This document shows positions 1-36,154 of a DNA stretch of 36,154 nucleotides, in pieces. The number at the start of each line of letters is the position of its first letter. Within the stretch, counting starts at the first letter, position 1. This DNA comes from Planctomycetota bacterium. Its GTDB lineage: Bacteria; Planctomycetota; Phycisphaerae; UBA1845. Below the pieces are notes generated by a model. That model searched no databases. It was not told the DNA's origin and was given only the letters and a program-made list of their open reading frames with translations. The stretch covers positions 1 through 36,154 of the forward strand of contig JAJRSP010000254.1 of the NCBI GenBank assembly GCA_024278775.1, read 5' to 3'. A program made the position numbers and the translations under genes.

Positions 1-795
1 CTTGGCCGCGCGAACCGCCGCCGACGCCATCTCCTCTCGAAGCGAATCCGACACGGCCGGCGAAGGGGATTCCTCTACGATCTTTTGGTGCCGCCGCTGG
101 ACAGAGCACTCTCTCTCAAACAGATGAACGACGTTCCCGTGGGTATCTCCGAAGACCTGAATCTCCACGTGCCGCGGCTTAACGATAAACTTCTCCAGAA
201 ACACACGCGGATCGCCAAACGCGGCACCGGCCTCATGCCGTGCGGACTCGACCGCGGCCGCGAGCTCCCCCGCCGTCGCCACGACGCGCATGCCCTTACC
301 GCCGCCACCGGCCGCCGCCTTGACCAACACGGGATAGCCGATGCGGTCGGCCTCCCCCCGGATCACGTCGATCGGCTCATCGCCACCGCCCGACCAGCCG
401 GTCACCACCGGCACGCCGGCGCTCTCAAACTTTTTCTTCGCGGTGAGCTTGTCGCCCATCGCGCGGATCACCTCCGGCGTCGGGCCGATGAACGTCAGCC
501 CGGCGTCGCCACACGCCTGAGCAAAGTCTGCATTTTCTGAGAGAAAGCCATAACCCGGGTGAATCGCGTCCGCGCCGTGCTGTTGGGCTAGCTCGATGAT
601 CCTGTCGCCGCGAAGATAGGTGTCGGCCGCAGACTCACCGCCCAGCGCGTACGCCTCATCGGCGCAGACGACGTGCGGCGCGAGCCGGTCCGGGTCGGAA
701 AACACGGCGATCACCCCCACTCCCATCTGCTGAGCGGTCCGCGCGATGCGAACGGCGATCTCGCCTCGGTTGGCTATCAATATCTTTTTGAACAT
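1..795 (-). CDS. liuD: Methylcrotonyl-CoA carboxylase, biotin carboxylase (alpha) subunit, partial
   Basis: The gene starts at the ATG at 795 and stays open to the left edge, so only the first 265 codons are present. The start reads MFKKILIANRGEIAVRIAR, the canonical N-terminus of the biotin carboxylase subunits of acyl-CoA carboxylases. Further in are the HPGYGFLSEN motif, the glycine-rich ATP-grasp loop (KAAAGGGGKGM, about residue 160) and an ECSVQRRHQK motif near residue 230. The enzyme carboxylates biotin with ATP and bicarbonate. The family also includes acetyl- and propionyl-CoA carboxylases; the methylcrotonyl-CoA assignment rests on its neighbours, a methylglutaconyl-CoA hydratase 9 nt upstream and an MCC-type carboxyltransferase before that. 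The C-terminal biotinyl domain lies outside the window. Confidence 0.93.
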   Translation of the reverse strand, partial: MFKKILIANRGEIAVRIARTAQQMGVGVIAVFSDPDRLAPHVVCADEAYALGGESAADTYLRGDRIIELAQQHGADAIHPGYGFLSENADFAQACGDAGLTFIGPTPEVIRAMGDKLTAKKKFESAGVPVVTGWSGGGDEPIDVIRGEADRIGYPVLVKAAAGGGGKGMRVVATAGELAAAVESARHEAGAAFGDPRVFLEKFIVKPRHVEIQVFGDTHGNVVHLFERECSVQRRHQKIVEESPSPAVSDSLREEMASAAVRAAK

Positions 796-804
796 ACGCG
801 CCGA

Positions 805-1593
805 CTACTCCGAAGATACCCAGCTTGGCTTTCGCTTTTCCAAAAACGCCTTGAGCCCTTCTTGCCCCTCTTCGGAGATGCGCAGCTCCGAGATGCGTTT
901 CGTCGTCAACGCTTGCACCTCAGCCCACGGGACACCGGCCACGTCGCTCAGGATTTTTTTGCACGCGGCCACCGCTTGGGGACCGGTACGCTTGATCGCC
1001 TTGGTGATGCCGGCGATCCATTCATCCAGTGCTTCCGGCGTCTCGACGACTTCGCTAATCAAACCGATCCGTTTCGCCTCGGTGCCGTCGAATCGCTCAG
1101 CCGTCACGCCGTACCGGCGCGCCGCACCGGGACCGATCTTTTCCAACACGTAAGGCGAAATCACCGCCGGGAGAATGCCGAGCCGAACCTCGCTCAGTGA
1201 AAACACCGCGGATCGAACCGCGACGGCCATATCGCAGGCGGCCACAAGCCCCACCCCGCCGCCGATGGCCGCCCCATGCACGCGGGCGACAACCGGCTTG
1301 CGGCACTCGCGAATGGCCCGAAGCATATCGGCCATCACGTTGGCGTCGGCGACGTTCTCCTCGAACGTGTAGTCCACCATGCGTTTCATCCAGTGGATGT
1401 CCGCGCCGGCGCAGAATGATTTCCCCTCGGCCGCGAGCACGACTAAACGCACGCCGGCCTCGTCGTCGAGCGCGCGAAACGCCTGCGTCAGCTCTGCTAT
1501 CACAACTTCGTTAAATGCGTTGTGCAACTCGGCGCGCGTCAGCGTGGCCGTGGCCACTCCGTCCTGATGACTCGTGTTCACGAACTGCCCCAT
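805..1593 (-). CDS. liuC: Methylglutaconyl-CoA hydratase (enoyl-CoA hydratase family)
   Basis: A 262-residue crotonase-fold protein that hydrates 3-methylglutaconyl-CoA to HMG-CoA in leucine catabolism. The oxyanion-hole segments are visible: GKSFCAGADIHWM in the first third and HGAAIGGGVGLVAACD around residue 105-120. I chose the ATG at 1593 because a GGAG sits 9 nt upstream; an in-frame TTG five codons earlier (1608) is possible but lacks support. The stop (TAG at 805) is 9 nt before the biotin carboxylase ATG, so the two genes are almost certainly co-transcribed. General enoyl-CoA hydratase activity cannot be excluded from sequence alone, but the carboxylase subunits on both sides favour methylglutaconyl-CoA. 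Confidence 0.9.
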   Translation of the reverse strand: MGQFVNTSHQDGVATATLTRAELHNAFNEVVIAELTQAFRALDDEAGVRLVVLAAEGKSFCAGADIHWMKRMVDYTFEENVADANVMADMLRAIRECRKPVVARVHGAAIGGGVGLVAACDMAVAVRSAVFSLSEVRLGILPAVISPYVLEKIGPGAARRYGVTAERFDGTEAKRIGLISEVVETPEALDEWIAGITKAIKRTGPQAVAACKKILSDVAGVPWAEVQALTTKRISELRISEEGQEGLKAFLEKRKPSWVSSE

Positions 1594-1608
1594 CACGACA
1601 ATCTCCAA

Positions 1609-2070
1609 TAACCAACCGCGGTAGTCCCCAAACCACCTACGAAGTTGGGTGGCCCATGTCTGGGGTGCCCCATTGCCTTAGCGGTGGGGGACGCGAATCC
1701 CCTAACGCCTCCGTTTTTGTCCCCCACCCTTCGCCTTGGGGCGAAGAATGGGGCACCCGCAGGAATCCATCTCACATCAAATGCCACCGTGTGGCATGCC
1801 CTACCACCCTCGTCGGCGATGCCCGACCTACGGACTTCCCCCCTTACCAAGGGGGGATTGAGGGGGGTCTTTTTCAGCGGTAGGTCGGGATCCGCCCGAC
1901 AACGGCAAACGGGACGTTGTCCCGTCGGGCGATGCCCGACCTACGACCTTTCGACCTCCCCCGGCCCCTCCTTAGCAAGGAGGGGAGCAGGAATCCATCT
2001 CACATCAAATGCCACCGTGTGGCATATAGCATGCCCTACCACCCTCGTCGGCCGATGCCCGACCTACCAG
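1609..2070. repeat. Mosaic of dispersed-type repeats between liuC and liuB
   Basis: This spacer splits the liu cluster and contains no credible gene. It holds a 38-nt direct repeat (1760-1797 and 1988-2025, identical over its length), the phrase gatgcccgaccta three times (near 1818, 1931 and 2055), a 10-bp perfect inverted repeat gtaggtcggg/cccgacctac (1880-1889 and 1935-1944), and a larger imperfect inverted repeat whose arms, 1662-1692 and 1719-1758, share gggtgccccatt and ggtgggggac. Two stretches resembling cccttaccaagggggg also occur (about 1850 and 1970). Such patchworks of short palindromic units are typical of intergenic repeats in planctomycete genomes. Predicted ORFs across it are repeat translations. 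Confidence 0.85.
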
Positions 2071-3681
2071 CTACATCCGAAACACACCGACGCGCCGCTT
2101 GGGCATCGGAGCCTGAAGCGACGCGGCGATCCCCAGCCCTAACACCATACGCGTATCGGCCGGGTCGATCACTCCGTCATCCCACAAACGCGCCGTGCTG
2201 TAATAGGCGCTGCTTTCCTCCGCGTATTTTTCCAACGTCGGCTTCTTGAACGCCTCTTCTTCTTCCGGCGTCATCGGCTTTCCGCCGGCATATTTGATCT
2301 GGTCCTTCTTGACGGTGAGCAGCACGTTGGCCGCCTGATCTCCACCCATGACGGAAATCCGCGCGTTGGGCCACATCCACAAAAATCGCGGCTAATAGGC
2401 CCGGCCACACATGCCGTAATTGCCCGCGCCGTTGGAACCGCCAATGATGACGGTGAACTTCGGCACGGCGGCGTTCGAGACGGCCGCCACCATCTTCGCG
2501 CCGTCTTTGGCGATGCCGCCTTCTTCGTACGCCTTGCCGACCATGAACCCGGTGATGTTTTGCAGGAACACGAGCGGCACGCCACGATGCGAACACATCT
2601 CCACGAAATGCGCCGCCTTCTGAGCGCTCTCCGAAAACAACACGCCGTTGTTGGCCAGAATCCCCACCGGATAACCCCAAAGGTGAGCGAACCCGGTGAC
2701 GAGCGTCGCGCCGTAAAGCGATTTGAACTCGTGAAAACGGCTTCCGTCCACAATCCGGGCGATCACCTCACGCACGTCGTACGGCTTTCGAATATCCTTC
2801 TGAATCACGCCATAAATCTCGGCCGGGTCATAAAGCGGATCCTCCGGCGGACGCATATCGAGCCGGGTCGGCGGCTTGGTGTTCAGATGCTCCACGATCT
2901 GCCGGGCAATGGCCAACGCATCTTCATCGTTCTCGGCCAGATGATCCGTCACGCCGGACTTGCGACAGTGGACATCCCCGCCGCCCAATTCCTCGGCCGA
3001 TACCTCTTCCCCCGTCGCGGCTTTGACCAGCGGCGGACCGCCGAGAAAAATCGTCCCCTGCTGTTTGACGATCACCGACTCATCACTCATGGCCGGCACA
3101 TAGGCACCGCCGGCCGTACAGGAACCCATCACCACGGACACCTGCGGAATGCCGAGCGCCGACATCCGAGCCTGGTTGTAGAAGATCCGCCCGAAGTGCT
3201 GCTTGTCCGGGAACACGTCCGCTTGAAGCGGCAAGAACGCACCACCGGAATCCACCAGATAGATACACGGGAGGTGGTTGTCCTGTGCGATCTCCTGCGC
3301 GCGGAGATGCTTCTTCACCGTCAACGGGTAATAAGAGCCGCCCTTGACCGTGGCGTCGTTGGCCACGATGACGCAGAGACGGCCGCAGACCCGGCCGATC
3401 CCGGTCACCACGCCGGCCGACGCGGCTCGTCCGTCGTACATTTCATGGGCCGCAAGCGCGCTGAACTCCAGAAACGGGGTATCCGGATCGATCAGCCGAT
3501 CGATGCGATCACGCACGAAGAGCTTACCGCGCTGGGTATGCTTGGCCACGGCCGCTTTACCCCCGCCCAGCTTGACGCGCTCAAAATGCCTCCTCAGCTC
3601 GGCCACATGCGAGAGCATATGGTCCCGGTTTTCCACATACGCCGGATCCGACGTCTTGATTTGGCTTCGTATGACATCCAT
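2071..3681 (-). pseudogene. liuB: Methylcrotonyl-CoA carboxylase carboxyltransferase (beta) subunit, interrupted by in-frame TAG
   Basis: The reading frame from the ATG at 3681 to the stop at 2071 would give about 536 residues, the normal length of MCC beta, which transfers the carboxyl group from biotin to 3-methylcrotonyl-CoA. Family motifs are intact on both sides: [12 protein letters not shown], a [11 protein letters not shown] segment, [14 protein letters not shown], and after the break [15 protein letters not shown]. One codon, TAG at 2392-2394, interrupts the frame inside the motif GRAY-x-PRFLWMW, where relatives have serine; a TCG to TAG change explains it. The frame is otherwise undisturbed. 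It may be a recent nonsense mutation, a sequencing error or a suppressed amber codon. TAG ends other genes here (liuC, ptsI), so wholesale recoding is unlikely. Confidence 0.88.
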
Positions 3682-3796
3682 TACGAGTACTGTAGCCGCT
3701 TTTGCGGTGTCAGCCTAGTCAACGTAGCAACCACGACTCACGGCGGGAACCCGGAGGGTCTGGGTGGTTGAGTGAGAACGGGCGGACGGCGGGTGG

Positions 3797-3816
3797 CATG
3801 GCTAAGCGAAGCCATG
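3797..3816. repeat. Short palindrome downstream of the phosphoesterase gene
   Basis: CATGGCT (3797-3803) and AGCCATG (3810-3816) form a 7-bp perfect stem with a 6-nt loop, 15 nt past the stop of the phosphoesterase gene. There is no T-tract, so it is not a textbook terminator; it could be a REP-like dispersed repeat or a 3'-end hairpin. Confidence 0.5.
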
Positions 3817-3830
3817 TGTTGCGCCGACAC

Positions 3831-4346
3831 TCATACCCGCGCCTCCGGCTTGGGCATGCCACACTCGATTTCGTAAAAGACGAGTTCGTCGGTGGTTGTG
3901 TCGAGGGTGGCCACGCTCTTGGGGCGGGCTCGATGGAGGGCACCGGGGTTGATAATCCGCTGAGCACCAAAACGCTCATCACGCCGGCAGTGCGTGTGCC
4001 CGTGGAGGATGTAGTCTACGTCGAGCGTGCCAATGGACGACATGAAGCAGGCCTCGTGCCCGTGAAAGACGGCGAAGCGTTTGCCGTCCAGCTCGACGCG
4101 CATCGGCTCGGCATGCGGCAAGACGAACCCGACGCTTTCGGCGTAGGTACAGAGACTCGGCGGCGGATCGTCGGTGTTACCCCACACAAAGGTGAGTGGC
4201 CGCCCCACCAGCTCATCGAAGACGGCACCGCCGCCCACGTCGCCGCAGTGGATAAGATGCGCCACTCCAAGCGAATCGAACAACGCCATCGCCCGGCCCA
4301 CGATCCGGTGGTCACCGTGGCTGTCTGATAGTATGCCTACGATCAA
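3831..4346 (-). CDS. YfcE/MJ0936-type metallophosphoesterase
   Basis: A single-domain calcineurin-like phosphoesterase of about 171 residues. All five metal-site blocks are visible in order: DSHGD, HCGDVGG, VWGNTD, FHGHE and HGHTH. Small proteins of this class hydrolyse phosphodiesters in vitro, and their physiological substrates are mostly unknown. I prefer a TTG start at 4346 because it puts the usual N-terminal beta strand (VGILSDSHG) at the very start and is preceded by GAGGTGGG at good spacing. An upstream ATG at 4400 overlaps the prepilin stop by one base (TAATG), but would add an 18-residue leader atypical of the family. It is likely co-transcribed with the prepilin-like gene upstream. 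Confidence 0.87.
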   Translation of the reverse strand: MIVGILSDSHGDHRIVGRAMALFDSLGVAHLIHCGDVGGGAVFDELVGRPLTFVWGNTDDPPPSLCTYAESVGFVLPHAEPMRVELDGKRFAVFHGHEACFMSSIGTLDVDYILHGHTHCRRDERFGAQRIINPGALHRARPKSVATLDTTTDELVFYEIECGMPKPEARV

Positions 4347-4399
4347 AGTGTACCCACCTCGTTTCGTGTGGAGCCCAAAACCCGGTGGATTGTAGATCA

Positions 4400-5200
4400 T
4401 TATCGCGGCGGCTTGTAGCCCCAGTAGAGATGAGGCTGCATCCAGCGTATGTCACCGTGTCTGAAATCACGATCCGTGACGAGATCATCGGTGGTAACGT
4501 GACCGACCGTCCCATTGAGAAAGAGGACGTTGGCGTAATCACCGTGGAATTGGCCCACGCGATGACTGCCGAAATCACGCTGACACTCGGTGGCCACGTC
4601 TCTCGGCGTGCCGGCCGGGGAGTTCCACGCAATCTCGATCATAAACACGGTATCCGAAGGGTTTCTGAACAAATGCGCACCGAGGGGGTCCTCTCCTTGA
4701 TCCGGAAAACCCGGCGTGTCGGACGACCCTTCCGGCGCGGCACCGAGACCATCCAATACCTGATTCATCGCGTAGTGAAACTGGTTCTTGCCCGTACGGC
4801 TCTTGTAGGCGCTGGTCCGGTTCTTGGCGGGGCAGATCCAAGTGCTCAACGCCGGAAACTCCTTGATGGCCTCGTCGAAACGCTTGACATCGACATAGGC
4901 CGGCATGTTGAGATACGGAGGAAGTGCATTAAACCACGTGCCCGGTTTCTTGAGATTCCAATAGGTGCCCTCGGTCGGCAGGTAGTCGAAGGAATCCTGG
5001 CGGTAGGAGGCCAGCGCCACGCCCCACTGCTTCATGTTGTTCACACAGACGATTCTCCGAACCCGTTCGCGGGCGGCGCTGAGACTCGGAAGGAGCATAC
5101 TCACCAACAGCGCGATCAACCCCATAACGACAAGCAGTTCCAACATGGTGAACCCGCGCCGGATACGGTACAGACGAGGTACCTGAAGTTGCGTTTCCAT
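4400..5200 (-). CDS. Prepilin-like protein with type II secretion/pilin N-terminus (DUF1559-like)
   Basis: A 266-residue protein with a type III-IV prepilin signal: a basic leader ending in RRG, then FTMLELLVVMGLIALLVSM, with the conserved Glu at position +5 after the cleavage site. The hydrophobic helix is followed by LLPSLSAARERVRR, typical of the expanded planctomycete pseudopilin families. The C-terminal part has features of those families (NNMKQWGVAL early, VLFLNGTVGHV near the end). It is expected to be processed by PilD-type peptidase and sit in the inner membrane or a pseudopilus. Such genes are found in many copies in planctomycete genomes and are usually of unknown individual function. 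Confidence 0.85.
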   Translation of the reverse strand: METQLQVPRLYRIRRGFTMLELLVVMGLIALLVSMLLPSLSAARERVRRIVCVNNMKQWGVALASYRQDSFDYLPTEGTYWNLKKPGTWFNALPPYLNMPAYVDVKRFDEAIKEFPALSTWICPAKNRTSAYKSRTGKNQFHYAMNQVLDGLGAAPEGSSDTPGFPDQGEDPLGAHLFRNPSDTVFMIEIAWNSPAGTPRDVATECQRDFGSHRVGQFHGDYANVLFLNGTVGHVTTDDLVTDRDFRHGDIRWMQPHLYWGYKPPR

Positions 5201-5411
5201 CGTCGATTACCCACGTGCGGCAACACAAAGAACTCTGGAACCACGACAAGACGGATGATAACCTCCCGCTGTGAAAATCCAAAAGTTTTTTTGACGGAGG
5301 GGAAAGGAAAACGTCAACTACGCAGGATGATGGGCCATGACAACCGGCGGATACCGCCCGCAGGACCAAACTTACCCATACCACCCATTCGCCATACTCC
5401 CCAAAATGGAG

Positions 5412-6032
5412 TCACGAAGACGCAGGATCCATTTTTGCCGGCTCAGCCGCCTCGATTTCAATCGTGCGGCAGCTAAGATCGAACACATCGTGCCACTCTT
5501 GAATCGACACTCTTGAGGCCATCGCCACGGCGAGGTAGCCCTGTTTCGGAAGCAAGCAGACACGGACGATGATGCCGACTTCCGCATCCCACAATTCAAT
5601 CGCGGGGTGCCCCCCGATGACCACGTCTCTCGATTGAAAAATAGCTTTCTTCACCGGACCGGATGCCGTGTCGGGAAGCATCTGCCCGAGTACTTGGATG
5701 GCGATACGTTGTTCTCCTTCGGGTTCGTCAATCTGAGTGCGCCAGATCGAAAAATCGGACGGAGCCCAACGGTTCACACGACTATGCAGACTCTGTACCT
5801 GCCACCCAGGCGCAAGGTTGGTTTCCCCTTGGGTGAAGCCCCTCGGTGGTCTGACGGAACACCCCACCGACTCAAGACGGATCCGATCCCCCAACGGATC
5901 ACCGCGACGTTCTTGCGACATTTGCGTGGCCAGCAGAGCGGTCCCCAGAAAGAGAAACAGCGAACAAGCCGTCGTTCGATGGGGATGCGCAGGCTTGGTT
6001 TGGGTATAGACTTGAAAGGTCATCGGCTGCAT
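5412..6032 (-). CDS. Predicted secreted protein of unknown function
   Basis: I do not recognise this protein. With the ATG at 6032 (AGGT-like SD about 6 nt upstream) it has 206 residues; an ATG at 6101 is in frame but lacks an SD. An N-terminal hydrophobic stretch (TTACSLFLFLGTALLATQ) after a basic region suggests a signal peptide or membrane anchor. The rest is a soluble alpha/beta-looking domain with a central VVIGGHPAIELWDAEVGI segment and a beta-rich C-terminus. The 211-nt spacer to the prepilin gene downstream contains a TTGACG/CGTCAA inverted repeat (5291-5317), which may belong to the prepilin promoter region. Confidence 0.6.
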   Translation of the reverse strand: MQPMTFQVYTQTKPAHPHRTTACSLFLFLGTALLATQMSQERRGDPLGDRIRLESVGCSVRPPRGFTQGETNLAPGWQVQSLHSRVNRWAPSDFSIWRTQIDEPEGEQRIAIQVLGQMLPDTASGPVKKAIFQSRDVVIGGHPAIELWDAEVGIIVRVCLLPKQGYLAVAMASRVSIQEWHDVFDLSCRTIEIEAAEPAKMDPASS

Positions 6033-6255
6033 CGTAAACCTGACAGGTGTGACGGGCAAACGATACCGTGGTACAATGTCGGCGTAGTCTGACGGCTCCA
6101 TGGAGAGAACGGCAGGCGATGGCGTGCCCCCGTTGACGACAGCTCGGGGAGAAAATAGGGTGGCGTCGCCAGGTCAGGTTGACTTAGCGACCACCGTGGG
6201 CGATGCAGATATCGCACCACGAAAGAACATAACTTACTGATTAGCAAGGGATTGC

Positions 6256-7179
6256 GTGGCAGAACAGAACTTCACGAAAGACTTCCAAAGGTTCTTCCTA
6301 CGGGGCTTGGCCGCGCTATTCCCTACACTCCTCACGATCGCCATCCTGATTTGGGCGTACCAACTTGTAAATACGTACGTCGGGACGCCTATCACGAACG
6401 GACTGATGACGTTATGTTCGTGGGTCAGCGAGCAGCCGGCACCGGGATTTGTCGATCGGGTTCATGATCCGCTGTTTTACGGTACTCCGATTGACGAATG
6501 GAACGAAGATGGAGACCGACTCACCATTGAGTATAAGTTCATACACAACAAGGCCTTACAGGGGAACCTTCCGAGAGGGCCCCTGTCCGGTTCGGAGTTG
6601 AAACGGCGTAAGCACGCGGAGGAGTTACGAAATCAGGCGTTGTGGCAAATAGCCTTCCAGAAGTACAAGCTGAATCTCGTCGGTTTCTTGATTGGGATCA
6701 TTCTCGTATACTTCATGGGCTTTTTTCTTGCCAGCTTTATTGGCAGAGCAAGCTGGCGAGCTGCAGAGGGAGTGCTTTATAGGGTGCCGCTCATCCGGGC
6801 GATTTATCCCCACGTGAAGCAGGTGACTGATTTTCTGCTATCGGAACGGCAGGTCGAGTTTTCCGGTGTCGTGGCGGTGGAGTATCCTCGAACGGGGGTG
6901 TGGTCATTGGCACTGAGCACGGGCGGCCCGATAGTCGACGTTCAGGATTCGGATCGCACGGGGGATGATCTCGTGACGGTGTTCATTCCGAGTTCGCCGA
7001 CCCCGGTCACCGGCTATGTGGTCCAGGTACCGCGACGTGATACAATCGCGCTGTCGATTTCGATCGACGAGGCATTGCGGTTTACGATTAGTGGTGGAGT
7101 CATCAAGCCGGGTGCGCTGCTGCCCGACGGGACCGGCCCGGTTCGGGCGAAGGATCGTGAGGACAAAGGGCAGGCATAA
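6256..7179 (+). CDS. DUF502 family inner-membrane protein
   Basis: A 307-residue protein starting at GTG 6256. It has one membrane segment near residues 15-40 (FLRGLAALFPTLLTIAILIW) and a second near 135-155 (FLIGIILVYFMGFFLASF), followed by the DUF502 core with YRVPLIRAIYPHVKQVTDFLL and an FIPSSPTPVTGYVVQVP motif. DUF502 proteins are widespread in bacteria and their function is not established. It is first in a plus-strand series; the hpf gene begins 59 nt after its stop. An insert of about 60 residues between the two membrane helices is longer than I would expect for the family. Confidence 0.85.
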   Translation: MAEQNFTKDFQRFFLRGLAALFPTLLTIAILIWAYQLVNTYVGTPITNGLMTLCSWVSEQPAPGFVDRVHDPLFYGTPIDEWNEDGDRLTIEYKFIHNKALQGNLPRGPLSGSELKRRKHAEELRNQALWQIAFQKYKLNLVGFLIGIILVYFMGFFLASFIGRASWRAAEGVLYRVPLIRAIYPHVKQVTDFLLSERQVEFSGVVAVEYPRTGVWSLALSTGGPIVDVQDSDRTGDDLVTVFIPSSPTPVTGYVVQVPRRDTIALSISIDEALRFTISGGVIKPGALLPDGTGPVRAKDREDKGQA

Positions 7180-7238
7180 CTCTCGTGCTGGTCGGCGCGC
7201 GGACTGTGGAAGGATTTCAAGACGCGAGAAGGATTTGT

Positions 7239-7568
7239 ATGAATATTACGATTACAGGGCGACACGTCGAAATCAGGGAAGATGTTCGTGAATACGTAGC
7301 CGAAAAAGCGGAGAAATTACCGCGCTTTTACGACCGAATCCACGAGATCGAGTTCGTGCTGGATAACGAATCGGAGCAATATACGGCCGAGATGATTGTT
7401 CGAACCGACAGGAAACACACGCTGGTCGCGAGCGAAACGGGGCCGGACCCGATCGTTCTTGTGGATGTGATCACCGACAAAATGGAGCGACAGCTTCGCC
7501 GGCACAAAGAAAAACTACGGAACCACAAACACGACGGCAAACCCAATGGTTCGGAAGAAACAGTGTAA
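7239..7568 (+). CDS. hpf: Ribosome hibernation promoting factor (short form)
   Basis: A 109-residue HPF/YfiA protein, starting MNITITGRHVEIREDVREYV, with the conserved beta-alpha-beta core and KAEKLPRFYDRI. The ATG at 7239 is chosen over an upstream in-frame GTG/CTG because the family begins exactly here and GAGAAGGA lies just upstream. Lacking the C-terminal dimerisation domain of long HPF, it should act like the short form and occupy the 30S mRNA/tRNA channel in resting cells. Its place directly before ptsN matches the common hpf-ptsN arrangement, although no rpoN is next to it here. Confidence 0.93.
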   Translation: MNITITGRHVEIREDVREYVAEKAEKLPRFYDRIHEIEFVLDNESEQYTAEMIVRTDRKHTLVASETGPDPIVLVDVITDKMERQLRRHKEKLRNHKHDGKPNGSEETV

Positions 7569-7610
7569 GCCCGGGCACGTTCGTCCTACACGGCGAAGGT
7601 GTGGAGCGGC

Positions 7611-8117
7611 ATGGATGACAGACCCACAAAGATCACGGACAACGGCATGAGACTATCCGAAATCATTCACGGACCGTCTGTGATTCCCGAACTCACGGCC
7701 ACCGATCGTAACGGCGTGATTCGTGAATTGATTCAGTCCCTAGCGGACCATGGAGAGCTGGACGCGAGCTCCGTGGAGGCCGCGGCGCGAGCGGCGATCG
7801 CACGAGAAAACCAGGGCAGCACGGGATTTGGCAAGGGCGTCGCTGTGCCGCACGTGAAGCACGAGTGCGTCAAAAAGATGACGGCCACCATCGGTCGGTC
7901 GAGCCGCGGCGTGGATTTTGCCGCGCTGGATCGAGCGCCGGTGTATTCCGTGGTGCTTTTGCTAAGCCCGGCGGAAACGCCCGAAGATCATCTGGCCGCA
8001 ATGGAGAAGATTTTCCGCTACTTGCAGCGTGAAAACTTCCGCCGGTTTCTTCGTCAGGCCGACACTACGGAAGCCATTACGGACCTCATTGCTGAGGCCG
8101 ATGAAACGAAAGAGTGA
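7611..8117 (+). CDS. ptsN: PTS EIIA-Ntr-like protein
   Basis: A 168-residue EIIA (fructose/nitrogen) domain. The phosphoacceptor histidine is H81 in the sequence AVPHVKH, preceded by STGFGKGVA. There are no membrane or EIIB parts, so it is a regulatory rather than a transport component. Start: ATG 7611, with GAAGGTG upstream; an in-frame GTG at 7599 would overlap that SD. The neighbours HPr and EI supply the phosphate chain PEP, EI, HPr, EIIA. No sugar permease is nearby, which points to a nitrogen- or energy-status phosphorelay. Confidence 0.9.
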   Translation: MDDRPTKITDNGMRLSEIIHGPSVIPELTATDRNGVIRELIQSLADHGELDASSVEAAARAAIARENQGSTGFGKGVAVPHVKHECVKKMTATIGRSSRGVDFAALDRAPVYSVVLLLSPAETPEDHLAAMEKIFRYLQRENFRRFLRQADTTEAITDLIAEADETKE

Positions 8118-8183
8118 GCCGACCCACAGCGCGGGAAAGCTCCTTGTGAGGAATCACGACCCTATAGCGAAAGGCGATAAGGA

Positions 8184-8495
8184 TTGTCGGATCAAGTGAC
8201 CGAAGCGGTAGGAGAGGTCACGGTCACCACCAAGGAAGGGTTGCATGCACGCCCGGTGATGCGTTTCGTAGATGTCGCGTCGACTTTTAGTTCGGCGATC
8301 CGCGTTTGCAACGTCACGCTGGGCGGCGAGTCGCTCGACGGCAAGAGCGCGATGGAGATGATGCTGCTTGAGGCCACGCAGAACTGCGTGATACGTATAT
8401 CGGCCACAGGAGGCGACGCCTGCGAAGCAGTCGCGGCGCTGATCTCGCTGATCGAGTCCGGGCTGGATGCCCCGGAGACGCCCCGAACAGCTTAG
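8184..8495 (+). CDS. ptsH: HPr-type phosphocarrier protein
   Basis: A 103-residue HPr with the phosphorylated histidine H21 in KEGLHARPV and the Ser-46-equivalent S55 in DGKSAMEMM, so both the EI site and the position used by HPr kinase in other phyla are present. The start is TTG at 8184, preceded by AAAGG with 9 nt spacing; no ATG fits the domain start. It relays phosphate between EI (next gene) and EIIA (previous gene). It could equally be named NPr, since no sugar PTS is visible. Confidence 0.9.
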   Translation: MSDQVTEAVGEVTVTTKEGLHARPVMRFVDVASTFSSAIRVCNVTLGGESLDGKSAMEMMLLEATQNCVIRISATGGDACEAVAALISLIESGLDAPETPRTA

Positions 8496-8689
8496 CCATC
8501 GTAGTTGTCGATCCAAGTAACGAGAGTCGTCCGGACCCACGCCTCAGGCGTTGGTCAGAGAGCCGTGGCGGACCGTGGCCAGGCGGCGGATTCTTGGAGA
8601 CAACCAACCGCGTGGGCATGCACGGGCGATCGTATCAGACCGCCTTTCCCATCGCCTCATCCGACGATCCGCAGCGAGCAACAAGCAGC

Positions 8690-10432
8690 ATGGAGATTCT
8701 TCAGGGCATTTCGGTATCGCCCGGTGTGGCTATCGGGGAGGCGGTAATCCTTGACGCAGAGGATTACCGGATCCCTTATCGTTCCGTCTCCCCGGAGGCC
8801 ACTCCAGCCGAGTTGGAATGCCTTCGCCAGGCCTTTGACGCATCAATCGAGGAACTGGGAGAACAGACACAGCTCTTGCGGTCCAATTTGGGGCACGACG
8901 CCGCCAACGTGTTTGATTGGCACGTGGGGGTTCTCGAAGACAATCAACTCAAAAAAAATATCGAAGACCTCATCACGAAGAAGCATGCGTCCGCGGCATA
9001 CGCCGCCAGCACCGTGATGCGAAATTACCAACGGCGGTTCATGCAAATGACGGATCCGTTGTTGGCCGAGCGGATCAAGGATGTTCGGGATATTGAACGA
9101 CGCCTGTTGCGTCACATACTCGGAGAAACGCGGGAAGATCTCGCCCACCTGACCCGTGCGGTCATTTTAATTGCCCACGATCTGACCCCTACGCAAACGG
9201 CACAGCTCTCCGACACCAAGGTGGTCGGCGTGGCACTCGATGCCGGTGCATCTACGTCGCACACGGCCATTCTGTTGAGGTCCTGGGGGCAGCCGGGGGT
9301 CATCGGCTTGAATGATGTGTCTACGCGGATCAGCGGCGGCGACACGATCATCGTAGACGGCACGAACCAACTGATCATCGCCGACCCCTCCGCCGAGACG
9401 CTCGCGGAGTATCGCGAAAAACAGGTGGCATTTGATCGATTGGCCGGCGAGTTGCACGAGCTTCGCCATCTGCCCGCGATCACTACGGATGAGGAGCGTG
9501 TGCATCTCCTGAGCAACATCGAGTTTCCCCACGAAGCGCGCAGCGGTGTGGACAAGGGGTCGGACGGTGTGGGGCTCTACCGCACGGAGTTTTTGTTTCT
9601 TCGTCCGGAGGGTATGCCCAGTGAAGAGGAGCAGTATCAGGCATATGCCCGCACCATCGAGGGCGTCAGTGGGCGTGTGGTCACGATCCGCACGTTCGAC
9701 CTGGGGGCCGACAAATACACGCAACGCCAGCGCTACGAACAAGAGCGAAACCCGATGCTCGGGCTTCGTTCGATCCGCTACAGCCTTCAAAACCTGGATA
9801 TGTTTAAGGTTCAGTTGCGGGCCATTTTACGGGCTTCGGTTCACGGTCAGGTCCGGTTGATGTTCCCACTGGTGAACAGTGTCATGGAGTTTCGCCAGGC
9901 CAAAATGACGGTCAACGACGCCCTGGAGGATTTGGAAGAAGAGGGTATCAAAATCACAAAGCCGGTCCCCATCGGTATGATGTTGGAGACGCCGGCCGCC
10001 GCTATTCAGGTGAAGGATTTTTGTCGCGAGGTCGACTTCATCAGCATCGGCACGAATGATCTCGTGCAGTACCTCCTCGCAGTGGACCGGGGCAATGAAC
10101 GCGTCTCACAATACTACACCGCGTCACACCCCGCGGTGCTTCGATCGTTGCGTGATGTTGTGCGGGCGTGCCGACGGGCGGACGTAGAATGCAGTATCTG
10201 TGGAGAAATAGCCGGACAACCGTTGTACACCATGCTTCTTCTCGGGCTGGGGCTTCGCCATCTTTCGATGGCACCGGCGAATATCCCGGAGGTGAAAAAA
10301 CTGATTCGCCTGACTTCCATCGCGAAATCTGAGCGCGTGGCACGTCGCGTCATGACGTTTGACACGGCTCGTCAGGTGACGAACTATCTGCGTGACGAAA
10401 CAAGAAAGGTACTTCCCGAAGACCCGATCTAG
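8690..10432 (+). CDS. ptsI: PTS enzyme I (phosphoenolpyruvate-protein phosphotransferase)
   Basis: A 580-residue enzyme I. The start at ATG 8690 gives the family beginning MEILQGISVSPGVAIGEA; an in-frame upstream ATG at 8594 would add 32 unconserved residues. The phosphohistidine is H191 in GASTSHTAILLRS. The PEP-binding barrel is marked by GLYRTEFLF, RTFDLGADK, and FISIGTNDLVQY, and the catalytic Cys by C504 in CSICGEIAGQP. It autophosphorylates from PEP and passes the phosphate to HPr. The 194 nt between it and the HPr gene hold no recognisable gene. The stop is TAG. Confidence 0.95.
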   Translation: MEILQGISVSPGVAIGEAVILDAEDYRIPYRSVSPEATPAELECLRQAFDASIEELGEQTQLLRSNLGHDAANVFDWHVGVLEDNQLKKNIEDLITKKHASAAYAASTVMRNYQRRFMQMTDPLLAERIKDVRDIERRLLRHILGETREDLAHLTRAVILIAHDLTPTQTAQLSDTKVVGVALDAGASTSHTAILLRSWGQPGVIGLNDVSTRISGGDTIIVDGTNQLIIADPSAETLAEYREKQVAFDRLAGELHELRHLPAITTDEERVHLLSNIEFPHEARSGVDKGSDGVGLYRTEFLFLRPEGMPSEEEQYQAYARTIEGVSGRVVTIRTFDLGADKYTQRQRYEQERNPMLGLRSIRYSLQNLDMFKVQLRAILRASVHGQVRLMFPLVNSVMEFRQAKMTVNDALEDLEEEGIKITKPVPIGMMLETPAAAIQVKDFCREVDFISIGTNDLVQYLLAVDRGNERVSQYYTASHPAVLRSLRDVVRACRRADVECSICGEIAGQPLYTMLLLGLGLRHLSMAPANIPEVKKLIRLTSIAKSERVARRVMTFDTARQVTNYLRDETRKVLPEDPI

Positions 10433-10500
10433 GGGATACCCCGCGACCGATAGGTGGCAGGATCTACCAGCGGCGCGGTCTTCGGCGTGTTAGAGAAAGG

Positions 10501-11169
10501 ATGGACGGGACTCCGAACCAGGCCAACCCGGAACCTTTGGAGCGGTATCGCTGGATGATTTCGTTCTCTGTTGTCGGCGACCTGAAGTTTATTTCGCACC
10601 ACGACACGATTCGCCTGTTTGAGCGGGCGTTCGCGCGGGCGTTGCTTCCGGTCCGCTACACACAGGGATTCAATCCTCATCCGCGAATGACCATACCGTT
10701 GCCAAGACCGGTGGGGATTGCCTCGGAAGCTGAGTTCATCATTGTGGAAACAACATCGGACCTCGACCCCACGGTGTGGTGTCAGCGGCTGGATCATCAT
10801 ACCCCGGATGATCTTACCCTTCGCGCGATCCGGAGGCTGGAGCTCAGCGAGAAACCGCGCCCCGAGTGGGTGCAATACCAACTCGCACCGAATGAGCCCT
10901 TGGCTTCGGATATCGACGAGCGCATTGCCAATGTGCTTGACGCCGACGTGATCGAGGTGGAACGAAAAAAACCGGGCGACGCGGCGGCCAAAACCGTCAA
11001 CATCCGCCCCTATATCATGGAGATACGCGCCGACGGAACCGCCGTTGACTTTTCGCTGCATATCAGCGAACGCGGCACGGCCAAGCCTGGTGAGATTGCG
11101 GGTTTACTGGGGTACGACCCGAAAACGATCAACCACCGGATAAGTCGAATATACGTACACTGGCGGTAG
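10501..11169 (+). CDS. DUF2344 protein (radical-SAM-linked, TIGR03936 type)
   Basis: A 222-residue protein with the family hallmark GDLKFISHHDTIRLFERA, then RYTQGFNPHPRMTIPLP. In many bacteria this domain is fused to or next to a TIGR03960-type radical SAM protein; here no radical SAM partner is adjacent. Its pairing with the RNase E/G gene 24 nt downstream is a common arrangement. The molecular role is not established. An in-frame ATG at 10555 begins right at the conserved strand and is an alternative start; ATG 10501 follows GAGAAAGG with little spacing. Confidence 0.88.
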   Translation: MDGTPNQANPEPLERYRWMISFSVVGDLKFISHHDTIRLFERAFARALLPVRYTQGFNPHPRMTIPLPRPVGIASEAEFIIVETTSDLDPTVWCQRLDHHTPDDLTLRAIRRLELSEKPRPEWVQYQLAPNEPLASDIDERIANVLDADVIEVERKKPGDAAAKTVNIRPYIMEIRADGTAVDFSLHISERGTAKPGEIAGLLGYDPKTINHRISRIYVHWR

Positions 11170-11193
11170 GTTCCGATTCGGCAAGAAACACTT

Positions 11194-13473
11194 ATGCCTC
11201 AAAAAACGGCAAAGAAAAAAACGGGCGCGAAAAAAACGCGCAAACAATCTACTAAAAAAACCAAAACCGCGGCACCGGCGTCGGAGGACTCCGAAGCCGC
11301 AGCGAGCGGGCCCGCGGTCAGCGTCGCGGCCCAGATTGACGTCACCGAGGTGGCGGACGCCCCCGCGACGTCCGAGCCGGTGGTTAAGAAAACCACGCGG
11401 CGAAAAACCGTCAAGAAGAAGTCCGCCAAGAGAAAGAGAAAAACGTCCCGGTCTGCGACTGAAAAGCCGGACGCTACGGAACCGCAAGCCCCGCCCGTGC
11501 AGGCGGAGCCGCCGCCTGCGTCCGCCGCTCCCACCTCAGCGACCGAACCCGGCGAACCTCACGAAAGCGATGATTCCACCAAGCCGGGCGCGGACGTAGC
11601 GTCAACAGAACCGGCCGGCTCGGAGTCACGATCCGACGGCCCCGATCAGGAGGAACGTCGGCCGGCGAAGCGTCGGCGCGGCACGCGCGGCGGTCGACGC
11701 AGGTCGAAGGCTGCCCGACGCGCGGCGGCAGCCGGCGAATCGGAAGATTCTGAGGCCGTCGAGGCATCGCCGGACGCAACCGCCAAGCGTTCGCTTCCTA
11801 CCTCAAAGGAACGCGACCGGGAAGCCCCCCCGTCATCGCGACGAGGCAAGGTCACCCTGGGGGAGTTCGACGGCGATCGCAATTCGCTGGCGGGCAAGGG
11901 CACACGGACGATGGTGATCGAAACGGCCGGCGGAGAAGAATGCCGGATCGCCGTGCTGAATGAGGGCAAACTGGAGCAGCTCTTCATCGAGCGTGCGTCC
12001 TCGGCGTCGCATGTGGGTAACATCTATAAGGGTCGCATCACCAACGTCGAGTCGAGTATCCAGGCGGTGTTCGTTGACTTCGGTCTGGCGAAAAACGGGT
12101 TTCTGCATATCTCGGATGTGCAGCCGCAATACTTCCCCGACCACACGGGTGAGAATGAGGAAGTCGGACGGAAGATTCCGCGTCATCGTCGCCCGCCGAT
12201 TCAACGCTGTTTTCGTCGCGGGCAAGAAGTGATCGTTCAGATCACCAAGGAAGGCGTGGGCACCAAAGGTCCAACGCTGACGTCCTACCTGAGTATTCCC
12301 GGGCGTTTCCTGGTGATGATGCCGGGCATGAACCGCCACGGCGTGTCGCGCCGGATCGAAGACGAAGAGGCGCGGCGAAAAATGCGTGACACGTTGAAGG
12401 AACTCGATCTTCCTCCCGACATGGGTTTCATCCTGCGCACGGCCGGCGTGGACCAGTCAAAGCGTGAATTGCAACGCGATCTGCTCTACCTGATGCGCTT
12501 GTGGCGTACCGTCATCGAGCGGATCAAAACGCAGGATTCCCCCGCTGAACTTTATCGCGAGTCGGACCTGGTCACGCGCACCATCCGCGACATCTTCACG
12601 AGCGATTTCACCGACCTCATCATCGACGATGAGGAACAGGCGCGCCAGGCACACGAGTTCCTGCATCTCGTCATGCCGCGCACCAAATCTTCAATCAGCA
12701 CCTATCCGCACCGGGAACCGCTGTTTCACAGGCTCGGTATTGAAGAGGAAATTGAGCGGATCAACATGCGTCACGTGCCGTTGCCATCGGGCGGTTCGCT
12801 CGTGATCGACTCGACCGAGGCGATGGTCGCCATCGATGTCAACAGCGGGAAATTTCGTAGTCCGGATGACGCGGAAGAAACCGCGCTTCGTATCAACGTC
12901 GAGGCGGCCGAGGAAATATGCCGACAGTTGCGCCTGCGTGACCTCGGCGGCCTGGTGGTATGTGATTTCATCGACATGCGGCTCGACCGCAACAAACGCA
13001 CGGTGGAACGGGCCATGCGCGACGCGTTGAAGAAACACAAAGAACGCGCCCGGATTCTCCGCATGAGCGCGTTCGGACTGATCGAAATCACCCGGCAACG
13101 CATGGGGCCATCCCTCAAGCGAAATATCTATTATGACTGCCCGCACTGTAGCGGATCGGGTCTCGTCAAGATGCCGGAGTCCGTCACGCTCGATGTCATG
13201 CGTACGATCCAACTGGCCGCCCACCACGAAGAGGTGCAGAAGATCACCATTTCCGTCGCCAGCGAAGTGGCGTTTGAAATCCTCAACAACAAACGTTCCG
13301 TGATTGACGCCATCGAAAAGGATACGGGAAAAACCATCATCATCACGGGAGATGCCGGCTTTGTCGGCGATCGAATCGAGGTCGCGTGTGAAGACACCCG
13401 TGGCAGAGCCGTCCTGATCAACCCGCCGCCTCCGGAGCCGCGACGGGGGCGTCATCGCGGAAGGCGCAGGTGA
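11194..13473 (+). CDS. rng: Ribonuclease E/G family protein with long basic N-terminal extension
   Basis: A 759-residue endoribonuclease. The first about 230 residues are low-complexity, rich in Lys, Ala, Pro, Glu and Arg (for example KKTGAKKTRKQSTKKTK). The catalytic body follows: an S1 domain (IYKGRITNVESSIQAVFVDF), the DNase I-like domain with Mg-binding Asp residues in AIDVNSG (about 547) and CDFIDM (about 591), and the zinc-link CPHCSGSG (C649, C652) needed for dimer/tetramer formation. It cleaves single-stranded RNA in rRNA processing and mRNA decay. The basic extension, unlike the C-terminal scaffold of E. coli RNase E, may bind RNA or partners. It ends RRGRHRGRRR. Confidence 0.93.
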   Translation: MPQKTAKKKTGAKKTRKQSTKKTKTAAPASEDSEAAASGPAVSVAAQIDVTEVADAPATSEPVVKKTTRRKTVKKKSAKRKRKTSRSATEKPDATEPQAPPVQAEPPPASAAPTSATEPGEPHESDDSTKPGADVASTEPAGSESRSDGPDQEERRPAKRRRGTRGGRRRSKAARRAAAAGESEDSEAVEASPDATAKRSLPTSKERDREAPPSSRRGKVTLGEFDGDRNSLAGKGTRTMVIETAGGEECRIAVLNEGKLEQLFIERASSASHVGNIYKGRITNVESSIQAVFVDFGLAKNGFLHISDVQPQYFPDHTGENEEVGRKIPRHRRPPIQRCFRRGQEVIVQITKEGVGTKGPTLTSYLSIPGRFLVMMPGMNRHGVSRRIEDEEARRKMRDTLKELDLPPDMGFILRTAGVDQSKRELQRDLLYLMRLWRTVIERIKTQDSPAELYRESDLVTRTIRDIFTSDFTDLIIDDEEQARQAHEFLHLVMPRTKSSISTYPHREPLFHRLGIEEEIERINMRHVPLPSGGSLVIDSTEAMVAIDVNSGKFRSPDDAEETALRINVEAAEEICRQLRLRDLGGLVVCDFIDMRLDRNKRTVERAMRDALKKHKERARILRMSAFGLIEITRQRMGPSLKRNIYYDCPHCSGSGLVKMPESVTLDVMRTIQLAAHHEEVQKITISVASEVAFEILNNKRSVIDAIEKDTGKTIIITGDAGFVGDRIEVACEDTRGRAVLINPPPPEPRRGRHRGRRR

Positions 13474-13507
13474 ACCGCCGGATGATCCGAGAGGCTGAAA
13501 GTGACGT

Positions 13508-14326
13508 CTAGTGATCGGCGAGCTGACCGCAGATGAACACGAGATCATCGCTCGGGGTCCGGGTCTTGCCGCTCGATAAGTCGCTGCGGGAACAGGTGGA
13601 TTGATCGACAACGATGCGTTGCTGTCTCTGCAGCTCTGACACGGTGTGTCGGTCAAGCATCAGTTCGACGAAGACCGTTTGCGCAGGGTCCGGACGATCG
13701 GCTCGGTCGATGTGTCCGTACCCCAACGTGTGCCCAATTTCGTGGGCGGCCGTGTTCGAGAACATCGTCACCCACTCATCAAAGCTGAACGGACCGCCGA
13801 GGCGGAGATATCGTTCGCCGAAAATAATGGCCTCATCGGCAGCGTAGCGATTGCAGGGGTCATACTCGGCCTCGCCGACCTGCCCGCCCTCGTTGGGGGC
13901 CAGGAGCTGTCCGAAATAGACGACCGTTTTACCCCTGCGGGAATCGGTGTCCGCTCTCTGAGAAACGCTGATCTGGTGATCGGGATGATCGCAGTAGATC
14001 TGGGAGACGCGGCTGCGAACGAGTTCCTTAAACTCCGCCTCGCGATCAGCCAACGTTCCCCCCTCGGTCGTCTCAAAGGCGGAAAAATCAAGTCCGTCAA
14101 AGGGGTCATCGGGATAGATGGAGCTGACGCCACCGTCCCAGTCAAGCAGCACGACCTCGTCGGCCAGCACACGCCCGGCAGTGCCGCAATCGACGTACAC
14201 TAGCGGACCGCCGATGTTCGAGCCGCAGCCCACCGTCACGCCAGCCAGCAGGGCCGCCAAAGCGACGACACCCAAACCGGATCCGAACCCGGTCTTGGAC
14301 CGGTGATGTTGCTTCCATCCCATCAT
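13508..14326 (-). CDS. Matrixin-like zinc metalloprotease lipoprotein
   Basis: A 272-residue predicted lipoprotein. The N-terminus has a hydrophobic stretch (GVVALAALLAGVTVGC) with a TVGC lipobox. The metzincin zinc motif HEIGHTLGYGH lies near residues 195-205, with three His ligands and Glu catalytic base. A methionine some 20 residues later (FVELMLDRH) could be the Met-turn. Six further Cys residues may form disulfides. It is probably an envelope-anchored protease, but substrates are unknown. It converges with the rng gene (35 nt between stops) and diverges from oleA over a 259-nt spacer. Confidence 0.8.
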   Translation of the reverse strand: MMGWKQHHRSKTGFGSGLGVVALAALLAGVTVGCGSNIGGPLVYVDCGTAGRVLADEVVLLDWDGGVSSIYPDDPFDGLDFSAFETTEGGTLADREAEFKELVRSRVSQIYCDHPDHQISVSQRADTDSRRGKTVVYFGQLLAPNEGGQVGEAEYDPCNRYAADEAIIFGERYLRLGGPFSFDEWVTMFSNTAAHEIGHTLGYGHIDRADRPDPAQTVFVELMLDRHTVSELQRQQRIVVDQSTCSRSDLSSGKTRTPSDDLVFICGQLADH

Positions 14327-14585
14327 GGGCGAGTCTTCCCAGAGCCTCGCAGTGCCCCCCCGGACACTCCAACAGACTTTTGGCGTCTCGGATCAGGAAG
14401 TCAATAGCGCGGGTGAGACCGGGCATAATGAGCGATTTACGCCTTGGGGTGCGTGTATTATGGAACCTTACACCGATGGAACTTATCAGCCCGGGCCGCA
14501 TAGCGAGAAACTAACCACCGGAGCGCTCTTGCGCGGAAGCGTCGGATCGCTATAATGCCCGTTTCGTGTCGGATGATTGTGAAAG

Positions 14586-15656
14586 ATGGAGTCGAAGACT
14601 TCCGCAATGTTTAGCTTCAAGAAAGTCTGCTTTGAGGGTCTCGGCTACGCCCTTCCTGAGGACACGATCACCTCAGAAGCGCTCGAACAGGAACTTGCGC
14701 CGATCTACGAGCGGTTCGGACTCCACATCGGCCGATTGGAAATGATGACCGGCATCCGAGAGCGCCGCTTCTGGAGCGAAGGCACGCTCCCGAGTGACGC
14801 GAGCACCCAAGCCGGTCGCGCCGCCATGGCACACGCACGGGTCACACCGACTGATATCGAGTGCCTGCTGCACACGTCCGTCTCCCGTGATTTTCTGGAG
14901 CCGGCCACCGCTTCCGTCGTCCACGACAACCTGGGCCTCCCGGCGAAATCCATCATGTACGACGTGTCCAATGCGTGCCTTGGTTTTCTCAACGGGGTGT
15001 TGTCGTTGGCGAACATGATCGAGCTTGGGCAGGTGAAGCGGGGACTCGTGGTGGCCGGTGAGAGCAGCCGCAATCTGGTGCGCACCACCATCTCGCAACT
15101 GCTCAAATCAAAAAACCTGACACGCCAGGAGTTCAAAAAGGCGTTCGCGTCGCTCACCATCGGATCCGGCGCTGTGGGTTTTGTGATGGCGCACGAGTCC
15201 GTCTCGCGCACCGCGCACCGTCTACTGGGCGGCGTGGTCCGTGCGGCTACCGAACACAATCACCTCTGCCGGGGCAGTGAAGACACGGGTTTCGGCCCCG
15301 GCGCGGCGATGAACATGCACACGGATGCCGAAACCCTACTGGATCGTGGCTGCGCGTTGGCCGCGGACACGTGGGACGCTTTCAAAACGGCGATGCATTG
15401 GAGCAGCGATACAATCGACCGCGTCTTCTGCCACCAGGTCGGCACGGCGCACCGCGATCGGTTTTGTGAATCAATCGAGCGCGACCCGGGGCAAGACTAT
15501 TCGACGTTCGAGTTTTTGGGCAATGTAGGCTCAGCGTCGCTGCCCATGACCATGGCCATGGACATCGAGCGCGATCCACCTCCCGCAGGTGCCAAGATCG
15601 CCATGCTGGGCATCGGAAGCGGGCTGAGCAGTGTCATGCTCGGTGCCCAGTGGTAG
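14586..15656 (+). CDS. oleA: OleA-like thiolase (head-to-head hydrocarbon synthesis)
   Basis: A 356-residue FabH/OleA-type thiolase-fold enzyme. The nucleophilic Cys is C131 in SNACLGFLNG; the His is in CHQVGTAH and the Asn in FLGNVGSASLP. OleA condenses two fatty acyl-CoAs into a beta-keto acid, the first step of long-chain olefin synthesis. FabH-like 3-oxoacyl-ACP synthase is the main alternative, but the following gene is an OleB-type hydrolase, which favours OleA. An ATG at 14607 (MFSFKKVCFEGLGYALP) would match the family N-terminus well; neither start has a strong SD. Confidence 0.85.
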   Translation: MESKTSAMFSFKKVCFEGLGYALPEDTITSEALEQELAPIYERFGLHIGRLEMMTGIRERRFWSEGTLPSDASTQAGRAAMAHARVTPTDIECLLHTSVSRDFLEPATASVVHDNLGLPAKSIMYDVSNACLGFLNGVLSLANMIELGQVKRGLVVAGESSRNLVRTTISQLLKSKNLTRQEFKKAFASLTIGSGAVGFVMAHESVSRTAHRLLGGVVRAATEHNHLCRGSEDTGFGPGAAMNMHTDAETLLDRGCALAADTWDAFKTAMHWSSDTIDRVFCHQVGTAHRDRFCESIERDPGQDYSTFEFLGNVGSASLPMTMAMDIERDPPPAGAKIAMLGIGSGLSSVMLGAQW

Positions 15657-15666
15657 CCCCGGCGCG

Positions 15667-16632
15667 ATGAGCCTCCCCCCGCCAACCCAGACTCCGACCG
15701 TATCCCGCGACCGGGAAGCATCTCGTTCGGGAAACGCCTCCTCCGCAGTGCGCGATCCGCGTACGGAATCGCTGGGGGATCTCTATCCCTTTCACGCACA
15801 CCATCTCGACATCGACGGGCAGCGCATGCACTACCTGGACGAAGGCGCCGGCCCTCCCCTTCTCATGCTGCACGGTAACCCCACCTGGTCGTTTTACTAT
15901 CGTCACCTGGTCTGCGGACTGCGAGACCGTTACCGCGTCATCGTGCCGGATCACATCGGCTGCGGACTTTCGGACAAGCCACAAACCTATGACTACACCC
16001 TCCGCACGCACATCGCCAACGCCGAAACGCTGCTCGATCATCTTCGCCTGAATGACGTCACGCTGGTGGTTCATGATTGGGGCGGCGCGATCGGGTTTGG
16101 GCTGGCCACACGACGACCGGAGGGTTTCCGCCGTTTCGTGGTGTTCAACACGGCCGCTTTTCTCGGTGGAAGGGTGCCGTGGCGCATTCGTATGTGCCGC
16201 ATTCCGATACTGGGGGAGTGGGCCGTACGCGCGTTGAACGGCTTCGCGAGGTGTGCCACCTACATGGCCTGCGCGAAGCACGACCGGATGATGCCGGCGG
16301 TAAAGCGCGGCTACCTCTTGCCCTACGACAGCTACGCCCACCGGATCGCGACGCATCGTTTTGTGAAGGACATACCACTGCGCGCCAACGCCCCCAGCCA
16401 TGGCGTGATTCGCGATATCGAGTCAAAACTCGCCGGGCTTCGCGATAGGCCCATGTCTATTTTCTGGGGCATGAAAGACTTCTGCTTCACGCCGGCTTTC
16501 TTGGAGGAGTGGGTCACACGATTCCCCGACGCGGAGGTTCATCGCTTTGCAGACGCCGGACATTACGTAGTGGAAGACGCCCACGAACAGATCCTGCCCG
16601 CGATGAATCAGTTTCTCGAACGGAGCGATTAG
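15667..16632 (+). CDS. oleB: OleB-like alpha/beta hydrolase (beta-lactone decarboxylase)
   Basis: A 321-residue alpha/beta hydrolase of the haloalkane dehalogenase-like branch. The oxyanion segment HGNPTWSFYYR and the nucleophile D137 in VVHDWGGAIGFG are clear, and the catalytic His lies in DAGHYVVED. OleB converts the beta-lactone made by OleC into an alkene and CO2. The start at ATG 15667 is 10 nt after the oleA stop; an in-frame GTG at 15631 overlaps oleA. The first about 40 residues are low complexity. oleC and oleD are not in the window; the next gene is on the other strand. Confidence 0.82.
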   Translation: MSLPPPTQTPTVSRDREASRSGNASSAVRDPRTESLGDLYPFHAHHLDIDGQRMHYLDEGAGPPLLMLHGNPTWSFYYRHLVCGLRDRYRVIVPDHIGCGLSDKPQTYDYTLRTHIANAETLLDHLRLNDVTLVVHDWGGAIGFGLATRRPEGFRRFVVFNTAAFLGGRVPWRIRMCRIPILGEWAVRALNGFARCATYMACAKHDRMMPAVKRGYLLPYDSYAHRIATHRFVKDIPLRANAPSHGVIRDIESKLAGLRDRPMSIFWGMKDFCFTPAFLEEWVTRFPDAEVHRFADAGHYVVEDAHEQILPAMNQFLERSD

Positions 16633-16636
16633 TTGG

Positions 16637-17095
16637 TTAGCTTTCGCCGCCGGTGTCGCGCCATAAGGAGAGGTAAAAAAGTCTGTCCTCTTCGGCCTCA
16701 TGGCGGCGCATGACCGCGATCACCTCGCGGACGCGCATGACGAAAACTTCTTTGTCCTCCAGCGGGCAATCGCACATCGTCTCGACGGAACGGATCAAGC
16801 GATCGAGCATGCCGAGAATCGTAGAATGTTCCGAGTGAAGACGAGCAAACTCATCGGCGTATTCCGGTGAGAACTGCGTGATCGATTCCCCGGCCGCATG
16901 ATAGGCAGCCATCGCGTGGTGGGCACGCAACTGGGCGTGGAACCGCTTGAGTTCGGCACCAAGTGCTTCGTAGAACTCGTGACATTGTAGCTGATCGGTC
17001 ATACTCTCGATCCGCGCCTCGATCGAGGTTAAGGCATCGTTCAGAGAAGTCTGCTCTGGTCGTGACTGGGTCGCTTCGCGTGGTGTTGTAGTCAT
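16637..17095 (-). CDS. Hemerythrin-like (HHE) domain protein
   Basis: A 152-residue all-helical protein with a hemerythrin-like ligand pattern: RFHAQLRAHHAMAAYH, LHSEHSTIL and RRHEAEEDRLF, supplying the His and Glu residues for a diiron site. Members bind O2 or respond to NO or redox stress. I chose ATG 17095 because GGAGG sits 7 nt upstream; an in-frame upstream ATG at 17149 would precede that SD. It has its own sigma70-type promoter with an overlapping inverted repeat at 17180-17208, so it is probably regulated by a repressor. Confidence 0.8.
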   Translation of the reverse strand: MTTTPREATQSRPEQTSLNDALTSIEARIESMTDQLQCHEFYEALGAELKRFHAQLRAHHAMAAYHAAGESITQFSPEYADEFARLHSEHSTILGMLDRLIRSVETMCDCPLEDKEVFVMRVREVIAVMRRHEAEEDRLFYLSLWRDTGGES

Positions 17096-17179
17096 TAGAA
17101 TCCTCCGATTCGAGTTCGCGGTATGACGCCGTAGGTTCGGGAAGCCCAAACCTCTGTGGCTCCGTCCATGAATGGCCCC

Positions 17180-17208
17180 AGTATAATAGCAATCAGACTA
17201 TTATTCAA
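17180..17208 (-). promoter_or_regulatory. Promoter with overlapping inverted-repeat operator for the hemerythrin gene
   Basis: On the minus strand a -35 TTGAAT (17208-17203) and a -10 TATACT (17185-17180) are separated by exactly 17 nt. A 7-bp perfect inverted repeat, ATAATAG (17183-17189) and CTATTAT (17198-17204), spans the spacer and touches both hexamers, the classic position for a repressor site. I cannot name the regulator family. Confidence 0.65.
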
Positions 17209-17291
17209 GCAAAAAGTCGAATGATGATCCGTTTTGTGCGACCGCACTATCATCACGCTGGCCGCACACCCTACAGCTCGAACCGAGACAT

Positions 17292-17320
17292 TTGTTGTGC
17301 GTTTGCACATTCACTACACT
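17292..17320 (+). promoter_or_regulatory. Possible promoter for the ArsC-like selenoprotein gene
   Basis: TTGTTG (17292-17297), a 17-nt spacer and TACACT (17315-17320) form a sigma70-like promoter pointing to the gene at 17373. A small palindrome TGTGC/GCACA lies in the spacer. Predicted start of transcription is about 17327. Confidence 0.4.
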
Positions 17321-17372
17321 ACCCGTCTGGTGAGCAGATGCCCGAATGGCAGCGTTATGGGAGAATAGCAGC

Positions 17373-17720
17373 GTGGCAGCTCGAATAGCTTGGTACTACC
17401 ACCGCAAAGGGTGAAGCGCCTGCACCAAGGCGCAGGAGTTCCTTGCGAAACACAACGTGAAAGTTGAAGAAACGGTAAACGCGTCCGGGAAACTGGGGAG
17501 AGAGACGGCCATCAAGTTAGCGAAAGCAGCCACGGTGGTGACGGTGGCCAAGGGCAGGAAGTTGGCGTCCTTTTCCATGAAGAATAATCCTCCGGATGAG
17601 GCAACCATCCTGACGCACCTGTTGGGGCCGACCGGCAATCTTCGCGCGCCGACCATCGTTTGCGGCAAGACGCTGCTGGTCGGGTTCAACGAGGACGTGT
17701 ACCGTGAGACGCTGCAGTAA
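17373..17720 (+). CDS. ArsC/glutaredoxin-fold selenoprotein (UxxC), TGA read as selenocysteine
   Basis: Reading through the TGA at 17412-17414 gives a 115-residue thioredoxin-fold protein. Its start (GTG 17373, GGGAG 9 nt upstream) yields WYYHRKG-U-SAC-TKAQEFL; U14 takes the first position of the CxxC-type redox motif, with C17 resolving. The rest is an ArsC/Spx-like domain: LKVEETVNA-type strand, SMKNNPPDEA, and LRAPTIVCGKTLLVGF containing the cis-proline expected of the fold. If translated only from the internal GTG at 17457 the protein would lose the first strand and the active site. An in-frame ATG at 17346 is an alternative start. A candidate SECIS lies at 17426-17445. Function is probably a thiol/selenol reductase; arsenate as substrate is not demonstrated. 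A Cys-to-stop mutation is the alternative. Confidence 0.82.
17426..17445 (+). promoter_or_regulatory. Candidate bacterial SECIS of the ArsC-like gene
   Basis: CAAGG (17426-17430) pairs with CCTTG (17441-17445) around a 10-nt loop with a G in its second position. The loop begins 16 nt after the TGA, at the short end of the range known for bacterial SECIS elements. A competing hairpin, CCTGC (17419-17423) with GCAGG (17432-17436), is too close to the TGA to serve. Weak by itself. Confidence 0.4.
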
Positions 17721-17805
17721 CCTGCGGAGCGGTGAAGACCGATCGAGCCTCGACGGCCCCAGGTGGGCGCCCATGCGGCTGGGCCTGCGAACGGTATAGT
17801 GCCAC

Positions 17806-18669
17806 ATGATGACACGTTTGCAGATATGGTTACTCGTCGCGGTGATATGCTCGACCGGCGGCTGCGCGACGATGAATACGGCGGTGCCGTTTCCGACACG
17901 CGTACGCAACGCGAACGAAGCCTACCAACAATCGCATGCGGTGTTTGAACGGGCGGTGTTCTACAAACCCAACGAGACCACGGTAGCGCCTTTGGCGTTG
18001 ACCATGGCCCCGTTGCTCGTGCAGGAAGTGCGCAACGAACCTCCGGCTGACGAGCCGTTGTCCGGCTTGGGGCTGGTGTTTCGCAGTTTGGACGGTGCTC
18101 TCCGAGTCGACGGGTCTCAGCCGGTCGTCTACGCGGAGCGGGGATCGGCCTTTGTCGGCGGCACGGTTCGACCGCAAACCGTACTGGTATGGTGCCAGGA
18201 GGTGGCGGTCCCTGGTGATTCGTTCGAGGTCGTCTGCCGCGGCATTCGTGAGACGTTCGATGGCCAGGGCTATCCGCTCTGCTGGGAAGTGCTCGACCCG
18301 AAATCGCAGGGGCAAGCCATATACGTATCCGAAACGGTGGAATCACTGGCTCTCGAATTTTACGGAAAGCCCCTGGCGGGTCGGCGATACAGCGTCGAGC
18401 GTGCGACGGATCAAGAGTTCGGGGCGGTGGTGCCGCGTGTGCTGTCGGATGGTCCGATCCCCATGGGTCCGTTTGTGTATCTCAACGCAGCACGCGGTGA
18501 TGTGACGGCCGTGCTGTGCCGCTGCATGGCATCGCAGGTGAACCGCTTCACGGAAACCCGCGAGTATCGGGTGTTGCCTCTGGCCGAACTCGGCGAGATG
18601 GGTCGGGCACTGGCGAACTCCGGTCACTCGCTCTCGGCTCGTCTGCGTTGGCCGGATGGTATCGAGTGA
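17806..18669 (+). CDS. Predicted lipoprotein of unknown function
   Basis: A 287-residue protein, not recognised. The N-terminus has a short hydrophobic stretch and lipobox (IWLLVAVICSTGGC, Cys at residue 20), so an envelope lipoprotein is expected. The body is beta-rich in appearance, with a FRSLDGAL segment, a central TVLVWCQEVAV region and an EYRVLPLAELGEMGRALANSG segment near the C-terminus. It follows the ArsC-like gene by 85 nt on the same strand and precedes queE by 152 nt, which gives no strong functional hint. Confidence 0.7.
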   Translation: MMTRLQIWLLVAVICSTGGCATMNTAVPFPTRVRNANEAYQQSHAVFERAVFYKPNETTVAPLALTMAPLLVQEVRNEPPADEPLSGLGLVFRSLDGALRVDGSQPVVYAERGSAFVGGTVRPQTVLVWCQEVAVPGDSFEVVCRGIRETFDGQGYPLCWEVLDPKSQGQAIYVSETVESLALEFYGKPLAGRRYSVERATDQEFGAVVPRVLSDGPIPMGPFVYLNAARGDVTAVLCRCMASQVNRFTETREYRVLPLAELGEMGRALANSGHSLSARLRWPDGIE

Positions 18670-18734
18670 ACTTCCTGCGTGACGCCGCGGGAGTCCATTC
18701 GCAACGCGTATTGGCGCGACATGGGTGGTGCCGC

Positions 18735-18749
18735 GCAGGCGAATCCTGC
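18735..18749. repeat. GCAGG/CCTGC hairpin repeat
   Basis: GCAGG (18735-18739) and CCTGC (18745-18749) around the loop cgaat, with flanks gccgc on the left and ggcc on the right. The same flanks surround the palindrome at 30299-30314, so both belong to one dispersed repeat type. No T-tract follows. Confidence 0.55.
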
Positions 18750-18821
18750 GGCCCAGGGCTATTCTGCAAGCCGTGACGGTTCTCACCACAGAAGGACAAA
18801 ACCAATCGACAGGCGTGCATC

Positions 18822-19508
18822 ATGACAATCAGCGAAATCTTCCATAGCATCCAGGGCGAGGGAATGCTGGCCGGCGTGCCAAGCGTGTTCGTTCGGACGA
18901 GCGGATGCAATCTCCGATGCGTCTGGTGCGATACGCCCTATGCCTCGTGGCAGCCCGAAGGCAACGACATGACCGTGGATCAGGTGCTCACCGAAGTCGC
19001 GCGATACGACTGCACGCACGTCGTCGTGACGGGTGGAGAGCCGATGATCGCGCGGGACATGGCCGCGCTCACACGGCGGCTTCACGACGCCGGCTATCAC
19101 ATCACCATCGAGACGGCCGGCACTGTCTGGCAAGATGTCGTGTGCGATTTGGCGAGCGTGTCGCCCAAGCTGACCAACGCCACACCGCACAATCGCGAGG
19201 GCGGTCGCTATGTCAACATGCACGAGGCGGCCCGCCTGAACCTTGATGTGATTCGCCGGTTCCTGCGCCTCGGCGATTACCAACTCAAGTTTGTGGTCGA
19301 CCGCGCGGAGGATCTTGTCGAGATCGAATTCTTGATCGAAAAAGTGGGCGGTGTGGATTCACAATTCGTACTGTTGATGCCACAAGGTGTCACCGTAGAT
19401 GAGCTCAACCAGCGCGCGAAGTGGCTGACCGGCATCTGCAAAGAAAAAGGTTACCGTTACGCTCCCCGTCTACAGATCGAACTCTTCGGCCACACGCGCG
19501 GCACGTAG
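18822..19508 (+). CDS. queE: 7-carboxy-7-deazaguanine synthase
   Basis: A 228-residue radical SAM enzyme. The N-terminus has the QueE-specific EIFHSIQGEGMLAGVPSVF followed by the 4Fe-4S motif C29-x3-C33-x2-C36 (CNLRCVWCDT) and the SAM-binding VVTGGEP. It converts 6-carboxytetrahydropterin to 7-carboxy-7-deazaguanine in queuosine and deazapurine synthesis. No queC, queD or folE is adjacent. The SD before ATG 18822 is weak. I saw no convincing preQ1 riboswitch in the 152-nt leader. Confidence 0.93.
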   Translation: MTISEIFHSIQGEGMLAGVPSVFVRTSGCNLRCVWCDTPYASWQPEGNDMTVDQVLTEVARYDCTHVVVTGGEPMIARDMAALTRRLHDAGYHITIETAGTVWQDVVCDLASVSPKLTNATPHNREGGRYVNMHEAARLNLDVIRRFLRLGDYQLKFVVDRAEDLVEIEFLIEKVGGVDSQFVLLMPQGVTVDELNQRAKWLTGICKEKGYRYAPRLQIELFGHTRGT

Positions 19509-19525
19509 GCAACCGCCGAACCGCC

Positions 19526-20389
19526 CTACCACTGAATCCGAATCCCGGCGATCACCCGGTAGTCCGTTTCAGGTCCCTCCCCGTCCTGGGTGACGGGAAG
19601 CTGGATCGAGGTCTCAAAGATCCAATTGCCTGTGATGTACTGAAACCCCGGAGAGAGAAAGAGCGTGTGCGAGCCGTCGGTACGATACAGTCCGTTGATC
19701 TCGGCCACCACATCGAACTCCGAAGTGTCATCGTGTGCAAACTCCGCGGGAGCGACGCGGTAGGAGTAGGCGGCATCATACCGGAGGACATCGTGGCGCA
19801 TCTCCCCGCCGCCGGTGTTGAGTTGATAGATCAAATCGGCATCGAACTTGTCGCGTTCCTTGCGCCACGTAAACGCGGTACCGAGCAGAGGGTCATAGCT
19901 ATCGCTTGAAAAATCACTATCGCCACTACGTACGTTCAGCCCGACCAGCGCCGCCAGCCGAATCGTGGTTTGAGGCTCGGGGTCTTGAAACCAAAAACGG
20001 TACTTGGCCATCACCGTAACATCGCCGATGCCGTCGTGGACGTTTTCGATTCGACCCATGTTCGGACTATACGTGTCCACCCGTCGACTCATCACAGGCA
20101 CCGACAAAAACAGGGCCAGATCCTCACTCACACCGTGGATCAACGTGGACCGAAGCGCGGAGGTGTTCATGTGGGCGATGCGGTCTTGTCCATCCGACTC
20201 GGCATAGACATACAAGAGACGCAAAATCGTAGCGCCCTCTCCCGGCGCGATCGCGGCATTGGTGTTAATCGGACCAGCCTCAGTTATCGCAGGAGCTACC
20301 GCAAGACACACCAGCGCGCCGCACAACCCCGGAACCCGTGCGTGTGGTATCAGCTTGGCCCACACGTGATCAGTTCCCGTTGAGTACAT
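19526..20389 (-). CDS. Outer-membrane beta-barrel protein (phenol_MetA_deg-like transporter)
   Basis: A 287-residue protein with an N-terminal hydrophobic export segment (GALVCLAVAPAITEAG) and alternating beta-strand pattern throughout, ending in the aromatic W (VIAGIRIQW) typical of outer-membrane barrels. Segments such as DGIGDVTVMAKYRF and TRTDGSHTLFLSPGFQYIT-like strands resemble the MetA-pathway phenol degradation family, generic barrels often annotated as transporters. The ATG at 20389 lies 20 nt inside the preceding lipoprotein gene, so translation is probably coupled. It is the last gene of a minus-strand run that includes the double-selenocysteine HMA lipoprotein, suggesting a role in moving a metal or metalloid across the outer membrane. 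That role is inference. Confidence 0.78.
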   Translation of the reverse strand: MYSTGTDHVWAKLIPHARVPGLCGALVCLAVAPAITEAGPINTNAAIAPGEGATILRLLYVYAESDGQDRIAHMNTSALRSTLIHGVSEDLALFLSVPVMSRRVDTYSPNMGRIENVHDGIGDVTVMAKYRFWFQDPEPQTTIRLAALVGLNVRSGDSDFSSDSYDPLLGTAFTWRKERDKFDADLIYQLNTGGGEMRHDVLRYDAAYSYRVAPAEFAHDDTSEFDVVAEINGLYRTDGSHTLFLSPGFQYITGNWIFETSIQLPVTQDGEGPETDYRVIAGIRIQW

Positions 20390-20546
20390 TCGACCAGAAC
20401 GTGTTGACGAAAGTCATCACGGTGGCGTTCATCGCGCTTTGGCCGATCGAGTAGAAAGGGTTGGGACCGATACAACCGGTGGTCACCAGTAGGGTGAGGC
20501 CCAGCCATAAGCCGGCCAAGATTCTGCGGAGTGTGTGACGCTTCAC
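20370..20546 (-). CDS. Small lipoprotein (58 aa) in the HMA selenoprotein operon
   Basis: A short gene starting at GTG 20546, preceded by GGGAG at about 9 nt and beginning only 2 nt after the stop of the HMA gene. It encodes a basic n-region (VKRHTLRRI), a hydrophobic core (LAGLWLGLTLLVTTGC) with a TTGC lipobox, and a mature part of roughly 30 residues beginning CIGPNPFYSIGQ. It overlaps the barrel gene by 20 nt. Function unknown; its position between HMA lipoprotein and barrel suggests it works with one of them. Confidence 0.72.
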   Translation of the reverse strand: MKRHTLRRILAGLWLGLTLLVTTGCIGPNPFYSIGQSAMNATVMTFVNTFWSNVLNGN

Positions 20547-20548
20547 AA

Positions 20549-20950
20549 TCAGTGACTCCCTATTTTGTCATCGAGTTCCGGACCCGTATACACATCGGCT
20601 CCCATTGTAATCCGCTGTGGTGTGAAGCCTGATCGTTCGATCGCTCGCCATATCTCGGACGCCGAGGCTTTTTTTCCCGGCGCAAAAACGATCCAGCCTC
20701 GTCCCGCACGAAGATCAAAAGCGAACAGGTCTATAGATTCCTCACGCTCGACCGAGCGTCGTAGTCTCACGACTCAGAACGGTCACGTAAGTCCGTTGAC
20801 CTCGGCGACGGCGTCAACATGAGCCGGCTTTGATGTTTTTGATGGCCCCTCCTTGGTGCCGGACGCCGCGCAACCCACCGTGAGCAGCGGGGTCGCGACC
20901 GCCAGGGCCACGAAGATAGACGGAATACCTAAACGCAAAGGAAAACTCAT
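20549..20950 (-). CDS. HMA-domain lipoprotein with UxxU motif (double selenoprotein)
   Basis: The ATG at 20950 opens a frame of 134 codons to the TGA at 20549, with two internal TGA codons at 20785-20783 (codon 56) and 20776-20774 (codon 59). Read as selenocysteine, the product has a lipoprotein signal (LAVATPLLTVGC, Cys27), a short polar linker and a heavy-metal-associated domain: VNGLT-U-PF-U-VVRLRRSVE, then GWIVFAPGKKASASE and IERSGFTPQRI. HMA domains bind soft metals through GxTCxxC; both Cys are TGA-encoded here. A hairpin with GGUC loop lies 20 nt after the second TGA. GAGGAG at the end of the GGDEF gene is the likely SD, and the gene starts 9 nt after that stop. Protein started after the second TGA would lose signal and metal site. 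Confidence 0.88.
20744..20759 (-). promoter_or_regulatory. SECIS-like hairpin with GGUC tetraloop
   Basis: On the transcript ACGCTC (20759-20754) pairs perfectly with GAGCGT (20749-20744) around the tetraloop GGTC (20753-20750). The loop begins 20 nt after the second TGA and 29 nt after the first. The SelB-binding apical loop of E. coli fdhF is also GGUC on a GC-rich stem, about 18 nt from its UGA (from memory). One element could serve both codons. Confidence 0.78.
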
Positions 20951-20959
20951 AAGAACACG

Positions 20960-22285
20960 CTACTCCTCAGTGGTGATCGACTCACCGACCAGATAGATTC
21001 GATTTTTTCCGGCGCGTTTGGCGCAAAGCAAAGCCTCATCCGCCCGCTGGATCAACTCATCCCTCGTGGCGGCGTTCCACGGATACGTCGCCAAACCACC
21101 GCTGATCGTGAGCTTGCCACAACCCTCCGCCCCGAGCGGCGCAAACGCCTCATTGGCCAAAGACCGCTTCACACGGTCAAGCACATTCAACGCAGACGCC
21201 GGATGCTTCGAGCCGGGAGCCCGAGGCCCCTGTGAGTCCCAAAAGACCACCGCGAACTCATCGCCGCCGTATCGCGTCACCACATCCTGTTCCCGGCAGT
21301 GGCGGCGAAACAGCTCGCCGGTGTGCCGGAGAATATCGTCGCCCGCGGCGTGCCCGAAAGTATCGTTGTAGCTCTTGAAATTGTCAATGTCGAAGAGCAG
21401 CACGGTCACCGCGAAATGATCGCGCCCGGCTTGCTCCAGAATGTAATCAAGCTGTTCGTGCAGGTAACGACGGTTGGGTAGACCGCTACACGTATCGATC
21501 AATGCCCGCTGACGCCAGAGGCGTTGCCGAGAGGCCGACGCCAGAATCTCACTGGCGATCGCACCGTATCGTTTCAGTTTCTCCGCATCGCCCACGCCAT
21601 ACGGACCATCATCTCGTTCCGTGACGGTGAGTTGGCCAATGGTGTTACCATCGACCACAAGCGGCGCGGCCAGCGCCGGTTTCGTAGCCACGGCACCGGA
21701 TGACGCCACCGCACCTTCGACGATGACCGTGGCACCGCGAGCGTCCATGGCCGAACGGATGAGCGCGGCCAACTGCTGGACCAGTTCCATCGGTTTGGCC
21801 GATGTCTTGGACAACACCTCCGCGAGAAGTGCCAGTTCTTCCATAGATGCCGTGGTCGGCGGCGTCTCGGTACCAAACGTCTCGCCCGATCGAGCGTAGC
21901 CGATGGCCGCGTCCACCTCGCACCGTCGAAGCGGATGCAGCACATAGTCGTCCGCCCCATGGCGAATCATCTCGCGAGCGAGCGGCTCCCGTTCCGGCGT
22001 GCAGCATAAGATGAGCCTGGTCGGTGATCCGGCGGCCTCGCGCATGGCCGCGATGGCGGCACCGAGGTGGCGAAGCGTCGGGTCCAAATCAGTGAGTACG
22101 GCACGCGGCCGCTCATCCACGAGTTTCACCACTGCGGAGAGATAGCTCGGACAGGATTTGATCGAGAGGTCGGGGTAGTCGCCCCGCAGTTGATCGATTG
22201 ACCCCGCGTCGCCACCGAATCGCTCCCCGACCACAAGCAGCGTGTCGTTCTCCTCGCGTAGATGGATCTGGGGCATCCGTATCAT
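20960..22285 (-). CDS. Diguanylate cyclase with receiver-like and GAF-like N-terminal regions
   Basis: A 441-residue protein. Residues about 15-130 resemble a response-regulator receiver (LVVGERFGGD at the start, AVLTDLD, LILCCTPE, GADDYVLHPL). A GAF-like region follows (about 150-260, with an APLVVDGNTIGQLTV strand pair), then a complete GGDEF domain with RYGGDEF near residue 336. An I-site RxxD (REQD) lies exactly five residues before GGDEF, so c-di-GMP product inhibition is expected. The start ATG overlaps the upstream stop by 4 nt (ATGA). The selenoprotein gene follows after 9 nt, so the two are probably co-transcribed. The stop is TAG. Confidence 0.9.
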   Translation of the reverse strand: MIRMPQIHLREENDTLLVVGERFGGDAGSIDQLRGDYPDLSIKSCPSYLSAVVKLVDERPRAVLTDLDPTLRHLGAAIAAMREAAGSPTRLILCCTPEREPLAREMIRHGADDYVLHPLRRCEVDAAIGYARSGETFGTETPPTTASMEELALLAEVLSKTSAKPMELVQQLAALIRSAMDARGATVIVEGAVASSGAVATKPALAAPLVVDGNTIGQLTVTERDDGPYGVGDAEKLKRYGAIASEILASASRQRLWRQRALIDTCSGLPNRRYLHEQLDYILEQAGRDHFAVTVLLFDIDNFKSYNDTFGHAAGDDILRHTGELFRRHCREQDVVTRYGGDEFAVVFWDSQGPRAPGSKHPASALNVLDRVKRSLANEAFAPLGAEGCGKLTISGGLATYPWNAATRDELIQRADEALLCAKRAGKNRIYLVGESITTEE

Positions 22286-23115
22286 GATCCGTTCGTGTCC
22301 GTATTCGTACCGCCCGTTGCCGCGTCGTCGTCTCCGATTAACGCACGAAGCTCCTCTTCGGAAAGCAGCGGGCCGGGTTCGTACGATTCGGGTCCGCCCC
22401 GGTTCGCATCAGCGTCGTCGGCACCGGGCGGCGTGCGCTGCGGCGGAGACCGACGCGGGGGCGATCGCCGACCCGCATCATCATACACGCGCCACGGTAC
22501 GCGAATCGGTGTCTCCGTATCATCATCCTCTGCGTGCGCCAATTCCGCATCGACATCATGCGGAACCTCCTCGGACGGCTCCACATCCCCCGCGTCATCG
22601 CTGAGGATTCGTTTCCCGTCATCCGATTCCCATACCGGCGTCACCGGCGCGACCAAAGACGCAGACTCCATCGTGGCGGCAGGTGGTTCGCGATCTTCAA
22701 TCGCGACTGATACCTCCGGCGTCGTTTCCAACCGGACGAGCTGCTGCACGATCTCATGGGTGGCTTCACCGGTCGCACCGAGTTCGATGGCCCGACCCAG
22801 CTTGGCCAGAGACCGCTCATGACCATACACATGGACCGGAGGGCAGTGGTGCTGTTGCGAGAGAAGCGTGAAGAACTCAAGCTCCGCGGGCTCCATTTCA
22901 TCCACGCAGACGATCGCGGCCGGATACGCCGTCGCTCCATCCCGGACCAGATACAACAGGGCGTGATGCACGTCGGTCACGATCCGGACCGGACGGACCG
23001 ACCCGGTCAGCAACCGTTCCAAAGCCGCGATCTTGCCCGTCGAACTACGGGACGCTGCCGCTGCAGGCCGAAGCCAGAGCAAACCTCCGTCGAGTGTCTC
23101 CGTTACGTTTGCCAT
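22282..23115 (-). CDS. Receiver-like protein with acidic linker and C-terminal EEELRALI motif
   Basis: A 277-residue protein of unknown function. The N-terminal about 130 residues look like a degenerate receiver domain (RIVTDVHHALLYLVRDG, AAIVCVDEMEPAELEFFTLL, then HVYGHERSLAKLGRAIELGA). An acidic, proline- and arginine-rich disordered stretch follows, and the C-terminus carries PLLSEEELRALIGDD, reminiscent of short docking motifs such as the LSQEEIDALL of flagellar FliM/FliN. It is translationally coupled to the diguanylate cyclase (ATGA overlap), suggesting a shared signalling pathway. The motif comparison is inference. Confidence 0.65.
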   Translation of the reverse strand: MANVTETLDGGLLWLRPAAAASRSSTGKIAALERLLTGSVRPVRIVTDVHHALLYLVRDGATAYPAAIVCVDEMEPAELEFFTLLSQQHHCPPVHVYGHERSLAKLGRAIELGATGEATHEIVQQLVRLETTPEVSVAIEDREPPAATMESASLVAPVTPVWESDDGKRILSDDAGDVEPSEEVPHDVDAELAHAEDDDTETPIRVPWRVYDDAGRRSPPRRSPPQRTPPGADDADANRGGPESYEPGPLLSEEELRALIGDDDAATGGTNTDTNGS

Positions 23116-23399
23116 TGATCACGAATCCTGCACTGGGGAAACGCGAGCGGAACCCCCACCCCAGTGTAGCGAGGCAGCCGTCTTACGTCAATTTGGGGGA
23201 CTTGCGTAAACGGGTCTGATTGCCTTCCACAGGATGAAACGGTCCCTTTCGGGTCTGCCGTCGGGTGATTCGTACGTCCCCCTCCCGGAGAATGCGCCAT
23301 GCACGTTCTATGCGGGGAATCCGCTCGTGGCGGGATCGAGCGGACATGGGGCGACCAACTTGAGAAACCGCCGGGGGAAGTGCGTTGCTGGTGGACACG

Positions 23400-23795
23400 A
23401 TGGGGGTGTGGTTATCGGTACTGACGCCGTTGGTGGCCGTGCCGTTGACGATCATCACGTTTTACCTGCGATCCCTGCGGGAATATCAGCTCACGCGGCA
23501 TCATGAGCTATCCACGCGGATCGAGGAGTGTGCACGCGTGTTGGAGACGCTGCGCGAGCGGTCGGGGGACTTCGAACGTGACTACACGACGAAGGAGGAA
23601 TGGCTGCGCGAATGCCTTCACGCCCGCCGTGTGCGAGAGCAACTCTCGGCGACGACCGTCCGGCTGGAGGCGGTGTGGGAGGCGTGTCTCGGATGCAGTC
23701 AGCAACCCGGCAAGTTTACGGTGCCAGATATTGGCACGGATGACGAGCGTGCGCCGAGCATGTCGCGTCGTGAAGAAGTAAAGGAAGTGGAATAA
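23400..23795 (+). CDS. Small membrane-anchored coiled-coil protein (DUF2730-like, Mu-type phage)
   Basis: A 131-residue protein: one N-terminal membrane helix (WLSVLTPLVAVPLTIITFYL) followed by a charged helical region likely to form a coiled coil (HHELSTRIEECARVLETLRE). This layout resembles DUF2730 proteins encoded between the lysis and terminase genes of Mu-like phages. The ATG at 23400 has GGTGG upstream; an in-frame TTG at 23385 is an alternative. The stop TAA overlaps the next ATG (TAATG). Confidence 0.6.
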   Translation: MGVWLSVLTPLVAVPLTIITFYLRSLREYQLTRHHELSTRIEECARVLETLRERSGDFERDYTTKEEWLRECLHARRVREQLSATTVRLEAVWEACLGCSQQPGKFTVPDIGTDDERAPSMSRREEVKEVE

Positions 23796-24112
23796 TGGCC
23801 AACGGTCGTGAAACGCGCGAGATCAAACGCATTCGCAACGAGATACTCGTCGCGCTGAAGGTCATCTACCCGGCCGCGATGCAGGCCCACGCCCTCATGC
23901 GTAGCCTGCTGGTGATTTTTCCCACGTTGGAGTTTGACTACGTGCGTCGCGACCTCCACTACCTCCAGGCGAAGGGGTACGTTTCACGCGTCACACCCGA
24001 TACCGAACGCGATGTGTCACTAACGCCATGGAAAAAACGGTGGTTCCGTCTGACGCCCGGTGGGATGGAGTTGGCCGATCGATGCATCCAAGACCCCGCG
24101 CTGGAGGAATAA
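23795..24112 (+). CDS. Winged-helix-like small protein in the phage-like cassette
   Basis: A 105-residue protein with the arrangement of a PadR-like winged helix: helical N-terminus, then LEFDYVRRDLHYLQAKGYVSRV (recognition-helix-like) and a C-terminal wing KRWFRLTPGGMELADR. It starts at ATG 23795, overlapping the previous stop by one base, with AAGGAAG upstream. In Mu-like phages the equivalent position (between DUF2730 and gp27 genes) carries small helical proteins. I do not know its function. Confidence 0.62.
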   Translation: MANGRETREIKRIRNEILVALKVIYPAAMQAHALMRSLLVIFPTLEFDYVRRDLHYLQAKGYVSRVTPDTERDVSLTPWKKRWFRLTPGGMELADRCIQDPALEE

Positions 24113-24114
24113 GC

Positions 24115-24852
24115 GTGGCCAACCGCACGACAGAAAAGAAACCGAAAAGAGCCACATCAACGCGCAAGAAGAAGACGGCCAAGGCTGCGAGAAAAGCGCC
24201 GGAGAAGGAACCATCGGAGAAGAAACGGGCTACGAAGAAACGCGCGGCGCAGGACACATCCGAGAGCGAGGCCAGAGCTAGGACGAAGTCGTGCAATCGC
24301 ATGCCCTACGCAGATTCGGTCACAACGAGTGCGTCGGAGAGGACATCGCACGGGAAGACCGATCCGAGCGGGACGGAAGATTCCGCCGTGGCGCCGTCAC
24401 CGGATGGATCATGCGGCTCACCATCCGCGTGTGCGAGCGACGTAGTGCCGGAAACGGATGGGCATCGTCTCCGTCAGGCGTCGGTGTCCGTGATTCTGGA
24501 TCGCGTGTTCGGTCCGCTGGCGAAATGCGATCCGGACCTGTGGGATCGTCGTGCGTATCTGCTGCTGGTCGGCTCGGCCTATGAGCGTATGGCCGGCCGT
24601 GATGACATCGACACGGACGAATTGGTCAAGCTCGCGCGCGTGCTCGCGGAAACCCGCCGCTCGAAGGCCGGCACGCCGGCTGCCGATTCGATGAAGACAA
24701 GTGCCACCGAGCGGCACTCAGAGAATAACCGGCTTCCGGATCATTTCGGCGAGATGGTACGCGATCTGTACGGCACGTCGTTAGCACCGCTTCCGGCGGA
24801 GGATAAGTCACGCACAAAGTCCGGGTGGCAAACGCTTCGACTCCCCCACTAA
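24115..24852 (+). CDS. Lysine-rich protein with C-terminal helical domain (possible Mu gp27-like)
   Basis: Starts at GTG 24115, two bases after the previous stop, with a strong GGAGG 7 nt upstream, and encodes 245 residues. The first about 60 residues are extremely basic (KKPKRATSTRKKKTAKAARK), then a Ser/Asp-rich linker, and a helical region from about 120 (SVILDRVFGPLAK, then DELVKLARVLAETRRSK). The last segment resembles the C-terminus of Mu gp27/DUF3486 proteins, but the helix-turn-helix part of that family is not seen. No terminase gene follows. Confidence 0.5.
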   Translation: MANRTTEKKPKRATSTRKKKTAKAARKAPEKEPSEKKRATKKRAAQDTSESEARARTKSCNRMPYADSVTTSASERTSHGKTDPSGTEDSAVAPSPDGSCGSPSACASDVVPETDGHRLRQASVSVILDRVFGPLAKCDPDLWDRRAYLLLVGSAYERMAGRDDIDTDELVKLARVLAETRRSKAGTPAADSMKTSATERHSENNRLPDHFGEMVRDLYGTSLAPLPAEDKSRTKSGWQTLRLPH

Positions 24853-24989
24853 ATCGATGGGCTACCCGATGTTCGACATGCAGCAACCTACCCAACGAGG
24901 GGCCGACGGCCGTAATGGGGCAGACATGGTCATGCAAACGTGAGCCATGTCCACAGAAAAGATCGGCGTTCGGACGATATGAAAAGAGC

Positions 24990-25376
24990 GGTGGAGTGGG
25001 CGGGTAAGCCGGATCTTGTCCCTCGCCGAAGCGACTGGGCGATCATTTATCTTAGGCCGCCGGTCACCCGACGGCTCATGCACCCTACCCGCAGCTTATG
25101 AAACCGAACGAGTCGGCTTACCTGAGACGGGCCGCCTCTCGCTGCCTATTTGGGCTTGCTGGCGGTGGGGTTTACCCTGCCACGACCGTCACCGGCCGTG
25201 CGGTGCGCTCTTACCGCACCATTTCACCCTTACCGGCCGAAACCGGCGGTATCTTTTCTGTGGCACTAGCCCTCGGCTCACGCCGGGTTGGCGTTACCAA
25301 CCACCGCGCCCTGTCCAGTCCGGACTTTCCTCTCGCACGCCGAAACGCACGAGCGATCGCCTTCGCCCACTCCACC
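24990..25376 (-). ncRNA. rnpB: RNase P RNA
   Basis: A bacterial class A RNase P RNA of about 387 nt. The ends pair through a long P1 (GGTGGAGTGGGCG at the 5' end, CGCCCACTCCACC at the 3' end). The universal segment GAGGAAAGTCCGGACT lies at 25333-25318, an AGAAAAGATACCGCC segment and GGTAAGGGTGAAATGGTGCGGTAAGAG-type core follow, and the 3' conserved AAATGATCG...ACAAGATCCGGCTTA block is at about 25045-25003. It matures tRNA 5' ends. A short TTTTC run directly follows P1 and may take part in 3' end formation. Confidence 0.95.
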
Positions 25377-25509
25377 GTGGTGCATGCTACCTCCGCGTCG
25401 GTCGGAGCGATACTGACAGCGGCAGAAAGGCCCACATCCAAAGTCGTCGGCATGCCATAGCATGCCCAACGGGCGGTTCATGCCATGCATTGAGAAGGTG
25501 TACGAGGCG

Positions 25510-27549
25510 TCAGCCTGAGGTCCAGCGTGCGTTTTTTCCTGCATGGAACGCCGGCAACCGAGTCGCGGATTCTACGGGACACGGACCGGCAGGACCGCGG
25601 CGCGTCGACGCGAGGGGATTGGGCATAGCGGGTTTGGCTGGTTTCTCTTGCGGCGCAGCCTCCGGTGTAGACTCCGACGCCGCCGCCGCAGCCGTCTCGG
25701 CTAACACGCCAGCCAGATGATTCGGAGTCTCGTCGCATTGTTGCCGATCCTGCCTGCGCCAGTGGTCGATGATTTCATCCACATTGCCCTCGGCGAAATC
25801 CTCCGCCCAGTGTTTGAAGAAGTCCATGTTGTTGCTTTGCGGTGCGGGGTCGGCGATGTCGACCAGGGTGCGCATGGGCATGAGCACGCTGTCACCGATG
25901 ACGAAGGCTTCCCCCGGCCGTAGCACGGGAAGCATATTGATGACCCCGGCAAAATGGTCGCCGACGACGCGAGAGACATAGTGTTGGTCTTCCGGGTTGC
26001 TGAGGCGCATCACAACGAAGCTGTTACACTGTGACAACACCGTCTCGGAGATTTCGGACGGTCTTTGTGACACGATCATGGCACTGATGCCGTACTTTCG
26101 TCCTTCCTTGGCCACGCGCTCGACGGCTCTGCGCGCGAACTGTCTTTCGTTGTCGATCCGGGGGATGTAGTTGTGAGCCTCTTCGAACACGAGTAGCGAC
26201 GGATGACGCTGGGTCACGGGTGTCCAGAAATTGAGATCGAAGATCAGCCGGGTGAGCACGGCCACCGCGATGTCGATGATTTCAAAGGGCAGACCGGAGA
26301 GGTCGAGAATGGTCAAGTTGCTGCGCGGCTCCACACGCCCGGTCAGCAGTTTGATGAGGTGGTTCATGACGCTGGATGTTTGTCCGGGTCCGGGTGAACC
26401 CTTGAGTTCGTCACGGAAGTACCGCGAGCGCAATCCGTGCTGGATGGGTCTTAGAAGGAACTCGTAACGCCGATCGAGCAGCTTGGTTTCGATCTGATCG
26501 ATCAATCCAAGCAGCTTTCCGAAATAGAGCGGATGCGGCGTCTCACCTTCCGGGTTGCCGCGGTTGAAGTGGCAGCGCCGCGTACGCATGAGCTTTTGCT
26601 GTTCCACGATCGGTAGCGATCGGAGGGCGAGCTGACTAAAGGCGAGATGGTCATCGTTGAGCACATAGCGGGCATCGTTCAGGTTTTTGGCGTAGATGAC
26701 GAGTTTTTCGAGCGAGAAATAAATGGGCGTGTCCAGCGTGAGTGATTTGGTAAGCCCCAGTTGCTTGGCCGCGTCTTGTTTGTATTCGAGCAGCGCACTG
26801 CGCAAGAACGATATCTGCGTGGAGACGTTGAGCGGGTTGGAACGATCCACAAGAAGTTGTTCCAGTTCTTCATACTTGAGGAGCCAATAGGGCAGGACCA
26901 GGTCATCGACTCCGAGGTACGTGGCGTTGGCGTTGATCTGCCCATCCTCGTCGGAAAACGCATGGCGGTATTCACCGTGCAAGTCGAACAGAACGACCTG
27001 CGACTCTCGAAGATCGAGAATCTCCTGGAGGATTTTGGCCGTGGTGCAACTCTTGCCGCTGCCGGAGTTTCCGACGATCGCGACGTGTTTGGCGAGCAGC
27101 TCGGTACCGAGCACCTTGACTTCGAAGTCCGGATTGAGGGCGAACTTGCCGATCGAGAAACTCTGCGGATGGGCGGACCCGGCCAGCAGTTGATCGAAGC
27201 TGCCGAAAATACGCTCGAAGTCGTCGTGAATGGCGACCCAGACATCATCGCCGATGATCGGGTATTCGTTGATACCGCGAATGAACTTCGCCCCGTGCAG
27301 CTCGCCGAGCAATTGGACCTTCATCATGAGCTGCGGCTCCACGTCGATGGAGGCGATTTCCTGTCGTCCGGCCGACACCACAAACCCCACCAGCGTTCGC
27401 TCATCCATCGGGATGGTGACATAAGAACCGATTTGTCCAACACGGTAGGTGCGGTCGTCGTGAACGAGGTTGAGATCGGGCACGGTGATGACCACTTCGA
27501 TCAGCCCGTTTTCGACACGAATGACATTGCCGATTTTCAGCGGATTCAT
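25510..27549 (-). CDS. herA: HerA-like DNA-translocating ATPase (DUF87/DUF853)
   Basis: A 679-residue FtsK/HerA-superfamily ATPase. The N-terminus has a HAS-barrel-like beta domain (MNPLKIGNVIRVENG). Walker A is GNSGSGKS near residue 160, followed by LFDLHGEYRHAF; Walker B is LLVFEEAHNYIP near 450, followed by the sensor SQRPSEISETVLSQ. The last about 70 residues are Ala/Pro-rich and probably disordered. HerA works with the NurA nuclease in end resection, or with SIR2 or other effectors in anti-phage systems. Neither partner is in the window: upstream is a divergent repeat lipoprotein and downstream rnpB. Confidence 0.88.
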   Translation of the reverse strand: MNPLKIGNVIRVENGLIEVVITVPDLNLVHDDRTYRVGQIGSYVTIPMDERTLVGFVVSAGRQEIASIDVEPQLMMKVQLLGELHGAKFIRGINEYPIIGDDVWVAIHDDFERIFGSFDQLLAGSAHPQSFSIGKFALNPDFEVKVLGTELLAKHVAIVGNSGSGKSCTTAKILQEILDLRESQVVLFDLHGEYRHAFSDEDGQINANATYLGVDDLVLPYWLLKYEELEQLLVDRSNPLNVSTQISFLRSALLEYKQDAAKQLGLTKSLTLDTPIYFSLEKLVIYAKNLNDARYVLNDDHLAFSQLALRSLPIVEQQKLMRTRRCHFNRGNPEGETPHPLYFGKLLGLIDQIETKLLDRRYEFLLRPIQHGLRSRYFRDELKGSPGPGQTSSVMNHLIKLLTGRVEPRSNLTILDLSGLPFEIIDIAVAVLTRLIFDLNFWTPVTQRHPSLLVFEEAHNYIPRIDNERQFARRAVERVAKEGRKYGISAMIVSQRPSEISETVLSQCNSFVVMRLSNPEDQHYVSRVVGDHFAGVINMLPVLRPGEAFVIGDSVLMPMRTLVDIADPAPQSNNMDFFKHWAEDFAEGNVDEIIDHWRRQDRQQCDETPNHLAGVLAETAAAAASESTPEAAPQEKPAKPAMPNPLASTRRGPAGPCPVESATRLPAFHAGKNARWTSG

Positions 27550-27872
27550 CTTATGGCAGCCCCTTGCCGGTGGGTCGGTGCGCCGCGCACCGGGCCCGTG
27601 TGGTCAATCATCGAAGCCGAAGACGCAAGTGTTACCCCACGCGCGCGGCACTAAGTCGATTGTACGTTACGCAGACACGAAAGCGGACGGTTTTGCGGAC
27701 GTGGGGGTGACCGCGGAGGTTGTGACGACGACTTATCGGTCCGTGCATGTTCGTCACGTGCGCCGAGCTCACTCACGCTAAGTGAACCAATTCGGCATCA
27801 CAGCCGATAAACCAAGCACTCACACTTGCTCGTAAGACTTCGTCACTGTCCCTCTCAAAGGATGCCTCCGTT
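27550..27872. other. Intergenic region between herA and the BNR gene
   Basis: A 323-nt divergent spacer. I see no gene, RNA or clear promoter; short ORFs lack ribosome binding sites. It must hold the promoters of both flanking genes. Confidence 0.6.
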
Positions 27873-30152
27873 ATGAAGGTACGTAGATACAACCATCGGT
27901 CGTTTCTGATTGGCCTATCGATTCTTTCGGTGGTTGTGCTGCAGGCCTGTTCCGTGTCCGGGCCGTCGCAGCCCGATACCACGACTCCGCCAGATACTAC
28001 GGCTCCACCTGATACCACCGGCTCCGGAGGGAACACCACAGGGAGTACGAACGGAACATGGGTGCCCGCCGGATTTGCGGGCGGCGGTTTGTTCACCGCC
28101 GTCATCGTGGACCCCACTCAACCCACCACGATATACGCGGCGAGTGATGTGTCGGGTGTCTATCGAAGCGACAACGGTGGTGATTCTTGGTTATCCAAGA
28201 GCGCGGGCCTGCGCAGCCATGCCATCGCCAGCCTAGTGATTGACCCGTCTGATAACGACCGTATCTGGGCGGCCACCGCGCTGGGTCTGTTTCGAAGCGA
28301 CGACCGCGCAGAGCACTGGACGTTGGTCAACGCCGATCTGGCTGCCTACATTCTGGTGAGTTTTCAGAGTGTGACCGTCAGCAACGACGGCCAAGCGATT
28401 TTGGCTACAACCCATCTTGTCGAGAACGGCGAAGTCTTTCAGAACGACTATCGCACAGCCACTTTAACCGGAGGGTTGCAACGCTGGACCAACGTCGGGG
28501 CTCGCTGGGATGAGGTGGATCGTTTCCCCACCACTTATGCAGCCGGTACGCGTTTTCCGGCTGTTCAATTTGACCCGTTTCACGACGGTGTGGCGTTTCT
28601 GGCGGTATCGGGGCACGGCATCCTACGCTCCGCCGACTGCGGGCTAACCTGGAAGGACTTTTCCGTCGGGCTACCCGACGATCGGAGTGACATCGGGTGG
28701 CGTTCGCTGAGTTTCGGTCCCACGTCGGTTTTTGCCGCCGCCACGCAACTCGCACCCGTTCCGGCCGGCGCGCCCCTGGTGTACCGAAGCGACTCAACGA
28801 CCGCAGGCTGGGAGTCCATCGCTGGTAATCTTCCGACGGCGGATTCGACAAGCGTGCAACAAAATGCCGTGGTGATCCGTGTCTCGCCGGTAAACGACCA
28901 AGACATCAGTCTCGCGTACGCCGGATTTCCTTCGTTGTTTTTCAAGTCCGCCGACGGCGGGATGACGTGGCAGGGCACGAGCATCGAAACGGCGGGTGCC
29001 TATGATTTCGATACGGATGCCGCCCCGTTTCATCACACGAGGAATCCATTCGAAGATTTTATCAATCTGACCATCGACCCCACCAATCCAGACCGCTTGT
29101 TCGCTACGTCGTGGGTGGGCATCTGGCGCAGCCTCGATCGTGGCGCAACGTGGCAGGAAAAGATACGCGGCACGCAAAATACCGTATGCACGGACATTCT
29201 ATTTACCGGCAGCGAATTCTTCACAACGCATTGGGATACGGTGTTGCAACGCGCGGCGGATCCAACCGGGTGGTGGAGTGAGGCGTTGCCGCAAGCCGGC
29301 ACCCCCAACGATTTGGCACACGGTTGGAGTCTTGCAAAAACGAGTGGCGGCGCGCTGTTCGTTGGTGTGTCCTCCGAGACCGGACCGCCGCGTGTTTACC
29401 GTTCCACCAATGACGGCGCGGACTGGGTAGAGCGTTCTCCAAACTTCGCAAGCTCAGGCGATGCTTTCACTGATTCCCAGACCAGAGTCACCCTGGCCGT
29501 AGACCCCACGACCCCCGATACCGTGTACGCGGTCAACCGCCTCGCCTCCGAGGGGATCTACCGTTCCGCGGATAACGGTGAATCATGGGTCAAACTTCCG
29601 TCGCAGCCCGCGTCCGGCACCAGCTCGGAACTGGCGTTGTTCGAATCGCTCGCGGTTTCCCCTGACGATGGTCAGCGTCTGTACGCGGGCACGTTTTGGG
29701 ATGGACTGTGGTATTCGACCAACGGTGGCAACTCGTGGTCGCTCGCCAAGGTGGACAGCGCCAACGCGGAAGGCGCATTAATCGGCGATATCGTGGCGCT
29801 ACCAGGAGGTGTGGTTTGGGCAGCCGCCCAGGATGGCGTGTACAAGAGTACAGACCACGGGGAAAACTATACCCGATCGCTTGGGGGGGATGTTACCTTG
29901 GCCGAATTCGAATACTTCACAGCCATCGCCGTCAACAGGTCCGACCCGAACGAAGTATTCGCCGCATCTGCACAGCTCCATCCCGTCTACAGCCTCAACG
30001 GTAGCGTTTGGCATACGATCAACGGCGGCGATAGCTGGACCAATATCACCGGCGACCTGTCATCGATACGGGTCAACACGCTGGAGTATGCAGACGGTTA
30101 TCTCTACGCCGGCACCGAAGGTGCCGATGTATTCCGCCGGCAGATCCCGTAA
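27873..30152 (+). CDS. BNR/sortilin-like beta-propeller lipoprotein
   Basis: A 759-residue lipoprotein with lipobox VLQAC (Cys26) followed by a threonine/proline-rich linker containing PDTT four times. The rest is built of repeated BNR/sialidase-type units such as GVYRSDNGGDSWL, GLFRSDDRAEHW, GIWRSLDRGATWQ, GIYRSADNGESW and GVYKSTDHGENY, giving a beta-propeller like those of VPS10/sortilin and xyloglucanase families. These proteins bind surfaces, polysaccharides or partners; catalytic sialidase residues are not evident. The SD is AAAGGA about 10 nt before ATG 27873. Attached to the outer membrane, it may mediate adhesion or polysaccharide binding. Confidence 0.85.
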   Translation: MKVRRYNHRSFLIGLSILSVVVLQACSVSGPSQPDTTTPPDTTAPPDTTGSGGNTTGSTNGTWVPAGFAGGGLFTAVIVDPTQPTTIYAASDVSGVYRSDNGGDSWLSKSAGLRSHAIASLVIDPSDNDRIWAATALGLFRSDDRAEHWTLVNADLAAYILVSFQSVTVSNDGQAILATTHLVENGEVFQNDYRTATLTGGLQRWTNVGARWDEVDRFPTTYAAGTRFPAVQFDPFHDGVAFLAVSGHGILRSADCGLTWKDFSVGLPDDRSDIGWRSLSFGPTSVFAAATQLAPVPAGAPLVYRSDSTTAGWESIAGNLPTADSTSVQQNAVVIRVSPVNDQDISLAYAGFPSLFFKSADGGMTWQGTSIETAGAYDFDTDAAPFHHTRNPFEDFINLTIDPTNPDRLFATSWVGIWRSLDRGATWQEKIRGTQNTVCTDILFTGSEFFTTHWDTVLQRAADPTGWWSEALPQAGTPNDLAHGWSLAKTSGGALFVGVSSETGPPRVYRSTNDGADWVERSPNFASSGDAFTDSQTRVTLAVDPTTPDTVYAVNRLASEGIYRSADNGESWVKLPSQPASGTSSELALFESLAVSPDDGQRLYAGTFWDGLWYSTNGGNSWSLAKVDSANAEGALIGDIVALPGGVVWAAAQDGVYKSTDHGENYTRSLGGDVTLAEFEYFTAIAVNRSDPNEVFAASAQLHPVYSLNGSVWHTINGGDSWTNITGDLSSIRVNTLEYADGYLYAGTEGADVFRRQIP

Positions 30153-30623
30153 CGCTCGTACCACCTGGATCACAAGATAGATCGCCCGAGGCGTCGCACC
30201 ACTTCCTACCCGGTCCGCGTGGAGGAAGGTATACCGCTTCCATCGCAAGCCCGCGCGGTTTTGCGCACGCTTACCCAGTTCGGTATCCGTAGCGCCGCGC
30301 AGACTGAAGTCTGCGGCTCAGGTAAGCGGTTGACGATGCGGACAGCAGAATCGTGTCCCCCACCGCCGCGGGGCTTGTCGCGGGTGCCAAAGGTGGATAC
30401 GAGCCGAAGTTTTCTCGGATTATCCCGTTTCTCTACCGGAGCGGAGTTGACTTGGCTTCGGATATGTAATAGCCCGAGGCGGATCTGACAGCACGACAAG
30501 CTGAACAACGCCGACATCACGACAAGCCGTTTGTGCCTTCTATCACGTCGGACTCAACTGCGGGGTTCCGGTGCCGTTGCGTGACGTTAGTTTGCCAGGA
30601 GTGTCTGAGACTGGATTAGCACC
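30153..30623. other. Intergenic region with REP-like palindrome
   Basis: No gene is supported in these 471 nt. The only clear structure is the palindrome at 30299-30314. ORFs on both strands lack ribosome binding sites and domain similarity. Confidence 0.6.
30299..30314. repeat. GCAGACT/AGTCTGC palindromic repeat
   Basis: A perfect 7-bp stem with a 2-nt centre: GCAGACT (30299-30305), GA, AGTCTGC (30308-30314). Flanks gccgc and ggctca match those of the hairpin at 18735-18749. Such elements are frequent in planctomycete intergenic DNA. Confidence 0.65.
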
Positions 30624-31481
30624 GTGACAAAAGCGCTGTCTATGTGGCTTAGGGTAATTTGCTCGGCCGTTTTCTTTTTCGTCGTTGGATCATGCAGCGA
30701 AGGAGTTCGGTTTGAACCTGGCACATCGGGGTCAGGTGTCGCGGGTTCTCGCATCTCGGGGTTTGGAGCCACGAAATACAACGAAGATGTTGTTTACGGT
30801 GATAGTGTCGCTATGGCCGTGGGTGATGCTTACCGTAACGCCGATTGCCTTTCATTCACCGCTGAGGTTAGCGGGAGCCAAGTCCCGGAGCCGTTAATCT
30901 GTGAGGTAGAGCATACTCGGGATACGGTCAGGCTCGATGTATACGGTACGAGTCATACTCCGCTCTACTCTTTCCGTAGCTTCGTAGAAAAAGGCGAGGT
31001 GTACGTAGAAGAAAGGAACTTCCGAACGGGCGAGTCCCGGAATGAAGTCGTGAGTTTGCCTGTTTTTCAAGACTTTAACGGTTGGGACATCGAGTGCATT
31101 GATGAACTGGATTTTTGTTCGTTTGGAATGTACTGGCGGACGTGGGTGGGTCCACAAAGTTCGGTAGCCGACGATTACGAACGGTATCTTGCCCGTGAAT
31201 CGCAGAATTTTGGCCTCCGCCAAACCGAAGGCGGCGGGGACGTGCTGTACCTATGGCAGCACCCGAGGGGATACTTTGAAGAATGGATATGGGTCGATGA
31301 GCCGACTCATCTCATTGTCGAGCGTCTGCGTCCCGATCCGACCGGCGATGTTGAACTTAAACACAGAGTTTTTCGCTATGATAAAAGGAAAAAAGGGGAT
31401 CTTCGGTCGCCGACCGACCCTGATTTCGGACTGGCCACTTTTACGCGGAGTGAACGATCAGTTTCGACGGAAAGAAGATAG
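30624..31481 (+). CDS. Predicted lipoprotein of unknown function
   Basis: A 285-residue protein that I do not recognise, starting at GTG 30624. It has a signal with lipobox VVGSC (Cys24). A beta-rich body contains LICEVEHTRDTVRLDVYG, a central aromatic-rich region (GMYWRTWVGPQ) and DVLYLWQHPRGYFEEWIWVDE, patterns that recall LolA/LppX-like or outer-membrane lipoprotein sorting folds, but this is only an impression. Its codon choice looks more AT-rich than its neighbours, and it sits alone between spacers, so it may be a recent arrival. Confidence 0.65.
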   Translation: MTKALSMWLRVICSAVFFFVVGSCSEGVRFEPGTSGSGVAGSRISGFGATKYNEDVVYGDSVAMAVGDAYRNADCLSFTAEVSGSQVPEPLICEVEHTRDTVRLDVYGTSHTPLYSFRSFVEKGEVYVEERNFRTGESRNEVVSLPVFQDFNGWDIECIDELDFCSFGMYWRTWVGPQSSVADDYERYLARESQNFGLRQTEGGGDVLYLWQHPRGYFEEWIWVDEPTHLIVERLRPDPTGDVELKHRVFRYDKRKKGDLRSPTDPDFGLATFTRSERSVSTERR

Positions 31482-31676
31482 TGCTGGTTTTGTCCATGAC
31501 CGTGTCATTCATGTTTTCTGAGAGCTTGGCACTGGGGGCTGTGCTTTTGCTGCGTGCTTAATCAAGTAACCAGTGGCTGCAACGCAAGTCGAGTAGGTAC
31601 ACGTGGAGATGGACACCCAAGCGTGAACCATGCCGCGCGCCGATGGACGCTCGATGATCGCGATCACCGAGTCGTG

Positions 31677-32273
31677 TCAGCTCCCGAGCCACTGCATGTA
31701 GGTGATGATGGCGATGCCGCGCCGGTTGGGATAGTCGTCGTCGTCAAAAAACCAGGGGTAGGCCGGCATCACCGAGGTGGGCACCACGTTCGTTGGTTGG
31801 AAAAAATGGGCGAGATGCCAGTCGTTGCTGCGGCGGGCGGCTTCTCTGGAGAGGTCCGGGCCGACGCGGCGCGTGGCCAAGAAAACGCGGCGCTGCAAGT
31901 CATTGTTGTACTCTTCCGCACGAGCCACCGGCCCCCAACGAAGCGTTTCGCCCGGGACACCGCGCACGTGCTGCGTGTGGCAGTGCCCACACGCCTCGGC
32001 CACAAACGTGTCGTGACCCAGTTGGAGCGCGTCGGCGAAGGCTTCTTCGGTCGGTCCGGCAGGGTAATACTGCCTGAACCGATCGGGGAAGCGTTCGGCC
32101 AGGTCGATGAACTCGTGCGTCACGCCTTCGTGGGCTAGTTCGATCACGGTGGGCCGGTGCCCCGGCGGGCGGGCGGTCCACCGCAGGGCACCCACGGCTA
32201 CCAGCGAAAAAGCCAGCAGGACGACTCCAGCGCCATACAGGGTTTCTGATTTCAGACCGGTCACCGTATTCAC
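31677..32273 (-). CDS. ccoO: cbb3-type oxidase subunit II (monoheme cytochrome c)
   Basis: A 198-residue CcoO/FixO protein: one N-terminal membrane helix (LYGAGVVLLAFSLVAVGAL), then a cytochrome c domain with the heme motif C95-x-x-C98-H99 (ACGHCHTQHV) and conserved segments RYYPAG-like, RRVGPDL and HFFQPTNVVPTSVMPAYPWF, the last carrying the Met ligand. The start is GTG 32273, overlapping the ccoN stop by 4 nt (GTGA). A longer open frame that continues upstream across ccoN is not real. It passes electrons from the diheme cytochrome to the CcoN-like subunit. Confidence 0.92.
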   Translation of the reverse strand: MNTVTGLKSETLYGAGVVLLAFSLVAVGALRWTARPPGHRPTVIELAHEGVTHEFIDLAERFPDRFRQYYPAGPTEEAFADALQLGHDTFVAEACGHCHTQHVRGVPGETLRWGPVARAEEYNNDLQRRVFLATRRVGPDLSREAARRSNDWHLAHFFQPTNVVPTSVMPAYPWFFDDDDYPNRRGIAIITYMQWLGS

Positions 32274-33703
32274 AGTTGGTCCCCCGTGGTCATGATTTCC
32301 GCCTTGGGTAGCGTGACGGTTCGTTTGTGGATGGCCGTCATGGCGACGTGGCAGATAAAGACCATGTGTCCGACGATGATCGCGACACCGGCCACGGTGC
32401 GGATGATCCAATAGGGTGCCGACGCGGTGATCGATTCTTCCCACGGCGCAAGCTGGTGCCAGAGACGTTGCTGGATCACACCAGACGTCGTGAGGTCGAC
32501 AAACATCACCAACAGGCCGAGACCGGTCAACCAGAAATGCCAGGCGTGCCAACGGGGCTGGTACCAACCTGTCGCGCCCAAGAGTTTCGGCAGTAGATGG
32601 GTCATGACACCCACGAGCCAGAACCCGAACACGCCAAACACGATGAGATGCGAGTGAGCGATGGTCCAATCGCTGGAGCCGGCCGAATCGTAGAACGAAG
32701 GCGCTAACCGGACCAGGCGCTGCACACAGACCGCGACATAGAACACCCCGCCCATGCAAAACCATCGCATGACCGGGTGCGTGCGAGTTTGGCAGTGCCC
32801 CTGCCTGACACTTGCGAAGAAGTTCACCATGACCGTGCATGCGAGGGCTACTACCGCGATCGTCGAGATCGCATCGGCCAGGCGCGGTGAGATCAGGTGC
32901 TGCCCGGCGAGACCATAGCTCACGACGATCAACGGGAAAAAGAGGATCACCCCCACCCAGCCGACGAGTGCCAGCCGGTGGCTCCAGATCGGTTTCTCCA
33001 GGATGACCGATACGAAATAGTAGATGAAACCCCAGCCAAGCGGCATGATAAGCATCGCCGTCATGTCGGCCATGCTGGGGCCGGAAGTGCCGGCAGCCGC
33101 GCCGCGAACGAATCGCTCCGGAAGAAGGTTGCCTATGGCGTAAATGATAGGCAAAGAAACCAGCGCGATGACGATATACCACATCGCGATGGGTCTTGGA
33201 GATCGGCACTTGACGATCGGCACGAGGAAACCGACCGATATCGTCATGAGGAGCAGCGTGACCACCGGGTCGATCCAGACCGGTGTCTCCCCCCAGGGCA
33301 CGGCTTTCGCGTCGCCGAGAATCACGGCCGTCACGTTCACAGCCAGGATGCACTGCCACGCGACAAAGAGCGACCACGACCATCTGAGGCCGAGCACCGG
33401 ACGCCGGGTAAGCTGGGGCACGATCCAATGCAATGTGCCGAGGCCGGCATTGGCGAGAAACCCGTACAGCACGATATGGGTGTGGACGATCCGCCAACGC
33501 GCGGGAGAAAACCACTCGATCTCGGCGAAGGGGTATAGCCCCAAAAACTGGAGCGAGTACAAAAAACCCGCGAGCATGGCCACCATCGCTAACGCGAGGC
33601 TTGCGATGAAATAGGCGAGCACGATCTTCTTGTAGATGGGGCCATCCGAGGTATCTCGCCGTATGCTGTCGAGTGTCGGTGTGCTTACATCGCCAGAGAT
33701 CAT
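32270..33703 (-). CDS. ccoN: CcoN-like heme-copper oxidase subunit I lacking Cu-B ligands
   Basis: A 477-residue protein with about 12 membrane helices and CcoN-type sequence. The low-spin heme ligand region RIVHTHIVLYG (H74/H76) and the H-x-H pair for both b hemes (DWTIAHSHLIVFG, H350/H352) are present. The Cu-B ligands are not: where CcoN has GHN, this protein has MAD (A212), and the GPHHL motif is replaced by a shifted AGQHL with one His (H269). It may therefore be a non-oxidase relative such as an electron-transfer or NO-type reductase. The ATG at 33703 overlaps the upstream stop by 4 nt. Partners are the diheme cytochrome and CcoO. Confidence 0.85.
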   Translation of the reverse strand: MISGDVSTPTLDSIRRDTSDGPIYKKIVLAYFIASLALAMVAMLAGFLYSLQFLGLYPFAEIEWFSPARWRIVHTHIVLYGFLANAGLGTLHWIVPQLTRRPVLGLRWSWSLFVAWQCILAVNVTAVILGDAKAVPWGETPVWIDPVVTLLLMTISVGFLVPIVKCRSPRPIAMWYIVIALVSLPIIYAIGNLLPERFVRGAAAGTSGPSMADMTAMLIMPLGWGFIYYFVSVILEKPIWSHRLALVGWVGVILFFPLIVVSYGLAGQHLISPRLADAISTIAVVALACTVMVNFFASVRQGHCQTRTHPVMRWFCMGGVFYVAVCVQRLVRLAPSFYDSAGSSDWTIAHSHLIVFGVFGFWLVGVMTHLLPKLLGATGWYQPRWHAWHFWLTGLGLLVMFVDLTTSGVIQQRLWHQLAPWEESITASAPYWIIRTVAGVAIIVGHMVFICHVAMTAIHKRTVTLPKAEIMTTGDQL

Positions 33704-34821
33704 GGCTGGTTCCCGGTCGTGTCGTTCGCAGCGTCGCCGCTGGGCGGTGTCGGCGGACTCGGCATTTCCTCTTCGAAGAGTTCGTCCGTGTAGAGGTCAA
33801 GCTCCGGCGCGGGCGGCGTGGGAACCTCACCCGGCGCGAGGATGCGCTGCCTCCGATTTCGCGGGCGATAGCGATCCGCCATGGCGGCGGTGATCTTGGC
33901 CGGTCGTTGTCGGATCAGACTTTGCACGTAATACGCCATGGCCCAGATGTCTTGCGGTTGAACCAGCGGACCGCCGCCGCGTTCTCGGGGAACGTCCATC
34001 GAATCGATCCAGGTGGGCATGGCCGTTCCCGTGATGCCGGCCGCGATCGAACGATACAAGTCATTCACATCCGCACCGGAGCGAACCACATCTCGCCGGA
34101 AATCCGGCGCGAAGACGACTTCGCCCTCTGCGTCTGGCTGACCCACGGATTGGGGAAGTTCTTCGCGGAAGGCGTCGCGCGCGGGGTTCTCCATCGCAAC
34201 CAGGTATCGGTTGATCGTATCGGTGTCGACGTAGCTCGGGTGGCATGTCCAGCAGGTGGCGTATCCGTAATAAACCGCCTCACCCCGGGCGATGGGCCCG
34301 GACTTGTCCGTCAGTTCGCGAAAAGGGTCGTGGTCCTGGGGAATCACCGGAGCGGGGTCTTTGCGACTCCACCGAGGCGAAAAATTCTTGATGTATGTAA
34401 TAAGGGCTGCGACGGTGCGTGGCGTGAGGAACTTCCAGCCCGGCATGGCCGTGCCCTTGAGGCCTTCGGTGATGGTGCGGCTCAGGTCTTCGTCGGTGGG
34501 GAGTTGTCCGCTTCGGGTCGACGAAGACTTGAAGTTAGCGTGTCGAAAGTTGCGTGGTCTGGGGCGGATGAATCGTGCGGCCGGCCCCTGGCCGTCCCCG
34601 GTATCGCCGTGACAACCCGCGCAATACACTTCGTAGGCTCGGCGTCCCTCATCCGATAAAGAAGCCTTCGTGACGAATGGCGGACTCGTACTGACCCTAA
34701 CGAGCGTGCGAACGGACGATACTCCCGACTCCCCGCAGCCGGACAAGATCAACACAGCCGCCGTAGTCGCCATCAGCGTGCGGGGCCGGATGGTAGTCGT
34801 AGGTTTGTGGCGATCGATCAT
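33700..34821 (-). CDS. Diheme cytochrome c lipoprotein of the cbb3-like cluster
   Basis: A 373-residue lipoprotein (lipobox LILSGC, Cys29) with two cytochrome c domains. Heme motifs are C67-AG-C70-H71 and C190-WT-C193-H194; matching Met ligands are in GTAMPGW (about M126) and GTAMPTW (near 265). It occupies the role of CcoP, but with a lipid anchor instead of a membrane helix. The C-terminal 60 residues are Pro/Glu-rich. First gene of the three-gene operon; its stop overlaps the ccoN start (ATGA). Confidence 0.88.
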   Translation of the reverse strand: MIDRHKPTTTIRPRTLMATTAAVLILSGCGESGVSSVRTLVRVSTSPPFVTKASLSDEGRRAYEVYCAGCHGDTGDGQGPAARFIRPRPRNFRHANFKSSSTRSGQLPTDEDLSRTITEGLKGTAMPGWKFLTPRTVAALITYIKNFSPRWSRKDPAPVIPQDHDPFRELTDKSGPIARGEAVYYGYATCWTCHPSYVDTDTINRYLVAMENPARDAFREELPQSVGQPDAEGEVVFAPDFRRDVVRSGADVNDLYRSIAAGITGTAMPTWIDSMDVPRERGGGPLVQPQDIWAMAYYVQSLIRQRPAKITAAMADRYRPRNRRQRILAPGEVPTPPAPELDLYTDELFEEEMPSPPTPPSGDAANDTTGNQP

Positions 34822-35015
34822 CGATTCTACACTATCCGGGTGGTACGATCGGAGCTACCCCGCACGACGCGGTATCCTTCAGCCGGATGCTACCAGGTGG
34901 TATGCGGGGATTCAAGAAGAAGGTAGTGGCGAACGAGCGGCCCGCGTCCGATGAGTTAGAGAGACCGGCGCGACGGATCTCCGTCCGTTTCGTTCGAGAT
35001 CATGGGAGGCGTTTT

Positions 35016-35087
35016 GTGATGAAGACTGCAGGTATTCTTTTCCTCGCGGCGTTGGTGGCGTTTTTCGTTTTCAAACGTGGTGGCTGA
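35016..35087 (+). CDS. Possible 22-23-residue membrane peptide
   Basis: A strong SD, GGGAGG (35004-35009), is followed after 6 nt by GTG (35016) and after 9 nt by ATG (35019), both in frame. The product from the ATG is MKTAGILFLAALVAFFVFKR plus two glycines: a single hydrophobic helix with charged ends. No homology can be judged at this length. A longer in-frame ORF from 34887 has no SD. Confidence 0.35.
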   Translation: MMKTAGILFLAALVAFFVFKRGG

Positions 35088-35439
35088 AGCGCGGGCAAGT
35101 GATGCCGGGCGGTCGCCTGGCGAAAGTTTTCCCAATGAGCCTGCGCTCCGGACGGGCGGGTGTCTGCCCGTTTCGTGAGAGAGGTTACCCATAGCGAATA
35201 AAACTGGACGGGATGGCCACGCCGGATGCGCGCGCGGACCACGGGCGGTGGTGTATCCGTTCGCTGCAATGTCCACGGCGTAAAGTCGTCATAAACGTGT
35301 AGCGCAGGCATCTTGCCTGCATCGTAATCACCACTCGCGCGGGCTAGGAACCTGCGTTACAAATGGCCCTGCGCTGTACTGCCAATCAATACGGTAGCGC
35401 ATGGTGTCACCGCGCTCTCACAGGCAACACCTACAAGCT
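35088..35439. other. Intergenic region with REP-like palindrome
   Basis: A 352-nt stretch without a supported gene. It contains the palindrome at 35304-35320 and nothing else recognisable. Confidence 0.55.
35304..35320. repeat. GCAGGCA/TGCCTGC palindromic repeat
   Basis: A 7-bp perfect stem with loop tct, preceded by tagc and followed by atcg. It resembles the other GCAG...CTGC hairpins of the window but has different flanks. Confidence 0.6.
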
Positions 35440-36153
35440 CTAGGGCCTCTCGTATAGGTAGGCGCAGGGTTCGTGACGGTTGGTACCGTTTTGGTGGATC
35501 GAGAACTGTCCACCGGACCAGATTCCCGCGCCGCCGTAGGCACCCGTAGTGGACAGAGCGTAAAACTTCACGTCGAAGTTGGGCCGACCATCCTTTCGGA
35601 GCAGCCGTTTTTCCGTAGTGGTGTCGACGATACGCTTCAACGCATGCAGGCAGGCATCGGTGGGCGACATGCCCCGGCGCATCGCCTCGATGACGGTGTG
35701 CGCACCGCATGTTTTGATGACGGCCTCCCCCCGACCGGTGCTGCCAGCCGCCCCGACATGGCGATCCACATACAACCCCGCACCGATGATCGGCGAATCT
35801 CCGACGCGACCGGGGATTTTGTAGCTTAGTCCGCTCGTGGTAGTGACGCCGCTGACCTCTCCCTTCTCGTTGCAGGCGCAGCAGTTGATCGTGCCGTAGT
35901 GAAAGGGAATGTCAAAATCGGCCATGCCGCGTTGATCTTTGTCTGGAACCTCCGGTGGCAGCCAGTCGTCATTGTCGGAACGGTGTTCCAGCCACTTGAG
36001 CCATGCTTTTCGTGATTTCTCGGTGAGCAGGTTGGTCTCCGTAAAGCCATGAGCGCGGGCAAAACGCAGCGCCCCCTCGCCGACGAGCATCACGTGATCG
36101 GTGCGTTCCATGACTTTTTGTGCGACGAGCGACGGTGTCTTGATGTGGCGCAG
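35440..36153 (-). CDS. N4-(beta-N-acetylglucosaminyl)-L-asparaginase family protein, partial
   Basis: An Ntn-hydrolase of the glycosylasparaginase/isoaspartyl peptidase family, cut at the right edge so that the N-terminus is missing (about 237 residues visible). The self-cleavage site and nucleophilic Thr are in HYGTINCCACNEKGE, followed by GVTTTSGLSYKIPGRVGDSP and the GAGLYVD segment that forms the active-site pocket. It hydrolyses the sugar-asparagine bond or related beta-aspartyl amides. Residues GRGEAVIKTCGAH continue the family pattern. Confidence 0.88.
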   Translation of the reverse strand: MRHIKTPSLVAQKVMERTDHVMLVGEGALRFARAHGFTETNLLTEKSRKAWLKWLEHRSDNDDWLPPEVPDKDQRGMADFDIPFHYGTINCCACNEKGEVSGVTTTSGLSYKIPGRVGDSPIIGAGLYVDRHVGAAGSTGRGEAVIKTCGAHTVIEAMRRGMSPTDACLHALKRIVDTTTEKRLLRKDGRPNFDVKFYALSTTGAYGGAGIWSGGQFSIHQNGTNRHEPCAYLYERP

Positions 36154-36154
36154 C

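Follow-up and report, generated by a model that had tools for sequence, protein, structure and literature searches.

Gene content of the locus

The window (the whole 36,154-nucleotide stretch of contig JAJRSP010000254.1 from a Planctomycetota bacterium) carries a gene for a predicted HMA lipoprotein with two in-frame TGA codons (20549..20950, minus), recognized by translation, homology and fold. Translation runs from an ATG at 20950 to a terminal TGA at 20551-20549, giving 133 codons on the minus strand, and the only internal in-frame stops are two TGAs, codon 56 (20783..20785, minus) and codon 59 (20774..20776, minus), which by translation and alignment take the place of the first and second Cys of a GLTCPFC motif. 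An earlier sequence-only reading had proposed one continuous frame broken by just these two TGAs, both on the Cys pair of the metal-binding motif. Its coordinates proved exact, the strand, which it had not given, is minus, and the two TGAs were located in columns C56 and C59, where 33/33 aligned homologues have Cys. The read-through product is MSFPLRLG...LLTVGC-AASG...EVNGLT-U-PF-U-VVRLRRSV...RAIERSGFTPQRI..., while under the standard code the protein would end at codon 55 and the metal site would be lost.

A lipoprotein signal is predicted at 20870..20950 (minus), where reading the translation by eye gives a lipobox-like LTVGC at Cys27 with Ala as the next residue. By the sorting rule, Ala after the lipobox Cys directs a lipoprotein to the outer membrane. 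Since Ala follows the lipobox Cys and a barrel gene adjoins, the HMA protein is predicted to be an outer-membrane lipoprotein. The codon statistics do not discriminate between a coding and a noncoding HMA frame: scores as low as that of the stretch before the TGAs occur in 16.5% of true-frame pieces, and scores as high in 17.6% of wrong-frame pieces; for the stretch after the TGAs the figures are 11.8% and 18.9%, respectively. Past the TGAs the third-position GC is 0.50, whereas three neighbouring genes have 0.68-0.71.

The HMA gene lies in a same-strand run of four frames, in the order GGDEF, HMA, 58-codon ORF and barrel, and no gap or overlap between successive frames exceeds 20 nt. The upstream neighbour encodes a GGDEF protein (20960..22285, minus; Pfam E 3.8e-37) and ends 9 nt before the HMA start. 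Downstream, a small lipoprotein-like ORF of 58 codons with a GTG start (20370..20546, minus; last nine codons read by eye) overlaps by 20 nt the start of an outer-membrane beta-barrel gene of the Phenol_MetA_deg family (PF13557; 19526..20389, minus), which was assigned by Pfam (E 2.4e-12), homology and a structural model. The barrel model, built from three sequences, has 13 strands and a mean pLDDT of 70; FapF is among its nearest solved structures, and a COG4313 channel stands at rank 16. At the two Cys-form loci found by the species-genome scan described below, L001 and L002, the gap between the HMA and barrel genes is 69 nt and 12 nt, respectively, too short for a 58-codon ORF.

Elsewhere in the window, a tRNA-Ser(GGA) (22974-23054, minus) lies upstream of the GGDEF gene, within the mechanical ORF 22282-23115, and a bacterial class A RNase P RNA was detected at 24989-25373 (minus; 289.5 bits). 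The stretch 4400-5200 (minus) encodes a DUF1559 protein bearing an N-methylation motif, which is typical of planctomycetes. As well, a 717-aa ORF is present at 31677-33830 (minus), of which only residues ~600-700 match models of the cbb3 oxidase subunit II (CcoO), all below cut-off.

Family membership and predicted fold

The HMA homology of the frame is secure, and it is based on the match to L001, an alignment with 33 homologues, and comparison with solved domains by both sequence and fold. Pfam HMA (PF00403) matched the Cys-substituted reading weakly, at 13.6 bits against a gathering cut-off of 24.8, and a direct search of a large protein set with the read-through protein gave 33 candidates, none at E <= 10. 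The species-genome scan returned two relatives, L001 and L002, both with an intact GLTCPFC, the former matching the HMA protein at E 2e-14 as a single comparison, and solved HMA domains were reached by sequence with a best E of 2.7e-10. A three-row profile of the window protein, L001 and L002 recovered 336 homologues at E <= 0.001; 120 of these were listed and, together with the window protein, supplied the rows selected for alignments A2 (34 rows: the window protein and 33 homologues) and A3 (41 rows). The sequence-only reading had made its case depend on homologues with Cys or Sec at the two positions; those with Cys are abundant, and the closest of them share the gene neighbourhood.

Nine columns are invariant across the window protein and 33 homologues when the TGAs are counted as Cys (G53, L54, C56, P57, F58, C59, A103, G108 and F109), and the window protein retains all seven non-Cys residues (G53, L54, P57, F58, A103, G108 and F109). 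It deviates at three of the five nearly invariant positions (G62, K65 and L67). In a domain tree built from 118 of 121 rows (a motif or length filter excluded the other three), the window branch measures 4.11 changes per column, and its placement is unsure because the branch is very long. The 73-residue piece past the second TGA, used as a query aimed at truncated relatives, gave no matches.

Structure prediction with AlphaFold2 (41 sequences) gave block-wise mean pLDDT values of 90-95 across residues 41-120 of the HMA protein, and AlphaFold2, DSSP and Foldseek together define an HMA domain over residues 47-122 of the model (20585..20812, minus). The predicted order is strand-helix-strand-strand-helix-strand, and helix 1 begins at residues 56-59; both the ferredoxin-like order and the loop at the CxxC position resemble those of solved HMA domains. 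Foldseek with this model retrieved ATP7B domains, CopZ, MerP and further metal-binding domains. The model is silent on selenium, because Cys was modelled at the TGA codons.

Barrel cassette of the Cys-form relatives

The window barrel is homologous to the barrels adjoining the HMA genes in L001 (E 4e-32) and L002 (E 4e-29). Among 200 genomes of the phylum of L002, 128 had some HMA match; in the best seven of these 128 (E <= 2.5e-32, including the genome of L002), the HMA gene in every case had a barrel homologue and a gene for an NHL protein next to it, and its presence in those stretches was also matched by a separate query with the L002 HMA protein. HMA, barrel and NHL protein also occur together in an eighth genome, that of L001, bringing the barrel homologue beside a Cys-form HMA gene, as well as the nearby NHL-repeat protein, to 8/8 genomes with close matches. 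A MerR protein of the L002 type is found in four of the seven stretches (L019, L020, L022 and L024) and in the longer locus L002 of genome G002, i.e., in 5/7 genomes, a count that covers the seven genomes of the phylum of L002, with L001 outside it. The regulator of L002 scored below the cut-offs of the CueR, ZntR and MerR models. A recurrent cassette can thereby be described in L001, L002, L019-L022, L024 and L025, consisting of a GL[TS]CPFC HMA gene, a Phenol_MetA_deg-type barrel, an NHL-repeat gene and often a MerR-type regulator. For its Cys form, ordinary tolerance assays could reveal which metal is handled.

None of 13 weaker HMA loci (L026-L038, ~3.3 kb each) had a barrel at E 1e-5. In the window, no NHL match was obtained at E <= 1, and the MerR match extended over only 10 residues. 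In addition, tblastn against plasmids and phages returned no match to the HMA protein and two weak plasmid matches to the barrel. The MerR-type regulators near the Cys-form relatives are the main hint that the metal may be soft or toxic.

Stop-codon usage and the SECIS-like hairpin

TGA-xx-TGA spacing as such is not rare, as three further pairs occur in the window among frames of at least 100 codons without TAA or TAG and with 2-4 TGAs, a filter that did not catch the pair at codons 56/59. The DNA pattern GLT-TGA-PF-TGA had eight matches in viral contigs, none of them (0/8) resembling an HMA frame, which indicates that the motif alone arises by chance. The weight of the TGA pair lies in its position on invariant Cys columns and not in its spacing. 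It had been argued from the sequence that random nonsense mutations would rarely strike both ligand codons, and the calculation agrees: given two nonsense mutations in a Cys-form gene, the probability that both fall on these Cys codons and both yield TGA is 4.2e-4 to 1.1e-3. We rejected the idea that TGA is generally reassigned, since it terminates 5/17 genes sampled from the window, and the same genes contain 95 TGG, 57 TGC and 38 TGT codons.

A SECIS-like hairpin, ACGCUC-GGUC-GAGCGU (20744..20759, minus), places its loop 29 nt past the first TGA and 20 nt past the second, both within the range of 16-37 nt that PMC13188914 states in a figure legend. Of the two E. coli controls, fdhF carries a SECIS with an identical GGUC loop at 18 nt, and that of fdnG has a related loop. 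Exact GGUC hairpins at 16-37 nt follow 8/1098 TGA triplets of the window, codons 56 and 59 included, and were produced in 3/2000 codon shuffles, in a test that was chosen post hoc, with the loop already seen. A general hairpin test at -7.5 kcal/mol passed 34/1098 window TGA triplets and failed both E. coli controls, which have interrupted helices, while a threshold admitting both controls also passed 257/1098 TGA triplets and 497/2000 shuffles. A claim that the SECIS was statistically strong was consequently dropped, as either the E. coli controls fail or the background is high, and the statistical weight of the GGUC hairpin is modest. The overall folding energy of the region is ordinary (z -0.98, 0.34 and -0.29).

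Search for selenocysteine relatives

No UxxU or UxxC relative of the GL[TS]CPFC lineage was found in viral contigs, plasmids, phages or the 200 genomes of the phylum of L002, and protein and profile searches of the viral contigs gave no relative of the HMA protein. Among the matches listed, 13 bearing a TGA were checked (12 from the 200-genome HMA search and one from the NF041115 genome search); none had TGA at the ligand positions, both of which were Cys, and the TGA either ended the frame or preceded it. Similarly, the selenoprotein model NF041115 gave a match in 345 of 398 genomes of the phylum of G002, none above its cut-off. Neither of the genomes of L001 and L002 (0/2) had selB above cut-off, as expected for hosts of the Cys form. 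As for planctomycetes, PMC4807772 reports full Sec gene sets in P1, P2, G. obscuriglobus and I. pallida, whereas P3 showed no evidence of one.

Proposed reading and alternatives

Judged from the sequence, selenocysteine is the likeliest reading of both TGAs, and we consider it probable that the gene encodes a UxxU HMA domain on a predicted outer-membrane lipoprotein, whose diselenol would pass metal to or from the barrel. Both UGA codons would be decoded as selenocysteine, with read-through probably steered by one SECIS-like hairpin common to the two. The two selenols would then stand in for the Cys pair of the relatives and hold a soft metal ion, which from the family could be Hg(II), Cu(I), Cd(II) or similar. 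This ion would be handed to, or received from, the beta-barrel protein encoded just downstream, and the HMA protein and the barrel would both belong to a cassette for tolerating or handling metal. The diselenol metal-binding lipoprotein of the sequence-only reading is upheld in part, insofar as selenocysteine is the likeliest reading and the TGAs stand on Cys columns; no relative with TGA was found in the sets searched, and metal binding is suggested by the family.

The gene could instead be a pseudogene, a decaying Cys-form HMA lipoprotein that took two nonsense mutations by chance on both Cys codons. The long branch (4.11 changes per column), the changes at three of five nearly invariant positions and the lower third-position GC past the TGAs would all suit such decay, and no homologue is near enough to reveal purifying selection. 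However, the small probability of an exact strike on both ligand codons (4.2e-4 to 1.1e-3, given two nonsense mutations), the lack of any frameshift, TAA or TAG in the HMA frame, the retention of all seven other invariant residues and the tight spacing of the gene to both neighbours argue against it, and decay is regarded as unlikely. Sequencing or assembly errors could also have produced both TGAs in a Cys-form gene, an explanation that found no direct support in this analysis and that would require the two ligand codons, and no others in this open gene, to have been hit independently; it appears highly improbable. Much the same slight chance is given to TGA being read as Cys, Trp or Gly through a changed code or a suppressor, yielding a protein without selenium. 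A suppressor that inserts Cys would yield the usual protein of the family, given that the TGAs both align with Cys, but the termination of 5/17 window genes by TGA, and their TGG, TGC and TGT codons, speak against this reading.

Generally, then, insertion of selenocysteine at both codons is the preferred reading. If it takes place, this lipoprotein lineage would enlarge the still small group of UxxU metal-binding selenoproteins known from prediction, and the use of selenols as plain metal ligands would become testable in a protein linked to an outer-membrane barrel. A broader picture can be drawn tentatively, with somewhat less than even confidence: an outer-membrane selenium metal relay, in which a diselenol HMA lipoprotein would serve a dedicated barrel channel and one SECIS would serve two UGAs, as a selenium version of the HMA / barrel / NHL / MerR cassette.

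Comparison with known systems

Among the matches listed in the open-licence literature, neither a Sec HMA lipoprotein beside a barrel nor an HMA / barrel / NHL / MerR cassette was found. UxxU proteins of the HMA type do appear there: an entry in PMC13188914 describes NF041115 as 'Metal-binding protein (putative mercuric reductase)', UxxU, with two Sec, an entry in PMC9312934 gives a 'putative mercuric reductase' with UxxU, and the marine metagenome study PMC2398784 has an entry for a MerP selenoprotein.

Of the NCBIfam models, NF041115 (UxxU_metal_bind, metal-binding (seleno)protein) matches the window protein best, at 30.4 bits, far below its curated cut-off of 95. It resembles the window protein in its HMA-type domain with both ligands as Sec, while the window protein differs in being a predicted lipoprotein of the GL[TS]CPFC lineage with an adjoining barrel gene. 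NF045683 (MerT_CopZ_Se, MerT/CopZ fusion-like heavy metal transport selenoprotein) shares the HMA-like part, but the window protein lacks the MerT part and scores 14 bits against a cut-off of 375. MerP (1afi and 1osd) and CopZ (6ff2), all within the Foldseek top 50, have the same fold and ligand loop, whereas their ligands are Cys and their identity to the window protein is 12-28% in the listed rows compared; we know of no lipoprotein anchor in either. The Cys-form GL[TS]CPFC HMA proteins (L001, L002 and L019-L025) share the motif, the HMA domain and a homologous barrel partner with the window, and they differ from it in having Cys in place of TGA, an NHL gene and, in several cases, a MerR-type gene, neither of which the window has. 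UxxU HMA selenoproteins are, therefore, an already predicted class, in which the window protein would be a divergent new case, encoded beside an outer-membrane barrel gene.
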